Of a DNA stretch of 64,000 nucleotides, positions 1-64,000 are shown in pieces. Both the position numbers and the translations under genes were made by a program. The first letter of the stretch is position 1. Every line of letters starts with the position of its first letter. The DNA comes from Saliphagus infecundisoli (GTDB lineage: Archaea; Halobacteriota; Halobacteria; Halobacteriales; Natrialbaceae), in the NCBI RefSeq assembly GCF_020177375.1, contig NZ_JAIWHV010000010.1, positions 1-64,000 on the forward strand, read 5' to 3'. The notes under the pieces are model-generated. The model ran no database searches, was not told the origin of the DNA, and saw only the letters and a list, made by a program, of their open reading frames with translations.

Positions 1-150
1 GACGTATCTCTTGGTTCTGGGTCTATTTGCTCGCATCAGGTTGAGCTTGCGCAGTCTACACACCCCTTTCCAGTGCCCCTCGCAGTGGTCTCGCTCTCCC
101 CAGCTTTATCAACTCAGAACGCAACAGGCCCGAGGCGTGCTATTCGTCAC
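1..150. other. no gene seen at left edge
   Basis: I see no convincing coding region in the first 150 bases. The longer open frames that cross it are shadows of the lipoprotein gene that begins at 182. It may be the 3' flank of a gene outside the window. Confidence 0.6.
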
Positions 151-158
151 ATATTAAT
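151..158 (+). promoter_or_regulatory. TATA box for the lipoprotein gene
   Basis: The A/T-only run ATATTAAT lies about 27 nt upstream of the ATG at 182, the spacing expected for a leaderless haloarchaeal transcript. Confidence 0.6.
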
Positions 159-181
159 CGATCGGGTCGAGAGGGGGTGGC

Positions 182-1477
182 ATGTGGGAACGGGTGACTC
201 GACGGATGCTCCTGGCCGGCGGGGTGGCGGCCGGTGGTCTCGGGATCGCGGGCTGTCTCGGGGAGGGCAGCGACGGGGGGGCTACCGCCGGTGCCGACGG
301 GTCCGACGGGGGCGGCGAGGACGACGCTACCTACGAGATCTGGGCACTCGATCGAGGGACCGATACGGGCTACGTCTACGAGCCCGGCGGGGAGGAGGGA
401 ACCTTCGAGGAGGTCGAGTCCATCGACTTCGCCGCCGACGACGGCGGGGGGCCCCACACGATCGCGTTCACTGCCGACTACGAGTACGCCGCCGTCGCCT
501 GTACGGCCGGCGCCCGCACGCTCTTCGTCCGGACGGAAGACCGCCGGGTCGTCGGCAGCGTCGAGACCGGTCCGGGGTCGCGGTTCGCCGCCTTTACCCC
601 CGACGAGGAGTACGTCGTCGTCGACGTCGCCGGCGCGGGCGCGATCAAGCGGATCGCGGCCGACCTCGAGGCCGAGGAGTTCGGGATCGACGGCGAGATC
701 GTGCTCACCGACAGCGAGACGATCCGGGAGCACGCCGGCGACTTCTCGGACTCGAGCCCGGTCTGTCACCAGCACACCGGGGCAGGCCACTCCTATCACG
801 CCCTAGGTCCGGACTACCGCGACGGCGGCCTCGTCGTCGTCGACCACGCTGACTTCTCGGTCACCGAGGTCTTTCACGGCGAGGTCGATGGCGTCCCGAC
901 CAACTCCGGGACGATGCCCCACTACGAGGAGTCGAAAATCTACCTCACGGCCGGCCGGCCGTCCGACTCCGAGGGGAGCGAGGAGGGTGTCGGCGACTAC
1001 TACGTTTTCGATACGGAGGGCCACGAGCCGATCGAGAGCGGGTTCACGGAGGGGATCGACGCACACGACCTCCGGTTTACCCCCGACGGCGAGGAGCTCT
1101 GGGTGCTCAACCGCGAGACCGGCGACGGGATCGTCCTCGATCCCGGGACCGATGAGGCGATCGCGGAGGTAGCGAACTACGGTCCCGCGCCGGACGTCAT
1201 GTGGTCCTCGCCCGACGGGGAGTACGTGTTCGTCTCGCTGCGGGGCCCCGAGCAGGCGCCGGGAGACTCCCATCCCGCGACCGGCGAAACACCCGGGTTC
1301 AACGCCATCGACGCCGAGAGCCGCGAGATCGTCGCGACCGTCGAACCCGACCCGATCGCGGACTACGGCGCGGACGAGATCGAAAACGAGGACGTCGCCA
1401 CCCCCGACTTCCACGGCATCGGCGTCCGCCCGATAAGCGAGTTCGACACCGAGATCCCGAACTCGCCGCCGTTCTGA
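182..1477 (+). CDS. Tat-exported lipoprotein, YncE-like beta-propeller
   Basis: The 431-residue protein starts with a twin-arginine signal (R7-R8 followed by MLLAGG) and a lipobox with Cys25 in GIAGC, so it should be exported folded and lipid-anchored. A Gly/Asp-rich linker follows. The rest has repeated blades of the type found in YncE/surface-layer beta-propellers, for example FTPDEEYVVVDV, FTPDGEELWVLNRET and SSPDGEYVFVSLRG. The start at 182 fits a TATA box about 27 nt upstream and a G-rich stretch just before it. No catalytic motif is visible, and the ligand is unknown. It stands alone, with a small antisense membrane-protein gene downstream. Confidence 0.75.
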   Translation: MWERVTRRMLLAGGVAAGGLGIAGCLGEGSDGGATAGADGSDGGGEDDATYEIWALDRGTDTGYVYEPGGEEGTFEEVESIDFAADDGGGPHTIAFTADYEYAAVACTAGARTLFVRTEDRRVVGSVETGPGSRFAAFTPDEEYVVVDVAGAGAIKRIAADLEAEEFGIDGEIVLTDSETIREHAGDFSDSSPVCHQHTGAGHSYHALGPDYRDGGLVVVDHADFSVTEVFHGEVDGVPTNSGTMPHYEESKIYLTAGRPSDSEGSEEGVGDYYVFDTEGHEPIESGFTEGIDAHDLRFTPDGEELWVLNRETGDGIVLDPGTDEAIAEVANYGPAPDVMWSSPDGEYVFVSLRGPEQAPGDSHPATGETPGFNAIDAESREIVATVEPDPIADYGADEIENEDVATPDFHGIGVRPISEFDTEIPNSPPF

Positions 1478-1567
1478 GTTGGGGTTCGTTCGACCTGCTG
1501 TGTCGTTTGACTTCGCTCCCGGTGACCGACATCCGTGTTACGTACAGTATTAGAGCAGACCACCGCT

Positions 1568-1741
1568 TTAGGAAGACTGTAAGTATCCGTCAGCAATCAT
1601 CAATACTGCAAGGACGGCTATGGCGATTAATAGTATTAGGCCACTACCGTAATCCGTTCCGACAGCAGCATAGGTGATCAAACCAATACTGGCCGAAACC
1701 AGGCACATCGCAAATAGACGTTTATCAGTGGGGGTGTTCAT
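1568..1741 (-). CDS. small two-helix membrane protein (57 aa)
   Basis: Reading the minus strand from the ATG at 1741-1739 gives a 57-residue protein ending in TAA at 1568. It starts MNTPTDKRLFAMCLVSASIG and has two hydrophobic segments, about residues 10-28 and 34-51, separated by the polar turn GTDYGSG. A TATA-like element at 1763-1770 is about 26 nt upstream of the ATG, right for a leaderless transcript. Codon and base use is clearly more A/T-rich than the neighbours. I do not recognise the family. It could be one of the many uncharacterised haloarchaeal two-helix membrane proteins. It is convergent with the lipoprotein gene. Confidence 0.6.
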   Translation of the reverse strand: MNTPTDKRLFAMCLVSASIGLITYAAVGTDYGSGLILLIAIAVLAVLMIADGYLQSS

Positions 1742-1762
1742 GTGGCAATATTATCAAGTACA

Positions 1763-1770
1763 AGTATAAG
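1763..1770 (-). promoter_or_regulatory. TATA box for the 57-aa membrane protein
   Basis: On the minus strand this reads CTTATACT, centred about 26 nt before the ATG at 1741. The surrounding 1742-1790 stretch is unusually A/T-rich for this genome. Confidence 0.5.
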
Positions 1771-1895
1771 TTTCCCTCTGTTTGTTACGTTCGCACGCGG
1801 ATGTAACGCCGGGTTCGGACAAAAGCGCTCAGAAAAAAGACTTCGACGGAGCCGGTGGTTTCGTTCACCGCAAACCGGCGCTCGCTTCGGTTGCG

Positions 1896-3554
1896 TTACA
1901 GCTCCGTGCTCACGTAGGGGCCGTCTTGGCTGTACCCGAGTTTCTCGCGGTAGTACTCCCGGGCGCCGATGCCCGAGATCACGGCGAGTTTCCCGTAGCC
2001 CGCCTCGCGGGCGAGTTCCTCGGCGCGTTCCATCAGCCGGCGGCCGTACCCTCGGTGCTGGTGCTGGCCGTCCTCGCCAGCCCCGCCGACTGCGACCTCC
2101 GATCCGTAGACGTGGAGCTCCCGTACGAGCGCGGCGCCTTCCAGTTCCTCGCGAACCGGGTCTCCGGGAAACCGAAGCCGACAGAACCCGACCAGCACGT
2201 CGCGGTCGAAGTCTTCGAAGGAAATGAAGTGTTCCGTGCCGCCACAGGCCTCGTAGCTCATCACGTCGAGTTCGATCTCGGCGGCCTCCCGCTCGGACAT
2301 CCCGGCTTCCCGACACCGGATGCAGTCGCAGGTCCAGCCGTGCTCTTCGAGGCGCTTTCGGGCGAGCTGTCTCAGGTTCGACTTCCAGACGCCGGCCTCG
2401 ATGTGGTCTGCCGGAATGTCGCGCTGGACGCGCTGGAGGCGCGTGTAGCGCGGGATCATCGACTTGATCTCGGCGACGAGTTCGGCGGCCTCCTCGTTGC
2501 CCAGGGGATCGAACTCCCCTTCGTGCCACCAGTCGTAGGTCGCGGTGCCCTCGACGATCAGCGTCGGATAGATCTTGAGGTAGTCGGGGCGCCACTGCTC
2601 GTTGTCGAACAGTTCCCGGAAGTCCTCTAGGCACATCTCCTTTGACATCCCGGGCTGGCCGGGCATCATGTGGAAGCCGACCTTGAACGCCGCGTCGCGC
2701 AGCCGGCGGTTGGCGTCGATCGACGCCTGCACGCCGTGGCCGCGGTGCATTTCTCGATTTATACGCTCGTAGGTCGTCTGGACGCCGACCTCGACTTTCG
2801 TCCCGCCGAGGTCGAGCATCCGGTCTATCTGTTCGGGGTCACACCAGTCGGGTTTGGTCTCGAAGGTCGTCCCGATGTTCCGAACGTCGTTCGTCTCGTT
2901 TTCGGCGATCACGTCCTCGAGATACCGCCACTCGTACTCCTCGGGATCCTCCGCGAAGCTGACGCCCTCGGCGGGTTCGGGCTCCGCTCCGGGGTCGAAG
3001 TCGTTCATCGCCTCCAGGGCGCGCTTGACGAAGTGTTCCTGGTAGTCGTGGCTCCGGGCGGTCATCGTCCCGCCCATCAGGATCAGCTCTACCTTGTCGA
3101 CGGGATGGCCGATCTGGCGCAACTGGTTCAGCCGGAGCGTGACCTGCCCGTATGGGTCGTAGTCGTTCTGGACCCCGCGGGCGGCGGCGGGTTCGTCGCC
3201 GGTGTAGCTCTGCGCCGAAGAGAACTCGGAGTCCGGCCCGCCGGGACAGTAGAGACACTTGCCGTGGGGACACCGCTCGGGCGAGGTCATGATCGCGACA
3301 GGCGACACCCCCGAGGCGGTCCGGACGGGCTTTCGCCGGAGCACCTCCTCTAGGTCCTCGCGGTGTTCCCGGGGTGCGTAGTCGAGCAACTCGGAGTTCT
3401 TCGGCACCTTCGGCGCCGAGTGCTCCGAGCAGGCTTCGAGCTTCGCCTTCTCGACCTCCTCGCGTTCGACCTCGCCGGCCAAGATACGACCGACAAGGGT
3501 CTCACAGACCCGCTCGAACGCCTCGGTCTCGGTCGGCGAGATCTCGGTACTCAT
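1896..3554 (-). CDS. elp3: tRNA uridine(34) acetyltransferase, Elp3 family
   Basis: This 552-residue protein is archaeal Elp3. It combines a radical-SAM domain with a C-terminal GNAT acetyltransferase domain and installs carboxymethyl-type modifications on U34 of tRNA. The radical-SAM cluster motif is C95-x4-C100-x2-C103 (RCPHGKCLYCPGG), followed by the family signatures DPYGQ and MPGQPG. The last about 150 residues carry the GNAT fold, with RGYGRRLMERAE as the acetyl-CoA loop and EYYREKLGY near the end. Length matches the family. The gene is alone on the minus strand, and 52 nt separate its start from the SHOCT gene upstream. Confidence 0.95.
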   Translation of the reverse strand: MSTEISPTETEAFERVCETLVGRILAGEVEREEVEKAKLEACSEHSAPKVPKNSELLDYAPREHREDLEEVLRRKPVRTASGVSPVAIMTSPERCPHGKCLYCPGGPDSEFSSAQSYTGDEPAAARGVQNDYDPYGQVTLRLNQLRQIGHPVDKVELILMGGTMTARSHDYQEHFVKRALEAMNDFDPGAEPEPAEGVSFAEDPEEYEWRYLEDVIAENETNDVRNIGTTFETKPDWCDPEQIDRMLDLGGTKVEVGVQTTYERINREMHRGHGVQASIDANRRLRDAAFKVGFHMMPGQPGMSKEMCLEDFRELFDNEQWRPDYLKIYPTLIVEGTATYDWWHEGEFDPLGNEEAAELVAEIKSMIPRYTRLQRVQRDIPADHIEAGVWKSNLRQLARKRLEEHGWTCDCIRCREAGMSEREAAEIELDVMSYEACGGTEHFISFEDFDRDVLVGFCRLRFPGDPVREELEGAALVRELHVYGSEVAVGGAGEDGQHQHRGYGRRLMERAEELAREAGYGKLAVISGIGAREYYREKLGYSQDGPYVSTEL

Positions 3555-3606
3555 TCGGTCATCTCCTACTGGCGGCGTCCGGCGAATAAGGGTGTCGCTA
3601 CCCGGG

Positions 3607-4101
3607 TCATCGCTCGCGCTCGAGGTGGCGGTCGGTGTCTCCGTGCGGGTTCTCTCGATCCCCGCTCCGGGCGCGCGCCCACTCGGAGGCGTCCTCTACG
3701 GTCTCGACCTCGAGCAGCCGTTCGAGTTTGTGCTCGAACTGCTCGTCGGTGAGCTCGCCGGCGGCGTACCGTTCCCGCAGGGTCTCGAGGGCGTCCCGGC
3801 GTCCGGGTTCGAGTTCGCGTTCTGCGGGTCGATCCTCGCGTTCGTCCTCGCCCCACCACTCCCCCCAGTCGTCCCAGTCGGTGTCTCCCCACATGCCGTC
3901 CCACCACTCGGCCCTGTCTTCCTCGTCGCCGTACAGCAAGGCGACGAGGGGGACGACGACCATGTACCCGATCAGCATGACGGCGAGCCACAGCGAGCCG
4001 CCAAAGCCGGAGATCAGGAGCGCGAGCCAGAGTCCGGTGACGATCGTCGAGGCGATCGCCGTCGCGTTCTCCCGGGCGCGGGTCGCGGGATCGCCGCTCA
4101 T
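3607..4101 (-). CDS. SHOCT-domain membrane protein
   Basis: I chose the ATG at 4101 (MSGDPATRARENATAI), which gives 164 residues. A longer frame continues upstream but runs antisense through mrpA. Two hydrophobic segments lie at about residues 15-35 and 38-58. An acidic Trp-rich stretch follows (WWDGMWGDTDWDDW), then a short C-terminal SHOCT-like helix pair, RERYAAGELTDEQFEHKLERL. SHOCT modules of this form are found at the ends of many small prokaryotic membrane proteins and are thought to mediate oligomerisation. The gene is divergent from the Mrp operon. A perfect inverted repeat, CGGTCC-GAC-GGACCG, lies between them at 4148-4162. Function is unknown. Confidence 0.75.
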   Translation of the reverse strand: MSGDPATRARENATAIASTIVTGLWLALLISGFGGSLWLAVMLIGYMVVVPLVALLYGDEEDRAEWWDGMWGDTDWDDWGEWWGEDEREDRPAERELEPGRRDALETLRERYAAGELTDEQFEHKLERLLEVETVEDASEWARARSGDRENPHGDTDRHLERER

Positions 4102-4254
4102 AGCCCCTCGTGTGCGCGAGGAAACGAAAGGGGTTTCGACCGGCGGCCGGTCCGACGGACCGACCGCTCGTCGCCCCCGTTTGGGCCACGGGCCCGGGTT
4201 CGTCCTTCCTGCCGAAGGGTTAAGGCGCGACCGTGGGTAGATCCACCGAACCGA

Positions 4255-6621
4255 ATGTCCCCGGAGCCGGTCGTCGTGTTCGCAGCCGTGTCGCTGCCGT
4301 TCGTCGCCGCCCTCCTGATGCCGCTTGCGTTCCGGTTGCTGGGCGAGCGGACGGGCTACCTCGCCGCGGGAGTCTCGTTTCTCTGTTTCGCACTGCTCGC
4401 GACCCAACACGGCGCCGAGGGCGTCGTCTCGCTCGCGTGGATCCCCTCCTTGGGAATCTCGCTTCGCTTCGCTGTCGATGGCTGGGCCGTGCTGTTCGCG
4501 CTGGTCGCAAGCGGGATGGGCGTCCTCGTCTCGATCTACTCGCCGGCGTACCTCCACGGCGAGTCCGGCCTCGCGAGGTACTACGCGGCCCTGGTGGCCT
4601 TCCTCGGGTCGATCCTCGGGGTCGCCCTCGCGGCGGACCTGATCGCACTGTTCGTCTTCTGGGAGCTGACGAGCCTCTGTTCGTTCGTGCTGATCGGTTT
4701 TCACACCGAGGACGACTCCTCGAGGTACGCCGCGCGGATGTCGATGCTCGTCACCGTCGGCGGCGGGCTGTTCATGCTCGCCGGCTTCCTGTTGCTGGCC
4801 CAGGCCGCCGGCGACCCCGCCTCCTTCGACCTCGCGGCGATGCTCGCCGAGCCCGGGCCCGTCCGCGACTCGCTACGGGAGGCCGGCCTCTTCGTCCCCG
4901 CGCTCGCGCTGATCGCCGTCGGCGCGACGACCAAGTCCGCCCAGGTCCCCGTCCACTTCTGGCTCCCCAGCGCGATGGCCGCGCCGACGCCCGTCTCCGC
5001 CTTTCTCCACTCCGCGACGATGGTCAAGGTCGGCGTCTACCTCCTCGGACGGCTCCGCCCCCTCCTCGAGAGCCCCGAGTGGTCGCTGTTGTTCTCGGCG
5101 CTCGGGCTCGCGACGATGCTCGTCTGTGCGATGCTGGCCGTGGCCTCGACCGACGTCAAGGAACTGCTGGCGTACTCGACGGCGAGCCACCTCGGACTGA
5201 TGGTCGCGGGCTTCGGCTTCGCCTCGGGGTACGGCGCCGAGGCCGGGGTCTTTCACCTGCTCAACCACGCACTGTTCAAGGCCGCCCTGTTCTTGATCGC
5301 CGGCATCGTCGCCCACGAGGCAGGCACCCGCGAGCTCGCGGAGCTCGGGGGACTCCGCCACGAGCTGCCGTTTACGGCCGCCATCACGGCGGTCGTCGCC
5401 CTGAGCATGGCCGGCATCCCGCCGTTTAGCGGCTTTTATTCGAAGGAGTTGCTGTTCAACGCGACCGTCGAGGCCGCCGGCCAGATCCCCGGCGCGATCG
5501 GCTGGCTCTACCCCGCCGTCGCCGTTCTCGCGAGCGTCTTTACCGTCCTCTACTCGGTTCGCTTTCTCGCGCTCTTTTTCGGCTCCCGGCCCGATGGACT
5601 CGGCCACGTCACCCGGCCGGCGCCGATCCTGCTCGTCTCGCCGGCCATCCTCGGCGCCCTCACTGCCGTCATCAGCGTCTCGCCCGGGATCGCGATCGAG
5701 ACCGTCGTCCGGCCGGCCGTCGACGCGACGGTCACGGAGCCCCGCGAGATGCCCCACGTGATCCCCACGTCGTACTCGACCGCGGTCGGGATGAGCGCGC
5801 TCGCGATCGGACTCGGACTGGCCGCCTACCCGTTCTACGGCCGCTTCCACCGGGGTATCGGCGGGCTGTCGGCGGCGATCCCCCCGGTCGCCGCGACCTG
5901 GTGGTACGACGCCGCTATCGACGGCCTCGAGCGCGCCGGACGAGGGCTCGCCGCCCGCGTCCAGAACGGGTTGCTCCGGACGTACGCGACCTGGACGCTC
6001 GGGGCCACCTGTGCGATCGCGCTCGCGGGCTTCGCCGCGGCCGGGGCACTCTCGGGAACGATGGTCGAGCTCGAGGCGTCGATCCCGATCGCGCTCGTCG
6101 CCGCCGTCGCGGTGGTCGCGGCGATCGCCGTCGTCCGCTCGCCGTCCCACGTCGTCGGCGTCCTCACGCTCTCGATCGTGGGGTTCATGCTCGCGATCGT
6201 CTACATCCTCGCGAGCGCGCCCGATCTCGCGCTGACCCAGCTCGTCGTCGAGACGCTCGTCCTCCTGGTCTTCCTGCTCGTCATCGAGGAGATTCCCGAG
6301 TCGGCGGAGCTTCCCGTCCCCAAGTTCTCGGAGATGGCCCTCGGGCGGGTCGGCCGGGACGCGGTCCTCTCGCTCGCCGTCGGCGCGACCGCCTTCGTCA
6401 CCGTCCTCGTCACGACCGACGCCCGCCCCGAGGGGGCCTCCGAGATCGCTCGCTACTACGCCGAGCAGGCCGTCCCCGAGGGTGGGGGGACCAACATCGT
6501 CAACGTCGTCCTCGTCGACTTCCGGGCGTTCGACACAATGGGCGAGCTCGTCGTCGTCGCCGTCGCAGCGATCTCGGTGCTGACGCTGCTCGTCATGCGC
6601 GGACGGGGTGAGGACGCGTGA
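4255..6621 (+). CDS. mrpA: Na+/H+ antiporter subunit A (MrpA/MnhA)
   Basis: This is the large subunit of the seven-gene Mrp cation/proton antiporter, 788 residues from the ATG at 4255; a longer in-frame extension upstream is not credible. The body is a NuoL-like proton-channel domain. FWELTSLCSFVLIGF and ATMVKVGVYLLGRLRP carry the conserved Glu and Lys of the complex I antiporter family. The C-terminal about 200 residues contain the MbhD/MbhE-like part that bacterial MrpA also has (PDLALTQLVVETLVLLVF). It ends in a 4-nt overlap (GTGA) with mrpB, so translation is coupled. The complex exports Na+ in exchange for H+ and serves pH and salt homeostasis. Confidence 0.95.
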   Translation: MSPEPVVVFAAVSLPFVAALLMPLAFRLLGERTGYLAAGVSFLCFALLATQHGAEGVVSLAWIPSLGISLRFAVDGWAVLFALVASGMGVLVSIYSPAYLHGESGLARYYAALVAFLGSILGVALAADLIALFVFWELTSLCSFVLIGFHTEDDSSRYAARMSMLVTVGGGLFMLAGFLLLAQAAGDPASFDLAAMLAEPGPVRDSLREAGLFVPALALIAVGATTKSAQVPVHFWLPSAMAAPTPVSAFLHSATMVKVGVYLLGRLRPLLESPEWSLLFSALGLATMLVCAMLAVASTDVKELLAYSTASHLGLMVAGFGFASGYGAEAGVFHLLNHALFKAALFLIAGIVAHEAGTRELAELGGLRHELPFTAAITAVVALSMAGIPPFSGFYSKELLFNATVEAAGQIPGAIGWLYPAVAVLASVFTVLYSVRFLALFFGSRPDGLGHVTRPAPILLVSPAILGALTAVISVSPGIAIETVVRPAVDATVTEPREMPHVIPTSYSTAVGMSALAIGLGLAAYPFYGRFHRGIGGLSAAIPPVAATWWYDAAIDGLERAGRGLAARVQNGLLRTYATWTLGATCAIALAGFAAAGALSGTMVELEASIPIALVAAVAVVAAIAVVRSPSHVVGVLTLSIVGFMLAIVYILASAPDLALTQLVVETLVLLVFLLVIEEIPESAELPVPKFSEMALGRVGRDAVLSLAVGATAFVTVLVTTDARPEGASEIARYYAEQAVPEGGGTNIVNVVLVDFRAFDTMGELVVVAVAAISVLTLLVMRGRGEDA

Positions 6622-7082
6622 CGACGGTCGTGATGCGGACGACCGCCCGGGTCGTCGTCCCGATCGTGCTCGTCGTCGCCCTCTCCTTGCTCCTCGAGGG
6701 CCACAACCTCCCCGGCGGGGGGTTCATCGCGGGCGTGCTCACGACGACCGCCTTCGCCTTGCTCTATCTCGCCTTCGGCCTTGACTTCCTCGAACGGGGC
6801 GTCCTCGGCCGCGAGGTCGAGTCCGGAAAGGCACCCTCGCGGGACCGGGTCGTCGTCGCCTACCGCCGACTGTTCGCGGCCGGGCTCGCGATCGCCGTCG
6901 GGAGCGCGCTGGTGCCCCTGTTCTTCGGGGTTCCGTTCCTGAGCCAGACGTACGTCGTGCTCGAGGGCGTCCCGATCTACGGCCACGTCGAGCTCGCGAG
7001 CGCGGTCGTCTTCGATCTCGGGGTCTACTGCGTCGTCGTCGGCGGCCTGCTCACGATCCTCTCGGCGGTGGGAGCCGAATGA
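6618..7082 (+). CDS. mrpB: Na+/H+ antiporter subunit B (MrpB/MnhB)
   Basis: The 154-residue membrane protein starts at a GTG overlapping the mrpA stop. It has the MnhB signature GHNLPGGGFIAGVLTT after the first helix, and four hydrophobic segments. MnhB subunits sit next to the C-terminal part of MrpA in the membrane arm of the complex. It is followed by mrpC with an ATGA overlap. Confidence 0.93.
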   Translation: MTTVVMRTTARVVVPIVLVVALSLLLEGHNLPGGGFIAGVLTTTAFALLYLAFGLDFLERGVLGREVESGKAPSRDRVVVAYRRLFAAGLAIAVGSALVPLFFGVPFLSQTYVVLEGVPIYGHVELASAVVFDLGVYCVVVGGLLTILSAVGAE

Positions 7083-7477
7083 CCGCGATCGTCCTCGCGG
7101 CGACCGTCGGCGCCCTCTTCGCCCTCGGCACCTTCCTCATGCTCCGGCGGGACCTGGTCCGGGTCGTCTGGGGGCTCGCGCTCGTCGGCCAGGCCGCGAA
7201 CCTCTACTTGCTGACCGCGGGCGAGATCGCACCCGCGACCCACGACGCGGTCCCGGTGCTCGCGGGCCACGGCGAGGTCCCCGAGACCGCCGACCCGCTG
7301 GTCCAGGCGCTGGTGCTGACGGCGATCGTCATCGGCTTCGGGATGACCGCCTTCGCGCTGGTGCTCTCCTACCGGGTCTACGAGGAACACGGCACCCTGG
7401 ACCTCGCCGAGATCGGGGGCCGAGAGGTCTCCGAGGGGCGAGAGCGGACCCGGAGCGACGGGGGTGACCGGCGATGA
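7079..7477 (+). CDS. mrpC: Na+/H+ antiporter subunit C (MrpC/MnhC)
   Basis: The 132-residue protein is NuoK-like with three transmembrane helices. It has the family pattern GTFLMLRRDLVRVVWGLAL, then DPLVQALVLTAIVIGFGM, which is diagnostic for MnhC. The last about 25 residues are a polar acidic/basic tail. It overlaps mrpB and mrpD by 4 nt each, as expected for a coupled operon in which subunits are made in fixed ratio. Confidence 0.94.
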   Translation: MTAIVLAATVGALFALGTFLMLRRDLVRVVWGLALVGQAANLYLLTAGEIAPATHDAVPVLAGHGEVPETADPLVQALVLTAIVIGFGMTAFALVLSYRVYEEHGTLDLAEIGGREVSEGRERTRSDGGDRR

Positions 7478-9078
7478 CCACCGTCGTCATCGCGCCGATG
7501 CTCGTCGTCCTCGTTACCGCCGTCCTCACGCTCCTGTTCGGGAGTTACCCCCGCCTCCGGACGGGCCTGGCCCTCGCGGGGACCGCGGGCTACGCGCTCG
7601 CGGTCGCCCTGCTGGCCTGGACGGTCGTCCTCGCGCCCGGCGCCCCGGGGATCGCGACCTACCAGGTCGGCGGTCACCCCGCGCCCTTCGGCATCACGCT
7701 GGTCGCCGACGGGCTCTCGGCGTTCATGCTCGCGATGGTCGCGACCGTCGGGCTCGCCTCGGCGATCTTCTCGACGCGGTACGTCCACAACATCGGCTAC
7801 GACCGCCGGACGTTCTACAACCCGCTCTTTCACGTCCTCCTGCTCGGGGTCACCGGCGCCTTCCTCACGGGCGACCTCTTCAACCTCTTCGTCTGGTTCG
7901 AGGTCATGCTGATGGCGAGTTACGTCTTCGTCGCCTACTACGGCGGCCCCCAGCACACCCGCGCTGCCTTCCGGTACGTCGCCTTGAACCTCGTCGCCAG
8001 CGCCGTCTTCCTGCTCGCGGTCGGCGGGCTCTACGCGACCACCGGTACCCTCAACATGGCCGATCTGGCCCAGCGCCTCGCCGACCCCGCAGCCTACGGG
8101 ATCGATCCGGTCCCCGTCGTCGGCCTCTTCGGACTCCTACTCTCCGTGTTCGCGCTCAAAGCCGGCCTCGTCCCCTTCCAGTTCTGGATCCCCTCGGCCT
8201 ACCGGGCGGCGCCGCCGCCGATCACCGCCCTCCTCGCGGGCGCGACGAAGAAGGTCGGGATCTACGCGATCATCCGGCTCTCCTTTACCGTCTTCGCCGG
8301 CGCCGACGTCCCCATCTCGCTCTCGGTCCCCGGCACCGACCTCGGGATCGCGGGTGCCTCCCCGCTCGCGTTCGTCGGCCCCGTCCTGTTTGCGATGGCC
8401 GCGGCGAGCATCGTCGTCGGGGGGGTGGGCGCGATCGGCCGGCCCTCGATCGAGGGCGTCTTCGCGTACTCCAGCATCGGCCAGGTCGGCTTCATCGCGC
8501 TCCCGGTCGCGCTCGCGGCCGCGGCCACGAGCGAGCAGTTCCGCCGGCTCGCGGTGCTCGCGGCGCTGGTCTACGCGCTCAACCACGCGCTGGCGAAGGC
8601 GCTGCTCTTTCTCGCGGCGGGCGCCGTCAGGTCGGCGACCGGAACGATCGCCTTCGACGATCTGGGGGGGCTTGCCGAGCGCGCGCCCGCGCTGTCGATC
8701 GCGGTCTTCGTCGGCTCGCTTGCGCTGGTCGGGATGCCCCCGCTGTCGGGCTTTTTCGGGAAGTTCCTCGTCTTCGAGGCGGCGATCCGAGCGGAGGCCG
8801 GCGGCGCCCTCGTCGTCCTGCTCGCGGGCTCGCTGCTGACGATCGCCTACGCGACCCGGGTCTGGAACCGCGGCTTCTGGGGCGCCCCATCGACGGCGGT
8901 CACTGACGCCCGGATGGACCGGGTCCAGGTCGCCGCGGTCGTCGCGCTCGCGGCCGGCGTCCTCGCGGTCGGGATCGGCTTCGATCCCGTCTACGAGTTC
9001 GCCGAGGTCGCCGCCGAGGCCGCCCTCGACGCCGAGGGGTACGCCGAGGCGGTCGATCCGGGGGGTGAGGCGGCGTGA
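7474..9078 (+). CDS. mrpD: Na+/H+ antiporter subunit D (MrpD/MnhD)
   Basis: The 534-residue NuoN/NuoM-type subunit is the second antiporter-like channel of the complex. NLFVWFEVMLMASYVF holds the conserved glutamate of helix 5, LLAGATKKVGIYAIIR the helix-7 lysine, and ALNHALAKALLFLAAG the helix-8 region. About 14 hydrophobic helices can be counted. The start overlaps mrpC (ATGA), and the 3' end overlaps mrpE by 4 nt. In the assembled complex MrpD and MrpA are the candidate proton and sodium pathways. Confidence 0.95.
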   Translation: MTTVVIAPMLVVLVTAVLTLLFGSYPRLRTGLALAGTAGYALAVALLAWTVVLAPGAPGIATYQVGGHPAPFGITLVADGLSAFMLAMVATVGLASAIFSTRYVHNIGYDRRTFYNPLFHVLLLGVTGAFLTGDLFNLFVWFEVMLMASYVFVAYYGGPQHTRAAFRYVALNLVASAVFLLAVGGLYATTGTLNMADLAQRLADPAAYGIDPVPVVGLFGLLLSVFALKAGLVPFQFWIPSAYRAAPPPITALLAGATKKVGIYAIIRLSFTVFAGADVPISLSVPGTDLGIAGASPLAFVGPVLFAMAAASIVVGGVGAIGRPSIEGVFAYSSIGQVGFIALPVALAAAATSEQFRRLAVLAALVYALNHALAKALLFLAAGAVRSATGTIAFDDLGGLAERAPALSIAVFVGSLALVGMPPLSGFFGKFLVFEAAIRAEAGGALVVLLAGSLLTIAYATRVWNRGFWGAPSTAVTDARMDRVQVAAVVALAAGVLAVGIGFDPVYEFAEVAAEAALDAEGYAEAVDPGGEAA

Positions 9079-9728
9079 GCGTCCAGGTTCGGACCTGGCC
9101 GGTCGCGGGCTGGATCTTCGCGATCCTCTGGATGTTCGTTCGGGGCACCACCCTCGCCCCGATGGCCCTCCTCGGCCAGCTCCTCCTCGGGCTCGCGGTC
9201 GGGCTCCCGATCGCCTACCTTTTCCGGCGGCTCTACCCCCGCTGGATCGGGCTCGGGCGGGCCGGGGTGGTGCCGGCGGCGGGACGGTACCTCCTCGACT
9301 TCCTCCGGGAGGTGGTGCGTTCGAACGTCGACGTCGCCTACCGCGTGCTCGCGCCGTCGCTCCCGATGGAGCCCGAGGTCATCCTGATCCCGCTTCGCGT
9401 CGAGTCCGCCCCCGCGATCACGCTGCTCGCCAACAGCATCACGGTCACGCCGGGGACGATAACCCTGGACTACGCCGAGGAGGCGAACGCGCTGTACGTC
9501 CACGTCGTCGACGGCCGCGACCCCGACGGAATCGTCGATCCTATCAGGCGCTGGGAGGACTACGCACTCGAGATGTTCGACGAGGAGGCGTCGTCGTCGG
9601 AGCCGGCCCCCGAGATCGTCGTCAGCGGCGGCGACCGGTGGGGCGAGCGGAGTCGCGGAGACCAGGTCGGCCGCGAGAGCTCGGGCGACCCGGGACACGA
9701 CGGGGGTGACGGGCGTGACGGCGAGTAG
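9075..9728 (+). CDS. mrpE: Na+/H+ antiporter subunit E (MrpE/MnhE)
   Basis: The 217-residue protein starts at a GTG inside the mrpD stop. It has two N-terminal hydrophobic helices, then the MnhE core with the conserved segment ITLLANSITVTPGTITLDY and the downstream LYVHVVDGRD. The C-terminal about 55 residues are a polar Gly/Arg/Asp tail that bacterial MrpE (about 160 residues) lacks and that is probably disordered. It overlaps mrpF. Confidence 0.92.
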   Translation: MSVQVRTWPVAGWIFAILWMFVRGTTLAPMALLGQLLLGLAVGLPIAYLFRRLYPRWIGLGRAGVVPAAGRYLLDFLREVVRSNVDVAYRVLAPSLPMEPEVILIPLRVESAPAITLLANSITVTPGTITLDYAEEANALYVHVVDGRDPDGIVDPIRRWEDYALEMFDEEASSSEPAPEIVVSGGDRWGERSRGDQVGRESSGDPGHDGGDGRDGE

Positions 9729-10008
9729 CGACCCCGCCGTCCTCCTGGTCGCGATCGACGCGGCGCTGGTCGTCGTCGGTGCGCTCTGTGTCCTCTGTAG
9801 CTACCGGGTCATCCGCGGGCCGACGGTCGCCGACCGCGTGGTCGCCCTCGACGCCATCGCGACGAACGTCGTCGCCATCGCCGTCCTCTTTGCGCTCCGG
9901 ACCGACCGGGGGCTGTTCGTCACGATCAGCCTCGTGCTCGCGATCATCGGCTTCATCGCGACCGTCGCGGTCGCCAAGTTCGTCGATCGCGGGGAGGTGA
10001 TCCAGTGA
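9706..10008 (+). CDS. mrpF: Na+/H+ antiporter subunit F (MrpF/MnhF)
   Basis: The protein is about 100 residues with three transmembrane helices and the family signature RVIRGPTVADRVVALDAIA. Two GTG starts are possible, 9706 and 9715; both lie inside mrpE, so initiation depends on coupling. It ends in an overlap with mrpG. Confidence 0.92.
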   Translation: MTGVTASSDPAVLLVAIDAALVVVGALCVLCSYRVIRGPTVADRVVALDAIATNVVAIAVLFALRTDRGLFVTISLVLAIIGFIATVAVAKFVDRGEVIQ

Positions 10009-10379
10009 TCCGGGCCGCCCTCCTCGTCGCCCTGATCGTCGTCGGGGTTTTCTTCCTCACCGTCGGCACGATCGGCCTGCTCCGGTTTCCGAACGTCTAC
10101 AACCGGATGCACGCGACGAGCAAGCCCACGACGCTCGGCACCGCCGCCGTCTTCCTCGCCGCCGTCGTCGAGTTCGGTCCCGGCAGCGAGGGGCTGACGG
10201 CGCTCGTCGGCATCCTCTTTCTGTTCCTGACGGTGCCGACTGGCGCCCACATGATCGCCCGCTCGGCCGAACGGGTCGGCGTCCCCTTCGTCGGGAGCGT
10301 CACCTGGCCCGACGAGTCGGCACTTGAGCGCGAGGGCTCGGAGACCGACTCGAACCCCGGTCAGGACGAAAGCGACTGA
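10005..10379 (+). CDS. mrpG: Na+/H+ antiporter subunit G (MrpG/MnhG)
   Basis: The 124-residue last subunit of the operon has three transmembrane helices and the PhaG/MnhG motif GLLRFPNVYNRMHATSKPTT. The cytosolic tail is acidic. With it all seven Mrp genes A-G are present and in the canonical order. The RecJ-like gene converges on it with a 12-nt gap. Confidence 0.94.
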   Translation: MIRAALLVALIVVGVFFLTVGTIGLLRFPNVYNRMHATSKPTTLGTAAVFLAAVVEFGPGSEGLTALVGILFLFLTVPTGAHMIARSAERVGVPFVGSVTWPDESALEREGSETDSNPGQDESD

Positions 10380-10391
10380 GAATACGGGCGA

Positions 10392-12518
10392 CTACTCGTC
10401 GGCCAGGTCGCCGACCGCGGCGACGGCGGCCTCAATCACGCCCTCGCGCTCGCCGACGAGGAAGGCGACGTAGCCGTCGGGGCCGCCGACGACCCGGACG
10501 CCACCCTCGGGGACCGCCGACTCGATCGCCGCGCCCAGTGCGCGGACGTCCACGGGGTCTGTGCTCCGGACGTGGAGTTCGTCCTCGTCGATGCCGATCG
10601 TGACCGTCTCCTCGCCGCGCTCCTCGCGTTCGACTCGCGAGAGGGCGTCGAGCAGGAGGCCCGTCGGCGGGAAGTCGAAGCGGTGGGTGTAGGCGTCGGT
10701 GTCGAGGACGGTGACCGGAACCCCCTCGGCCTCGCGGCGATCGACGTTCGAGCGGACGGTCTCGAGTTCGTCGCCCAGCTTGTCGCGGAACTGCTCGGAG
10801 ATGTGGCCCGCGAGCCCGCTCCCGCCGTCGAACAGCAGGTCGGCAATGAGTTCGCGCTTGTCGCTGTAGGACTGGTAGTGTGCCTCCAGAGCGATCGCCT
10901 CCCGGCGCTCCGAGCGGGCGGTATCGTCGTAGCCCGCCTCGCTCGCGAGGTCGGCGTACGCCTCGGGGACCCCCTCCCAGTAGCTGATCGCGGGGAGGTG
11001 TGCGAGGTCCTCGCGGGCGTCGTCGTTGACGTGGGCAGCGACGTTCGCCGCGAGGGCGGTCGTCGTGATCTCGGCGTCGCCCTCGGCGGCCTCCGAGAAG
11101 GCCGGACCGACCGCGACGGAGACGGCCTCGGCGACGGCGCCGTCGCCCCGGCCGTCGTCGATCACGAGCCGGTCGGCGCCGTAGTTCTCGAGGAGCTCGT
11201 AGCCGTCGGCGGACTCCGCGGTGCTGCCGGCGTCGGCGAGCACCACGAGGGGGAGCTGTTCGCCGTGGCGGTCGCGGGCCTCGAGCATCGAGGTCGCGTC
11301 GCCGGTCGCGGCGTCCATGTCGTAGACCGCGTCGTCGAGCGGGCGCCGCTCGAAGTAGTGGTACTCGGCGTCCTCGCGGGCGTGTTTTGCCCGGATTAGC
11401 GGGAGGATCGCCCGTTCCAGGCTGGCGCCGGCGACGTAGCCGTCGGCGGTCGCCGTGTGGCGGACGACGATCGGCCGGGCCTCCATCACCGCCCGGCGGA
11501 TCGCGGTCGCGGCCTCGACGACTTCCTCTTCGAGGTCGGCGACGGCGTCGTGGTCGGCCAGCAGGGAGACGGCGGCGGGCCGGGCCTCCCGTTCGACGGC
11601 CTCGACGAGGCGGTCGGCGACGGTCTCGCGGTCCTCGCCCGAGAGGGGCTCCAAGCGTTCGGTCTCGACCTGGAGGTCGCCGTGGTGGCGCTCGACCTCG
11701 CCCTCCAGAGCGACGATCTCGTCGACGTCGACGTCGGGGTAGGCACGGACGCCGGCCTCCTCGAAGGCCGCACACTCGACGGCGCCGGTCTCGTCGCGGA
11801 GTTCGAAGACGGTCGGGCCGGAGGTCTGGCGGACGCTCGTGATCTCGCCTTCGAGCCGGACGATCGCGCCGACCTGGTCCGCCAGCGAGTCGACCGTGGT
11901 CGGATTGAGCGTCGGCTCGCCGTCCTCGTCGGTCGGATACCCCTCGGCCTCGGGATCGCTCTCGGGCGGGGTCTCGGTCGGCTCGCTCTCGACGTCGACT
12001 GCCTCCTCGGGCGTGGCCGCGGTCTCGACTTCCGTGCCGCCGTTTGCGACGGGGTCGTCGGGCCCCGACGTCGGGTCGCCGGCCGCGGGCGAGTCGGCGT
12101 GGGTCGTGGGTTCCTCGTCTTCCTCCTCGCTCCCGTCGTCCTCGGGGAGGCGGTCGCCGTCGGGGGCATCGATCACCGTCCCGCGGAACTCGCGGTCGTC
12201 CTGGCGGATCGACCAGCCGAGGTCGACGTTGCCGTTGTCCCGGACGTCCAACACCTGGACGTAGACGCTGTCTCCGGGCTCCCAGTCCAAGCTCTCGAGT
12301 CGTTGCTTCAGTTCGCTTCGGTGCAACAGGCCCGTGACGTGGTCGCCGACGTCGACGAAGACGCCGAAGTCGGCGTAGCCGTCGACCGTCCCCCGGTAGT
12401 AGCGCTCGGGGGTGAGCTGTGACGCCGAGGTCCCTTCGAACTCGAAGGCGACGTCCTCCTGATGGCTCGTACAGACCACGCCCTCGACGGACGTGCCGCA
12501 GATGATACAGTTACCCAT
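10392..12518 (-). CDS. archaeal RecJ-like DHH-type protein with S1 and OB domains (COG1107 type)
   Basis: The 708-residue protein begins with a zinc-knuckle pattern, C4-x2-C7, C16, H19. An S1 RNA-binding domain follows at about 38-105 (YRGTVDGYADFGVFVDVGDH), then an acidic low-complexity linker at 115-205. Next is an OB-fold segment at about 218-292, like those in aspartyl-tRNA synthetase and RPA, and a DHH-phosphoesterase-like region from about 345. The order fits the archaea-specific RecJ-like family. Motif I reads RHTATADGY (H354, D359), so the first Asp of the usual H-x-D-x-D pattern is missing, and I see no clean DHH triad. It may be a nuclease with altered metal sites or a binding protein. 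Confidence 0.82.
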   Translation of the reverse strand: MGNCIICGTSVEGVVCTSHQEDVAFEFEGTSASQLTPERYYRGTVDGYADFGVFVDVGDHVTGLLHRSELKQRLESLDWEPGDSVYVQVLDVRDNGNVDLGWSIRQDDREFRGTVIDAPDGDRLPEDDGSEEEDEEPTTHADSPAAGDPTSGPDDPVANGGTEVETAATPEEAVDVESEPTETPPESDPEAEGYPTDEDGEPTLNPTTVDSLADQVGAIVRLEGEITSVRQTSGPTVFELRDETGAVECAAFEEAGVRAYPDVDVDEIVALEGEVERHHGDLQVETERLEPLSGEDRETVADRLVEAVEREARPAAVSLLADHDAVADLEEEVVEAATAIRRAVMEARPIVVRHTATADGYVAGASLERAILPLIRAKHAREDAEYHYFERRPLDDAVYDMDAATGDATSMLEARDRHGEQLPLVVLADAGSTAESADGYELLENYGADRLVIDDGRGDGAVAEAVSVAVGPAFSEAAEGDAEITTTALAANVAAHVNDDAREDLAHLPAISYWEGVPEAYADLASEAGYDDTARSERREAIALEAHYQSYSDKRELIADLLFDGGSGLAGHISEQFRDKLGDELETVRSNVDRREAEGVPVTVLDTDAYTHRFDFPPTGLLLDALSRVEREERGEETVTIGIDEDELHVRSTDPVDVRALGAAIESAVPEGGVRVVGGPDGYVAFLVGEREGVIEAAVAAVGDLADE

Positions 12519-12589
12519 ATAGTTCGTCCAAGCAGGTTCGGCCTAAAACGGTTGTCGAAACGCGCCCGCGACGAACGCCGACGCCGACG

Positions 12590-12596
12590 TTTATAA
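12590..12596 (+). promoter_or_regulatory. TATA box of the acid-sugar operon
   Basis: TTTATAA lies about 26 nt upstream of the ATG at 12619, which suggests a leaderless transcript for the three-gene operon. Confidence 0.65.
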
Positions 12597-12618
12597 CGCC
12601 GCCCTCGAATCGACCGCC

Positions 12619-13887
12619 ATGGAGGTCTTACTCGTCGCCGACGACCTCACCGGGGCCGTAGACGCCGGTCACGGCTTCGCCCGGCGGGGCCACCGGACCG
12701 TCGTCGCCGTCTCCGAGCGCGACATCGCTCCCGACGCCGACGATCCCGCCGTCCTCGCCGTGAACACCGATAGCCGCTACGCGGAGGACGACGACGCCCG
12801 GGAGGCCGTCGCCCGCGCCCTCGGCGGCCGGGAGGCCCGGGTCGTCTACAAGAAGGTGGATTCGACGCTCCGGGGCAACGTCGCGAGCGAGGTAGAAGCC
12901 GCCATCGAGGCGTCGGACGCCGATCTCGCGGTCGTCGCGCCCGCCTTTCCGGCCGCCGGCCGGACGACCCGCGAGGGGATTCACCGGGTCGAGGGCCGCC
13001 GGCTCTCGGAAACCGGGTACGCGGACGACGCGAACCCGCCCGGAAGCGACCGGCTCCCCGCGCTCTTCGAGCAGGCCCGGTACCCGGTCGAGCACGTCCC
13101 CCTCGAGACGGTCGCGGAAGGCGTCGGCGCGATCCACGAGGTTCTCGAGTCTTCCGGCGAGGGGCCCCGGATCGCCACCTTCGACGCCGCGGACGACGGC
13201 CACCTCGCGACGATCGCACGGGCGGGTGGGGAACTCGGCGAGCGGGTCCTCTACGTCGGCAGCGGCGGGTTGGCGGCTCATATCGCGGTTCCAGAACGGG
13301 GAGTCGGCGTCACGGGGGGCGCGGTCGGATCGCCGGACGGATCGGGCGTCCTCGCGGTCGTCGGCAGCGTCGCCGACGCCACGCTCGCGGGGATCGAGCG
13401 GGTTCCCGACTCGACGGTGATCGAACTCGACGGGGAGGAACTGGTCGCCGAACCCGAGCGGGTGGGCCGCGCGGCGGGCGAGCGCGCGGCCGCCCGCCTC
13501 GCCCGCGGCGAGCACGCGCTCGTCACCGCCGCGCGGTCGCGCGCCGACGTCGCCGCGACCCGCGGTGCGGGAGCGAGGGCAGGCCACGACGAGAACGAGG
13601 TCGCGGCGCGGGTCCGGCGCGCGCTCGCGGCCGCGGCGGGCGTCGCGCTCGCGGAAGGCCGACCCTCCGGCCTCTTTCTCACCGGGGGCGACGTCGCACT
13701 CGCCGTCTGCGAGGAGGTCGGGATCGACGCGATCCGGCTCTCGGGCGAGGCGGTCGCCGAGGGCGTTCCGTGCGGGCGGGTCGCGGGCGGACCGCTCTCG
13801 GGGACGCCACTGGTGACGAAGGCGGGCGGGTTCGGCGGGGAATCGACAATCGTTACGGTCCTGGGACGTCTCGATGGGGGCAGTTGA
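12619..13887 (+). CDS. four-carbon acid sugar kinase (DUF1537 family)
   Basis: The 422-residue protein belongs to the DUF1537 kinases, which phosphorylate threonate, erythronate and similar acid sugars at O4. The N-terminal signature DDLTGAVDAG is at about residue 8, and YKKVDSTLRGNV at about 75. The C-terminal nucleotide-binding part has LFLTGGDVALAV and the Gly-rich PLVTKAGGFGG. It is the first gene of an operon with a PdxA2-type dehydrogenase and a LarA homologue. In bacteria the DUF1537 kinase plus PdxA2 pair (DtnK/PdxA2) carries D-threonate to dihydroxyacetone phosphate. D-threonate kinase is therefore the best guess, inferred from context. Confidence 0.85.
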   Translation: MEVLLVADDLTGAVDAGHGFARRGHRTVVAVSERDIAPDADDPAVLAVNTDSRYAEDDDAREAVARALGGREARVVYKKVDSTLRGNVASEVEAAIEASDADLAVVAPAFPAAGRTTREGIHRVEGRRLSETGYADDANPPGSDRLPALFEQARYPVEHVPLETVAEGVGAIHEVLESSGEGPRIATFDAADDGHLATIARAGGELGERVLYVGSGGLAAHIAVPERGVGVTGGAVGSPDGSGVLAVVGSVADATLAGIERVPDSTVIELDGEELVAEPERVGRAAGERAAARLARGEHALVTAARSRADVAATRGAGARAGHDENEVAARVRRALAAAAGVALAEGRPSGLFLTGGDVALAVCEEVGIDAIRLSGEAVAEGVPCGRVAGGPLSGTPLVTKAGGFGGESTIVTVLGRLDGGS

Positions 13888-13888
13888 C

Positions 13889-14940
<1,052 letters not shown>

Positions 14941-14944
<4 letters not shown>

Positions 14945-16263
14945 CCGAGATCCCCTTTTCGGTCCCCGACGCCGAGGAACTGCGGGCGGCGACCGACGCC
15001 ACGATCGGGGACCTGCCCCGGGTCGCGCCCGCCACCCGCCACCGCGATCACGACGAGCTCCCGGACGTCGAGCGGGCGGCCCACGAGGCCGTCGGCGATA
15101 TCGACGGGTTGGGGGAGCTTCCGCCCGGCTCCGAGGTGGGGATCACCGCCGGGAGCCGCGGGATCGACGACATGCCGACGATCCTCGAGACCGCCGTCTC
15201 CGAACTCCGGGAGCGAGACCTGAAACCCGTGATCCTCGCGGCGATGGGGAGCCACGGCGGCGCCACCGCGGAGGGTCAGCGCGAAACCCTCGCCGCCCTG
15301 GGGATCACTCCCGAGACCATCGGCTGTGTGATCCGCTCGTCGATGGCCGTCGATCGCGTCGGCGAGGATGGGTTGGGACGACCGGTGTACGCCGCCCGGG
15401 ACGCCCGGGAAGTCGATGGCGTCGTCCTCGCCAACAGGGTAAAGCCCCACACCGACTTTTCGGGACCGGTCGAGAGCGGGCTCTGCAAGATGGCCGTCAT
15501 CGGCCTCGGCAAGCATCGTGGCGCCGAGTCGCTGCACAACGCGGGCCTCGCCGCCGACTTCTCGTCGGTGATCCAGGAACGCGCGGGGATCCTGCTGGAG
15601 GAGCTCCCGATCATCGGCGGGATTGCCCTCGTCGAGAACGCCCGCCACCGGGCCGCCCACGTCGAGGGGATCGACGCCGGCCGAATCCTCGAGCGAGAAC
15701 CCGAACTCCTCGAGACGGCCAGAGAAACGCTCGCGACCCTTCCCGTCACCGACCTCGACCTCCTGGTCGTAGACGAGATCGGCAAGGAGATCTCGGGGAC
15801 GGGAATGGACACGAACGTGCTCGGTCGGACCTACTTCCACGGCGAGGACGAACCCGACGAGCCATCGATCGCGCGGGTGTACGCCCGATCCGTGACGCCG
15901 GCCTCCCATGGCAACGCCCTCGGGATGGGCCTGGCGGACTTCGTGCATCGAGACGTCGTCGCCGACCTCGCGGTCGAGGACATGTACGTCAACGTCGTCA
16001 CCAGCGGCGAGCCCCGCCGGGCGAAGCTGCCGTTCGTCGTCCCCGACGACGCGACCGCGCTCCTGGTTGCCCCCTCGACGACCGGCGTCGCCGACCCCGG
16101 CGAACTCCGGTTCGCGCGGATCCGAAACACCCTGGAACCCGACGACCTCGTCGTTTCGGAGCCGGTCGCCCGCGAGCTCGAGGACAGGCCCGACGTCACC
16201 GTAGGGAAACTCCGCCCGATCGAGTTCTCGGAGGGCCGACTGGAGACGGCGCCGTACGACTGA
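14941..16263 (+). CDS. LarA-family 2-hydroxyacid racemase/epimerase homologue
   Basis: The 440-residue protein belongs to the nickel-dependent lactate racemase (LarA/DUF2088) superfamily. Residues matching those of Lactiplantibacillus LarA can be picked out. H105 in MGSHGGAT and H170 in KPH match the two catalytic histidines. K183, 13 residues on, matches the lysine that bonds the nickel-pincer cofactor. H199 in SLHN matches the metal-binding histidine. The H170-K183 spacing is three longer than in LarA. It overlaps pdxA2 by 4 nt and ends the operon. A C2-epimerase converting another tetronate to the kinase substrate is a reasonable inference. Its maturation genes (larB, larC, larE) are not in this window. 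Confidence 0.78.
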
Positions 16264-16344
16264 TAGGGTCGGTTACAACGATGTACCGTTCGGTCGCAGT
16301 ACCGTGTTGTGATCGACGGTGCAATGACTTGTAACCGACCCTAT
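16263..16344. repeat. nested palindromic element, copy 1
   Basis: The outer arms at 16263-16278 and 16329-16344 are perfect 16-bp inverted repeats beginning ATAGGGTCGG. Inside, ACCGT (16285-16289) pairs with ACGGT (16316-16320), and GGTCGCA (16292-16298) pairs with TGTGATC (16308-16314) if G-U pairs are allowed. The loop is 9 nt. A second copy is at 39251-39331. The element starts on the last base of the LarA-homologue stop codon and ends 74 nt before the next gene. GAC flanks it on both sides. Confidence 0.75.
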
Positions 16345-16418
16345 GACGTCCCGATCCGCTCGCTCGGCTCTCGGTATGCCGGCAGTAGCCCTTTGGCCGC
16401 GTCGTCCGAACTCCGCCC

Positions 16419-17132
16419 ATGACCCTGACCGTCACCGTCGCGGACGTCCACCGGATGACCCCGGACGTCACACAGTTCCGGCTCGTCGCCGAAGACCACA
16501 CCTTCGAGTACGAGCCCGGCCAGCATACCGCGATCCATTTCGAGGACGATGGCGAGGAGGTCGAACGTCCCTACACGGCGGCCACCCTTCCGGGAACGAA
16601 CCAGCTCGTCCTGGCGATCAAACGCTACGACGACGGCACCGCCTCGGTCTACATGCACGACCGCGAACCCGGCGACGAGATCGAGATCGAGGAGGTCTCG
16701 GGCAACCTCCACGTCCGCGACCTGGATCGGGACGCGGCCTTCCTCGCGACCGGCACCGGAATCACCCCGATCTACCCGATGCTCAGACAGTACGCCAGAG
16801 AGGGTGGCGGGACGGCCCGGCTGGTCTTCGGCGAGCGCGATCAGGAACACCTGATCTTCCGGGAGAGCCTGGATCAGATTCGGGCCGAGCACCCGAACCT
16901 CTCGGTCGAGTACGTCCTCTCCGACCGCGAGGACGACCGGGCCTGGAACGGTCGGACAGGCCACGTTCAGGAGCACCTCCCGGAGGCCATCGAGGGCCTG
17001 GACGATCCCGCCTGCTACGTCTGTGGCGTCCCCGAGATGGTCGTCGAGACCGAAGAGCTCCTCGACGACGAGGGGATCGACGACGACGCGATCTACACCG
17101 AGGGCTGGGAGCGAGACGCCGCCGAGGACTGA
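16419..17132 (+). CDS. FAD/NAD(P)-binding oxidoreductase, ferredoxin-NADP reductase superfamily
   Basis: The 237-residue flavoprotein has the FNR fold. The FAD-binding part has the RxYT-type motif VERPYTAA at about residue 45. The nucleotide-binding part has LATGTGITPIYPML at about 110 and ends in CYVCGVPEMV, the usual cysteine-glycine NAD(P)-loop. No iron-sulfur cluster domain is attached, so it needs a separate electron partner, probably a ferredoxin. It is transcribed alone behind the palindromic element and converges on the next gene with a 3-nt gap. The physiological partner cannot be read from the sequence. Confidence 0.85.
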   Translation: MTLTVTVADVHRMTPDVTQFRLVAEDHTFEYEPGQHTAIHFEDDGEEVERPYTAATLPGTNQLVLAIKRYDDGTASVYMHDREPGDEIEIEEVSGNLHVRDLDRDAAFLATGTGITPIYPMLRQYAREGGGTARLVFGERDQEHLIFRESLDQIRAEHPNLSVEYVLSDREDDRAWNGRTGHVQEHLPEAIEGLDDPACYVCGVPEMVVETEELLDDEGIDDDAIYTEGWERDAAED

Positions 17133-17135
17133 TCC

Positions 17136-17405
17136 TCACTCGTCGTCGAACACCGGCGACCCCGCCTCGAGTTCCGCGAGGCCCTCCCGGATCTGCCTCG
17201 CCTCGTCGGGAAAGAGCGCGACCTCGACTGCGTTTCCCTCGCCGTCCTCGAAGGCGAGTTTGACGCGCTTGTCGCCGAACTCCCGCGCTTCGGCGCTCTC
17301 GACCCCGAACAGCTTCGCGGTCGCGGCCTTCGTCGCCGGCCCGACGTTCTTGAACGCGCCCTCGTCGATCTCTACCATGAACCGGTCGATGTCGATGGTG
17401 AACAC
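17136..17405 (-). CDS. conserved haloarchaeal protein, unknown function
   Basis: The 89-residue acidic protein (MFTIDIDRFMVEIDEG) begins at a GTG at 17405. That start is supported by a TATA-like CTTTTACC on the minus strand about 26 nt upstream (17428-17435). A later ATG at 17378 would give 80 residues. No transmembrane segment or recognisable motif is visible. It looks like a small alpha/beta cytosolic protein. I do not recognise the family. Confidence 0.7.
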   Translation of the reverse strand: MFTIDIDRFMVEIDEGAFKNVGPATKAATAKLFGVESAEAREFGDKRVKLAFEDGEGNAVEVALFPDEARQIREGLAELEAGSPVFDDE

Positions 17406-17559
17406 GCCGGCCCTTCGGCGGGAGAGGGTAAAAGCTGGGGCAGTCGTCTGAGAATCCGAACCGAGGCCTCGGCTCGTCAGCCATCTCGGGCGCGTTCGAC
17501 GACTCTCCGGTGGACCGATCTCTCACTCCCGGTGCGGTGTGTCACATTGGTAACAGCTT

Positions 17560-18156
17560 CTAGTCGTCTTCCGCGCTCCACGTTTCAAGCAGTCGCCGCG
17601 TGGACGGATACAGCCGTTCGTCGGCTGGCGGGGTGGCGAACCATGCCGCTCCGTTCAGTTCGCCGGGTTGGATCGCGATCGAGCCGTCCTCGTAGTCGGC
17701 GTGAAAGAACACCCGGAGCACGTGGAGGCGCTCGTCGTACTCCTCGCAGGTCGCGATCTCGTGGCGCATGTGGCCGATCCCCGACGGAGAGACGGACATG
17801 CCGACCTCCTCGGAGACCTCGCGAACGACGGTTGACTCCATGGTTTCGTCGTCCTCCCGTCCGCCACCGGGGACGCCCCACTTGGACCCGCCTCGCCCGA
17901 CGATCAGGAGGACCCGCTCCTGCTCGGTCCCGTCGACCGCCATCGACTCCGTGAGCGGCGGGAGTTGATCGGGCGTCCGTCGGACGAGGGCGTACGCGCT
18001 ACCGATGTACCCGTCGCGGGACATCTCGAGCCACTCCGCGAACTCGCCGTCGCTCGGCGTGTCGTGGCGCTCGTACACCGGCGCATCGCCGAAACGGTCC
18101 AACAGCCGATCGCGCCGGCGTTCGACCTCGTCGCGGTTGATATCCCGATAACCCAT
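17560..18156 (-). CDS. Nudix hydrolase
   Basis: The 198-residue protein is counted from the ATG at 18156 (MGYRDINRDEVERRR). An upstream ATG at 18201 in the same frame would add 15 residues. The Nudix box GGREDDETMESTVVREVSEEVGM is intact over about residues 112-134, with the catalytic REVSEE. Nudix enzymes split nucleoside diphosphates linked to another group, but the substrate cannot be read here. The N-terminal about 55 residues form a separate helical segment before the Nudix fold. The gene stands alone. Confidence 0.85.
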   Translation of the reverse strand: MGYRDINRDEVERRRDRLLDRFGDAPVYERHDTPSDGEFAEWLEMSRDGYIGSAYALVRRTPDQLPPLTESMAVDGTEQERVLLIVGRGGSKWGVPGGGREDDETMESTVVREVSEEVGMSVSPSGIGHMRHEIATCEEYDERLHVLRVFFHADYEDGSIAIQPGELNGAAWFATPPADERLYPSTRRLLETWSAEDD

Positions 18157-18386
18157 ATCACCTACCTCCGGCCAGGCCGACAAAACGCTTCGGAGACCCA
18201 TCGCGTCGGCGCCAGCTACCGGACGACTCCCTACGCGAGCGGGACGGATCGGCGGCTGGTCGGCCGACGTTCGATCGAAAGCGGGGTAACGGTCGGATCC
18301 GGAGGCGTACTCGACTGCGCTTTCGTATCGTCGTCTCGTCCTGCCGGGTTACGCTTTAGTAGCCCACGACTGTACCACCGCCCGCT

Positions 18387-19109
18387 ATGGAACTCACCTG
18401 GCACGGCCACTCGACGGTCGCGGTCTCGGTCGGCGACACCCGCTTGCTGATCGACCCCTTTTTCGACAACCCGCAGACGGACGTAGAGCCAGCCGAGGTT
18501 GAGGAGCCCGACTACGTCCTCCTCACACACGGCCACGCCGACCACGTCGGAAGCGCGGGGGCGTTTGCCGACGCGACGCTCGTCGCGGTGCCCGAACTCG
18601 CCGCCTACGCCCAGGAGGAGTACGGCTTCGAGGAGGTCGTCGGCGGGATGGGGATGAACCTCGGGGGCACCGTCGAGTGTGGCGACGCCTACGTCACGAT
18701 GCATCGTGCGGACCACACGAACGGCATCGAGACCGACTACGAGTATTCGGCGGGCCCGCCCGCCGGCTTCGTGATTAGCGACACGAAGCCCACCCAGGTT
18801 TCGGACGACGAATCGACGACGTTCTACCACGCCGGCGACACCGGGCTGATGACCGAGATGCGCGAGGTGATCGGTCCCTACCTCGAGCCCGACGCCGCCG
18901 CCATCCCGATCGGCGACCACTTCACGATGGGGCCGATGCAGGCCGCGATCGCGGTGGACTGGCTCGACGTTGATCACGTCCTTCCGATCCACTACGACAC
19001 GTTCCCGCCCATCGAACAGGACCCCGCCGATTTCGAACGGGAGGTCGAGGCCGCCGGCAGCGACGCCGAGGTCCACGCGCTTTCGGGCGACGAAGGTCTC
19101 GAGATCTAG
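18387..19109 (+). CDS. metallo-beta-lactamase-fold metal-dependent hydrolase (UPF0173 type)
   Basis: The 240-residue protein starts [13 protein letters not shown] and carries the metal motif [11 protein letters not shown] at about residue 49. The downstream metal ligands are in [18 protein letters not shown] and [12 protein letters not shown]. The family hydrolyses unidentified substrates and lacks the extra domains of RNase Z or the CPSF-type nucleases. A TATA-like CTTTAG lies about 30 nt upstream. Its stop overlaps the convergent gene stop by 4 nt. Confidence 0.88.
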
Positions 19110-19543
19110 AAGGGCAGCGCCGCCACTAGTCGCGCGACCAGGCCCTCCTCGTCCCCCTCGTTGCCCCCATCCGAGAGCTCCCAGTCAGCCTTTTCGGCCG
19201 CTTCGGTGACGCGAACGAACTCCCAGCCGGTGTGGCCGGCGACCCGTTGGTGTTCGTCGGACGTGCCCACGAGGACGTACCGGGGGGTGTCGGCGGCCGC
19301 ACGGACGTCCTGGGCGGCGAGCCAGATATCCCGGTCGCCGAGGTCGAAGTCCTGGCGGAGGTCGTGGGTTTCGACGACGGCGGCGACCTCCTCAGTGTGA
19401 TTCCCCAGCACGCCGACGTAGTGGGTCCATGTTGCCGCGTCCTCGAACGCTGCCCGTGGGTCTTCGAGCCGGGAGACGGCCGAAGGGGTGACCGCGAGGG
19501 TCACGTCGCCCGGTCCCGGGTCGGCCGAGCCGTCGATGCTCAT
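19106..19543 (-). CDS. conserved haloarchaeal protein, unknown function
   Basis: The 145-residue protein is counted from the ATG at 19543 ([16 protein letters not shown]), matched by a TATA-like GGTTATCC on the minus strand about 28 nt upstream. A much longer frame continuing upstream is antisense to the OsmC gene and is rejected. The protein is soluble, acidic and mixed alpha/beta, with a conserved-looking central part ([16 protein letters not shown] and [16 protein letters not shown]). I recognise it only as a haloarchaeal family of unknown function. It is divergent from the OsmC gene across a short operator-like palindrome. Confidence 0.7.
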
Positions 19544-19573
19544 CGCCCCGTTCTTGGGGACCCTCCCGGATAA

Positions 19574-19590
19574 CCGCTGTCCCACAGCGG
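19574..19590. promoter_or_regulatory. perfect palindrome between divergent promoters
   Basis: CCGCTGT-CCC-ACAGCGG has 7-bp arms and a 3-nt spacer. It lies between the TATA-like element of the minus-strand gene (about 19568-19575) and that of the OsmC gene (about 19594-19600), so a repressor bound here would cover both. Confidence 0.45.
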
Positions 19591-19627
19591 AAACGTTTAC
19601 CCGCCGGGCGTCGACGGTGGGGACGCA

Positions 19628-20023
19628 ATGACGAAGGAAGTGACCACCGTCTCCGAGGAGGGGTTCAGCGCGACGAACGAGATCCGCGACTTCGACGTCG
19701 AGATCGACGCCGAGGGCGAGTCGGCTCCCGACACCCTCGAAAGCCTGCTCGCCGCCTACGGCTCGTGTTACGTTCCCGCGCTCAGAGTCGGCGGCCAGCA
19801 ACGCGGCGTCGACGACCTCGGGCGCGTCGAGATCGACGTTTCGGGCGATCTCAACGACGACGACAAGCTCGAGTCGGTCGCCTTCGACATCCGGGTCGAG
19901 AGCGACGTCGACGACGAGACCGGCGAGGAAGTGATCGAACGCGCGTTCGAGCTCTGCAAGGTCCACGACGCCCTCAAAGAGAGCCTCCACGCCGACGCCT
20001 CCATCGAGGGCGGCGCCTTCTAA
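19628..20023 (+). CDS. OsmC/Ohr-family protein
   Basis: The 131-residue protein has the OsmC fold layout. The two redox-cysteine positions are present, one in AAYGSCYVPALR (about residue 51) and one in FELCKVHDALKESL (about 110). In Ohr/OsmC peroxidases these cysteines reduce organic hydroperoxides. Here the surroundings differ from classical Ohr, so a general OsmC-like thiol peroxidase is the safest call. A TATA-like CGTTTAC about 30 nt before the ATG sits next to the palindrome at 19574. Confidence 0.85.
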   Translation: MTKEVTTVSEEGFSATNEIRDFDVEIDAEGESAPDTLESLLAAYGSCYVPALRVGGQQRGVDDLGRVEIDVSGDLNDDDKLESVAFDIRVESDVDDETGEEVIERAFELCKVHDALKESLHADASIEGGAF

Positions 20024-20138
20024 ACGCGGGGTTTCGTTCGGCCGTTTCGATGACCGGTTTCGCCGTCGAACGCGTGGACCGAGCCACCGGCGGGCGCTCG
20101 AGGGAAATCCTGATACCGCCGCTCCTCCAAGCGACCGT

Positions 20139-20600
20139 ATGTCAGAGAGTGACTGGACCGACCGGATCGTCGGCGAGCGGATGACCGTCGACCGGGAGTT
20201 CACCTCGCGGATCGCCGGCTCGCGGTTTTCGAACCAGGAGTGGAGCCTGATCATGACCGCGACGGAGTTCGAGATCGAGAACGCCGACGACCCCGAGGCC
20301 GCCCGGATCGTCGCCAACACCGAGAAGGTCGAGCAGATCCTTCCGGAACTCGAGAACGTCCGCTCGCAGGTCGGCGCGATGGGTGGGGCCACAGGTCCTG
20401 AGGGCGGGGACGACCGGGGGTCGGGCGGCGGGATCGTTGACTCGCTCAAGGGTGCCCTCGGGATGGGCGGCGGAGGTGGCGGTTCGGACGCAGAACGGGA
20501 GGCCGCCGAGGAACTCACTCGAGAGTACGCCGAGGCGCTGCAGTCCGAACTCGAGTCGAAGGGGCGTTGGGAGTCGGTGCGGACGGCCGCCACCGAGTAG
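20139..20600 (+). CDS. conserved haloarchaeal protein (DUF5799-like)
   Basis: The 153-residue acidic protein (MSESDWTDRIVGERMTVD) has a compact N-terminal domain with RFSNQEWSLIMTATEFEIEN, then a Gly-rich linker (GMGGGGGGSDAEREA) and a helical C-terminus. It resembles a family I know from haloarchaeal annotations as DUF5799; that assignment is from memory. No catalytic motif is visible. It converges with the small gene at 20618. Confidence 0.65.
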   Translation: MSESDWTDRIVGERMTVDREFTSRIAGSRFSNQEWSLIMTATEFEIENADDPEAARIVANTEKVEQILPELENVRSQVGAMGGATGPEGGDDRGSGGGIVDSLKGALGMGGGGGGSDAEREAAEELTREYAEALQSELESKGRWESVRTAATE

Positions 20601-20617
20601 CCGCCCGCGGTCGCCGG

Positions 20618-20770
20618 CTACTCGCTGCCGGCGTGAAACAGCGTGAACTCGCCCGCCTCGTAGATATTTATCAATTCGTTTATTAGCTCGTCGTATGACT
20701 CGTCGTCGACCCGAAGGGCGTCGAGCCGTTCGACCGTCTCCTCTGCGAGTTCGATCTCGGTCGTGGGCAT
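20618..20770 (-). CDS. 50-residue antitoxin-like haloarchaeal protein
   Basis: The minus-strand frame from the ATG at 20770 to the TAG at 20618 encodes 50 residues beginning MPTTEIELAEETVERLDALR. The short beta strand and two acidic helices, ending INIYEAGEFTLFHAGSE, match a widespread small haloarchaeal family related in shape to VapB-like antitoxin N-termini. A TATA-like GGTTTATTCC lies on the minus strand about 29 nt upstream (20795-20804), so it should be expressed as a leaderless mRNA. No toxin gene is adjacent. Confidence 0.75.
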   Translation of the reverse strand: MPTTEIELAEETVERLDALRVDDESYDELINELINIYEAGEFTLFHAGSE

Positions 20771-20856
20771 GGGGGGAACCGTAGGTCACGAACCGGAATA
20801 AACCCCAACCGTCGCGCGACCCGAGGAGGTTTATGTCGGCCCGTCCAGGTGGCGGT

Positions 20857-21147
20857 ATGGCAAGCGAAGACGTCGAGACGATTGCGGTCAGCATCGAAAC
20901 CGACGAGGGCAGCGACGAGATCGCCGTCCCCGCGACGCTCGTCGACCTGCTCGCCGAGGAGGGCCAGGGGTCCGCGGAGGCCGTCGCCGACGTCACCCTG
21001 CTTTCCTTTGCGAGCCGCGCCCATCATCTCGCCCACCACGGGGAGGCAGACGACCCCGACCTCGAGGCCGCCGAGGGCGAGATCATGGACCGATTCGAGG
21101 ACCGGTTCGGCGTCACGTTCGGCGAGGCGACGGGCCACCAGCACTGA
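20857..21147 (+). CDS. conserved haloarchaeal protein, unknown function
   Basis: The 96-residue protein is counted from the ATG at 20857 (MASEDVETIAVSIETD). The in-frame ATG at 20833 lies inside the TATA-like GTTTATG (20829-20835), so the later start is preferred and the mRNA would be leaderless. The protein is acidic and mostly helical, with a His-rich stretch (SRAHHLAHHGEAD) and a His-containing C-terminus (GEATGHQH) that could bind metal. I do not recognise a function. Confidence 0.65.
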   Translation: MASEDVETIAVSIETDEGSDEIAVPATLVDLLAEEGQGSAEAVADVTLLSFASRAHHLAHHGEADDPDLEAAEGEIMDRFEDRFGVTFGEATGHQH

Positions 21148-21218
21148 TCGCCAGCCGGCGGTGAGGGGCAGGCGATTACCGGGGTAACGCAAATACCGGC
21201 CCACCCCATAACGGGGGC

Positions 21219-22385
21219 GTGAACGAGACGGAGAGCCGCGGTGGAACCGATCGACGGGCGATCGGGCGGCGACGGCTGCTCGGCTCCGGGCTCGCTCTCG
21301 CGGCGGGCGCCACGTTCGTCGAGGGGATCGACGACTACGTCGACGACGAGTTCGGGACGATCACCTACGCGTTCGCCCGCCCAGACGGCGCACCCGAGCG
21401 GGGGGCGCTGGAACCGCGGACGAGGGAGGTCTCTCCCCGCTGGCACGCGAGCGTGGAGCTTGCGCTTTCGGCCCGGGACCGGATCGTCGAGGCCGCCCTC
21501 GACCCGATCATCGACGCAGCGGTCGTCCCGGGGGAGTACGGCGAGGCGACGGCGTCGCTCGACGTCACCGCGACCGAGGCCGTCGGCGAGGCCCTAGAGG
21601 AGCTGGTGGCGCCGGTCGCCGCCGGGAGCGGGGCGGACCTCGCCGTAGACGTTTCGGTGATCGACGAGCTCTCGCCGCGGGTCGAACTCGCCGACGGCGG
21701 CGGGACGCCTGCGGGCTACCAGCTCCGGGAGCTCTCTCCCGAGGGCATCCCCGGCGGCGTTCTCTGTGTGACGGAGGTGGGCTCGGGAACGCTCTCTCCG
21801 GCGGTGATCGACGCCGACAGCGGCGAGCGCTTCTTCGCGACGTCAAACCACGTCTACGGCTCCGGGGGCGCCCGCGAGCACAGCCACCACGGAGCGGAGT
21901 TCGGCGTCCTCCACGGCGACCAGGTGTACCGCATCGGCAGCGTCGGCGAGGGGTATCCCGGGGCGGATCTCGTCCGGGTCGAACCCGAGGGGTGGTACCG
22001 TCCGGCCTCCCGGATCGAGCGGGCCGACCCCGCCCAGGTGATCGGCCAGTACACGCGGGTCGGACTCGCCGACCTCGCGGCGAGAGGCGAGCCCCTCACG
22101 AAGGTCGGCGCGCTGTCGGGGCGGTCGTCGGGACCGATCCACGGCGTCGGCGCGGTCACCTGTTACGCCGGCGAGGTCTGCAAGCGCGGCCAGTTGAAGT
22201 GGGGCGGCGCGGAGGACCTCGCCGACGGCGACAGCGGCTCGGTCAGCTTCCACGAGGACCCCGAGAACCCGGATGCCCTGCTGGTCGCCGGGATCAACAA
22301 CGCCCGGACCTGGTGGCCCGGCGGCGACTTTACCTGGGGGACCGCGGCCCACCACCTCCGCTCGGAGTACGGACTCCACTTCTAG
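21219..22385 (+). CDS. Tat-exported chymotrypsin-fold serine protease-like protein
   Basis: The 388-residue protein starts at a GTG. It has a twin-arginine signal (GRRRLLGSGLALAAGA) without a lipobox, so it is probably secreted or stays tethered at the N-terminus. A helical domain at about 70-145 precedes the protease-like part. H211 in SNHVYG, D250 in PGADLVRV and S339 in DGDSGSVSF are spaced and framed like the His-Asp-Ser triad of trypsin-fold enzymes. C315 and C321 (CYAGEVC) could form a disulfide. Haloarchaeal exported proteases are mostly subtilisins, so this fold is less common. Substrate unknown. Confidence 0.7.
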   Translation: MNETESRGGTDRRAIGRRRLLGSGLALAAGATFVEGIDDYVDDEFGTITYAFARPDGAPERGALEPRTREVSPRWHASVELALSARDRIVEAALDPIIDAAVVPGEYGEATASLDVTATEAVGEALEELVAPVAAGSGADLAVDVSVIDELSPRVELADGGGTPAGYQLRELSPEGIPGGVLCVTEVGSGTLSPAVIDADSGERFFATSNHVYGSGGAREHSHHGAEFGVLHGDQVYRIGSVGEGYPGADLVRVEPEGWYRPASRIERADPAQVIGQYTRVGLADLAARGEPLTKVGALSGRSSGPIHGVGAVTCYAGEVCKRGQLKWGGAEDLADGDSGSVSFHEDPENPDALLVAGINNARTWWPGGDFTWGTAAHHLRSEYGLHF

Positions 22386-22438
22386 AGGCGTTCGGAGGTC
22401 GTCCCGCTCGCGTTCGGAACCGTCCTCCGCCGCCAGGG

Positions 22439-22467
22439 CGTAAACCGAAGATTGATTTCAGTTTACG
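22439..22467 (+). promoter_or_regulatory. candidate BirA-type biotin operator
   Basis: CGTAAAC (22439-22445) and GTTTACG (22461-22467) are perfect inverted 7-mers separated by 15 nt, just upstream of bioY. They match the core of the published BirA signal of bacteria and archaea (GTAAACC, spacer, GGTTTAC). Here one half-site has A where the consensus has G, and the spacer is slightly short. Confidence 0.55.
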
Positions 22468-22480
22468 AGAGAGGGCGGGT

Positions 22481-23056
22481 ATGGAAACCGAAACGGAAGG
22501 GGTCGATCTCGTCGAGGGGCGGGTCGTCAGGCAGTTCGCGCGCGCGGCGCTGCTGGCGGCACTGATGGGCGCGACGGCGATCGTCGCGATCCCGATCGCC
22601 GGGATCCCGGGGACGCTCCAGCCGCTGATCGTCTTTCTCGCCGGGATCTATCTGGGACCGTACTGGGGAGCCACGTCGATGGGGCTCTATCTGGCGGCGG
22701 GGATCGCCGGCGCACCCGTCTTTGCGGGCTGGGCCGCCGGCCCAGGCGTCGTCGTCGGCCCGACCGGCGGTTTTCTCGTCACGTTCCCGGTCGCCGCGTT
22801 CCTGATCGGGTACGCGATCCACCGGGGGGGCGACCTGCGGGACCCGGCGGAACTCTCCCCGCTTTACCTGGGAGGCGTGTTGCTCGTCGCCACTGCCGTG
22901 CTCTATGCGGTCGGGGTATCGTGGTACGCCTGGGTCGTCGGGATCGAACTGGGCGAGGCCGCCCTCGCGGTCGCGGCCCCGCTGATCCCGGGTGATCTCG
23001 TCAAGATCGTCGTCGCGGTCGCGATCGCTCGATCCGGCCGGATCGACACCGTCTGA
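22481..23056 (+). CDS. bioY: biotin ECF transporter substrate-binding protein BioY
   Basis: BioY is the membrane S-component that captures biotin. It has 191 residues and about six hydrophobic helices from the ATG at 22481, which the BirA-like operator just upstream supports; a longer frame upstream is antisense noise. Family features are IPGTLQPLIVFLAGIYLGP, GAPVFAGWAAGPGVVVGPTG and the late IPGDLVKIVVA. It is followed 1 nt after its stop by the ATPase gene bioM and then bioN, the complete ECF set for biotin uptake. Confidence 0.93.
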   Translation: METETEGVDLVEGRVVRQFARAALLAALMGATAIVAIPIAGIPGTLQPLIVFLAGIYLGPYWGATSMGLYLAAGIAGAPVFAGWAAGPGVVVGPTGGFLVTFPVAAFLIGYAIHRGGDLRDPAELSPLYLGGVLLVATAVLYAVGVSWYAWVVGIELGEAALAVAAPLIPGDLVKIVVAVAIARSGRIDTV

Positions 23057-23057
23057 G

Positions 23058-23762
23058 ATGATCGAGTTCCGGAACGTCACTCACCGGTTCGGCGACGTGA
23101 CCGCCATAGCGGGACTCTCGCTCACCCTGGGCGACGGCGAGTTCGTCGTGCTTGCGGGGGCGAACGGGAGCGGGAAGACCACTCTTCTGGGCCACTGCAA
23201 CGGCCTCCTGGTTCCCGACGAGGGACGGGTGCTCGTCGACGGCCACGACGTCGCCGACGAGCCCGTGGCCGTCCGCCGGCGCGTCGGGATGGTCTTTCAG
23301 CATCCCCGCGACCAGTTCGTCGCCGCGACCGTCGGCGAGGACGTCGCCTTCGGCCCCGCGAACCTCGGCCACCCCCGCGAGGAGATAGATCGGCGAGTCG
23401 AGCGCGCGCTCGCCGCGGTCGGGATGGGGAGTCGAACCGAGGAGGCGATCGAGGCCCTGTCGGGGGGCGAACAGTCGAGAGTCGCCATCGCGGGCGCGCT
23501 CGCGATGGAGCCGACCCACCTCGTCCTTGACGAACCGTTCGCCGGCCTCGACGAGCCCGCACGACGGTCGGTGCTCGCCCGTCTCGAGGAGCTCTCGGCT
23601 TCGGGAACCGCGATCCTCGTCGCGACCCACGACCTCCGGGACGTCCTCAAGCTCGCCGATCGCGTCGTCGGGATGTCCGAGGGAGCGGTCGTCCTCGACC
23701 GTGCGCCGGCCGACGGGCTCGGGGATCTCGACGGGATCGGCGTCCGGGTTCCCGGATGCTGA
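23058..23762 (+). CDS. bioM: biotin ECF transporter ATPase BioM (EcfA)
   Basis: The 234-residue ABC ATPase has Walker A GANGSGKTTLL at about residue 36, the Q-loop region VFQHPRDQFVAATV characteristic of energy-coupling-factor ATPases, the signature LSGGEQSRVAIAGAL, Walker B LVLDEPFAGLD and the H-loop ATHD. It is immediately downstream of bioY and overlaps bioN by 7 nt. The ATPase powers conformational switching of the EcfT/BioN scaffold and so release of biotin inside the cell. Confidence 0.93.
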   Translation: MIEFRNVTHRFGDVTAIAGLSLTLGDGEFVVLAGANGSGKTTLLGHCNGLLVPDEGRVLVDGHDVADEPVAVRRRVGMVFQHPRDQFVAATVGEDVAFGPANLGHPREEIDRRVERALAAVGMGSRTEEAIEALSGGEQSRVAIAGALAMEPTHLVLDEPFAGLDEPARRSVLARLEELSASGTAILVATHDLRDVLKLADRVVGMSEGAVVLDRAPADGLGDLDGIGVRVPGC

Positions 23763-24487
23763 GCTACGCGCCCGGCGACTCGATCGCCCACCGGCTCGAT
23801 CCCCGCTCGAAGCTCGCGGTCCAGGCGGGTTTCGCGGCGGCCGCCCTCGCCTACACGACCCCGGTCGCCCTGGCCGCCCTCACGGCCCTCGCTGCTGGGA
23901 TCGCCGCCGCGTCGGAGTTCCCCCTCCGGCGGACGGCCCGCTCGCTTCGCTACCCCGCTCTCCTGCTCGCCGCGGGGCCGCTGGTCGCCGCGCTCACCCT
24001 CGGACCGCCCTGGTTCGAACCGTCTGCGGCCGTCGAGCCGGCGCTGGGGAGCTACCGGGTCCTGCTCGTGCTCGTCGTGAGCGCGGCCTACGTCCGGACG
24101 ACCCCGGTCTCGGAGTCGCGGGCCGCGATCCAGCGGACGATCCCCGGCAAAGCCGGCCAGCTCCTGGGCGTGGGGATCGCGCTCGTCTTTCGATTCCTGC
24201 CGGTGATTCGGGGGGACCTCCGGCGGATCCAGCGGGCCTCGGCCGCCCGGCTGGGCACCGAACGCGGGGCCGTCGAGCGGGCGACGACGGTCGGGGTCCT
24301 CGGGCTCGAGCGGACCTTCCGCCGGGCCGACCGACTCTCGCTCGCCCTCCAGGCGCGGTGTTTCTCCTGGGGGCCGACGCTTCCGGCGCTCTCGCTTTCG
24401 CGGCGGGATCTGCCAGCACTGGCGCTCGCCGCGGGTCTGGCCCTCTCGGCGCTTCTACGCGGCGCCCGAGCCGTAGGTCTCCTCTAG
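23756..24487 (+). CDS. bioN: biotin ECF transporter transmembrane protein BioN (EcfT)
   Basis: The 243-residue T-component has about five hydrophobic helices. It opens with the typical SIAHRLDPRSKLAVQ and later has the cytoplasmic coupling helix with LSLALQARCFSWG, where the ARx motif docks into the ATPase. It overlaps bioM by 7 nt. Its last 33 nt overlap, tail to tail, the 3' end of the glutaredoxin-like gene. Confidence 0.9.
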   Translation: MLSYAPGDSIAHRLDPRSKLAVQAGFAAAALAYTTPVALAALTALAAGIAAASEFPLRRTARSLRYPALLLAAGPLVAALTLGPPWFEPSAAVEPALGSYRVLLVLVVSAAYVRTTPVSESRAAIQRTIPGKAGQLLGVGIALVFRFLPVIRGDLRRIQRASAARLGTERGAVERATTVGVLGLERTFRRADRLSLALQARCFSWGPTLPALSLSRRDLPALALAAGLALSALLRGARAVGLL

Positions 24488-24712
24488 ATACTCGACGATG
24501 TCGCTGCTCTCGGGCATCCCCTCGACGCCGTGGGCTTCGTCAGTGAGTACGGGGACGCCGGTCTGGCCGCTTACCTCCTTGACCTGCTCGCGCTCGCCGT
24601 GTGCGCGGGGGACCTCGATCGAGTCGTACTCGAGGTCGAGTTCCTCCAACTTGGACCTGACTTTCGCACAGAACGGACAGCCGGGGAGCTCGTAGAACGT
24701 GATCTCAGCCAT
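24455..24712 (-). CDS. glutaredoxin / GST-N-type thioredoxin-fold protein
   Basis: The 85-residue protein is counted from the ATG at 24712 (MAEITFYELPGCPFCAKV); the longer upstream frame runs antisense to acylphosphatase. The redox motif C-P-F-C at residues 12-15 and the cis-proline segment TGVPVLTD mark a single-domain glutaredoxin. ESSDIVEYLEETYG is the C-terminal helix typical of GST N-domains. Haloarchaea lack glutathione and use gamma-glutamylcysteine, so that thiol is the probable partner. The gene end overlaps bioN by 33 nt. Confidence 0.88.
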   Translation of the reverse strand: MAEITFYELPGCPFCAKVRSKLEELDLEYDSIEVPRAHGEREQVKEVSGQTGVPVLTDEAHGVEGMPESSDIVEYLEETYGSGAA

Positions 24713-24829
24713 CGGCGGGCGTAGGAGGTCGGGCCGTATGAGCCCACCGGTCGCGCCGACGGGGCGTTCGTCAGCCGGGTCTGACTCGGAGCCCCGCGTT
24801 TCTTTGTCCCTGCCGACGACTGCCCCGCC

Positions 24830-25114
24830 ATGACCGACTCCGACCGGACCCGCGCACACGTCTTCGTCTCCGGGACCGTACAGGGCGTCTACTTCCGTGC
24901 GACGACCCGCGACGCCGCCCGCGAGGCGGGCGTCTCCGGCTGGGTTCGAAACCTCGCGGACGGCCGCGTCGAGGCCGTCTTCGAGGGTCCCGAGGAGGGT
25001 GTCGAGTCGATGGTTGAGTTCTGTCACGAGGGCAGCCCGGCCGCCGACGTCTCCGACGTGGCGGTCGAGTACGGTGACCCCGAGGGGGAGTCAGGGTTCG
25101 AGATCCGGCGGTAG
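24830..25114 (+). CDS. acyP: acylphosphatase
   Basis: The 94-residue protein carries both acylphosphatase signatures. VSGTVQGVYFRATTRDAA holds the catalytic arginine of the phosphate cradle. GVSGWVRNLADGRVEAVFEG holds the catalytic asparagine. The family hydrolyses acyl phosphates such as carbamoyl or acetyl phosphate. Length is normal. The gene ends exactly where the convergent gene at 25115 ends. Confidence 0.94.
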   Translation: MTDSDRTRAHVFVSGTVQGVYFRATTRDAAREAGVSGWVRNLADGRVEAVFEGPEEGVESMVEFCHEGSPAADVSDVAVEYGDPEGESGFEIRR

Positions 25115-25651
25115 TCAGGGAGAATCGAAGGTCGGTTCCCCGTCCGCGTCGTTCCCTCCGTCAGTGGCGTCGTACTCGCCGAGCCACGGCGGTTCCTCGG
25201 TGTGGGCCCACGTCGCCCAGTCGGCCTTCTCGCCGGCGTAGTACGCCCGGTAGGCCGAGACGGTGTCGCCCTCGCGACGGTACTCGTCGGGCATCGCCTG
25301 GGGCCGGGCCGTCGGCTCCTCGCCCGGAAAATCGATCCCCGCATCGTCGATCCGGGCGATGACCTCCCAGGAGGCGTGATCGCTGTCCTTGTCGTAGCGT
25401 TCGACGAACTCCGCGTTCAGCGCCTCGGCGTGGGCGCGAAGCCGGAGCCAGTTCGCCCGCGACTCGCTCGCGCAGCGGGTGACCGGGTGGCCGGTGTGGG
25501 TCGGCGCGTAGAGGAAGTCGGCGTCGGCGCCGTTCTCGCGGGCCGCGGTACAGAGCACCTGGGCGGCCTCGAGAAGCAGCTTGTTGACGTGCTCGTCGCA
25601 GTGATAGCGCGCGGCGAGCCGGGGATCCTCGTCGAGCCAGAAGACGTTCAT
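25115..25651 (-). CDS. conserved protein resembling phage-type pyrimidine-dimer glycosylase annotations
   Basis: The 178-residue protein begins MNVFWLDEDPRLAARYHCDE and continues HVNKLLLEAAQVLCTAA, a pattern I associate with a small family seen in phages and in some haloarchaea, often annotated vaguely as pyrimidine dimer DNA glycosylase. The enzyme assignment is unproven. A mid-region HPVTRCASESRANWLRL is also typical. The C-terminal third is acidic and low in structure. The gene lies alone between acylphosphatase and nnrDE. The start at 25651 is the only reasonable ATG. Confidence 0.6.
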   Translation of the reverse strand: MNVFWLDEDPRLAARYHCDEHVNKLLLEAAQVLCTAARENGADADFLYAPTHTGHPVTRCASESRANWLRLRAHAEALNAEFVERYDKDSDHASWEVIARIDDAGIDFPGEEPTARPQAMPDEYRREGDTVSAYRAYYAGEKADWATWAHTEEPPWLGEYDATDGGNDADGEPTFDSP

Positions 25652-25726
25652 GGCCGAAGTAGGTGTCCGGGCCGGTTTGCACTTTCGTCCACAATCTTCA
25701 ACGCCTCGCCGACCGAACCCCTCGCC

Positions 25727-27181
25727 ATGATCACCGGCGAACGGATGGGTGCCGTAGACGAGAACGCCGCCGCGCTGGGCGTGGCGCGAAAGCAGCTGAT
25801 GGAATCGAGCGGGAACGCTATCGCGCGTGTCGTCCGCGAGGTCGCCGATCCCGGTTCCAGGATACTGATCGTCGCCGGCCGGGGCAACAACGGCGGCGAC
25901 GCGTTCGTGGCGGCGCGCTTTCTCGACGATTACGACACCACGACGCTACTTCTGGGCCGCGAGGACGCCATTGGCACCGGCATCGCCCGCGAGAACTGGG
26001 TGGTCCTCGGCGAGGCGGGCTACGACCGCCGGGAGGTGACCGACTCCCGGGCCCTGGAACTGCCCGACGCCGACGTGGTCGTCGACGCGATGCTCGGCAC
26101 CGGGATCTCGGGAGAACTCCGCGAGCCGGCGGCGACGGCGGCGAGGGAGATCAATGCGGCGGACGCGACGGTCGTCTCCGTGGACGTCCCGTCGGGGTTC
26201 GACGCCGACGAGGGCGAGAGCGCCGACAACGGCGTCGAGGCCGATCACGTGGTGACATTCCACGACGAGAAACCGGGTCTGGCGGAACTCTCCGCCGAAC
26301 TCACGGTCGCCGACATCGGCATTCCGGCGGCCGCGGAACGCGTTCTCGGACCCGGTGACCTCGCGCTCGCCCGCCCCGATACCCGCGAGGGCCGGGCGTT
26401 CGTGATCGGCGGCGGCCCCTACACCGGCGCACCGGCGCTCGCCGCCCAGGCCGCCCTCCGGTCGGGCGTGGAACTTGCCTTCGTCGCTGCTCCCGATACC
26501 GTCGCCGGCGAGATCCAGGGCTACGCCGAGGATCTCATCGTCCAGCCCTACGACGGCGACCGGCTGACCCCCGACCGGGCCGAGGAGCTGGTCGAGACCG
26601 CCGAGGGGTACGACGACGTCGTCGTGCTGGGGCCGGGGCTCGGAAACGCCGAGGAGACCCTCGAAGGTGCCCGGGTCTTCCTCGAGTCCTACACGGGCCC
26701 GATGGTCGTCGACGCCGACGCGCTGTCGATCGTTCCGGACGTCGAGACCGAGGCGACGCTTCTGTGTACCCCCAACCGGGCGGAACTCGCTGAGATGGGG
26801 GGCCCCGAGGTGACGGATCTGCGGGAGGCGACCGACGAGATCGAGGCGTTCGCCGACGACCTCGGCCACACAGTCCTCGCGAAGGGGGTCGACGACGTGG
26901 TCTCCGACGGCGAGCGCACTCGGGTCGCCCGGGTCGGGGTTCCCGGAATGGCCGTCGGCGGCACCGGCGATCTGCTCGCGGGGATCTCCGCGGCCCTCCT
27001 GGAGCACGCCGAGCCCTTCGAGGCCGGCGCGGCCGCGGCCTACGTCAACGGTCGGGCCGGCGAGGTCGTCGCGAGCGAGCAGGGCGACGAGAGCGGACTC
27101 GGGATCTACGCCTCGGACCTGCTCGAGGAGATTCCGCGGGTGATCCGGGGCGAGGCCGGCCGGGTGAGCGGCGATGACTGA
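25727..27181 (+). CDS. nnr: bifunctional NAD(P)HX epimerase / ADP- or ATP-dependent dehydratase
   Basis: The 484-residue fusion protein repairs hydrated NADH and NADPH. The N-terminal half (about 1-210) is the epimerase, with GRGNNGGDAFVAARFL and DVPSGFDAD. The C-terminal half (about 225-480) is the ribokinase-fold dehydratase, with VVLGPGLGNAEE, MVVDADALS, CTPNRAELAE and the phosphate loop MAVGGTGDLLAG. I start at the ATG at 25727; the open frame further upstream overlaps the opposite-strand gene. It overlaps moaC by 8 nt, so the two are probably cotranscribed. Confidence 0.93.
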   Translation: MITGERMGAVDENAAALGVARKQLMESSGNAIARVVREVADPGSRILIVAGRGNNGGDAFVAARFLDDYDTTTLLLGREDAIGTGIARENWVVLGEAGYDRREVTDSRALELPDADVVVDAMLGTGISGELREPAATAAREINAADATVVSVDVPSGFDADEGESADNGVEADHVVTFHDEKPGLAELSAELTVADIGIPAAAERVLGPGDLALARPDTREGRAFVIGGGPYTGAPALAAQAALRSGVELAFVAAPDTVAGEIQGYAEDLIVQPYDGDRLTPDRAEELVETAEGYDDVVVLGPGLGNAEETLEGARVFLESYTGPMVVDADALSIVPDVETEATLLCTPNRAELAEMGGPEVTDLREATDEIEAFADDLGHTVLAKGVDDVVSDGERTRVARVGVPGMAVGGTGDLLAGISAALLEHAEPFEAGAAAAYVNGRAGEVVASEQGDESGLGIYASDLLEEIPRVIRGEAGRVSGDD

Positions 27182-27668
27182 GAACGAGGACGCCGAGGAC
27201 CTGACCCACACCACGAGGGAGGGCGACGTCCAGATGGTCGACGTCGGGGACAAACCCGACAGCGAACGACGGGCCGTCGCCGCCGGCGAGATCTCCCTTC
27301 GAGAGTCGACGGTCGGGGCGATCCGGGCCGACGAGGTGGGCAAGGGCGACGTGCTGGCGACCGCCCGGATCGGCGCGATCCAGGCGGTCAAACACACCTG
27401 GGAGACGATTCCGATGTGTCATGGGATTCCGATCACGAACGTCGAGGTCGGCTTCGAGCTCCGCGAGAACCGGATCGACTGCGAGGTGGCAGTCGAGACC
27501 ACTGGCAAGACGGGCTGTGAGATGGAAGCGTTGGAAGGGGTGACGACGGGGCTGAACGTCGTCTGGGACATGGTGAAGGCGATCGAGAAAGAGGACGAGG
27601 GCGGGTATCCCGAGACGGAGATCGGCAACGTTCGGGTACTCGACAAGGAAAAGCGGGCGCTCGAGTAG
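27174..27668 (+). CDS. moaC: cyclic pyranopterin monophosphate synthase MoaC
   Basis: MoaC acts in molybdenum cofactor biosynthesis, converting the MoaA product to cyclic pyranopterin monophosphate. The 164-residue sequence has the early MVDVGDKPDSERRAVAAG, AVKHTWETIPMCHGIPIT with the active-site histidine region, and CEMEALEGVTTGLNVVWDM with the conserved Met-Glu-Ala. Length is usual. It is coupled to nnr by an 8-nt overlap. No other moa gene is in the window. Confidence 0.95.
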   Translation: MTENEDAEDLTHTTREGDVQMVDVGDKPDSERRAVAAGEISLRESTVGAIRADEVGKGDVLATARIGAIQAVKHTWETIPMCHGIPITNVEVGFELRENRIDCEVAVETTGKTGCEMEALEGVTTGLNVVWDMVKAIEKEDEGGYPETEIGNVRVLDKEKRALE

Positions 27669-27791
27669 CTCCCGTTCGGGTCTGTCGCCCCGAGGATGGT
27701 GTGATCGACGATCGGAATCCCGGTTAAATCGTTTTCGCGACGTTTACGAAGAAAACTATTTCTCGTCGGCGGTCGTCTGTCGGTCCGAGTG

Positions 27792-28205
27792 ATGGTGTCG
27801 GAACCGCTACTCGTCCTCGGGGTCGCGGTGATCGGATCGCTCGTACTCGCCGGACTCTGTCTCTGCTATGCGGTCGCGGCGGACGCGAACGCTCGGGGCG
27901 CGAAAGGGCGCCTCTGGGGGGTGTTCGTCCTCGTACTCGGTCCGGTCGCCGTTCCCGCGTACCTGAACCACCGGCGGGACCTTCCAGGCCGGGCCGAGAC
28001 CGCGGATCGCCTCGAGCGGACTGCGGGGTCGGTCGGCATCGGCGTCGGTATCGCGGCTCTGGTCGGTGGCGTCGTCTCGCCGCCGGACCCGTTCACGATC
28101 GCCCTCTACACGGCCCCGCTGATCGTCGTCTCCGTTCCTCTCGCGTTCGCGTGCTGCTACGATCCCGGCTGGCGGGCGCTCGTCCCGAATCGTTTCGCGG
28201 AGTAA
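27792..28205 (+). CDS. small membrane protein, unknown function
   Basis: The protein is 137 residues from the ATG at 27792; a GTG one codon earlier is also possible. There are four hydrophobic segments, at about 5-28, 41-58, 80-97 and 104-122, with short charged loops (YLNHRRDLPGRAETADRLER). It contains several cysteines (LCLCYAVAADA, ACCYDP) but no recognised motif. Upstream at 27731-27756 there is a weak inverted repeat GTTTTC...GAAAAC. I do not recognise the family. Confidence 0.65.
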   Translation: MVSEPLLVLGVAVIGSLVLAGLCLCYAVAADANARGAKGRLWGVFVLVLGPVAVPAYLNHRRDLPGRAETADRLERTAGSVGIGVGIAALVGGVVSPPDPFTIALYTAPLIVVSVPLAFACCYDPGWRALVPNRFAE

Positions 28206-28211
28206 TGCGTT

Positions 28212-28949
28212 TTAGAGGTCCATCCCGCCGTTGACGTCGATCACTTCGCCGGTGACGTAGGATGAGTCCTCGCTCGCGAGAAAGCCCACGACGGCGGCGA
28301 CGTCCTCGACCTCGGCGAGCCGTTCGAGGGGGATCTCGGCGACGATCCGCTCGAGGACCGTCTCGGGGACGCTCTCCAACATATCGGTCTTCGTAAACCC
28401 CGGCGCGACGCAGTTGGCCGTCGAGCTCCCCTGGGCGAGCTCGAGGGCGATCGTTCGAGTGAACCCGAAGAGGCCGCTCTTGGCGGCGGCGTAGTTGGCC
28501 TGCCCGAAGTTGCCCTGCTTGCCGACGACGCTCGAGATGTTGATGAGCCGGCCTTCGGGCGCGTTCCAGACGTCGTCGTAGAAGACCTGGGTGCAGTGAA
28601 AGGTGCCCCCGAGGTTGACCTCGAGGACGCTCTCCCACTCCTCGGGGCTCATCTCGACGAACTGGGTGTCGGCGGTCATCCCGGCGTTGTTGACGAGCAC
28701 GTCCGCGGGGCCAAAGGCCTCGTGACACCGCTCGCGCATCGCCTCGACGGCCTCCCGGTCGGTGACGTCGGCCCGGGCCGCGATCGCCCGTCCCCCGTGG
28801 TCCTCGATCGTTTCGACGGCCTCGCGGGCGGCTTCCTCGGAGCTCCGGTAGTTGACCACGACGTTCGCGCCCTTCCGGCCGAGGTGTTCGGCGATCCCCC
28901 GTCCGATGCCTCGTGCCGATCCGGTGACGACGCAGGTTCGCCCCTCCAT
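28212..28949 (-). CDS. phaB: acetoacetyl-CoA reductase (PhaB), SDR family
   Basis: The 245-residue short-chain dehydrogenase has the NADP-binding GSARGIGRGIAEHLG and NNAGMTAD, and the catalytic Ser-Tyr-Lys in NISSVVGKQGNFGQANYAAAK. The VGKQGNFGQ-type segment and the end DVNGGMDL are typical of PhaB/FabG. Placed 75 nt downstream of phaC on the same strand, it most likely reduces acetoacetyl-CoA to (R)-3-hydroxybutyryl-CoA for polymer synthesis. A FabG role cannot be excluded from sequence, but haloarchaea do not rely on type II fatty acid synthesis, which favours PhaB. Confidence 0.88.
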   Translation of the reverse strand: MEGRTCVVTGSARGIGRGIAEHLGRKGANVVVNYRSSEEAAREAVETIEDHGGRAIAARADVTDREAVEAMRERCHEAFGPADVLVNNAGMTADTQFVEMSPEEWESVLEVNLGGTFHCTQVFYDDVWNAPEGRLINISSVVGKQGNFGQANYAAAKSGLFGFTRTIALELAQGSSTANCVAPGFTKTDMLESVPETVLERIVAEIPLERLAEVEDVAAVVGFLASEDSSYVTGEVIDVNGGMDL

Positions 28950-29024
28950 GAAAGACCGTAACGAACTCCGACGGTAAATAACGAGGTGGCGTCTCGCGGG
29001 ACGTGAGCCCCCCGATCGGCGCGG

Positions 29025-30452
29025 TCAGCGGTCGCCGGCGCGATCGATCCACTTCTGGAGCCCGCTCGGCGAGATTCCGGTCTCGGCGGCGAGGTCGGCG
29101 GCGTCCGCGTTCGCGAGATCCTCGACGGTCGTGATACCCGCCTCCGAGAGTCGCCGTGCATAGGCGGATCCGATGCCCGAGATCGCGGTTAGCTCCTTGC
29201 CCTCGTCGACGGCTTCGCCGTCCCCGGGATTGGCGTCTTCGTCGCCATCGCCGATTCCGTTCTCGCTGTCCAGATCGTCGGCTCCGGTCTCGTCACCAGC
29301 GACGTCCTCGACGAGACCGGCGTCGGCCTCCTCGGGTTCGGGCGCGTCGGGTTCGGCGTCGGTCTCGCTTTTCGAACGCTCCTCGAACCAGTCACAGACC
29401 TCGGGCCAGAGTTCGGCGTGGGAACGCGAGGAGACCGACATCCCGATGTGGCCCGTCGCGAACTCCATGACCTCGGTGTCGTCGCTCGGGATCGCCTCGT
29501 TGAACGGTTTGGAGGCTCCCGGCGGCACCAGGTGGTCGTACTCGGCGACGATCTGGAGCACCGGCATCTCGATGTTGTCGAGGTCGACGCGCTCGCCGCC
29601 CAGAGACAGTTCGCCGTCGATCAACCTGTTCTCCTGGTAGATGTCGGCGATGAACTGCTCGTAGGTCGCGCCCGCGACGTCGATCCCCTCGTCGAGCCAG
29701 CGCTCCATGCGCGCGAAGTTCTCGACGAACTCCTCGTCCTCGACGTTGTCGTAGAAGCGGACGTACTTCGTCACGTTGTTCGCGACGGGATCCATCAGCG
29801 CGAACCCCACGTCCAGAAACTCCGCGGGGACGTTGTCGAAGGTGTCGGTGACGACCCCGGGCTCGTAGTAGTCCTCGGCGCCCCAGAGCTCGAGGACGCC
29901 GCCGTCGCCGGCGAAACAGAGACCGGCGGCCATCAGCCCCAGGTTGCGGACCTTTTCGGGGTAGAGCGCGGCGTACATCGCCGCCATCGTCCCGCCCATG
30001 CAGTAGCCCAGCAGATTGATCGCGTCCTGGTCCGAGCGGTCGCAGACGACGTCGGCGCAGTTGTCGATGTAGCGGGTGACGTAGTCCTCCAGGGTGAGCG
30101 AGCGGTCGAGTTTGGAGGGCTCGCCCCAGTCGATCATGTAGACGTCGAACCCCGCCTCGAGCAGGCGCCGGACGACCGAGCGGTCGGGCTGGAGGTCCAG
30201 AATGTAGGGCTTGTTGATCAGCGCGTAGACGATCAGAATCGGGACGTCGTGTTGCTCCTCGGTTTGGGCCTCGTAGTGGAGCAGCCGGAGCTTGTTCTCC
30301 TCGTAGACGACCTCGCTCGGCGTCTGCCCCACTTCGGCGTCGCCGAGAGTCTCGGCGCGGTCGGGCGCGACGCCCGCCTTCTCGGCCATCTCGGCGGCGC
30401 CCTCCCAGGCCTGGCGCTGCATGTCGAGACCGACCGTGAACGGGTTCTTCAT
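29025..30452 (-). CDS. phaC: class III PHA synthase subunit PhaC with C-terminal helix-hairpin-helix domain
   Basis: The 475-residue alpha/beta-hydrolase polymerises 3-hydroxyacyl-CoA. The lipase-like box is GYCMGG with catalytic C151. The other triad residues are D306 (EYDHLVP) and H335 (GHIGM). Residues 361-420 form an acidic Asp/Glu/Pro linker. Residues 421-475 form a helix-hairpin-helix unit ([17 protein letters not shown], then [13 protein letters not shown]), like those in DNA-binding or assembly domains. Bacterial class III PhaC (about 355 residues) lacks this tail. The gene start overlaps the phaE stop by 4 nt, so the two subunits are translationally coupled. Confidence 0.93.
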
Positions 30453-30988
30453 TCGAGTTCCTCGAGAACTCGATCGAGTTTCTCCTCGACCGCGTGCTGG
30501 CGCCGCTCGAGTTCGACGAGGCGGTCGCCGACCTCCGTCACCCCGCTCTCGGTGGCGAAACCGAGCGTCGAGAGCGTGCTCTCGGCGGCCTCCTCGGCGT
30601 CCTGTTGGGCTTCCATGAGGTCGCCGACGGTCTCGCCGGTCATCCGGGCGAAGGCGGTCGTCGACATGACCTCCTTGAACGCGTCGTTTGCGGTGTCGAG
30701 CCAGATGTCCCGGAACTCCTCCATCTCGACCTCTTCGCCCTCTAACTGGTCGTTCATCCGTTCGACCATCCGCTCGGAGGCGTCCATCCAGGCCTCGTAG
30801 GCACGAGCATAGCCCTGGACGCCCTCGCTCATCTCGGCGTCGTCGGTCGTCGCCTCGACGGTTTCGGCCCAGCTCTCGACGAAGCGGGCCTGTGCCTCCA
30901 TGTTCTCCTCAACGGAGTCCATGAACTGCTCGTTCCACTGTTCGACGAACGCGTTCCAGTTCGCGGGTTCCGTGGGTGTCTCTGTCAT
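30449..30988 (-). CDS. phaE: class III PHA synthase subunit PhaE
   Basis: The 179-residue acidic, almost wholly helical protein starts [20 protein letters not shown]. It ends in a predicted coiled coil ([20 protein letters not shown]), as in haloarchaeal PhaE. PhaE forms the heteromeric synthase with PhaC and is needed for activity. It is shorter than bacterial PhaE (about 350 residues) but normal for haloarchaea. The 4-nt overlap with phaC and the position directly after phaP make the assignment firm. Confidence 0.9.
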
Positions 30989-31066
30989 GAGTAATGGTTG
31001 TGTCGCGTATGAAATAAAGCTGTGTGGCTGGGTGGGAGAGCCGGGGGACCCGGCGGTCGAGTTCGA

Positions 31067-31552
31067 TTACGCCGAGGCGTCGAACTCCTCGCCTGCGTCC
31101 TCGACGGCGTCGGCCATCCCGCTGACGCTCTCCTCGACGTTCTCGTGGGCGTCGAGGTAGGCGTCGAACGAGGAGTCGACGGCCTCGGCGTAGGTGTCGG
31201 CGACGCCGTCGTAGGCGGCTCCCGACTCCTCGACCATATCGGCCATCGCGGCGAGGGACTCGAGCTGGCTCTCGCTTGCGGTCTCGACGCCCTCCTCGAC
31301 GACCGCCCGGAGCTCGTCGGTATCGACGGCGCCCTCGGGGAAGGCCGCTTCGAGGGCGTCGAAGTAGGCGCCGACGGCGCCGGTCGTGAGCTCGGCGTTT
31401 TGCTCGGTGAGCCGCTCGGAGGCGGCCAGCATCTCGCCGGCGGCGTCGAAGGAGGCCCGCTGGGCCTCGATCGTGTCGTGGGTCAGTTTCCGGCTCTGCT
31501 CGACGGCGGTGCGCTGGGCGTCGAAGACTGCGGTGAGTGGGTCGTTGGTCAT
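31067..31552 (-). CDS. phaP: haloarchaeal phasin PhaP
   Basis: The 161-residue acidic helical protein (MTNDPLTAVFDAQRTAVEQS) has the long amphipathic helices expected of a granule-coat phasin. These include RKLTHDTIEAQRASFDAAGE and the repeated Glu/Ala-rich C-terminal half. It lies between phaR and phaE in the haloarchaeal phaRPEC order. Phasins cover PHA granules and control their number and size. There is no catalytic motif; the call rests on composition, length and context. Confidence 0.85.
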   Translation of the reverse strand: MTNDPLTAVFDAQRTAVEQSRKLTHDTIEAQRASFDAAGEMLAASERLTEQNAELTTGAVGAYFDALEAAFPEGAVDTDELRAVVEEGVETASESQLESLAAMADMVEESGAAYDGVADTYAEAVDSSFDAYLDAHENVEESVSGMADAVEDAGEEFDASA

Positions 31553-31586
31553 GGTAGTAGGGTTGGATGTGGGTCGTATCGGGTCG

Positions 31587-31922
31587 TTACTGTTCTCCGT
31601 CCTCGTCGTCGCGCGAGCGCTTGACGGGGACGACGATGGTCTGGACGATATCTCCCTCCTCGATGTCGAGGGCCTCGCGTTCGGGTTCGGGAACGCTGAT
31701 CCGGCCGCCGCTCTGGACGCGTGCCTTGAACGTCGCAGTCGAGGTCGACAGCGGGTTGGTCATCGGATTGACCCCCGAGCTCTCGGTCGGGGAACTCGCC
31801 TCGAGGAACTGCCGGAACAGCTCCTGTTGGGACTGGGCGACCTGCTCGCTCGCGTCCTGCATCTCCGCCATCTGCTCGGAGAACAGCGCAGGCAACCACG
31901 GCGGCTGGGAGTCGTCCGTCAT
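31587..31922 (-). CDS. phaR: AbrB-like PHA regulator PhaR
   Basis: The protein has 111 residues from the ATG at 31922 (MTDDSQPPWLPALFSEQM); the upstream frame is not credible. The N-terminal half is an amphipathic helix (MAEMQDASEQVAQSQQELF) of a type that could bind granules or PhaP. The C-terminal half is an AbrB/SpoVT-like swapped-hairpin DNA-binding domain (ARVQSGGRISVPEPEREALD). In Haloferax mediterranei a protein of this design represses phaRP and controls granule formation. It is the first gene of the operon. A TATA-like CATTTATT on the minus strand sits about 28 nt upstream. Confidence 0.87.
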   Translation of the reverse strand: MTDDSQPPWLPALFSEQMAEMQDASEQVAQSQQELFRQFLEASSPTESSGVNPMTNPLSTSTATFKARVQSGGRISVPEPEREALDIEEGDIVQTIVVPVKRSRDDEDGEQ

Positions 31923-31960
31923 CACTCCTACCGAACGGCCCCGAGACAATAAATGTTTCC

Positions 31961-31990
31961 GTCTGATACCATCTGATACCGTCTGATGGC
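31961..31990 (-). promoter_or_regulatory. three phased 10-bp repeats upstream of phaR
   Basis: GTCTGATACC, ATCTGATACC and GTCTGATGGC follow one another without a gap, one helical turn each. A further TCTGAT lies at 31999-32004. They lie just upstream of the phaR TATA region (about 31948-31955), in the divergent phaR/phaJ intergenic space. They are a candidate binding site for PhaR or another regulator. Confidence 0.5.
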
Positions 31991-32122
31991 GAGAAATGTC
32001 TGATTCGGGTTTCAACCCCCGATCGGGGCGTCTGGGGGTTCGATTGGGGACTACACCCGATCGAATCCGGCTGATCGCCCCCATCAAAGGAGTCATAACC
32101 GTCTCGTCCATATTCCGGAGGT

Positions 32123-32788
32123 ATGAGCGGAAACGAGGCCGGCGAGAACGCGTTCGCGGCGATGACCGAGGCGTGGACGACGATGGCGAGTAGCTTCTTC
32201 CAGGGCGCGACCGCCGCGAACCGGGCGGCGGCCTCCGCGATGTTTCCTCCGGGGGCAAACGGGGACGGAGAGTCCGGGCTCGTAGGCACGAATGGCGACG
32301 ACACGGTCGCCCCCTCGGTCGACTCCCTCTCGTACGAGCGCCTCGACTGGACGTTCGAGCGCACCGCCGACGACCCCGCTGACCTGGGGGTCGGCGACAG
32401 CGTCACCTTCGAGAAGAGCCTCGTCGACGAGGACGTCCGCGCGTTCGCGCGCGCCAGCGGCGACACGAACCGCCTCCATCTCGACGACGAGTTCGCCCGG
32501 ACCACCCGTTTCGGCGGCCGGATCGTCCACGGCACCCTCGCCTCGGGGCTCATCAGCGCCGCCCTCGCACGCCTCCCCGGGTTGACGATCTACCTCTCTC
32601 AAGACCTTGAGTTCCGGGGGCCCGTCGGGGTCGGCGACCGGGTGTCGGCCCGCGTCGAGGTCGTCGAGGAGTTGGGCGACGGGAAGTTCCGCCTCGAGAC
32701 GACGGTCGAAGACGAGAGCGCGGGCGAGACGGCGGTGGCGGGCGAGGCCGTCGTCCTGATCGACGACCTCCCCGGGGCCGGCGACTGA
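32123..32788 (+). CDS. phaJ: MaoC-family (R)-enoyl-CoA hydratase, PhaJ-like, with N-terminal extension
   Basis: The 221-residue protein has a MaoC hot-dog domain from about residue 85. It carries FARASGDTNRLHLDDEFA with the catalytic Asp/His pair, then RFGGRIVHGTLASG. Such hydratases turn fatty-acid-derived trans-2-enoyl-CoA into (R)-3-hydroxyacyl-CoA for PHA. The first about 45 residues (MTEAWTTMASSFFQGATAAN) are an Ala-rich amphipathic segment recalling phasins, joined to the enzyme by a polar linker. It is divergent from phaR and has a GGAGG Shine-Dalgarno at 32114-32118. Binding of the extension to granules is inference. Confidence 0.85.
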   Translation: MSGNEAGENAFAAMTEAWTTMASSFFQGATAANRAAASAMFPPGANGDGESGLVGTNGDDTVAPSVDSLSYERLDWTFERTADDPADLGVGDSVTFEKSLVDEDVRAFARASGDTNRLHLDDEFARTTRFGGRIVHGTLASGLISAALARLPGLTIYLSQDLEFRGPVGVGDRVSARVEVVEELGDGKFRLETTVEDESAGETAVAGEAVVLIDDLPGAGD

Positions 32789-32799
32789 CCCCGACCACC

Positions 32800-34146
32800 A
32801 TGACGCGCTTCGGAACCGCGGGCATCCGCGGCCCCGCCGAGGAGACGGTGACGCCCGAACTCGCCCTCGCCGTCGGGCAGGCCGCCGGCGCACCCGGCGA
32901 GACGGTCGTCCTGGGGCGAGACGGCCGGGAGACCGGTCCCGCGCTGGCCGCGGCGATGGAGGCCGGCCTCGAGAGCGCGGGCAGTGACGTCCGACGGCTC
33001 GGCACCCTGCCGACGCCCGCGCTCGCGTTCGCTTCGCGGGGACGGCGGGGCGTGATGCTCACCGCGAGCCACAACCCGCCCGCCGACAACGGGATCAAAC
33101 TGTTCGAGGACGGCGCCGAGTACGACCGCGCGGCCGAAGAGCGGATCGAGTCGCGCCTGGAATCTGGCCCCGGGACCGCGACCTGGGACGAGTGGGGTCG
33201 CGGGGAGCGAGTCGAGATCCTTCCGGACTATCGCCGGGGCGTCGCCGACTACGTCCACGACCGGTTCGGCGAGGATCCCCTCGAGGGGCTGTCGATCGCC
33301 GTCGACTGTGGCAACGGCGTCGGCGCGCTCGCGACCCCGCAGGTGCTCGACCGGCTGGGCGCGGAGGTGACCGCGCTCAACGCGACCGTCGACGGGAGCT
33401 TTCCCGCCAGGGACAGCAAACCGACCAGGGAGGCCCTGTCGGACTTTCGAGGGTTCCTCGCCGACGGCGACCGCGACCTCGGGCTCGCCCACGACGGCGA
33501 CGCCGACCGGCTGGTCGTCTGCGATCCGGACGGGGAGGTCGTCGCCGAGGACACCGTCCTCGCGGTCCTGGCCCATCACTACGTCCGGAGATCGGCCGCC
33601 GCCGACCCGGTCGTCGTCACGACGCCGAACACCTCGAAACGGATCGACGAGCGCGTCGCGGAGGCGGGAGGTCGGGTCGAGCGGGTCCGGCTGGGCGCGC
33701 TCCACGAGGGGATCGCAGAGAGCGAGGCCACCCCGGTGTTCGCGGGCGAGCCCTGGAAACACGTCCACCTCCCCTTCGGCGGCTGGATCGACGCGGTCGT
33801 CGGAGCGGGCGTCGTGAGCGCCCTCGCCGCCGACGCCGGCGGGGTCGACGCGCTTCGTGCACCGGTCACAGAGCGCCCGATCCGCAAGGAGAGCGTCCGC
33901 TGTCCCGATCCCGCGAAGGGACCGGTCATGGCGCGTCTCGCCGAGGACCTCCCCGACGCGTTCCCGGGGGCCACCGTCGAGACGGGGTACGGCATCCGTC
34001 TGGAGTTTCCCGACAACGCCTGGCTTCTGGTCAGGACGAGCGGCACGGAGCCCGTCGTCCGGCTGTACGCCGAGAGCGAATCGATCGAGGAACTGCTGGC
34101 CGACGCCCGCGAGGTCGTCGAGCGCGTCGTCGAGGACGCCGGTTGA
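32800..34146 (+). CDS. phosphohexomutase (phosphomannomutase/phosphoglucosamine mutase type)
   Basis: The 448-residue alpha-D-phosphohexomutase has the phosphoserine loop TASHNPPADNGIK (about residues 87-99), the Mg-binding HDGDADRL (about 230) and the C-terminal phosphate-binding RTSGTEPVVRLYAES. The sugar-binding loop, usually GGExSGH, reads AGEPWKHVHLP here, so substrate preference is uncertain. It may make mannose-1-phosphate, glucose-1-phosphate or glucosamine-1-phosphate for glycan synthesis. The gene follows phaJ by 11 nt and may share its transcript. Confidence 0.88.
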   Translation: MTRFGTAGIRGPAEETVTPELALAVGQAAGAPGETVVLGRDGRETGPALAAAMEAGLESAGSDVRRLGTLPTPALAFASRGRRGVMLTASHNPPADNGIKLFEDGAEYDRAAEERIESRLESGPGTATWDEWGRGERVEILPDYRRGVADYVHDRFGEDPLEGLSIAVDCGNGVGALATPQVLDRLGAEVTALNATVDGSFPARDSKPTREALSDFRGFLADGDRDLGLAHDGDADRLVVCDPDGEVVAEDTVLAVLAHHYVRRSAAADPVVVTTPNTSKRIDERVAEAGGRVERVRLGALHEGIAESEATPVFAGEPWKHVHLPFGGWIDAVVGAGVVSALAADAGGVDALRAPVTERPIRKESVRCPDPAKGPVMARLAEDLPDAFPGATVETGYGIRLEFPDNAWLLVRTSGTEPVVRLYAESESIEELLADAREVVERVVEDAG

Positions 34147-34180
34147 CCGAACGTGTTGAAACGGTGGGGGGAAACCGGAT

Positions 34181-34188
34181 CTTTTAAC
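34181..34188 (+). promoter_or_regulatory. TATA box of the nucleoside importer operon
   Basis: CTTTTAAC lies about 30 nt before the ATG at 34215, consistent with a leaderless start of the four-gene ABC transporter operon. Confidence 0.55.
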
Positions 34189-34214
34189 CCGATGACCCGA
34201 GATGGTCGGCTATC

Positions 34215-35345
34215 ATGGCAACGGACAGGCGCGCGTTCTTGACCGGCGTCGGGACGATCGGAATCGCGACGACCGCGGGATGCGTCGGCGGGTTCGGCGA
34301 GGAGGGGAACGGAGAGGACGGTGGAAACGAGAGCCAGGGCGGCAGTGGAAACGAGAGCGGGAACGATAGCGACAACGGCGACGGGGGCGGGAGCGCCAAC
34401 GTCGGGATGGTGTACGCCACCGGCGGGCTCGGCGACAACTCCTTCAACGACATGGCCCAGCAGGGGTTGCTCGACGCCGAAGAGGAGTTCGGCGTCTCCT
34501 ACTCGGAGGCCGAACCGGAGTCCAACGGCGAGTTCGAGGGCGCCCAGCGGGACTTCGCGGAGGGCGACTACGACCTGGTGAGCTGTATCGGGTTCGCACA
34601 GGAGGAGGCCCTCACGAGCAACGCGAGCGAGTACGGGGACCAGAACTTCATGATCGTCGACGCCGAGGTCGACGCCGACAACGTCCGGAGCTACGTCTTC
34701 GGCGAACCCGAGGGCTCGTTCCAGGTGGGCCATCTCGCGGGGCTGCTCACGGACATGGAGTTCGAGGCCGGGGCGGGCTCGACGAACCCCGAGGAGTCGG
34801 TCGTCGGCTTCGTCGGCGGCGTCGAGTCGCCGCTGATCGAGTCGTTCCAGGCCGGCTTCGAGGCGGGAGTCGACCACGCCGACACCGGCGCCGAGGTCGT
34901 CTCGAGCTACGTCGGGGAGTTCAACGACACCGCCGGCGGCCAGGAGACCGCCCGCTCGATGTTCGAAGGCCAGGGTGCCGACATCGTCTACCACGCCGCG
35001 GGTGCGACCGGCGTCGGCGTCTTCCAGGCCGCCCAGGACCAGGGCCGGTTCGCGATCGGGGTCGACGCCGACCAGTCGGTCACCGAGTCGGACTACGCCG
35101 ACGTCATCCTCGCGAGCATGGTCAAACGCGTCGACAGCGCGGTGTACACCGCGATCGAGTCGGTCGTCGACGACGCCTTCGCGGGCGGCGAGACCGAGGT
35201 CCTGGGACTCGAGCAGGACGGCGTCGAGGCGGTCTACGGCCAGGAGATCGGCGGCGAGATCCCCGACGAGGTCGTCGAGGCCGTCGACTCCTCCCGTCAG
35301 GCGATCATCGACGGCGAGATCGAGGTCCCCGACACGCTCGAGTAG
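34215..35345 (+). CDS. BMP-family ABC transporter substrate-binding lipoprotein
   Basis: The 376-residue protein has a twin-arginine signal (DRRAFLTGVGTIG) with a lipobox ending at C23, then a Gly/Asn/Asp linker. The BMP/PnrA-type basic-membrane-protein domain follows (VGMVYATGGLGDNSFNDMA). BMP proteins bind nucleosides. The neighbours agree: an ATPase 3 nt downstream, two permeases, and a cytidine deaminase after them. It should sit on the outer face of the membrane and deliver purine or pyrimidine nucleosides to the permeases. Confidence 0.92.
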   Translation: MATDRRAFLTGVGTIGIATTAGCVGGFGEEGNGEDGGNESQGGSGNESGNDSDNGDGGGSANVGMVYATGGLGDNSFNDMAQQGLLDAEEEFGVSYSEAEPESNGEFEGAQRDFAEGDYDLVSCIGFAQEEALTSNASEYGDQNFMIVDAEVDADNVRSYVFGEPEGSFQVGHLAGLLTDMEFEAGAGSTNPEESVVGFVGGVESPLIESFQAGFEAGVDHADTGAEVVSSYVGEFNDTAGGQETARSMFEGQGADIVYHAAGATGVGVFQAAQDQGRFAIGVDADQSVTESDYADVILASMVKRVDSAVYTAIESVVDDAFAGGETEVLGLEQDGVEAVYGQEIGGEIPDEVVEAVDSSRQAIIDGEIEVPDTLE

Positions 35346-35348
35346 CGC

Positions 35349-36971
35349 ATGAGCGAGTCGGAGGGAGATACGGTAGCGGGACGGTCGGCAGGCGAGAGCG
35401 ACCTCGCGGTCCATCTGGACGGGATCACCAAGCGGTTCTCGGACGTGGTCGCGAACGACGACGTCGATCTCCGCGTCGAGCGGGGGTCCGTCCACGCCCT
35501 GCTGGGCGAGAACGGCGCCGGAAAGACGACGCTGATGAACGTCCTCTACGGGCTCTACGAGCCCGACGAGGGCCGCGTCGTCGTCGATGGCCGGGAACGC
35601 GGGTTCGACCGGCCGCGCGACGCCATCGACGCCGGAATCGGGATGATTCACCAGCACTTCATGCTCGTGGACACGATGACCGTCGCGGAGAACGTCGCGC
35701 TCGGCAACGAGCCCCGCAAATGGTTCGGGCTCGCGGTCGACCGCGCGCGCATCGACCGCGAGATCCGCGACCTCTGTGACCGGTACGGCTTTTCCGTCGA
35801 TCCAGACGCGCGGATCGGGGACGTGAGCGTCGGCGTCCGCCAGCGCGTCGAGATCATCAAGGCGCTCTATCGCGGCGCGGACGTGCTGATCCTGGACGAG
35901 CCGACGGCCGTGCTCACCCCCCAAGAGGTCGAGGACCTCTACGACGTCTTGGCGGAGCTGACCGCCCAGGGAAAGACGATCATCTTCATCACCCACAAGC
36001 TGGGCGAGGCGACTCACGCGGCCGACGCGATCACCGTCCTCCGGGACGGCGAGTCGGTCGGAACCGTAGACCCCGAGGGAACGAGCCGGGCGGAACTCGC
36101 CGAACTCATGGTCGGACGGGAGGTGTTGCTGGAGGCCGAGACGGAGCCCGTCGAGACCGGCGAGACGGTCCTCTCGGTCGCGGACCTCTCGGTGATCGAC
36201 GACCGCGACGTTCCCGTCGTCTCGGGGATCGACCTCGACGTGCGGGCCGGCGAGGTCGTCGGGATCGCCGGCGTCGACGGCAACGGCCAGGCCGAACTGG
36301 TCGAGGCGGTCGCCGGCCTTCGCACGCCCGACGCGGGGACGGTTCGCTTTTCGGGTCGCGACGTCACCGACTGGTCGCGCCGGAAGCGCATCGAGTCGGG
36401 GATGGCCTACGTCCCCGAGGACCGTCAGGAGCGCGGACTCGTCATGCCCTTCGACCTCGTCGAGAACGCCGTCCTCGGGAGCCAGCGGGGCCCGGCGTTC
36501 GCGGGCGACGGTCGGATCGACTGGGCGGCGGTCCGCGATCACGCCGAGGACGTGGTCGGGACCTACGACGTCCGGCCCGCCACGACCGACTCCGAGGCGG
36601 CCGACCTCTCGGGGGGCAATCAACAGAAGTTCGTCGTCGGCCGGGAACTCGAGCGCGACCCCGACCTCCTCGTCGCGACCCACCCGACTCGCGGGGTCGA
36701 CGTCGGCTCGACGGAGTTCGTCCACGACCGGCTGCTCGAACTTCGCCGCGAGGGGGTTGCGACCCTGCTGGTCTCCTCGAACTTGGAGGAGGTCCGGTCG
36801 CTCTCGGATCGGCTGGCGGTGATCTACGAGGGGGAGTTCGTCGACGTGGTCGATCCCGACGCCGTCACCGAGGAGGAACTCGGCCTGCTGATGGCCGGCG
36901 AGCACCCCGAGGGGACGACGGAGTCAGAGACCGAACCCCCGGTCGGGGGCGAGGGGGGTGACGAGCGATGA
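35349..36971 (+). CDS. nucleoside ABC transporter ATP-binding protein (tandem domains)
   Basis: The 540-residue double ATPase is of the sugar/nucleoside (RbsA/YufO) class. The first domain has Walker A GENGAGKTTLM (about residue 56), the loop IHQHFMLVDTMTVAEN, a signature region with VSVGVRQRVEIIKAL and Walker B LILDEPTAVLTP. The second has the degenerate GVDGNGQAEL Walker A usual for this class, LSGGNQQKFVVGREL and the ATHPTRGVD Walker B. It starts 3 nt after the lipoprotein stop and overlaps the permease by 4 nt. It powers nucleoside uptake. Confidence 0.93.
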   Translation: MSESEGDTVAGRSAGESDLAVHLDGITKRFSDVVANDDVDLRVERGSVHALLGENGAGKTTLMNVLYGLYEPDEGRVVVDGRERGFDRPRDAIDAGIGMIHQHFMLVDTMTVAENVALGNEPRKWFGLAVDRARIDREIRDLCDRYGFSVDPDARIGDVSVGVRQRVEIIKALYRGADVLILDEPTAVLTPQEVEDLYDVLAELTAQGKTIIFITHKLGEATHAADAITVLRDGESVGTVDPEGTSRAELAELMVGREVLLEAETEPVETGETVLSVADLSVIDDRDVPVVSGIDLDVRAGEVVGIAGVDGNGQAELVEAVAGLRTPDAGTVRFSGRDVTDWSRRKRIESGMAYVPEDRQERGLVMPFDLVENAVLGSQRGPAFAGDGRIDWAAVRDHAEDVVGTYDVRPATTDSEAADLSGGNQQKFVVGRELERDPDLLVATHPTRGVDVGSTEFVHDRLLELRREGVATLLVSSNLEEVRSLSDRLAVIYEGEFVDVVDPDAVTEEELGLLMAGEHPEGTTESETEPPVGGEGGDER

Positions 36972-38191
36972 GGGATCGGATCGAGGGGCTGATCGGGCGT
37001 CTCGTCCGCGCGTCGATCGTCGAGCGGGTCGCCATCGCCGCCGCCGCCCTGGTCGCCGCGGTTGTCGTCGGCGGCGTCCTCGTCTTCGTCTCCGGGGGCT
37101 TTGCCTCGTGTGCGAGCGGGCTGGACCTGGCGGGCTGGACGTTCTGTTACAACCCGATGCAGGTCTACTACGAGCTGTTCCTCGGCGCGCTCGGCCATCC
37201 CCTCGAGGGCGGCTGGCACGTCCACAACTTCAGCCTCGCGACGACGCTCCGGGAGACGACGCTGCTCGCCTTCGCCGGGCTCTCTGTCGCCGTCGCCTTC
37301 CGAGCGGGGCTGTTCAACATCGGCACCCAGGGACAGCTCGTCGTCGGGGGCCTGCTGACGGCGGTGACCGTCCTCTTCGCCGCCCGGTTCGTCCCCGGCG
37401 GCGCCGTCGGAACCCTCGTACTCGTCCCTCTCGGCGTGCTGGCGGGCGCGGTCGGCGGCGGGTTCTACGGCGCGATCCCCGGCGCACTGAAGGCCTACGG
37501 CGGCGCAAACGAGGTGATCACGACGATCATGCTCAACTTCGTTGCGGTCGGAGTCACCTCGACGCTTTTGTCCTGGCGGTTTCAGGACCCCGAGAGCGCG
37601 AACCCCCAGACCCGCGCCGTCCCCGAGTACGCCGAGATCCCCACGATCCCCGTGATCGGCTACAGCCCCCGGCTGGACTTCTCGCTTCTCGCCCTCGGGT
37701 TCGCCGTTGCGTTGATGGTCGGACTCGCCTGGATGCTCGCCCGGACCTCCTTCGGCTACGAGCTCCGGGTCAGCGGGGTCCAGCCGGAGGCGGCCCGCTA
37801 CGGCGGCGTCGCCGAGAAACGCATGACCGTCGCGAGCATGACCCTCTCGGGCGCCCTCGGGGGGATCGCCGGCGCGTTCTGGGTCCTGATGCAACACGGC
37901 CGCTGGCTCGAGAACGTCCCCTCGCTGGGGTTCGACGGGATCGCCGTCTCGATCCTCGCGGGGAACAATCCGCTGGGCGTCGGCGCAGCCGCCTTCCTCT
38001 TCGGCGTGCTCTCGAGCGGCGGCCGGTCGATCAACACCGCGACGGACGTTCCCCCCGAACTGGTCGGCGTCGTCTCGGGGCTGATCATCCTGTTCGTCGC
38101 GATGCCGGAGTTCTTCCGGATGATCGGTCGGCAGTTCCTCGACGTCGACGAGGAACCCGGCCGCGGAACCGGGGGTGGGGCCGATGAGTGA
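36968..38191 (+). CDS. nucleoside ABC transporter permease 1
   Basis: The 407-residue membrane protein has about 10 hydrophobic segments. The characteristic SVAVAFRAGLFNIGTQGQLV and GGANEVITTIMLNFVAVG are hallmarks of nucleoside-type BMP permeases (YufP/NupB-like). The last about 15 residues are polar. It overlaps both the ATPase (4 nt) and the second permease (8 nt), so the operon is tightly coupled. Confidence 0.92.
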   Translation: MRDRIEGLIGRLVRASIVERVAIAAAALVAAVVVGGVLVFVSGGFASCASGLDLAGWTFCYNPMQVYYELFLGALGHPLEGGWHVHNFSLATTLRETTLLAFAGLSVAVAFRAGLFNIGTQGQLVVGGLLTAVTVLFAARFVPGGAVGTLVLVPLGVLAGAVGGGFYGAIPGALKAYGGANEVITTIMLNFVAVGVTSTLLSWRFQDPESANPQTRAVPEYAEIPTIPVIGYSPRLDFSLLALGFAVALMVGLAWMLARTSFGYELRVSGVQPEAARYGGVAEKRMTVASMTLSGALGGIAGAFWVLMQHGRWLENVPSLGFDGIAVSILAGNNPLGVGAAAFLFGVLSSGGRSINTATDVPPELVGVVSGLIILFVAMPEFFRMIGRQFLDVDEEPGRGTGGGADE

Positions 38192-39251
38192 CCTCCTCTC
38201 GCGTCGGAGCGCCGCCGTCGCCCTCGCGGTCCTCGCGGCGGTCACGATTGCGGCCGGGCTCGTCTTTCCCGACTCGTGGGTGGGGACCGTCCTCTCCGTG
38301 CTGGCCAGCCCGGGCACACACACCGCGATGCTCCGGCTCGCCGTCCCGATCGCGCTCGCGGCCATCGGAGGGATCTTCGCCGAGAAGAGCGGCGTCATCA
38401 ACATCGGGCTCGAGGGTCTGCTGATCGTCTCCGCGTTCTCGGCGATCCTCGTCACCTTCCGGCTGGGTGCCGGCGAGTCGACCGCGTTGCTCTCGAACCA
38501 CTGGTGGGGGTTCGCGGTCGGCGTGATCGTGAGCACGCTGTTCGCCCTGCTCTTTGCGGCCGTCTGCATCGAGTTCGAGGCCGACCAGATCATCGCCGGG
38601 CTGGCGGTCTGGCTGATCGCGCTCGGGCTCGCGCCGTTTGCCTCCCGGATCGTCTTCGACAGCCCGAACACCGGCAACGTCGGCACGTTCGATGCCGTCA
38701 CCGTTCCCGTGCTCTCGGAGGTCCCCGTCCTGGGCTACCTGCTGTTCGACACCGGCCCGGACGTCTACGTGATGCTCATCGCGGCGGTCGCGGGCTGGTA
38801 CCTGCTGGCCAGGACCCGCTTCGGACGCTGGGTCGAGGCCAGCGGCGAGAACCCGAAGGCCCTCGATACGGCGGGCGTCGACGTCCGGAAGGTCCGCTAC
38901 GCCGCCGTCTTGCTCTCGGGGATCTTCGCCGGCCTCGGCGGCGCCGGCTTCGCGCTCGGCCAGCTTGGCACCTTTGCGGGCGGCGGCGAGACCGACATCG
39001 GGGGCCGGGGCTTTATCGCCATCGCGACCTACCTCTTTGCGAACTACCATCCCATCGGCGCGCTCGCCGGCTCCTTTCTCTTTGCGGGCCTGGATGCCGT
39101 CCAGATCCGGCTGCAGACCTACGGCTACGCCGTCCCGACCGAGCTCATCCGGACGATCCCCTACGTTACCGTGATCGCCGTCCTCGTCCTCTTCGGGAAG
39201 ACGCGGCTCCCGGAGGCGGCCGGCGAGCCCTACGATCCCGACGAGGACTGA
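38184..39251 (+). CDS. nucleoside ABC transporter permease 2
   Basis: The partner permease has 355 residues from the ATG at 38184; a GTG at 38175 is also in frame. The family motif GIFAEKSGVINIGLEGLLI is near residue 60, with the ETDIGGRGFIAIATYLFANY segment in the last third. About eight to nine membrane helices are present. Its stop codon supplies the first base of palindromic element copy 2, and cytidine deaminase follows about 120 nt later. Confidence 0.92.
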   Translation: MSDLLSRRSAAVALAVLAAVTIAAGLVFPDSWVGTVLSVLASPGTHTAMLRLAVPIALAAIGGIFAEKSGVINIGLEGLLIVSAFSAILVTFRLGAGESTALLSNHWWGFAVGVIVSTLFALLFAAVCIEFEADQIIAGLAVWLIALGLAPFASRIVFDSPNTGNVGTFDAVTVPVLSEVPVLGYLLFDTGPDVYVMLIAAVAGWYLLARTRFGRWVEASGENPKALDTAGVDVRKVRYAAVLLSGIFAGLGGAGFALGQLGTFAGGGETDIGGRGFIAIATYLFANYHPIGALAGSFLFAGLDAVQIRLQTYGYAVPTELIRTIPYVTVIAVLVLFGKTRLPEAAGEPYDPDED

Positions 39252-39331
39252 TACGGTCGGAGACGAGTCAGTGCACCGTCGATCGCAATGCGGTGTGCGA
39301 TCAAACGGTAAATCGTCGTCTCCGACGGTAT
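39251..39331. repeat. nested palindromic element, copy 2
   Basis: The outer arms at 39251-39266 and 39316-39331 match at 15 of 16 positions. Inside, ACCGT (39275-39279) pairs with ACGGT (39305-39309), and GATCGCA (39281-39287) pairs perfectly with TGCGATC (39296-39302), with an 8-nt loop. Relative to copy 1, four outer-stem positions changed with a matching change on the other arm. GAC flanks both sides as in copy 1. It lies between the nucleoside importer and cdd. Confidence 0.75.
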
Positions 39332-39374
39332 GACGAACCGATGCACCGATGGGCCTGGGGATCGACCTCCGCCC

Positions 39375-39770
39375 ATGACCGATCGCCAGGACCTGATCGA
39401 GGCCGCCCGCGAGATCCAGACCGAAGCCCACGTCCCCTACTCGGAGTACCGCGTCGGCGCCGCCATAGAGACGACCGATGGCGAGGTATACACGGGCTGT
39501 AACATCGAGAACGCCAACTACAGCAACAGCTTGCACGCCGAGGAGGTCGCCGTCGGGAAGGCGATCGCCGACGGAAATCGCGACTTCTCCCGGATCGCCG
39601 TCAGCTCCTCGCGCCGGGACGGCGTCACCCCCTGTGGGATGTGTCGCCAGACGCTCGCGGAGTTCTGTGGCGAGGAGTTTCCGGTGTTCTGTGACGCGGA
39701 CGGCGAGGTCGAGGCGTACACCCTCGGCGAGCTCCTCCCGGCGGCGATCAGCGAGGAGACCTTGGAGTAG
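39375..39770 (+). CDS. cdd: cytidine deaminase
   Basis: The 131-residue zinc enzyme converts cytidine or deoxycytidine to uridine. The catalytic HAEE (in SLHAEEVAVGKAI, about residue 54) and the zinc cysteines PCGMCRQ (about residue 86) are intact, with the substrate loop GCNIENANYSNSL. I use the ATG at 39375; the frame is open further upstream, but that stretch is the palindromic element. Position after the nucleoside importer points to pyrimidine salvage. Confidence 0.95.
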   Translation: MTDRQDLIEAAREIQTEAHVPYSEYRVGAAIETTDGEVYTGCNIENANYSNSLHAEEVAVGKAIADGNRDFSRIAVSSSRRDGVTPCGMCRQTLAEFCGEEFPVFCDADGEVEAYTLGELLPAAISEETLE

Positions 39771-39823
39771 CGACGACCGCGAGCGACCGCCACACCTATC
39801 CCCCGTTCCCCGAAACGAGGGCC

Positions 39824-40270
39824 ATGCTCGAGCGCCTCCGGAAGCGGGTCCGCGGCAACGGCGAGCCGGTCGTCGGCCTCTTCGTCGACGGGCCGAACGT
39901 CCTCCGCGAGGAGTTCGACGTCGATCTCGACGACGTCCGCGAGGCCGGACGCGGGCTGGGACGGCTCGGCGTCTGCCGGCTCTATCTGAACGAACACGCG
40001 ACTCCGGGACTGATTCAGGCCGCCGAGGCCAGGGGGTTCGAGGTCGTCGTCACCAGCGGCGACGTCGACGTCCGCCTCGCGGTCGACGCGACCGCCCTCG
40101 CCGACGCTATCGACGTCCTCGCGGTCGTCTCACGGGATACGGACTTCAAACCAGTCGTCGAGCACGCCGGCCGGAACGGGCTCCGGACGGTCGCGATCGC
40201 CCCCGGGACCTATGGAGGGTCGGACGCGCTCCCGAACGCCGCCGACGAGTCGATGAGCCTCGAGGACTAG
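39824..40270 (+). CDS. NYN-domain (PIN-like) protein
   Basis: The 148-residue protein has the NYN ribonuclease fold. [14 protein letters not shown] has the first acidic residue and [15 protein letters not shown] the central acid. [16 protein letters not shown] has the SRDTDF motif with the third metal acid. The family is related to LabA and eukaryotic MARF1 nucleases, so single-stranded RNA cleavage is likely but unproven. It ends overlapping the subtilase stop by 4 nt (convergent TAG/CTA). Confidence 0.85.
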
Positions 40271-41862
40271 ATCCCCTTCTCGGTGATCTCTAAGTCGTAG
40301 GTGCCGCTGCCCGACCAGGCGTCAACCATCACGTACAGCGGTTCCTGGCTGGGGTCGTCGACGACGATCTCCTCGTCGCTACCCCAGTTGTACGACCGGT
40401 GGTCGTAGCTCGCGGTCGTCGGACAGCCCCCGCCCTCGTTGGCGTAGAGGTCGAAGGTCGCGTCCGAGGGCCCCTGGAGGTCGACGACGACCTGGCAGGT
40501 GTCCGCGAGCTCCCACTCGTAGGACCAGCAGTCGGAGCCGCCACTCGAGAGCGACTGATCGGAGATGGCGGTCGTCGTTCGGGCGTCACCACAGGTGCCC
40601 CCTCCCCCGCCGCCTCCGCCGCCACCGCCGTCGCCGGGTTCGGTGCCGACCGCGGCCTCGGCGTCGACGCGACCCGAACCCTGTTCGTCGGCCGAGAGGC
40701 CGACGTCCTCGGCGGTGTTCTTCAGGTGCATCCGGGTGTCGGCGGTGTCCGTTCCCCACTGCGAGATCGCGAGTCCGGCGACGCCGGCGACGACCGGCGA
40801 GGCCATCGAGGTCCCCGAGAGCTGGTCGTAGTCGTCCCAGGGTATCGTCGAGAGCACGTTACTGCCGGGCGCACAGAGTTCGATCTCCTCGCCGACGTTC
40901 GAGTAGGCCGCGAGCGAGCCGTCGGGGTCGAGCGCCGAGACGGCCAGACACTCGTCGTAGGCCGCGGGGTAGGAGACGCTCGCCCCGTAGTCGTTGCCCG
41001 CGGCGGCGACGACGAGCGAGCCCTGGTTCTGGGCGTAGGAGACGGCGTTTTGCATGGTGGTCGTCGAACCGCCGCCACCCAGCGAGAGGTTGATGACGTC
41101 GGCACCCTGGTCGGCCGACCACGTGATCGCGTCGGCGATGTCCGACAGCGAGCCGCCGCCGCTCTCGTCCAACGCGCGCGCCGAGAGCAGCGAGCAATCG
41201 CTGATCCCGGCGTGGCCGGTCCCGTTGTCGGTGCCGCCCGCGGCGATCCCGCCGACGTGGGTGCCGTGGTTCTCGTCTTGCTGGACGGGATAGGGGTCGG
41301 CGTCGTCGTCCGCGAAGTCCCGACCGTAGTTCGAGACGCTGCCGTCCACGTTCCCCTCGAGGTCGGCGTGGTCGTACTGGATCCCCTGGTCGACCACCGA
41401 TATCGTCACGTCGGAATCGCCCAGGGTGGCGTCCCAGGCGCCCTCACAGCCCACCATCTCCGGGGCGTACTGGTCGCCGTAGCGGGGATCGTTCGGGGTG
41501 AAAAGCGCCTCGAACGTGACGTTCGGTTCGGCGTACCGGACGTGCTCTTTCCGGGTGATCGTGTCGACGAAGTTCTCGCGTGCGCGGTCGGGGGTGTGGC
41601 TCGGGAACTTCACAGCGACGTAGCCGATCCGGTTGTTCGAGCCGACGACCTTCGCTCTCCCGGGAACGTGACGACGGACCGATCCCTCGAGGTCCGAGAC
41701 CGCGCCCTTGGCGACGCCGACGAGGATCTCGTCTTTCTTCGGTCCCGCTCCCCGCCCGGGATTCGCGACGGTGAGCCCCGAGAACAGCCCGCCAGCGCCG
41801 GCGGCGCCGAGGAGTTTCAGCGCGGTTCGCCTGTCGACTGCCGGAGTGTCATAGTCTGGCAT
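40267..41862 (-). CDS. halolysin-like subtilisin protease, Tat-exported
   Basis: The 531-residue protease is counted from the ATG at 41862 ([20 protein letters not shown]); a TTG at 41889 is also in frame. It has a Tat signal, then an I9-type propeptide to about residue 110. The S8 domain carries D158 ([11 protein letters not shown]), H202 (NHGTHVGG), oxyanion N290 and S352 (SGTSMASP). A run of ten glycines at about 412-422 links it to a C-terminal beta domain of PPC type (residues 425-531) with cysteine pairs. The layout matches extracellular halolysins, which degrade protein outside the cell. Confidence 0.93.
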
Positions 41863-42021
41863 GACGTACCGTCCCGAAGTAGTTACCAACGGAAATTACT
41901 TTCGGTATTCGGAGAGTGTACGACGGGGTGGTAGGTCGCGTGCCACTGTCGGTGCCGTCGCCCGTCTGCGTGTCCGGCACGAACCGCCGGACTTCTATCG
42001 CTCCGATCCGAACGTCCGGCG

Positions 42022-42885
42022 ATGACCGACCCCGATACGCCCGTTCTGGACAACCACCTCCACCTCAACCCCGACAACGGGCGGGGGCTCGCCGCCGTCG
42101 ACGACTTTCGGCGGCTGGGCGGGACCCACCTGATCGTGGTGAACAAACCGTCCTGGCATCTGGGCCAGGACGTCGAGGGAGGCGAGGAGTTCCGGCCCGT
42201 CTTCGATCGCACCCTCGATGTCGTCGCGGAAGCCGCCGACCGGCTCCCGGGAACCGCGTGGCCCGTCCTGGGCGTCCATCCCGGACTCGTGACCCGGCTG
42301 GTCGACGACCGGGGGCTCTCCCCCGAGCGCGCGGGCGACCTCATGATCGAGGGTCTCGAGCTCGCGGCCGACTACGTCGCGGAGGGGGAGGCTCTCGGGT
42401 TGAAGTCCGGGCGACCCCACTACGACGTTCCGGAGGCAGTGTGGGAGGCGTCCAACCGGGTCATGCGCCGGGCGTTCTCCCTCGGCGCTGACCTCGACTG
42501 TGCCGTCCAGCTCCACACTGAGGAAAGCGAGGACCTCACCGTGGTCGCGGGCTGGGCCGAAGAGGCGGGGCTTCCGGCCCACCGCGTCGTCAAACACTAC
42601 GCCAGCGGCCGTCTGGCGGGCCCGACCCCGAGCGTCATGTCCGAAAAGGATTGGCTCCGGGAGGCCGCCGAGCGCGGCGACCCCTTCCTGATGGAGACCG
42701 ACTTCGTCGACGACCCCGACCGGCCCGGCGCGGTGCTCGGGCCAAAAACGGTCCCTCGACGGGTCGACTGGCTCGAGGCGGAGGGGCACGCCGAGGCGAT
42801 CCGGACTGCCCACGTCGAGACACCTCGACTGGTGTACGGGGTCGACACCGAGGCCACCCTCGATCCGGGGGGTGAGAACGGATGA
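42022..42885 (+). CDS. TatD-like metal-dependent hydrolase
   Basis: The 287-residue amidohydrolase-fold protein begins with the metal-binding DNHLHLNPDNG. Other TatD-like elements are VLGVHPGLVTRL, the AVQLHTEES region supplying a metal histidine, VVKHYASG and METDFVDDP with the late acidic ligand. Family members are DNases or metal-dependent hydrolases. The archaeal branch is often annotated only as TatD-related. It precedes the carbamoyltransferase on the same strand by about 70 nt, but a strong TATA box between them suggests separate transcription. Confidence 0.85.
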   Translation: MTDPDTPVLDNHLHLNPDNGRGLAAVDDFRRLGGTHLIVVNKPSWHLGQDVEGGEEFRPVFDRTLDVVAEAADRLPGTAWPVLGVHPGLVTRLVDDRGLSPERAGDLMIEGLELAADYVAEGEALGLKSGRPHYDVPEAVWEASNRVMRRAFSLGADLDCAVQLHTEESEDLTVVAGWAEEAGLPAHRVVKHYASGRLAGPTPSVMSEKDWLREAAERGDPFLMETDFVDDPDRPGAVLGPKTVPRRVDWLEAEGHAEAIRTAHVETPRLVYGVDTEATLDPGGENG

Positions 42886-42911
42886 CCCGGCCCGATCGGT
42901 TGCATGGGTAT

Positions 42912-42919
42912 TTTTATAG
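42912..42919 (+). promoter_or_regulatory. TATA box for the carbamoyltransferase gene
   Basis: TTTTTATA lies in the GC-rich gap about 40-47 nt upstream of the ATG at 42959. The implied start site is near 42942, giving a leader of about 15 nt. Confidence 0.6.
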
Positions 42920-42958
42920 CCACCTTCCCTCTTGCGGACCAACAACTCTCCGTCACGT

Positions 42959-44782
42959 ATGAGTCCCCCACAGTACACGCTCGCCTTCAAACCCGCAATC
43001 GGCCTCTACGGGCAACACGACCCGAGTTCCGTCCTCTTCGAGGATGGGGTCCCCGTTTTCGGGATCGAGGAGGAGCGCCTGACGCGTCAGAAACACGCCG
43101 TCGAGACGTTCCCCCGGCTGGCGATCGAGGCCTGCCTCGACTACCGCGCGCTCGAGCTCTCCGAGGTCGACCGCGTCCTTCTTCCCTACGACCCGAGCCT
43201 CCGTTCGCGCATCCGCTCGCACTATCTCGGCGACGCGCTCCGGGCGCCCGGGATCGCCCGGAAGATCTCCGCTCTGGAACGGACCCTGGTCGCCGAGATC
43301 CGGGGGAACTTCCTGCCGACCCGGGAGATCGAGACCAAACTCGCAGAGATCGGTACCCCGGTCCCCGAGGTCGAAACGCGCTCCCATCACCTCTGTCACG
43401 CCGCAAGTGCCTTTCACCCCTCCGGCTTTTCGGAGGCCGCGGTGTTGACGATCGACGCGAAAGGCGAGTACGACTCGACGGTCGTCTGGCACGGCTCCGA
43501 TCGGGGCCTGAAACGGCTGCGAACGTACGACCACCCCAACAGCCTCGGACTGTTCTTCGCGATCGTCACCGAGTTCCTGGGCTACCGGATGTTCAACGGC
43601 GAGGGGAAGGTGATGGGACTGGCCCCCTACGGCCGGGAGAACCCCGGGATCGAGCGCGCGCTCCGAGGGCTGGTCGACCTCGGGGTCGATTACGACGTGA
43701 CGCCGCTGACCCGGCGCTGGGGGACGGGCTACGGCGTCAACGTCCTGGAGGATATTTTCGACCGGTCGCGGACCGAGACCCCCGGCGAGTTCGACCAGTG
43801 GGAGAAGGATCTCGCGTACACCGCCCAGAAGCTCTTGGAGGAGACGGTCGTCGAGATCGCCGAGGACGCCGTCTCGAAGACGGGTGCCTCGAACGTGGCG
43901 CTCTCGGGCGGGGTCGCCCTGAACTGCAAGCTCAACAAGCGGATCCGGGAGTCCCCCGCCGTCGAGTCGACGTTCGTCCAGCCCGTCGCCAACGACGCGG
44001 GCCTCGCGCTGGGTGCCGGCTGGGTCGACCAACACCCCTCGGAGGTCGAGCGCCAGTCGACGGTCTACCTCGGTCCCGCCTACGACGACGACCAGATCGA
44101 ACGACGCCTCCGGACCAACAAGATCCCCTACGCCACCCCCGACGACGTAGAGGGCTACGTCGCCTCCCGGCTCGCCGAGGGCGCGCTGGTTGGCTGGTTC
44201 CAGGGCCGGATGGAGATGGGTCCCCGGGCCCTGGGCGCCAGAAGCATCCTCGCCGACCCCCGTTCGATCGAGTCCAGGGATCGGGTCAACGAGTTCGTCA
44301 AACACCGCGAGGAGTGGCGTCCGTTCGCCCCCTCGATGAAAGAGGAGGCCGCCCCAGACTACCTCGTCGATGGTGCGCCCTCCCCTTTCATGATCGACAC
44401 GTTCGACGTCCGCCCGGAGAAAGTAGAGGACCTCGCCGCGGTCGTCCACCCCGCCGACGACACGACCCGGCCCCAGACCGTCCGGGAGGACCAGCATCCC
44501 CGCTACTACCGACTGCTCTCCGCGTTCGAGGAGATCACCGGGGTACCGGTCGTGCTCAACACCTCGTTCAACGACCACGGCGAGCCGATCGTCAACACGC
44601 CCACCGAGGCGATCAAGGACTTCTACGGGATGGGCCTGGACGCCCTCGTCCTCGGCGACTACGTCCTCGAGAAGGACCCCGCCCGGTTCGACTCGATGGA
44701 GGAGTTGGCCGACTCCGCGACCGTGCCCGACGTCGCGCAGTCGGCTTCGGAGGGTCGATCCCCCGTCATCTCGGGGTCCTGA
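42959..44782 (+). CDS. O-carbamoyltransferase (NodU/CmcH/TobZ family)
   Basis: The 607-residue protein combines an N-terminal ASKHA-fold (Kae1-like) domain with a C-terminal YrdC-like domain, as in TobZ. Signatures are VPVFGIEEERLTRQKH, SHHLCHAASAFHPSGF, YDHPNSLGLFFAIVTEFLGY, NVALSGGVALNCKLN, MEMGPRALGARSILADPR and VVLNTSFNDHGEPIV. These enzymes carbamoylate hydroxyl groups of sugars or antibiotics with carbamoyl phosphate, via carbamoyl-AMP. No secondary-metabolite or polysaccharide cluster surrounds it, so the acceptor is open; a surface glycan or glycolipid is a guess. Acylphosphatase lies elsewhere and is not linked. Confidence 0.9.
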   Translation: MSPPQYTLAFKPAIGLYGQHDPSSVLFEDGVPVFGIEEERLTRQKHAVETFPRLAIEACLDYRALELSEVDRVLLPYDPSLRSRIRSHYLGDALRAPGIARKISALERTLVAEIRGNFLPTREIETKLAEIGTPVPEVETRSHHLCHAASAFHPSGFSEAAVLTIDAKGEYDSTVVWHGSDRGLKRLRTYDHPNSLGLFFAIVTEFLGYRMFNGEGKVMGLAPYGRENPGIERALRGLVDLGVDYDVTPLTRRWGTGYGVNVLEDIFDRSRTETPGEFDQWEKDLAYTAQKLLEETVVEIAEDAVSKTGASNVALSGGVALNCKLNKRIRESPAVESTFVQPVANDAGLALGAGWVDQHPSEVERQSTVYLGPAYDDDQIERRLRTNKIPYATPDDVEGYVASRLAEGALVGWFQGRMEMGPRALGARSILADPRSIESRDRVNEFVKHREEWRPFAPSMKEEAAPDYLVDGAPSPFMIDTFDVRPEKVEDLAAVVHPADDTTRPQTVREDQHPRYYRLLSAFEEITGVPVVLNTSFNDHGEPIVNTPTEAIKDFYGMGLDALVLGDYVLEKDPARFDSMEELADSATVPDVAQSASEGRSPVISGS

Positions 44783-44926
44783 GCTCCCCGGAGCGGACGC
44801 CGGGAAACTCGCAGTTCGATGGCGCTGTGGAGACCGCCCGAACCGTTCGGGAGTGAGAGACGGCCACACCCCGGCGACGGGAGTTCGCCGCGGCAAGCGG
44901 GACGTCCCGTTGCTGGTTCTGGGACG

Positions 44927-44933
44927 TTTATAA
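44927..44933 (+). promoter_or_regulatory. TATA box for the winged-helix gene
   Basis: TTTATAA lies about 27 nt before the ATG at 44957, as for a leaderless transcript. Confidence 0.65.
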
Positions 44934-44956
44934 CCCTCCGTGCGAACACCGACACG

Positions 44957-45238
44957 ATGGAGGCCGTTCTGTGGTACGTGCTCACGGGGACGCGGGGCGG
45001 GCCCAACCGCCTCCGGATCCTCGATGCGCTCGACGCGAAGCCACGGAACGCGAACCAGCTCGCCGAGGCCCTCGAGCTCGATTACAAGACGGTCCGCCAC
45101 CACCTGGACGTGCTCGTCGAGAACGGGATCCTGCGGACGAGCGGCGACGACTACGGCGCCGTCTACCTCCCGACCGAGCGGGCGAACCACAACTGGGACA
45201 CCGTCGAGGAGATCATGGAGTCAATGGACGAACTATGA
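44957..45238 (+). CDS. winged helix-turn-helix transcriptional regulator
   Basis: The 93-residue ArsR-like regulator (MEAVLWYVLTGTRGGPNRLR) has the wHTH core DALDAKPRNANQLAEALELD, recognition helix YKTVRHHLDVLVENGIL, and wing TSGDDYGAVYLPTE. No metal-binding cysteines or ligand domain are present. The following gene, 49 nt downstream with its own strong Shine-Dalgarno, encodes a small membrane protein. Such wHTH plus membrane-protein pairs are common in haloarchaea and may form a sensing unit; that link is inference. Confidence 0.85.
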   Translation: MEAVLWYVLTGTRGGPNRLRILDALDAKPRNANQLAEALELDYKTVRHHLDVLVENGILRTSGDDYGAVYLPTERANHNWDTVEEIMESMDEL

Positions 45239-45274
45239 ACGGATTTGGGACAGCGTATATCCCCACGGGATTGC

Positions 45275-45283
45275 AAGGAGGGG
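45275..45283 (+). promoter_or_regulatory. strong Shine-Dalgarno site
   Basis: AAGGAGGGG, with GGAGG ending 6 nt before the ATG at 45288. Most genes here look leaderless, so this marks an internal operon gene translated by SD pairing and settles its start. Confidence 0.7.
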
Positions 45284-45287
45284 TTGG

Positions 45288-45593
45288 ATGTCGATCTGGA
45301 TAGACGCGGCACGGCTCTCGACGGCCGTCAACGTCCTCATCCTCCTCGCGCTGAGTTACATCTGGGCGCGAAACTACCTCCGGATCCGCTCGAAACACGT
45401 CATGGGGCTGCTGATCTTCGCGCTCCTCCTGCTCGCCGAGAACGCCCTCGCGTTCTACTACTACCTCATCCATGAGGACCTCTCTGCCTGGTTCGCCACC
45501 GGCGTCCCGGTCATCGCCTGGCGCGCGATGTTGATCCTCCACGTCCTCGAGACGGCCGCGCTCGCCTTCCTGCTGTGGGTCACCTGGGAGTAA
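45288..45593 (+). CDS. small membrane protein paired with wHTH regulator
   Basis: The 101-residue protein (MSIWIDAARLSTAVNVLILL) has three hydrophobic helices, at about 8-27, 38-58 and 74-97. Basic residues follow helix 1 (ARNYLRIRSKH), which puts that loop inside. The start is fixed by the Shine-Dalgarno at 45275. It resembles a haloarchaeal family with three to four helices of unknown function next to DNA-binding proteins. It could relay a membrane signal to the wHTH protein, but nothing in the sequence proves this. Confidence 0.75.
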   Translation: MSIWIDAARLSTAVNVLILLALSYIWARNYLRIRSKHVMGLLIFALLLLAENALAFYYYLIHEDLSAWFATGVPVIAWRAMLILHVLETAALAFLLWVTWE

Positions 45594-45743
45594 TCACGGA
45601 CGTCTCGATCCCCCGTTCGTCTCTCGCCGTCGATGGTGCGTGTAGGGAGGGTTCGCCCGTTGTGGGCCCAAATTGGGTGAGAGTTCGGTAAATCTTCATA
45701 CGTGTTTCGGGGGTCCGTTCTGATGCGCTTCGAGCGCACCACC

Positions 45744-46454
45744 ATGACCGACGAGAGATCCACGGACGACGACACAGCACAGTCACGGTTCAACAGCTCC
45801 TCGCGGCGGCGCTTCCTCGGCACGTCGGCGCTGCTCGGCGCGGGCGCACTCGCCGCGACGGCGCCGGCATCGGCGACCACCCTGACCTCCATGGACGGCC
45901 ACGACGGAAGCGAGGGGACCGACGACGGCCCCTCCGACGCCGACATCCTGAACTTCGCGCGAACGCTCGAGTTCCTCGAGGCCCGCTTCTACCGGGAGGG
46001 CCTCGATACGATCGGCGAGCACGACCTCCACTGTTCGGAGCCCCTCCGGATGATCGGCGGCCCGATCCAGGACGACGCCTACGGGGAGCTCCGGGTCATC
46101 CAGGCCCACGAGGAGGCCCACGTCGAGGCCCTCGGGGACGCGATCGAGGGACTGGGCGGCGAGCCGGTCGCCGAACCCGAGTTCGACTTCGGGACGGCGA
46201 CCGAGGACCCCGTGGAGTTCCTCGCGACCGCCGCGACCCTCGAGACCACCGGCGTCGCCGCCTACGCCGGCGCGGCCCCGCTGATCGAGAACGCCGAGTT
46301 GATCCCCTCCGCGCTGGGCATCCACAGCGTCGAGGCCCGCCACAGCTCGTTCCTGAACGTGCTCAACGGCGAGAGCGGGTTCCCCGAGGCCGTCGACCAG
46401 CCGCTGACGATGGACGAGGTCCTCGAACGCGCCGGTCCCTTCATCGTCGAATAA
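45744..46454 (+). CDS. Tat-exported ferritin-like domain protein
   Basis: The protein has 236 residues from the ATG at 45744; an ATG at 45723 is in frame and better placed for the A/T-rich promoter at about 45688. After a polar stretch comes a Tat signal, SSRRRFLGTSALLGAGALAA, then an acidic linker. A four-helix ferritin-like domain follows, with carboxylate/histidine positions in FARTLEFLEARFY, IQAHEEAHVEALGDA, AATLETTGVAAYAG and HSVEARHSSFLN. That pattern could bind a di-iron site. It belongs to the exported ferritin-like family common in haloarchaea. Its biochemical role is not known. Confidence 0.82.
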   Translation: MTDERSTDDDTAQSRFNSSSRRRFLGTSALLGAGALAATAPASATTLTSMDGHDGSEGTDDGPSDADILNFARTLEFLEARFYREGLDTIGEHDLHCSEPLRMIGGPIQDDAYGELRVIQAHEEAHVEALGDAIEGLGGEPVAEPEFDFGTATEDPVEFLATAATLETTGVAAYAGAAPLIENAELIPSALGIHSVEARHSSFLNVLNGESGFPEAVDQPLTMDEVLERAGPFIVE

Positions 46455-46537
46455 CCCTCGTCGAGCCGTTTTCACCCCCGCTGGCGCCCTGCCCGGTTCG
46501 AGCGGTCCCGTTCTCTAGCTGCCGTGGCACCCCTCAA

Positions 46538-47116
46538 TCATGCACCGAGGACGATCCCCGAGACGCCGAGGAAGACGAGCATCCCGCAGACGTCGACGAC
46601 GTTCGTGACGATCGGGATCGTGGTGTCGTCGGGGTCGATCCCGAGGCGGTAGGAGGCGTAGGTCGTCGCCAGACTGAAGACGATGGCGATGACGGCGACC
46701 GACATCCCGCTGGCGAGCGAGATGACGAGCAGGGTCGGGAGGGGCAGTCCGAAGCCGAAGGCGGCGCCGACGGCGTAGGCGCCGACCGCCAGCGCCGTAA
46801 AGACCGTCGCCGCGAGCGCGAGGATCGCACCGACGTTGGCCCACAGAACCCGGTCGGTGGGAGAGATCTCGGTCGTCCCCAGGTGAAAGCGGGTCGTGAG
46901 TCGCGCCGAGAGGATCGCCCCCAGGTTGCCCCCCGTCCCGATCATCGTCGGCACCATCACCGCGAGGATGCCGTACTCCGCGAGTAGCGCCTCGGCGTCC
47001 TCCAGGGTGATCCCCGCGGCGAGGACGACGGTCGAGAGCACGACGAGCAACGGGAACATGGTTCGGACGATGTGTCGGGCGTCCCAGCTTCCCAGCGCCC
47101 CCTTCGGGACGGCCAT
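46538..47116 (-). CDS. MgtE-type divalent cation transporter half, second subunit
   Basis: The 192-residue protein consists only of an MgtE membrane domain with five predicted helices. Segments such as EYGILAVMVPTMIGTGGNLG and the late DDTTIPIVTNVVDVCGMLVF match the pore-lining helices of MgtE, including the conserved Asp of the last helix. The cytosolic N and CBS domains that gate bacterial MgtE are absent. It overlaps the first half by 1 nt (TGATG), so the two halves are made together and probably form one SLC41-like Mg2+ pore. Confidence 0.85.
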   Translation of the reverse strand: MAVPKGALGSWDARHIVRTMFPLLVVLSTVVLAAGITLEDAEALLAEYGILAVMVPTMIGTGGNLGAILSARLTTRFHLGTTEISPTDRVLWANVGAILALAATVFTALAVGAYAVGAAFGFGLPLPTLLVISLASGMSVAVIAIVFSLATTYASYRLGIDPDDTTIPIVTNVVDVCGMLVFLGVSGIVLGA

Positions 47117-47685
47117 CAGGCGATCACCTCGACGATCAGGACCGACAACAGCAGGAAGACCATCCCGAACACGTCACCCAGGGTGGTGACGATCGGCCCC
47201 ACGAGGTTGTCGGGGTCGTAGCCGCGTTCGTAGCCCACGAAGATCAGCGCCAGGAGTCCGCCGATCAGCACGACCGAGGTCAATACCCCCGAGAGAAGCA
47301 TGATGGCGACGAACTCGGCGAGGGCCGCCGACTCCCAGCCCAGTACGAAGAGCGCGATCCGGGTGAGCACGGCGATGACGACCGAGATCCCGACGGCGTT
47401 GACGAAGGAGGCGACGACCGCGTTGACCAGCCGCTCGTCCCAGGCGAACCGCGGCTCGATCAGGCCCTGGTGGAGTCCGCTGGAGATCCGTCCGCCGAGG
47501 GCGCCGTAGACGTTCCCCCTGGTGGCCAGGAAGACGGGCACCATCACGAGGAGTCCGGGAAACCGCGCGACGCTCTCGACGACTTCCTCTAGGACCACGC
47601 CCGAGAAGAGCCCGCCACAGAGCGCGACCAGCAGGACCGGGAGCGCCTCGCGGTAGATCGACCAGAGCTCCGTCCGGGCGTCCAT
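47116..47685 (-). CDS. MgtE-type divalent cation transporter half, first subunit
   Basis: The 189-residue MgtE membrane domain starts with the short cytosolic helix MDARTELWSIYREALPVLLV. It carries FPGLLVMVPVFLATRGNVYG and, near the end, YDPDNLVGPIVTTLGDVFGM, with the conserved pore-helix Asp. There are no N or CBS gating domains. It lies just upstream of the second half-gene, with which it overlaps. Mg2+ is the usual MgtE substrate; Co2+ is possible. Confidence 0.86.
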   Translation of the reverse strand: MDARTELWSIYREALPVLLVALCGGLFSGVVLEEVVESVARFPGLLVMVPVFLATRGNVYGALGGRISSGLHQGLIEPRFAWDERLVNAVVASFVNAVGISVVIAVLTRIALFVLGWESAALAEFVAIMLLSGVLTSVVLIGGLLALIFVGYERGYDPDNLVGPIVTTLGDVFGMVFLLLSVLIVEVIA

Positions 47686-47755
47686 ACCGCTTGCTTCCCG
47701 ACTCCGGTGTTAAATCTGGCGGGACCCCTGCGGAGAACGGGTACGGGGAGCAGTC

Positions 47756-48157
47756 TCAGATCGGGCCCGACCCCGGGCTCTCGCGGTAGGAGCCGAGCAG
47801 TTCCTCCAGGATGATACACTCCTGGTCGGTCGGGTCGTAGTGGGTATCGATGAAGCGCTCGGCGGCCTCGTAGTCGCTCCGGAGGCCGTGTTTCCGGACG
47901 GTAATGACGGCGTCGAGAAAGAAGGTGCCGCCGTCGGTACCGAACGCGACTTCGGGGTCGGCGCTGTCGATGTCGAGTTCGGACTTGATCTCGTCGTAGT
48001 TGAACGTCTCGGGCTCGTGATCGGAATCGATGAGGGTCAGGACGTACTCCGCGGAGAACCGGTAGAACTCCGACTTGCTCTCGAACATACCGTCTTCGAC
48101 GAGGCCGTCGATCCGGTCGACGACCGCGTCGGGATATCTGACGGTATCCTTCGCCAT
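47756..48157 (-). CDS. ribbon-helix-helix DNA-binding protein
   Basis: The protein has 133 residues from the ATG at 48157 (MAKDTVRYPDAVVDRIDGLV); the upstream frame is not credible. The first about 45 residues are an RHH/CopG domain (VRYPDAVVDRID, GMFESKSEFYRFSAEYVL). The C-terminal about 85 residues form an acidic alpha/beta extension of unknown fold (FFLDAVITVRKHGLRSDYE and YDPTDQECIILEEL). It is a likely haloarchaeal transcription regulator; the target is unknown. It lies between the MgtE pair and the tRNA gene. Confidence 0.82.
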   Translation of the reverse strand: MAKDTVRYPDAVVDRIDGLVEDGMFESKSEFYRFSAEYVLTLIDSDHEPETFNYDEIKSELDIDSADPEVAFGTDGGTFFLDAVITVRKHGLRSDYEAAERFIDTHYDPTDQECIILEELLGSYRESPGSGPI

Positions 48158-48325
48158 ACCCTCACTATCTCGGGCCGAGATAATGATTGTTTCGGCATCT
48201 CGTCGCGGGGAGAAACGTCTGACGTACGGTTCGTGACGGAGTCGGGTCCGTCGGCGGATCCCGTTCTCGGCGGCGACCCATCGGAGAGACGAACATCGGA
48301 TCACTCACCGGTTTCGCCACAACAG

Positions 48326-48396
48326 TGCGCCGGCCGGGATTTGAACCCGGGCCATGAGCTTGGAAGGCTCAGGTCCTACCACTAGACCACCGGCGC
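48326..48396 (-). tRNA. tRNA-Gly (anticodon TCC)
   Basis: The minus strand folds as a full cloverleaf. Acceptor GCGCCGG pairs with CCGGCGC, followed by discriminator A. The D arm is GTCTAGTGGTAGGAC. Anticodon stem TGAGC/GCTCA encloses loop CTTCCAA, so the anticodon is TCC (reads GGA). The T arm is CGGGTTCAAATCCCG. It has no encoded CCA and no intron. Confidence 0.95.
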
Positions 48397-48447
48397 GCGC
48401 CGTCGCGGTCGCCCGCCACGGAACAGCCATCCCTTTTCGTCGTTCGC

Positions 48448-49119
48448 TTAAGGGCGTTTCTGTTCCGGTGTGACGACCGCATAACAGTTCCCCTTCGCGG
48501 TCCAGACCTCCTCGACGGCGAGGCTACTCTCCGCGAGATCCGCTTCGAACTCCGCGGGCGCGTAGATGTGGTAGAACCGACCGACGACGGTGCCATCGGG
48601 GAGCGTCCAGTCGACGGTCGTGTCGAACCCTTCCTCGCCGGCTTCGTCTCCCCTCTCGTTCGCGAACTTGTCGTGGGTCGTCGCCCAGACGCTCACCAGG
48701 GCCCGGCCACCGGGGGCGAGGGCCCGCGCGAGTTCGTCCAAACTCCCGATCCTGGCTGCCCGGCTCGGCAGATGGTGGAGGGTCGCAACGTAGGTAGCGA
48801 GGTTCACTGCTCTCGAGGCGATCGGGAGGGCGCTCGCGTCGGCCTGGATCGGGTCGATACCGAACCCGCGCTCGCCGGCCCGGTCGCGGCCGGTCTCGAG
48901 CAGCCCGCGGCTGAGGTCGACGGCGAGGACGCGGTCGGCCCGCTCGGCAAGGAGTTCGGCGTGGCGGCAGTTGCCACAGCCGAGATCGAGGCCGGCTCCG
49001 GCGGGGTCGGCGTCGGCGACGAACGTCTCGACTTCGGGCCAGGGGTGTTCGCGCGTCGCGGCGAAGTGGGTCGCGATCCGGTCGTAGGTCGCACGGACGT
49101 CGTCGCGCCCCTCGTTCAT
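48448..49119 (-). CDS. class I SAM-dependent methyltransferase, Trm9/ALKBH8-like
   Basis: The 223-residue methyltransferase has motif I LDLGCGNCRHAELLA (about residue 43), the acidic end of strand 2 VLAVDLSRGLL, motif II/III NLATYVATLHHLPS and ALAPGGRALVSVWA. The sequence YDRIATHFAATREHPWPEVETF near the start and the end AKGNCYAVVTPEQ resemble Trm9-type enzymes that methylate wobble-uridine side chains. If so, it would finish the modification begun by Elp3 encoded at the other end of the window. That pairing is inference; other small-molecule substrates are possible. Confidence 0.78.
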   Translation of the reverse strand: MNEGRDDVRATYDRIATHFAATREHPWPEVETFVADADPAGAGLDLGCGNCRHAELLAERADRVLAVDLSRGLLETGRDRAGERGFGIDPIQADASALPIASRAVNLATYVATLHHLPSRAARIGSLDELARALAPGGRALVSVWATTHDKFANERGDEAGEEGFDTTVDWTLPDGTVVGRFYHIYAPAEFEADLAESSLAVEEVWTAKGNCYAVVTPEQKRP

Positions 49120-49216
49120 GGTCGATCCAGGAGAGCGACGTCCTAAAGGATTCCCGCCCGCCGGCGATGGCGGGCGTTACGTTCATACCGTGGGAGGCCT
49201 AACTGGGAGACAGGTA

Positions 49217-49687
49217 ATGAGGCGCGAGCACTTCACGCTTGAGGTCAGCAACGTCGGCTGGATCGACGCCGGCGGCGAACCCCGAAAACCGACCGTATCG
49301 ATCGATTTCACCGGTCCGGAGTCGATGCTTCGCGAGCGCCTCACCGGAGCCGACGGCGAACCCCTGGAGGCCGGTCAGACCGACGTCTCGCTTCGACTCC
49401 AGGGCTCGCTTGGCACGGAGACGACCGGCGTCGTCAGCGTCACCAACCGCGTCACCGGTGACTTCGTCCTCGAACTCAACGAGGAGGCCGAGGACGTCCT
49501 TTCCTTTATCCGTGCGGCCCGGGGCTACGGCGAGACGGCGACCGACGACGACGGCCGGTACGTCGTCGAGATCGCCGCCGACGGCGAGGCGTTCGCCACC
49601 TACGACAAACGGACCTTCCTCGTCTACGACGACGAGGGGAATTTGTTGCGCCAGCACAGCCTCATCCCCAGCGGTGTCGAACTCTAG
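49217..49687 (+). CDS. conserved haloarchaeal protein (DUF5793-like)
   Basis: The 156-residue mostly beta protein (MRREHFTLEVSNVGWIDAGG) is counted from the ATG at 49217. I know this pattern from haloarchaeal annotations as DUF5793; the label is from memory. It has no membrane segment or signal, and the C-terminal half has regular beta strands (RYVVEIAADGEAFATYDKR and TFLVYDDEGNLLRQHSLI). It lies 31 nt upstream of the CARF-like regulator, so the two may be cotranscribed. Confidence 0.68.
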   Translation: MRREHFTLEVSNVGWIDAGGEPRKPTVSIDFTGPESMLRERLTGADGEPLEAGQTDVSLRLQGSLGTETTGVVSVTNRVTGDFVLELNEEAEDVLSFIRAARGYGETATDDDGRYVVEIAADGEAFATYDKRTFLVYDDEGNLLRQHSLIPSGVEL

Positions 49688-49718
49688 GGCTTATCACTCG
49701 GCCGACCCACCTTCGGGT

Positions 49719-50663
49719 ATGCACACCCACATCGTCCCGGTCGGCTTCGACTACGACCGGCTGATCGCGCCCCTGGTTCGCGATCAGGCAGACGTCGATC
49801 GCGTTATTCTCTTAGAGGGCGCCGTCGGCAGCGAGGCAAACGTCGAGTACTCGAGGCATCTCTCTCGAAAGCTCGAGAACGACTTCGAGAACCTGCTCGG
49901 CGCGACCACCGAACGGTTCGTCCTGGAGGACGTCTACGACTACGACGACGCCTTCGAGCAGGCCTACGGGCTCATCACCGCCGAACTCGACCGGGGCAAC
50001 GAGGTCTGGGTCAACGTCGCCGCGATGCCCCGGACGGTGAGCTTCGCCTTCGCGACCGCCGCGAACTCCCTGATGGTCGAACGCGAGGACGAGCGCGAGG
50101 CGATCCACACCTACTACACCGCCCCCGAGAAGTATCTGGAGACCGAACTCGCCGAGGAGCTACGCACCCAGGCGGCCCTCCTAGAGGAACTCCTCGCGGA
50201 GGACGACACGGGCGATACGGGCGACGACCCCGCCGTCGGCAACGGCCGGGTCGAAGACCGACTCGAGAGCGCGCGAGACCTGCTCGCGGAGTTCGACGAG
50301 CGCGGGACGACGATCGGCGCCAAGGAGATCGACGGGAGCCACATCGTCGAGCTGCCGGTCGCCTCCTTCTCGAACGTCAAACCGTTCGAGGAGTTCATCC
50401 TCTACAAGCTGGGCGAGGACGGCGAGTTCGACTCGGTGTCGGAACTCGCCGAAGCGCTCGCCCGGGAGTTGAACGAGGAGTACACCGACAGCTTCCGCTC
50501 GAAGGTGATCTACAACGTGGATCGCCTGGGCCCCGGGGGGAAGGGCTACATCGAGCGCGAGGAACACGGAAAGTCCTACCGGACCCGCCTCTCGCGGATC
50601 GGCGAGCTATGGGTGCGGGCGCACTCCGACTCCGAGTCGGCTCCCGAAAGCGAGCGCGACTGA
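49719..50663 (+). CDS. CARF-like/wHTH transcriptional regulator (HFX_2341/DUF6293 type)
   Basis: The protein has 314 residues from the ATG at 49719. The N-terminal about 145 residues (MHTHIVPVGFDYDRLIAPLV, then NEVWVNVAAMPRTVSFAFAT) form the Rossmann-like domain of the HFX_2341 family, related to the CARF domains that bind cyclic oligonucleotides in CRISPR systems. A helical linker follows (LLEELLAEDDTGDTGDD), then a winged-helix C-terminus (EFDSVSELAEALARELN and SKVIYNVDRLGPGGKGY). No CRISPR genes are nearby. Ligand and targets are unknown. Confidence 0.78.
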   Translation: MHTHIVPVGFDYDRLIAPLVRDQADVDRVILLEGAVGSEANVEYSRHLSRKLENDFENLLGATTERFVLEDVYDYDDAFEQAYGLITAELDRGNEVWVNVAAMPRTVSFAFATAANSLMVEREDEREAIHTYYTAPEKYLETELAEELRTQAALLEELLAEDDTGDTGDDPAVGNGRVEDRLESARDLLAEFDERGTTIGAKEIDGSHIVELPVASFSNVKPFEEFILYKLGEDGEFDSVSELAEALARELNEEYTDSFRSKVIYNVDRLGPGGKGYIEREEHGKSYRTRLSRIGELWVRAHSDSESAPESERD

Positions 50664-50695
50664 CTCGCCCGACCGACCGGTTCCCGAAACCAGCG

Positions 50696-53272
50696 CTATT
50701 CTCCCGACCTCATCCGCACCAGAACCCGCTCGCGGACGACCAGCAGGCAGGGCAGAACGGTCAGACAGGCGACGAACGCGAAGACGATGCTCAGTCCCGT
50801 GACGAGCCCGAAGCGCTGGAGCGGCGGCGCGAGCGCCAGCGCCAGCACGCCGAAGCCCGCTGCGGTCGTGAGCGCACTTCCCAGTAGGGCGCCGCCGGTT
50901 CCGGTGATCGTCGCGGCGAGTGCGTCCTCGAGCGAGTCACGATCCTCCCGTTCCGAGACGAACCGCTCGCCGACGTGGATGCTGTAATCCACTCCGAGCC
51001 CGATCGCGAGGCTCGTGATGACGGCGGTCTCGCTGTTGAAGGGGAGCTCGAGGAGCGCCATCGCCCCGAGCAGCCAGGCGAGGGCGGCGACGACCGGCGC
51101 GAGCGTGATCGCTCCCAGGGTGAGCGTGCGGTGGCGAACCCAGTAGAGGACCGTGAGGAAGGCGAGGATGACGACCAGCGTCACCGCGAACGCCTGGACG
51201 AGCGTTTCCAGCAGGGCGTCCTGAATCACCGCGGTCGTCACGGGACCGCCGGCGGCCGTCGCCGTCACCGGCGCGTCCGATTCGATCGCTGCAGCGAGCG
51301 CGCGGGTGTCCTCGGCGACGGCCTGGGCGGGCGCGTCGCCCCGAACGGAGACCAGCAGGCGAGCCGATTCGTAGCCGCCGCCGTCCGTTCGCTCGATGAC
51401 GGTCGAAGCCCGGTCGGCATCGACCTCGAAGAGGACGTCGTAGAGCCCCGCGACGTCCTCGTCGGGGAGGCCGTCGCCGTCCGCGTCGCGTTCGTCAAGG
51501 GCAGCAGCGACCGACTCGTTGTCGCCTGCGATTCCCCGGACGACCCTCGCCGGGCTCTCGATCGCGGGAGTGCCGTCGGCCCGGAGGGCGATCGTCTCGC
51601 CCTCCGCGGCGGCCGTCGCGTCGTCGATCGCGGCGAGCGCGGCGGGGTCGGTGACGTCCCCGCGTATCAGTACCTGTGACTGGCTTCCCTCCCCGCGCTC
51701 GCGGAAGTTGTCGCCCAGGTATTCGGCGTCGTCACTGATGGTGTAGGTGTCGGGCGCGAGCGGTCCCGGCAGGGATTTGGCCCACTTGGGGGCGTCCTCC
51801 GGGAGGAAGTCGGCCTGGTTGAACTCCGTGTCGATGCCCGTCGCGCCGTAGGCGCCGCCGGCAGCGAGCAGGAGCGCCACTAAAACGACTGCGAGTGGTG
51901 CCCGGCGGACGCCCGCGACGACGCCCGACAGCGCCCGGCCGACGAGGCCGCCCCCGACACCGAACGGCGGTTTCGCGCGGTCGCGGCCGAAGCGTCCCTC
52001 GAGGACCGAATCGACCTCGACTTTCAGTGCGGGGACGAACACGCCGAAGACGACGAACGTCGCGAGGATCCCACCCGCAGAGAGGACGGCGAAGTCCTGG
52101 ATCGCCGGCAGCGGGCTGACGTAGTTCGAGAGGAAGCCGACGGCCGTCGAGAACGTCGCGGCGGCGAGCGCGAGGGTGACGCCCCCGAGTCCGAGGACCA
52201 TGCCCCTCGCGGCGCCGATCGATCCGGGGTCGCCCGTCTCCCGTCCCGATCCCCCGTCGAGCATCCCCCGTCTGGCCTCCCGGTAGCGCATCACGACGTG
52301 CAACGAGTAGTCGATCGCGAGCCCGATCAACAGGAACGGAACCGCGATCAGAAGCTGGCTCGACGGCACCTCGAGCCAGCCCTGGATGCCCGCGAGCCAG
52401 GCGAGCACGAGTGCGATCCCGAGGAAGGCGATCAGCACGTCGGCGACGTCTCGGTAGGTGATCGCGAGGATCGAGAGGACGAGGACGAACGCGACGGGCG
52501 TGATGATCGCGAAGCTGTCGCCGACGGCACTCGAACTCGCCGCGTCGGTGATCCCTTGCCCGAAGACGAAGGCGTCCTCGAACCGTTCTTCGACCAGCGA
52601 CTCGATCTCGACCTGGGCGTCGTACGCGAGTCCGGGGTCCTCGTCGGGGCTGCCGTCGTTTTCCTGAAAGACGAACGTGATCCGGGCATCGGCGTCGGTG
52701 GTGCCGGGTTCGTAGTCGGCCGGCAGGAACTCGTAGGGATCGCCCTGGACGTCAGCGTCGGGGTCGAGCACGTCGGCGAGGAGCGCCTCGACCTCCTCCT
52801 CGGAGCGGTCCTCGATGGCCTCGACTTGCTCGGCGAGATCGGGCTGGCTCGCGTCGGGCGGACCCTCGCTCTCGGCGGCACGGTCCTCGAAGACCGCGCC
52901 CGTCGCGACGACGTTCTCGAGACCGACGAACCCCTCGTCGGTCAGCGTCCCGTTGATCGACTCGTTGGCCCGTGCCTCCTCCTGGAGACGTAAGGAGTCG
53001 AGCAGTGACTCGCGGGTGAGGACGTCGCCGTCCTCGTCGCGGACGACGATCTGTGCGACGACCGTGTCGTCGGTGCCGTATCGCTCCTCGATCTCCTCGA
53101 CGGCCCGGGTCTCCTCGGAATCGACGTCGAACTGGCCGATGCCGCCCTCCTCGCTGTCGCCGACGACCGCTCCCGCGGCGACGGCGAGGGTGACGAGGAG
53201 AAGGGCGAGGACGACGAGTTTGCTGTGGCCGACGACGAGCCCTGCATAGCGATCGGCGAGGTTCCCCCTCAC
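50696..53272 (-). CDS. RND-superfamily (MMPL/HpnN-like) transporter
   Basis: The 858-residue membrane protein has the RND plan: one N-terminal helix, a large acidic extracytoplasmic domain (about 40-215), then a block of five helices. A second helix starts the second half, with a second external domain and another five-helix block. The sterol-sensing-like helices LLIAVPFLLIGLAIDYSLHV and AVITSLAIGLGVDYSIHVGE carry the conserved GxxxDYxxH pattern with the proton-relay Asp. It is a proton-driven exporter, probably of a lipid or lipid-like compound. No partner genes are adjacent. Confidence 0.88.
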   Translation of the reverse strand: MRGNLADRYAGLVVGHSKLVVLALLLVTLAVAAGAVVGDSEEGGIGQFDVDSEETRAVEEIEERYGTDDTVVAQIVVRDEDGDVLTRESLLDSLRLQEEARANESINGTLTDEGFVGLENVVATGAVFEDRAAESEGPPDASQPDLAEQVEAIEDRSEEEVEALLADVLDPDADVQGDPYEFLPADYEPGTTDADARITFVFQENDGSPDEDPGLAYDAQVEIESLVEERFEDAFVFGQGITDAASSSAVGDSFAIITPVAFVLVLSILAITYRDVADVLIAFLGIALVLAWLAGIQGWLEVPSSQLLIAVPFLLIGLAIDYSLHVVMRYREARRGMLDGGSGRETGDPGSIGAARGMVLGLGGVTLALAAATFSTAVGFLSNYVSPLPAIQDFAVLSAGGILATFVVFGVFVPALKVEVDSVLEGRFGRDRAKPPFGVGGGLVGRALSGVVAGVRRAPLAVVLVALLLAAGGAYGATGIDTEFNQADFLPEDAPKWAKSLPGPLAPDTYTISDDAEYLGDNFRERGEGSQSQVLIRGDVTDPAALAAIDDATAAAEGETIALRADGTPAIESPARVVRGIAGDNESVAAALDERDADGDGLPDEDVAGLYDVLFEVDADRASTVIERTDGGGYESARLLVSVRGDAPAQAVAEDTRALAAAIESDAPVTATAAGGPVTTAVIQDALLETLVQAFAVTLVVILAFLTVLYWVRHRTLTLGAITLAPVVAALAWLLGAMALLELPFNSETAVITSLAIGLGVDYSIHVGERFVSEREDRDSLEDALAATITGTGGALLGSALTTAAGFGVLALALAPPLQRFGLVTGLSIVFAFVACLTVLPCLLVVRERVLVRMRSGE

Positions 53273-53368
53273 GATCGCCGCCTCCCGGCTCTCTCCACTC
53301 TGCGTCCGACGTCCCTCCGACTCATACCCTGCCTCGGATCCGAGCCTTCATAGCCGTTCGGATGAAAC

Positions 53369-53386
53369 TGGATTTTGTATAATCCA
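53369..53386. promoter_or_regulatory. palindrome around an A/T-rich promoter core
   Basis: TGGATT-TTGTAT-AATCCA has perfect 6-bp arms and encloses the TATA-like TGTATAAT. It lies in the divergent gap between the RND gene and the gene at 53396. The spacing to 53396 (about 15 nt) is short for a TATA box of that gene. Confidence 0.4.
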
Positions 53387-53395
53387 TACCCGATT

Positions 53396-54022
53396 ATGAA
53401 TACCGATACCTCGCGCGATCGCGGCATTCTGAGTCCCGCCGATCGTGCCTACCTGCTCGGCGAACGGGAGATGAGCCACGACCAGTCGGCGCGCAACGCC
53501 GAGGCGCGGATCCGCCGGCGGATACGGGACGCGATCCTCGACTTCGACCTCCTCCTCCATACCCTGCCCGCGAAGGACCGCCGGCAGGTGTTCGACGAGG
53601 TCGCGACCGACCCCGAACTGCTGGACGGACTGCGGGCGATGGTCGCGTTCACCTACGTCGGCACCAAAGAGCAGGGCCTCGACTTCGAGGACGTGCTCGT
53701 CCCCGCGGTCAGAAACTCCGAGGAGGCCTACGCCGCCAAACGGTTCGACGCCACCGCCGACGTCGAGGTCACGTTTTCGGTCGAAACCAGCGTCAAAGAA
53801 AACATCCGGGAGGTCGCTGCCAGTCTCCAGGCCGGCGAGCCCGTCACCCCCGGCGCGCTGTTCTCGCTGGTCATGCAGGGAGAGTACGACCCCGCGGACC
53901 ACGACGAGATCACGCTCGTCGGCACCGAGGGGGTCGACGACCAGTTCCTCGCCCGGCTCGCGGAGTACCTCGAGGCCGACCTCGAGCGGGTGAGCGACTC
54001 GCGGGCCGTCCTGGGGCGGTGA
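53396..54022 (+). CDS. conserved haloarchaeal protein, unknown function
   Basis: The protein has 208 residues from the ATG at 53396 (MNTDTSRDRGILSPADRAYL). The N-terminal half, with SRDRGILSPADRAYLLGE and ARIRRRIRDAILDFDLLL, is a domain found in many haloarchaeal proteins. The C-terminal half is acidic alpha/beta (VEVTFSVETSVKENIREVAA). There is no membrane segment. A DNA-binding role has been suggested for similar proteins because of the basic helix ARIRRRIR, but I cannot confirm it. It is divergent from the RND transporter. Confidence 0.7.
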   Translation: MNTDTSRDRGILSPADRAYLLGEREMSHDQSARNAEARIRRRIRDAILDFDLLLHTLPAKDRRQVFDEVATDPELLDGLRAMVAFTYVGTKEQGLDFEDVLVPAVRNSEEAYAAKRFDATADVEVTFSVETSVKENIREVAASLQAGEPVTPGALFSLVMQGEYDPADHDEITLVGTEGVDDQFLARLAEYLEADLERVSDSRAVLGR

Positions 54023-54269
54023 CGGCGGCGACGCGAAAAAGCTAACACGGCGGTCCGCCCAGTAGGAGTATGGACGAGCCCGTCGCGATCGGCGCGAACG
54101 GTCACACCACCGTCTTCGTAGGGGCCCCGTAGCCCCACCTCTTCACCGCGATTCGACGGATGTATTGTCGCCGACCGGAACCAGCCACACAACGACCAGT
54201 ATCACCGATGTACGAGAAACCGTTCCCGACGACACGACAGAACCGACGCCCGCCGCGGGCGGTGAGAGC
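54023..54269 (+). other. valS upstream region with a 20-codon ORF
   Basis: This 247-nt gap holds ATG at 54070 preceded by AGGAG at 54063-54067, opening a 20-codon frame (MDEPVAIGANGHTTVFVGAP) that stops at a GC-rich GGGGCCCCGTAGCCCC stretch. It could be a leader peptide or chance. No further gene is visible. Confidence 0.3.
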
Positions 54270-56924
54270 ATGAGCATGGACGACCCCGAACACGAGGACG
54301 CTCGCGAAGCCGCTCTCGAGGGCGAGTACAACCCGACCGAAGTCGAGGCGAAGTGGCAAGAGCGGTGGGTCGAAGCCGAGACGTACGCCTACGAGGGCGC
54401 AGCCGACCCGAACACGGCGTACGCGATCGACACCCCGCCACCGACGGTCTCGGGGAGCCTGCACATGGGCCACCTCTACGGTCACACGCTCCAGGACTTC
54501 GCCGCCCGATTCCAGCGGATGGCAAACGGCGAGGTCCTCTTTCCGTTCGGCTACGACGACAACGGGATCGCCTCCGAGCGGCTGACCGAGGAGGACCTCG
54601 ATATCCGCCACCAGGAGTACGAACGCCGGGAGTTCCAGCGGCTCTGCCGGGAGGTCTGCGCCGAGTACGAAGCGGAGTTCACCGAGCAGATGCAGGGACT
54701 GGGGACCTCGATCGACTGGAGCCACACCTACAAGACGATCGAGCCCCGCGTCCAGCGGATCTCACAGCTCTCCTTTCTGGACCTCTACGAGAAGGGCCGG
54801 GAGTACCGAAAGAACGCGCCTGCGATCTGGTGTCCAGAGTGCGAGACGGCGATCTCCCAGGTCGAGACCGAGGACGACGAGCGCGACGCCCATTTCAACG
54901 ACATTGCGTTCGAACTCACGGGAAACGCGCCCCGCGAGGAGTTCGTCATCTCGACGACCCGACCGGAGCTGATTCCGGCCTGCGTCTCGGTTTTCATCCA
55001 CCCCGACGACGACGCAAACCAGGATCTCATCGGCGAAACCGCACGGGTCCCGATCTTCGGCCACGAGGTCCCGATCATCGCCGATGACCGCGTGGACACG
55101 GAGAAAGGGTCGGGCGTCGTGATGTGCTGTACGTTCGGGGACCGAAACGACATCGAGTGGTACCATGCTCACGACCTCCCCTTGCGGGTGGCGATCGACG
55201 AGACCGCGACGATGACCGACCTCGCGGGCGACTACGAGGGTCTGAGTACGGCGGAGGCGAGAACGGAGATCGTCGAGGACCTCGAGAGCGAGGGCCACCT
55301 CCGCGACCGCCGCGAGATCGTCCACGCGGTCGGCGTCCACGAACGGTGTGACACACCCGTCGAGTACCGCGTCTCGAAGCAGTGGTACATCGAGATCCTC
55401 GATCACAAGCAGGAGTACCTCGATGCAGGTGCCGAAATGGAGTGGTACCCCGAGAAGATGTTCTCTCGGTACCGCCACTGGATCGAGGGCCTCGAGTGGG
55501 ACTGGCTGATCTCGCGCCAGCGCGACTCGGGGATTCCGTTCCCGGTGTGGTACTGTACCGACTGCGACCATCCGGTGATGGCCGAGCGCGAGGACCTCCC
55601 GGTCGATCCGCTCTCGGACGAGCCGCCCGTCGATGCCTGTCCGAAGTGCGGGGGCGAGAGCTTCGAGCCCGAGGAGGACGTCTTCGACACTTGGGCGACC
55701 TCCTCGCTGACGCCGCTGATCAACGCGGGCTGGGACTGGGACGAGGAGAGTGGAGAGTTCCGAATGGAGCATCCTGAACTCTACCCGTTCGATCTCCGTC
55801 CGCAGGGCCACGACATCATTTCGTTCTGGCTCTTTCACACCATCGTCAAGTGCTACGAACACACCGGGGAGGTCCCCTTCGACGCGACGATGATCAACGG
55901 CCACGTCTTAGACGAGAATCGAGAGAAGATGTCGAAGTCGGAGGGCAACGTCGTCGATCCCGCCGAGGTCATGGACGAGTACCCCATCGACGCGATCCGC
56001 TTCTGGGCGGCGAGCGCCGCCGTCGGCGACGACTTCCCCTACCAGGACCAGGACATCGTCGCCGGCGAGAAGCTCATTCGGAAGCTCTGGAACGCCTCGA
56101 AACTGGTCGACGACTTAGCGCCCGCCGATCCCGACGAGCCCGAGGAACTGGAGGCGATCGACCGCTGGCTACTGGCCGAACTCGACGCCGCCGTCGCGGA
56201 CCTGACCGACCACCTCGAGAGCTACGAGTTCGCGAAGGCCCGAAACCGTCTCAGAACGTTCTTCTGGAACACGTTCTGTGACGACTACCTCGAGATCGCC
56301 AAAACGCGCGAGGACAGTGCCTCGACGGGCTACGCGCTCCGGCGAGCCCACCGCACGTTCCTGACGCTGTGGGCGCCCTTCCTCCCCCACGTCACCGAGG
56401 AGATCTGGCAGGCGCTGTACGCCTCCGAGGGCGAGCTCGCGGAGACCAGCCTCCACACCGGAAAGTGGCCCAGCCCCCAGGGATACGACGCGGATCTCGC
56501 GGCCGGCGAGACGGCGATGGAGGTCGTCTCCGCGCTCCGGCGCTACAAGTCCGAGCGCCAGCTTCCACTGAACGCCGACCTCGAACGGGTCGCGGTCTAC
56601 GGCCCGATCGAAGGCTTCGAGGGCGTGATCCGGGACGTGATGCACGTTAGCGAACTCGAGGCGCTCGAGGATCCACCGGAGATCACGACCGAGGTCGCCG
56701 CGATCGACCTCGACTACTCGAAGGTCGGCCCCGAGTACGGCTCGAAGGTCGGCGAGATCGACGCCGGGATCGAGAGCGGGGAGTACGAGGTTCGCGATGG
56801 GACCCTCCGGGTCGCCGGCGAGGAACTCGGTTCCGAACTGTTCGAGGTCGAACGCGAGCGGACCTACTCGGGCGACGGCGAGATGGTCGAGACCGAGTCG
56901 GCGGTCGTCGTCGTCTCGGAGTAG
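54270..56924 (+). CDS. valS: valyl-tRNA synthetase
   Basis: The 884-residue class Ia synthetase charges tRNA-Val. I choose the ATG at 54270 (MSMDDPEHEDAREAALEGEY); the open frame runs about 35 codons further upstream, and an ATG at 54276 is also possible. The HIGH-type motif is GSLHMGHLYGH (about residue 65) and the KMSKS loop is REKMSKSEGNVVD (about 552). Between them are the editing domain (VISTTRPELIPACVSVFIHP) and a zinc-binding CPECET. The C-terminal anticodon-binding domain has LWAPFLPHVTEEIWQALYA. It is the archaeal type with a short C-terminus. Confidence 0.95.
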   Translation: MSMDDPEHEDAREAALEGEYNPTEVEAKWQERWVEAETYAYEGAADPNTAYAIDTPPPTVSGSLHMGHLYGHTLQDFAARFQRMANGEVLFPFGYDDNGIASERLTEEDLDIRHQEYERREFQRLCREVCAEYEAEFTEQMQGLGTSIDWSHTYKTIEPRVQRISQLSFLDLYEKGREYRKNAPAIWCPECETAISQVETEDDERDAHFNDIAFELTGNAPREEFVISTTRPELIPACVSVFIHPDDDANQDLIGETARVPIFGHEVPIIADDRVDTEKGSGVVMCCTFGDRNDIEWYHAHDLPLRVAIDETATMTDLAGDYEGLSTAEARTEIVEDLESEGHLRDRREIVHAVGVHERCDTPVEYRVSKQWYIEILDHKQEYLDAGAEMEWYPEKMFSRYRHWIEGLEWDWLISRQRDSGIPFPVWYCTDCDHPVMAEREDLPVDPLSDEPPVDACPKCGGESFEPEEDVFDTWATSSLTPLINAGWDWDEESGEFRMEHPELYPFDLRPQGHDIISFWLFHTIVKCYEHTGEVPFDATMINGHVLDENREKMSKSEGNVVDPAEVMDEYPIDAIRFWAASAAVGDDFPYQDQDIVAGEKLIRKLWNASKLVDDLAPADPDEPEELEAIDRWLLAELDAAVADLTDHLESYEFAKARNRLRTFFWNTFCDDYLEIAKTREDSASTGYALRRAHRTFLTLWAPFLPHVTEEIWQALYASEGELAETSLHTGKWPSPQGYDADLAAGETAMEVVSALRRYKSERQLPLNADLERVAVYGPIEGFEGVIRDVMHVSELEALEDPPEITTEVAAIDLDYSKVGPEYGSKVGEIDAGIESGEYEVRDGTLRVAGEELGSELFEVERERTYSGDGEMVETESAVVVVSE

Positions 56925-57860
56925 CTACGGGCCGTCACCGCGACAGCCGTCCGTGAGGGGGAGTCCGGCGAGTTGGGCGGCCGCGAGCAACACCCGCGCG
57001 TTCTCCAGGCCGCTCTCCAAGGCCTCAAGCCGGCGGCCGTGATCAGCGACCGGCACCAGCCGGGCGGTCGTTCCAGAGGGGTCGATCTCGAGGACGGTGT
57101 AGGAAGCGGGGTAGGGCCCGAGCGCGGGCAGGGTAAACTCCCGGACGCCGCGGGTCCGAGTCACGGACGGAAAGTGGACGTGGCCGGTACAGACGAGCGG
57201 GTCGCCTGGAGCGTCCCGGAGGACGGAGACGAGCGTGTCGGCGTTCTCGAACACCGGCGAGGCCGCATCGACGGGGAACGCCTCGGCGGCCTCGAAGAGA
57301 AACGACCGGCTCCCGGGGAGGTTGTGGTGGACGGCGACGAGCGGATCCTCGATATCCGAGAGGCGATCGGCGAGCCAGTCGAGGGTCGATTCCGAGAGCC
57401 GGCCCGAATAGGAGTCGGTCAGCGAGCCGGGCGTCGAGGCGTTCGAGCTCAGTCCGACGAGATCGACGCCGCCGATCCGCTCGTGGAAGGGGAGCGATCC
57501 GGGCGTGTACCGGCGTTCGAACTCGCCCAGCGAGAGCTTCGGCTCCGATTCCCCGGCAAAGAGGTCGTGGTTGCCGGGGACCGCGAGGAGGGGGGGCTCG
57601 ATGTCGGCGAGCAGGCGATCCAGGGCCTCGTACTCCTCGCGGGCCCCGCTCTGGACGAGGTCGCCGACGAAGACGACGGCATCGAGGTCGGCGCCGTTTA
57701 TCGACTCGACGGCGCGCTCGAGGCGCTCGGCGGTCCGGTGGGAGACCCGCCAGGTGCCGGTCGCCGACGTCGAGAGGTGGAGGTCGGCAAGCAGGGCGAT
57801 GCGCGTTCTCGAGTCGGCGGTCGGACGGTCGAACCGCCCGAGCAGGGGACCGGAACCCAT
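56925..57860 (-). CDS. calcineurin-like metallophosphoesterase
   Basis: The protein has 311 residues from the ATG at 57860 (MGSGPLLGRFDRPTADSRTR); the frame is open further upstream. All five metallophosphoesterase motifs are visible: LLADLHLS, FVGDLVQSG, VPGNHDLF, VAVHHNLPG and CTGHVHFPS. It is close to Icc/CpdA-type phosphodiesterases in layout, but haloarchaeal members have no proven substrate. Its stop abuts the valS stop exactly (56924/56925). It is divergent from the methionine synthase operon. Confidence 0.88.
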   Translation of the reverse strand: MGSGPLLGRFDRPTADSRTRIALLADLHLSTSATGTWRVSHRTAERLERAVESINGADLDAVVFVGDLVQSGAREEYEALDRLLADIEPPLLAVPGNHDLFAGESEPKLSLGEFERRYTPGSLPFHERIGGVDLVGLSSNASTPGSLTDSYSGRLSESTLDWLADRLSDIEDPLVAVHHNLPGSRSFLFEAAEAFPVDAASPVFENADTLVSVLRDAPGDPLVCTGHVHFPSVTRTRGVREFTLPALGPYPASYTVLEIDPSGTTARLVPVADHGRRLEALESGLENARVLLAAAQLAGLPLTDGCRGDGP

Positions 57861-58002
57861 TACTGGAGACCGACCTGCCGCCGGAACGTAATACTGCCGG
57901 CCGTCCCCGTCCGAACGCCGACCGTTCCCCGTGTGTGTAATTACCGTGGCGTATTCGCGGACATGGTAAATATTAAGCGTCGGCATAGCCTACTCGACCG
58001 CG

Positions 58003-59004
58003 ATGACCGACTACGTCTCGACCACGCCGGGGTTGTTCCCGCTCCCCGACTGGGCGAAAGAGGATCTCTCGGACCTGAAGGGCCACCAGAAGGGTGACCT
58101 GATCGGCGGCGACGAGGACGGTGAGATCGCCGCGGCCTACGAGGAGGCCCGCGGCGAGGTGATCGACCGCCAGCGCGAGGCCGGCATCGACCGGATCGCC
58201 GAAGGCCAACTGCGGTGGGACGACATGCTCGCCCATCCCCTCGCGGTCCACGACGCAGTCGAGACCCGCGGGATCGTCCGCTACTACGACAACAACAACT
58301 TCTACCGCGAGCCCGTCGTCTCCGGCGATCTCGACTTTTCGGGCGACGTCGCGAGCGAACTCGAGGCCGCGAGCGACCGCGTCGAGGAGGGCCTCCAGGC
58401 GGTGCTTCCGGGACCGTACTCGCTCGCGGACCTCGCGACCGACGAGCACTACGGCGACGAGGCGGAGTTCCTCGCCGCGATCGCCGACTTCCTCGCGGGC
58501 GAGGCCGAGGCGTTCCCCGACCACGAGACGCTGTTCCTGCTCGAGCCCTCGCTCGTCGAGTCCCCGCCGGAAGACGGCGAGGACGAGCGCGCCAGCGAGG
58601 CGATCGACGAGGTCGCCAGCGCGACGGATTCGGAGGTCGTCGTCCAGCCCTACTGGGGCGCCCTAGAGGAGAAGGTCTACGCCCACCTGCTCGATGCCGA
58701 CGTCGACGCCGTCGGCTTCGACTTCGTCTCCGACCGGGAGGACAACGTCTACAACCTTCAGGAGTACGGCGCGCCCGGCTCGATCTCGCTCGGGCTCGCC
58801 GACGGCCAGAACACGCTCGTCGAGGAGCCCGAGACGATCCGCGAGCGCGTCGAGTGGATCGACGACCAGCTCCCCGTCTCGGCGTTCGAGACGGTCTATC
58901 TCACGACGAACACGGAGACGTTCTACCTGCCGTACGCGAAGTTCGAGGCGAAACTCGAGGCGCTCGGGGAGGCCGCGGAGCTCGCGGAGGTGAAAGCCGC
59001 ATGA
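58003..59004 (+). CDS. MetE-like methionine synthase, N-terminal-type subunit
   Basis: The 333-residue TIM-barrel protein of the UROD/MetE superfamily starts MTDYVSTTPGLFPLPDWAKE. Family traits are RIAEGQLRWDDMLAHPL, VLPGPYSLADLATDEHYGD, SEVVVQPYWGAL and AVGFDFVSDREDN. It lacks the zinc-ligand cysteines of catalytic MetE, so it probably supplies a substrate- or partner-binding half. It overlaps the catalytic gene by 4 nt (ATGA). A TATA-like TAAATATT lies about 32 nt before the ATG. Split MetE pairs like this are usual in haloarchaea. Confidence 0.87.
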   Translation: MTDYVSTTPGLFPLPDWAKEDLSDLKGHQKGDLIGGDEDGEIAAAYEEARGEVIDRQREAGIDRIAEGQLRWDDMLAHPLAVHDAVETRGIVRYYDNNNFYREPVVSGDLDFSGDVASELEAASDRVEEGLQAVLPGPYSLADLATDEHYGDEAEFLAAIADFLAGEAEAFPDHETLFLLEPSLVESPPEDGEDERASEAIDEVASATDSEVVVQPYWGALEEKVYAHLLDADVDAVGFDFVSDREDNVYNLQEYGAPGSISLGLADGQNTLVEEPETIRERVEWIDDQLPVSAFETVYLTTNTETFYLPYAKFEAKLEALGEAAELAEVKAA

Positions 59005-60071
59005 CCAACGAGAACCGAGACCAGTTCCGACCCGAGGATCACCCGAACGACCACTTCCTGCTTACGACGGTCGTCGGGAGCTATCCCAAGCCCAAGTGGC
59101 TGAATCGTGCGAAGGAACTCTACGAGGACGACGACCACGAGTTCGACGACGAGGACTGGAACGAGGCCACTGACGACGCCGCACGCCTGATCACGGCCGA
59201 ACACGAGCGGGCGGGCCTGGACGTCGTCGTCGACGGCGAGATGCGCCGGACGGAGATGGTCGAGTTCTTCGCCCACCGGATCGAGGGCTACGAGTTCAAC
59301 GGCCCCGTGAAGGTCTGGGGACACAACTACTTCGACAAGCCGAGCGTGGTGTCGGAAGTCGAGTACGACGAGTCCTGGCTCGTAGACGAGTACGAGTTCA
59401 CCGCCGGAGCCGCGACCCGCCCGGTGAAAGTACCCATTACCGGCCCGTACACGCTCGCGAACTGGTCCTTTAACGAGGCCTACAGCGACGAGGAGGCCCT
59501 CGCCTACGATCTGGCCGACCTCGTCAACGAGGAGATCGAGAAGTTGGTCGAGGCCGGCGCGCGCTACGTCCAGATCGACGAGCCCGCGCTCGCGACGACC
59601 CCCGACGACCACGCCATCGTCGGCGAGTGTCTCGAGCGGATCGTCGACGGCCTCCCCGAGGACGTTCGGGTCGGTCTGCACGTCTGTTATGGCGACTACT
59701 CCCGGATCTACCCCGAGATCCTCGAGTTTCCCGTCCAGGAGTTCGACCTCGAACTCGCCAACGGCGACTACGAGCAGTTGGACGTCTTCAAAGACCCCGA
59801 GTTCACGAAGGACCTCGCGCTCGGCGTCACCGACGCCCACGTCGCCGAGGTCGAGTCCGTCGAGGAGATCGAGGCAAACATCAGGAAGGGTCTCGAGGTC
59901 GTCCCGCCCGAACAGCTGGTGATCTCGCCGGACTGTGGCGTGAAGCTCCTCCCCCGAGAAGTGGCCTACGAGAAGATGGCGAACATGGTCGAAGCCGCCA
60001 GAAACGTCGAGGAAGACCTCGACGCGGGCGAGATCGATCTCGGCGAGCGGGCGACGCCGGCCGACGACTGA
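59001..60071 (+). CDS. MetE-like methionine synthase, catalytic C-terminal-type subunit
   Basis: The 356-residue subunit starts at the ATG at 59001, inside the stop of the previous gene. It holds TTVVGSYPKPKWL at the N-terminus, then VDGEMRRTEMVEFFA, ITGPYTLANWS and YVQIDEPAL. The zinc-ligand positions are present: HVCYGDYS (His and Cys) and ISPDCGVK (Cys). It transfers a methyl group to homocysteine. Haloarchaeal enzymes are shorter than the 750-residue bacterial MetE, and the methyl donor (folate or a corrinoid/other carrier) is not settled by sequence. Confidence 0.92.
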   Translation: MTNENRDQFRPEDHPNDHFLLTTVVGSYPKPKWLNRAKELYEDDDHEFDDEDWNEATDDAARLITAEHERAGLDVVVDGEMRRTEMVEFFAHRIEGYEFNGPVKVWGHNYFDKPSVVSEVEYDESWLVDEYEFTAGAATRPVKVPITGPYTLANWSFNEAYSDEEALAYDLADLVNEEIEKLVEAGARYVQIDEPALATTPDDHAIVGECLERIVDGLPEDVRVGLHVCYGDYSRIYPEILEFPVQEFDLELANGDYEQLDVFKDPEFTKDLALGVTDAHVAEVESVEEIEANIRKGLEVVPPEQLVISPDCGVKLLPREVAYEKMANMVEAARNVEEDLDAGEIDLGERATPADD

Positions 60072-60159
60072 TCTGTCCCGCCGGCGGTCGCGGACAACGG
60101 GACCGGCCGCGATGGACCGAGGCGCTTTTGACCGGTCCGGACCGAGGGGAGGAAGAACC

Positions 60160-60846
60160 GTGTTGTCGGTCGAACTCCACGTCCACTCGTCGCTCTCCTA
60201 TGACGGCCGGGATCCCGTCAAGCTCATCCTCGAACAGGCCGAAGCCGTCGGGCTCGACGCGATCGCCGTCACCGACCACGACGAGATCGCGGCGAGTCGC
60301 GAGGCCGCCGCCCGCGCGCCCGACTACGGGCTGGTCGGGATCCCGGGGATGGAAATCTCGAGCAAGGCGGGCCACGTCCTCGGGCTCGGAATCGAGGAGC
60401 CGGTCCCCCCGGGGCTCTCGTATGCGACGACCGTAGAGCGGATCCACGAGGCCGGCGGGATCGCGGTCGTCCCCCATCCCTTCCAAGAGTCACGCCATGG
60501 CGTGATGGCCCGGATCACCCGCGACGAGCTGGCGGAGGCGGACGCGATCGAGGTCTACAACTCCAGGCTGCTGACCGGGCGGGCGAACCGCCAGGCCGAA
60601 CGCTTCGCCCGCGAGTACGGCCTGCCGATGACCGCCGGCAGCGACGCCCACGTGAGCGAGATGGTCGGCCAGGCGGTGACCCGCGTCGGGAGCGACGACC
60701 GCGAGAGCGGTGCGATCCTCGAGGCGATCGCCGAGGGGAAGACCTCCGTCGAGGGCAAACGGACGCCCTGGCGGATCAGCTTCCGGCAGGCCGCCGGCGG
60801 CGTCAAACGCCGGGTGCGAAGCCGGCTGGCCGAGCTCTCGCGATGA
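60160..60846 (+). CDS. PHP-domain phosphoesterase
   Basis: The protein has 228 residues from the GTG at 60160, chosen because of the AGGGGAGGA Shine-Dalgarno-like stretch just upstream; an ATG at 60112 would add 16 residues. The PHP metal motifs are complete: ELHVHSSLSYDG, AVTDHDEIAAS, GMEISS, VVPHPFQ and GSDAHVSEM. Such stand-alone PHP proteins hydrolyse phosphate esters, for example 3',5'-nucleotide bisphosphates or histidinol phosphate. The exact substrate is unknown. It overlaps the asparagine-synthase-like gene by 4 nt, so the two are coupled. Confidence 0.87.
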   Translation: MLSVELHVHSSLSYDGRDPVKLILEQAEAVGLDAIAVTDHDEIAASREAAARAPDYGLVGIPGMEISSKAGHVLGLGIEEPVPPGLSYATTVERIHEAGGIAVVPHPFQESRHGVMARITRDELAEADAIEVYNSRLLTGRANRQAERFAREYGLPMTAGSDAHVSEMVGQAVTRVGSDDRESGAILEAIAEGKTSVEGKRTPWRISFRQAAGGVKRRVRSRLAELSR

Positions 60847-61985
60847 CCGCGGGCGGACCGACGGAGCTTCGCGGCGGCGTCCTTCCTCGTATCCCCGGCC
60901 CTGACAGCGTCCGGGAGGCCCTCGACCGGACGGACCCCCTTCCCGGCACCGGCGGCTTCGCCGGATCGTTCGACGGCCGTCTCGTCAGGGACGTCCTCGG
61001 CCGGCGCCCCCTCTACACCGACGGCGAGGACTGGGCGTTCTCGCCGGCCGACCTCGACGACCCAACCCTCTTTCCGGCCGGAACGATCGACGACGACGGG
61101 GGCCGGGAGCAGGTATGGGAGCTTCCCGTTCCCGACCCCGAGAGCGACCACGACCCGGCGCTCGAGGCCGTCGATCGTGCGCTCGCCGAAAGCGTCGCGG
61201 ACGTCCCAGCGGAGGGGACTGCTGTGGCGTTCTCGGGCGGGGTGGATTCGGCCCTGCTCGCCGCCTTCCTGGACGTCCCTCTCTACGTCGCCGGCTTTCC
61301 GGGGAGCCACGACATCGAGGCGGCGCGCTCGGCCGCCGCTGCGATGGGCCGCGAGGGGGAGCTGACGGTCGTCGAACTCACACACGGAGCGGTCGAGCGC
61401 GCGCTCCCGAAACTCGTCCCCGCCATCGACCGGGCGAACGCGATGGATCTCGGGATCGCCCTTCCCCTCTATCTGACCGCAGAGCGCGCTCGAGAGGAGG
61501 GCCACGACCGGCTCGCTCTCGGCCAGGGCGCCGACGAACTGTTCGGGGGCTACGAGAAGGTCGCGACCCTCGATGGACGTGTGGAGGCGACGACCGTCCG
61601 AGGGGCCGTCCGCGAGCAGGTCCTGGGGCTTCCCGACGAGCTTCCCCGGGACGTCCTCGCCGTCGAGGCCGCCGGCGTCCGCCCCGTTGCCCCCTACCTC
61701 CACGATCGGGTGATCGGGGCGGCCCTCCGACTGCCCCCGGAACTGCTGGTCGAGGGTGGGGGGGACGGGCGACGGAAGATCGCCTTCCGGCGGGTCGCCT
61801 CCCGATACCTTCCTGGGGAGGTCGCCGACAGGCCGAAGAAGGCCCTCCAGTACGGCAGCGACGCCGACCGGGAGTTAGATCGGATCGCCCGACGAGCGGG
61901 GTACAAGCGCCGGATCGGGAACCACGTCGAGGCGTTTGTCCGGGCGCGACTCCGCGACGACGGGGCGACGGAGGCCGACGAGTAG
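60843..61985 (+). CDS. asparagine-synthase-like PP-loop protein, glutaminase domain reduced
   Basis: The 380-residue protein keeps the synthetase half of asparagine synthase B, with the PP-loop FSGGVDSALLA (residues 130-140), LALGQGADELFGGYEKV and the C-terminal RYLPGEVADRPKKALQYGS. The N-terminal about 110 residues retain only a trace of the class II glutaminase domain (SFDGRLVRDVLGRRPLYTDG). The catalytic N-terminal cysteine is gone, so it cannot take ammonia from glutamine itself. It may use free ammonia or adenylate another substrate. Cotranscription with the PHP phosphoesterase is likely. Confidence 0.82.
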   Translation: MTAGGPTELRGGVLPRIPGPDSVREALDRTDPLPGTGGFAGSFDGRLVRDVLGRRPLYTDGEDWAFSPADLDDPTLFPAGTIDDDGGREQVWELPVPDPESDHDPALEAVDRALAESVADVPAEGTAVAFSGGVDSALLAAFLDVPLYVAGFPGSHDIEAARSAAAAMGREGELTVVELTHGAVERALPKLVPAIDRANAMDLGIALPLYLTAERAREEGHDRLALGQGADELFGGYEKVATLDGRVEATTVRGAVREQVLGLPDELPRDVLAVEAAGVRPVAPYLHDRVIGAALRLPPELLVEGGGDGRRKIAFRRVASRYLPGEVADRPKKALQYGSDADRELDRIARRAGYKRRIGNHVEAFVRARLRDDGATEADE

Positions 61986-62109
61986 CGAGGAAAGCCGACG
62001 TTCCGGGGACGGGAGGGCGGTCGAAACCGGGTGAAACGGTCGACTCTCCGGAACCGCGTTCGGATACGCCCACTATAACCAAGTCCGATTCGGTGGTCGG
62101 TCGCCCTGC

Positions 62110-62403
62110 ATGGCGAGCAAACAACGGCTCCAGGAGGAATCCGAATCCAGGTATAGAGAGATGGGCGGCGAGGAGATGGTCGGTCCCGCGTTCCTCGCGT
62201 CGGTCGCATCGGTCGGGCTCTCGTGGTACTACTTCTTCGTTCGCGGCGACCGCGAGCGGGGGCTGTTCGTCGGGCTCTGGCCGCCGACGATCCTCGCCTT
62301 CGCGAGCTACATGAACCAGCGGCGGATGCGCCGCCAGCTCGAGGCGATCACGAACCCCGGAACGAAGATCAAAGACGCCATAGAGGGCGTAATGAAGAGC
62401 TGA
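62110..62403 (+). CDS. small haloarchaeal membrane protein
   Basis: The 97-residue protein (MASKQRLQEESESRYREMGG) has two hydrophobic helices at about 26-43 and 52-68, a short basic loop between them (RGDRERG) and an amphipathic C-terminal helix ending GTKIKDAIEGVMKS. A TATA-like CTATAA sits about 33 nt before the start (62073-62078). It resembles other haloarchaeal proteins of unknown function; I recognise no motif. Confidence 0.7.
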   Translation: MASKQRLQEESESRYREMGGEEMVGPAFLASVASVGLSWYYFFVRGDRERGLFVGLWPPTILAFASYMNQRRMRRQLEAITNPGTKIKDAIEGVMKS

Positions 62404-62430
62404 GTCGGCCGATCACGGGCCCCGTCAGTC

Positions 62431-62438
62431 TTAAATAC
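62431..62438 (+). promoter_or_regulatory. TATA box for the RHH protein gene
   Basis: TTAAATAC lies about 27 nt before the ATG at 62462, the leaderless spacing. Confidence 0.6.
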
Positions 62439-62461
62439 CCCCTCGCCGAAAGCCGAATCGG

Positions 62462-62680
62462 ATGCCGAAAGTAGAGATCACGATACCGGAGCACCTCGAG
62501 ATGCAGATCGCCCAGATGGTCGAACGCGGCGAGTTCGTCAACCGCGAGGAGGCGATCGAGGATCTCCTCTCGACCGGTATCAAGGCCTACAAGACAAGCG
62601 GGCCGATGGACGAGGATGAGACCGGCGGCGGGCTCGAGGACGACGGGATGATGGGCCACGACGACGAGTACGTCTTCTGA
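62462..62680 (+). CDS. ribbon-helix-helix protein
   Basis: The 72-residue protein begins with an RHH/CopG-type domain, VEITIPEHLEMQIAQMVERG then FVNREEAIEDLLSTGI, followed by an acidic, probably disordered tail (MDEDETGGGLEDD). It lies alone between the small membrane protein gene and the SpoIIM-family gene. RHH proteins of this size are usually dimeric DNA-binding regulators. The family is very well conserved in haloarchaea; the target is unknown. A leaderless transcript is expected from the TATA box 27 nt upstream. Confidence 0.83.
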   Translation: MPKVEITIPEHLEMQIAQMVERGEFVNREEAIEDLLSTGIKAYKTSGPMDEDETGGGLEDDGMMGHDDEYVF

Positions 62681-62699
62681 CCGGTCGAAACTCGTCCTC

Positions 62700-64000
62700 T
62701 CAGAACAGGACCCGATAGTAGTACGGGCTGACGAGCCCTTCGATCAGCCCGGCGACCGCGAGCAGGAGTCCGACGCCGACGAGCACCCGGAACGCGCCCT
62801 CGAGTTCGTCGGCCAGCCCGTCCCGGCCGAGTCCGCCCCGCCAGGCCCGCCAGCCGACGACCCCGAGACGGATCCCGAGGGCGCCGGCGACGAAGATCGC
62901 GGGGATCTCGAGGACCCCGTGGGGCGCGACGAACGCGAGTAGCTCGGCGGGATCGGCCTCAAGGCGACCGTAGATTCCCAGCATCAGCCCGTTGAACCAG
63001 ATCGAGACGACCGCGGGGACCGCGAGGACGACGCCGCCGAAGGCGGTCGTCAGCGCGACCGTCCAGTTGTTCGCGAAGAACTCGACTGCGGCCCCGAGCG
63101 GCCGGTGGCCCTCCAGGCGGGCCGCGATCGAGGCCTCGAGAGTACCCTCAAAGGGGGCGATGGCGACCCATCCCATTCCGAAGCCGGCGAGCCCGGTCGC
63201 GACAGCGAGGGCATGGAGTCCCGGACGGCCGCGGACGAAGGCCGCGAGTTCGGCCCATCCCCGGCGGAGCCCGCCGGCGAACTGGCTCGCGAGCGAGCGC
63301 TCTGCGGGCGCGGGAATCGCCAAGGGGTCGCGGTAGTCGGCGTACAACCCGGTCTTGATGAGGTCGAGGACGGGGAAGACGAGGAGGGTCCCGACGAGCG
63401 GGACGAGCGCCGTCACCGAGACCAGCGAGAGGACGCCGGCGGCGACCGCGGAGCCGACGGCGGCGGCGACCGCGAGGACGTAGTAGAAGACGGCCCCCGA
63501 GAGCCGGCGCCGGACGAACCCCGCCGCGTGTCGGACCGACCGGAACGCGCCGACGCCGTCGACGACGACTGCGACGGGGGCAAAGGCGAACAGCGCACGG
63601 ACGACGAGGACGGCGACCAGCCACAGGAGCCCGCCCAGGAGACCGACGAAGGCCGCGACGATCGGGTCGCCGACACCCGCGACGGTGACCCCGGTGGCGA
63701 GCGAGGCGAGCACCCCGACCCCGATCGTGACGCCGATCCAGGCGAGGATCTCCAGCAGGTAGAGCCCGAGGATCGAGAGCCAGTACCGACGGACGCCGGC
63801 GATCCCGGCGACGAGCCCGCGCTCGCCCCGCAGCCGGGCGCGACAGGCCGCGAGCCGGCCCGCGGTCACGCCCGCGTACAGCACGACGATCACGGCGACC
63901 GTCAGGAGCACGGCGAGGATGAGCACGGCCGTCGTCCCCGGCGTGAAAAGCGGCTCCAGCGCCGAGAACAGGTTTTCGCTCCACTCGGCGACCGCATCGG
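62700..64000 (-). CDS. SpoIIM-family membrane protein (5' end outside window)
   Basis: The minus-strand frame is open from the stop at 62700 to the window edge, so the start is missing; a GTG at 63926 would be internal. The visible part has an N-terminal block of about five hydrophobic helices, then a C-terminal stage-II-sporulation-protein-M-like domain from about 63240 down to 62700. That domain includes FFANNWTVALTTAFGGVVL and FVAPHGVLEIPAIFVAGALG. In bacteria SpoIIM takes part in membrane remodelling. In archaea SpoIIM-like proteins have unknown roles, so function is open. It is convergent with the RHH gene. Confidence 0.83.
   Translation of the reverse strand, partial: DAVAEWSENLFSALEPLFTPGTTAVLILAVLLTVAVIVVLYAGVTAGRLAACRARLRGERGLVAGIAGVRRYWLSILGLYLLEILAWIGVTIGVGVLASLATGVTVAGVGDPIVAAFVGLLGGLLWLVAVLVVRALFAFAPVAVVVDGVGAFRSVRHAAGFVRRRLSGAVFYYVLAVAAAVGSAVAAGVLSLVSVTALVPLVGTLLVFPVLDLIKTGLYADYRDPLAIPAPAERSLASQFAGGLRRGWAELAAFVRGRPGLHALAVATGLAGFGMGWVAIAPFEGTLEASIAARLEGHRPLGAAVEFFANNWTVALTTAFGGVVLAVPAVVSIWFNGLMLGIYGRLEADPAELLAFVAPHGVLEIPAIFVAGALGIRLGVVGWRAWRGGLGRDGLADELEGAFRVLVGVGLLLAVAGLIEGLVSPYYYRVLF

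Follow-up and report, generated by a model that had tools for sequence, protein, structure and literature searches.

Compensatory base changes in a haloarchaeal hairpin repeat, best read as joint turnover of the terminal repeats of a probable IS630-type miniature element

The window considered here (64,000 nucleotides of contig NZ_JAIWHV010000010.1 of Saliphagus infecundisoli) contains two hairpins whose outer stems differ at several positions, with the partner base changed as well, and this locus raises the question of whether such changes reflect selection on base pairing, as in a structured RNA or a 3' regulatory element, or the history of a mobile element. The preliminary description proposed the former and named a miniature inverted-repeat element (MITE) as the alternative. 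We consider it very likely that the hairpins are non-autonomous MITEs belonging to the IS630/Tc1-mariner superfamily. Such an element is probably mobilized in trans by an IS630 transposase, an activity that we infer throughout. Elements of this kind are already known; the notable parts are the 3-bp TNA duplication, the targeting of stop codons, and the palindrome that extends over the full length.

Both hairpins (copy 1, 16263-16344; copy 2, 39251-39331; Table 1) are present in the sequence and fold far better than shuffled sequence, against which both z-scores were calculated (-53.5 kcal/mol, z -8.3 for copy 1; -42.9 kcal/mol, z -4.2 for copy 2). The 16-bp outer arms ascribed to both are perfect in copy 1 only; in copy 2, 15 of the 16 bases match, the exception being G-G at position 5. 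As described, both partners have changed at arm positions 4, 11, 12, and 15; also present are the ACCGT/ACGGT stem and the inner stem, which is wobble-paired in copy 1 and Watson-Crick in copy 2. The two copies had been compared on the same strand, which set copy 1 against the reverse of copy 2: opposite strands match at 64 of 82 bases with one gap, compared with 58 and many gaps on the same strand, and under the family model the minus strand of copy 2 scores 92.1 bits and the plus strand 37.3 bits. Most arm pairs look alike in either orientation because the arms are inverted repeats; judged by their asymmetric interior, the copies are inserted in opposite orientations. The GAC reported on both sides of each copy is there, but it is really a 3-bp TGA duplication (CTGA-core-TGAC) beside genes that end in Asp-stop. 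The right end of copy 2 and its TGA duplication also form an in-frame ATG (39330). As the cytidine deaminase probably starts 45 bp downstream of it (39375), automatic gene callers may extend that gene into the element.

Table 1. Positions of the two hairpin copies and their flanking duplications within the window.
Feature	Position	Strand	Basis
Left target duplication TGA, copy 1; stop codon of ORF 14941-16263 (weak Lar_N match)	16261..16263	+	sequence, ORF list
Probable MITE copy 1, 80-bp core TAGGG...CCCTA, type A (GTTACAA arm subfamily), family-consensus orientation	16264..16343	+	
Copy 1 left arm / terminal inverted repeat ATAGGGTCGGTTACAA; first A common to the TGA duplication	16263..16278	+	
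Copy 1 right arm / terminal inverted repeat, perfect complement of left arm	16329..16344	-	
Right target duplication TGA, copy 1	16344..16346	+	sequence
Left target duplication TGA, copy 2; stop codon of ABC-type permease gene 38175-39251 (PF02653)	39249..39251	+	
Probable MITE copy 2, 79-bp core, opposite orientation to copy 1, GAGACGA arm subfamily	39252..39330	-	
Right target duplication TGA, copy 2, just 5' of cytidine deaminase start 39375	39331..39333	+	

The element had been taken to occur in two copies, and there are in fact about 40 distinct copies in this genome. BLAST with the consensus recovers more than 20, and a covariance model trained on 23 own-genome copies places the family at approximately 40 sites. 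The covariance-model search of related genomes suggested in the preliminary description likewise finds further copies: 29 of the 61 genomes searched (the window genome and 60 relatives) carry the family, namely 27 of the 37 Natrialbaceae sampled (26 besides the window genome) and two genomes from other families, with up to 60 matches per genome among the relatives (some places being counted on both strands). The repeat is multi-copy and dispersed, and at ∼82 bp it is too short for a transposase gene. Its length is nearly fixed (usually 82 bp, with 76-110-bp variants that differ in the apical part), and it is bounded by terminal inverted repeats of about 16 bp that start ATAGGGTCGG. Several arm families share one architecture: type A (ATAGGGTCGG followed by AGACGA, TTACAA, or TTGTAA), a variant with ATACGGTCTGCTGTAA, type B (ATAGTAGCAACTGAAA), and type C (ATACTGTCGGACAGAA). 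Type B is frequent on haloarchaeal plasmids (48 records), and no copy with the type-B core pattern was found in viral contigs.

Some individual loci deserve mention. A third, partly decayed copy (G000:C1:64270-64351) lies 270 bp past the window end, and one of its ends reads GCCCGG, not ATACGG. In genome G020, identical type-B elements are paired in tandem at L080 (C15:51839-52009) and L081 (C50:7396-7569), with spacers of 7-10 bp; each spacer contains N, and the pairs may stem from self-targeting, with the CTATAG end as the target, or from an assembly join. Two larger candidates were rejected: a 2.3-kb candidate autonomous element in G012 (C39) consists of ordinary host genes between two separate ends, and a 909-bp insertion at a type-B site in G119 is not an enlarged version of the element.

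Among the 39 own-genome copies examined, 23 are flanked at the core length by an exact TGA (or TCA) on either side, compared with 0.011% of window positions, and 16 are without an exact duplication; orientation of the element relative to the target is random (9/7 and 11/10). Target TGAs fall preferentially at gene ends: 24 of 35 terminate a gene-like ORF (at least 100 codons, GC3 above 0.75), whereas the share among all window TGAs is 6.5% (binomial p 6e-21, on the assumption that copies are independent). Each of the two window copies has the stop codon of the upstream gene as its left TGA, although copy 1 is outside the 24, because its open frame reaches far upstream and has a GC3 just under the cut-off.

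Related elements allow filled and empty sites to be compared directly. One type-C insertion reads GTGCTC-element-CAATAC in one species, and four genus-mates have the empty site, GTGCTCAACAC or its equivalent. The net gain is the element plus one base, the empty sites being one base shorter than the joined flanks, and the element is therefore TACTG...CAGTA between duplicated TCA/TGA. At a second type-C site, the empty sequence (CAACTGACC) is the TGA stop codon of a gene. For type B, GAGT-element-AGTG corresponds to empty GAGTAGTG (GAGT^AGTG) in a genus-mate, and CGGCT-element-AGG to empty CGGCTAGG; the net gain of 82 bp can be read as an 80-bp TAGTAG...CTACTA core plus a duplicated TA. Type B thus inserts at TA within CTAG (or in TAG stops), and its type-C relatives at a 3-bp TGA. 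The TGA/TCA duplication is seen directly in the nested elements of G012, L281 (C28:100581-100771) and L282 (C22:136446-136637), where the inner copy has entered the host element at TGA/TCA, close to its internal loop; such nesting explains the 191-192-bp pairs. The empty orthologous sites confirm precise insertion of the type-B and type-C relatives, and with their clean target duplications they bear out the mobile alternative in the relatives. For the window loci, orthologues of the cytidine deaminase and the reductase in relatives yielded no empty site, because no syntenic orthologue was found.

The first type-B site also occurs in a third species with the element in the opposite orientation. 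L219 (G035:C1:1545069-1545150) and L245 (G134), from congeneric species, have type-B elements of opposite orientation at the same T^AG site, the result of either independent hits on one target or a flip in place.

A scan for unpaired ATASGGTCGG ends located candidate partners in the same genome. At C37:125 and C24:34771, IS630 ends read ATAGGGTCGG, 10 nt, and TTACCG, the same spacing as in the MITE, and continue with a start MGRFDDITLEELHEVREQTEGEKPRE that matches annotated IS630 transposases on plasmids. The end at C56:204 (ATAGGGTCGGTGACGA) has the type-A consensus base at 15 of 16 terminal positions and is followed by a 57-aa ORF fragment with a DDE_3 match (PF13358, E 4.9e-8); a two-ORF relative, L377, matches the same domain at E 8.2e-35. 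All three ends are preceded by TCA. The assembly of this genome has no intact IS630 copy with type-A ends, and the left and right ends are paired here by deduction because they sit at contig breaks.

Full IS630 elements elsewhere parallel the MITE types: ISNma7-like elements, with ATAGTA ends and CT...AG flanks, resemble type B, the ends ATACTGACGGAG and ATACTCACGG resemble type C, and ATAGGGTCGT resembles type A. The 2-bp TA duplication is found with type B and the ISNma7-like elements, whereas types A and C, like two full IS630 clades, duplicate a 3-bp TNA. In G016, one IS630 element has equal 3-bp flanks in five of seven copies (TAA, TCA, TCA, TTA, and TGA), and another has three copies with TGA flanks; in one genome, the flanks of three full IS630 copies are unequal. 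The flanks of L393 and L395 (G016) are reciprocally unequal (TCA/TTA and TTA/TCA), as expected if the copies had recombined with each other. A DDE_3 search of two heavy type-B/C carriers, G008 and G020, gave no match, so that their mobilizer may be lost, diverged, or different. The L377 transposase is split into two ORFs (717-1226 and 1223-1774) with a 4-bp overlap, and the L383 transposase is annotated over a length (762-1762) that three does not divide, which points to frameshifting or to coupled translation.

From these parallels, a full-length IS630 transposase would bind both terminal repeats and then excise or copy the element, which would insert into TNA, here mostly TGA, with duplication of the three bases. 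Insertion at a TGA stop codon would keep the upstream protein intact, and such insertions would therefore survive. When the element follows a different transposase lineage, its arms would change together, because one transposase must bind both ends, and compensatory base changes would result; after insertion each copy would decay freely.

The covariation on which the RNA proposal was based persists in a larger alignment, a check named in the preliminary description. Over 60 distinct 82-bp copies, the arms are 88% Watson-Crick (18-24% after a shift of one or two bases), and several Watson-Crick types occur at most arm positions across families. These changes are best read as coordinated turnover of two terminal repeats that require recognition by a transposase. 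The interior is less simple: the inner stem is 85% Watson-Crick, and the families have almost the same internal loop, CGAT/TGAC. Identity of the terminal repeats alone does not explain the covariation of the inner stem, and the IS630 ends explain it partly. Per-site variation is 0.092 in the arms and 0.133 in the interior, and relatedness among copies could also produce the lower value.

One way to account for the interior is that the element is mobile and that a hairpin or cruciform takes part in its copying or self-repair, for instance through template-switching correction of the arms, so that pairing is mechanistic. The near-palindromic form over the whole length and the G-C/T-A/C-G swaps in the inner stem, which lies outside the IS630-like ends, are in keeping with this, but in several species a type-B subfamily has retained identical arm mismatches at positions 7 and 9, from which it follows that arms are not routinely corrected, and an old copy shared by G031 and G122 decays without correction. 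We regard this explanation as rather improbable. A somewhat better, though still small, chance is given to a broader conjecture, in which an IS630 lineage moved from TA to TNA targets, with a 3-bp duplication, and its palindromic satellites co-diversified with it, keeping a paired inner stem and a near-constant, asymmetric internal loop (CGAT / TGAC) for which a transposase has no obvious need; the hairpin itself would then be functional, e.g., as a cruciform recognized in transposition or by protecting the upstream mRNA at its 3' end.

That the hairpins are host elements, either a structured RNA or a 3'-UTR regulatory element with base pairing selected in each copy, is very improbable. Such a role would be consistent with the strong hairpins formed by both window copies, with compensatory pairs at nearly every stem position among the 60 copies, and with the location of 24 of the 35 target-TGA copies directly 3' of gene-like ORFs. 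If an RNA had to fold, G-U mismatches should outnumber A-C mismatches on the RNA strand, and private changes should be repaired. Mismatches in the inner stem do lean weakly to G-T over A-C (28:14, p 0.04), but those in the arms have no strand bias (G-T 24, A-C 25), and private arm changes in the two main own-genome subfamilies mostly break pairs (42 one-sided, six both-sided and paired, one both-sided and unpaired). Since the elements also face either way with respect to gene and target, selection at the RNA level is not supported. The species-specific insertions with empty sites argue against it as well, and in the whole window Rfam at gathering scores returned tRNA only, with no match for either hairpin.

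A REP/IS200-IS605-type repeat, moved as a single strand by a Y1 transposase, or a PATE would suit the hairpin shape, the Y1 transposases in 28 of the 37 sampled genomes, and the description of PATEs in Haloquadratum (PMC3119063), but it is extremely improbable for an element whose ends match IS630 elements and which has terminal inverted repeats and target duplications, neither of which is present in PATEs (PMC3119063). Y1 transposases were also considered simply as the mobilizer; they are common, yet the target duplications speak against that role. Kink-turn, integron attC-site, and box C/D readings, judged by eye only, were dropped.

If the hairpins are IS630-type MITEs, textbook compensatory changes can arise without detectable RNA selection, which would call for caution in covariation-based RNA discovery in genomes with palindromic mobile elements. 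The same reading would tie widespread haloarchaeal repeats to IS630-family transposons, provide a testable account of how such short mobile repeats could move, and suggest that, in gene-dense archaeal genomes, stop codons are safe places for an element to land.

Several known systems are comparable. ERIC, RUP, and Correia are dispersed bacterial palindromes, often near genes, that are read as MITEs; they belong to other hosts, and the likeness is one of description. The SMR-A and SMR-B elements of Haloquadratum walsbyi, whose mobilizer was enigmatic to the authors, are 80-110 bp long with prominent terminal inverted repeats and up to 54 copies, and were reported to target PATEs without target duplication (PMC3119063). 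The window element resembles them in size, in its terminal inverted repeats, and in copy number, but differs in duplicating TGA, and two Haloquadratum plasmids searched with the family model gave no match. On plasmid PL100 of H. walsbyi C23, a 113-bp repeat (L295:30509-30621) has the ends ATACTAT...ATAGTAT and is possibly one of the SMR-A elements. No description of this MITE family was found in the literature covered, from which subscription papers were mostly absent, and an earlier one is possible. With bacterial and archaeal MITEs in general the element shares its short, non-coding form, transposon-related terminal inverted repeats, target duplication, and many copies; unlike them, it is palindromic over nearly its whole length and has at least four arm families on one architecture. 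Among IS630 elements, ISNma7 and ISNpe3 have the ATAGTA[A/G] ends, CT...AG flanks, and TA duplication of the type-B elements, and other clades share their ends and TNA duplication with types A and C. The IS630 duplication is usually given as a 2-bp TA; in contrast to IS630 transposons, the window element is 80 bp long and non-coding, and duplicates 3 bp (TGA).
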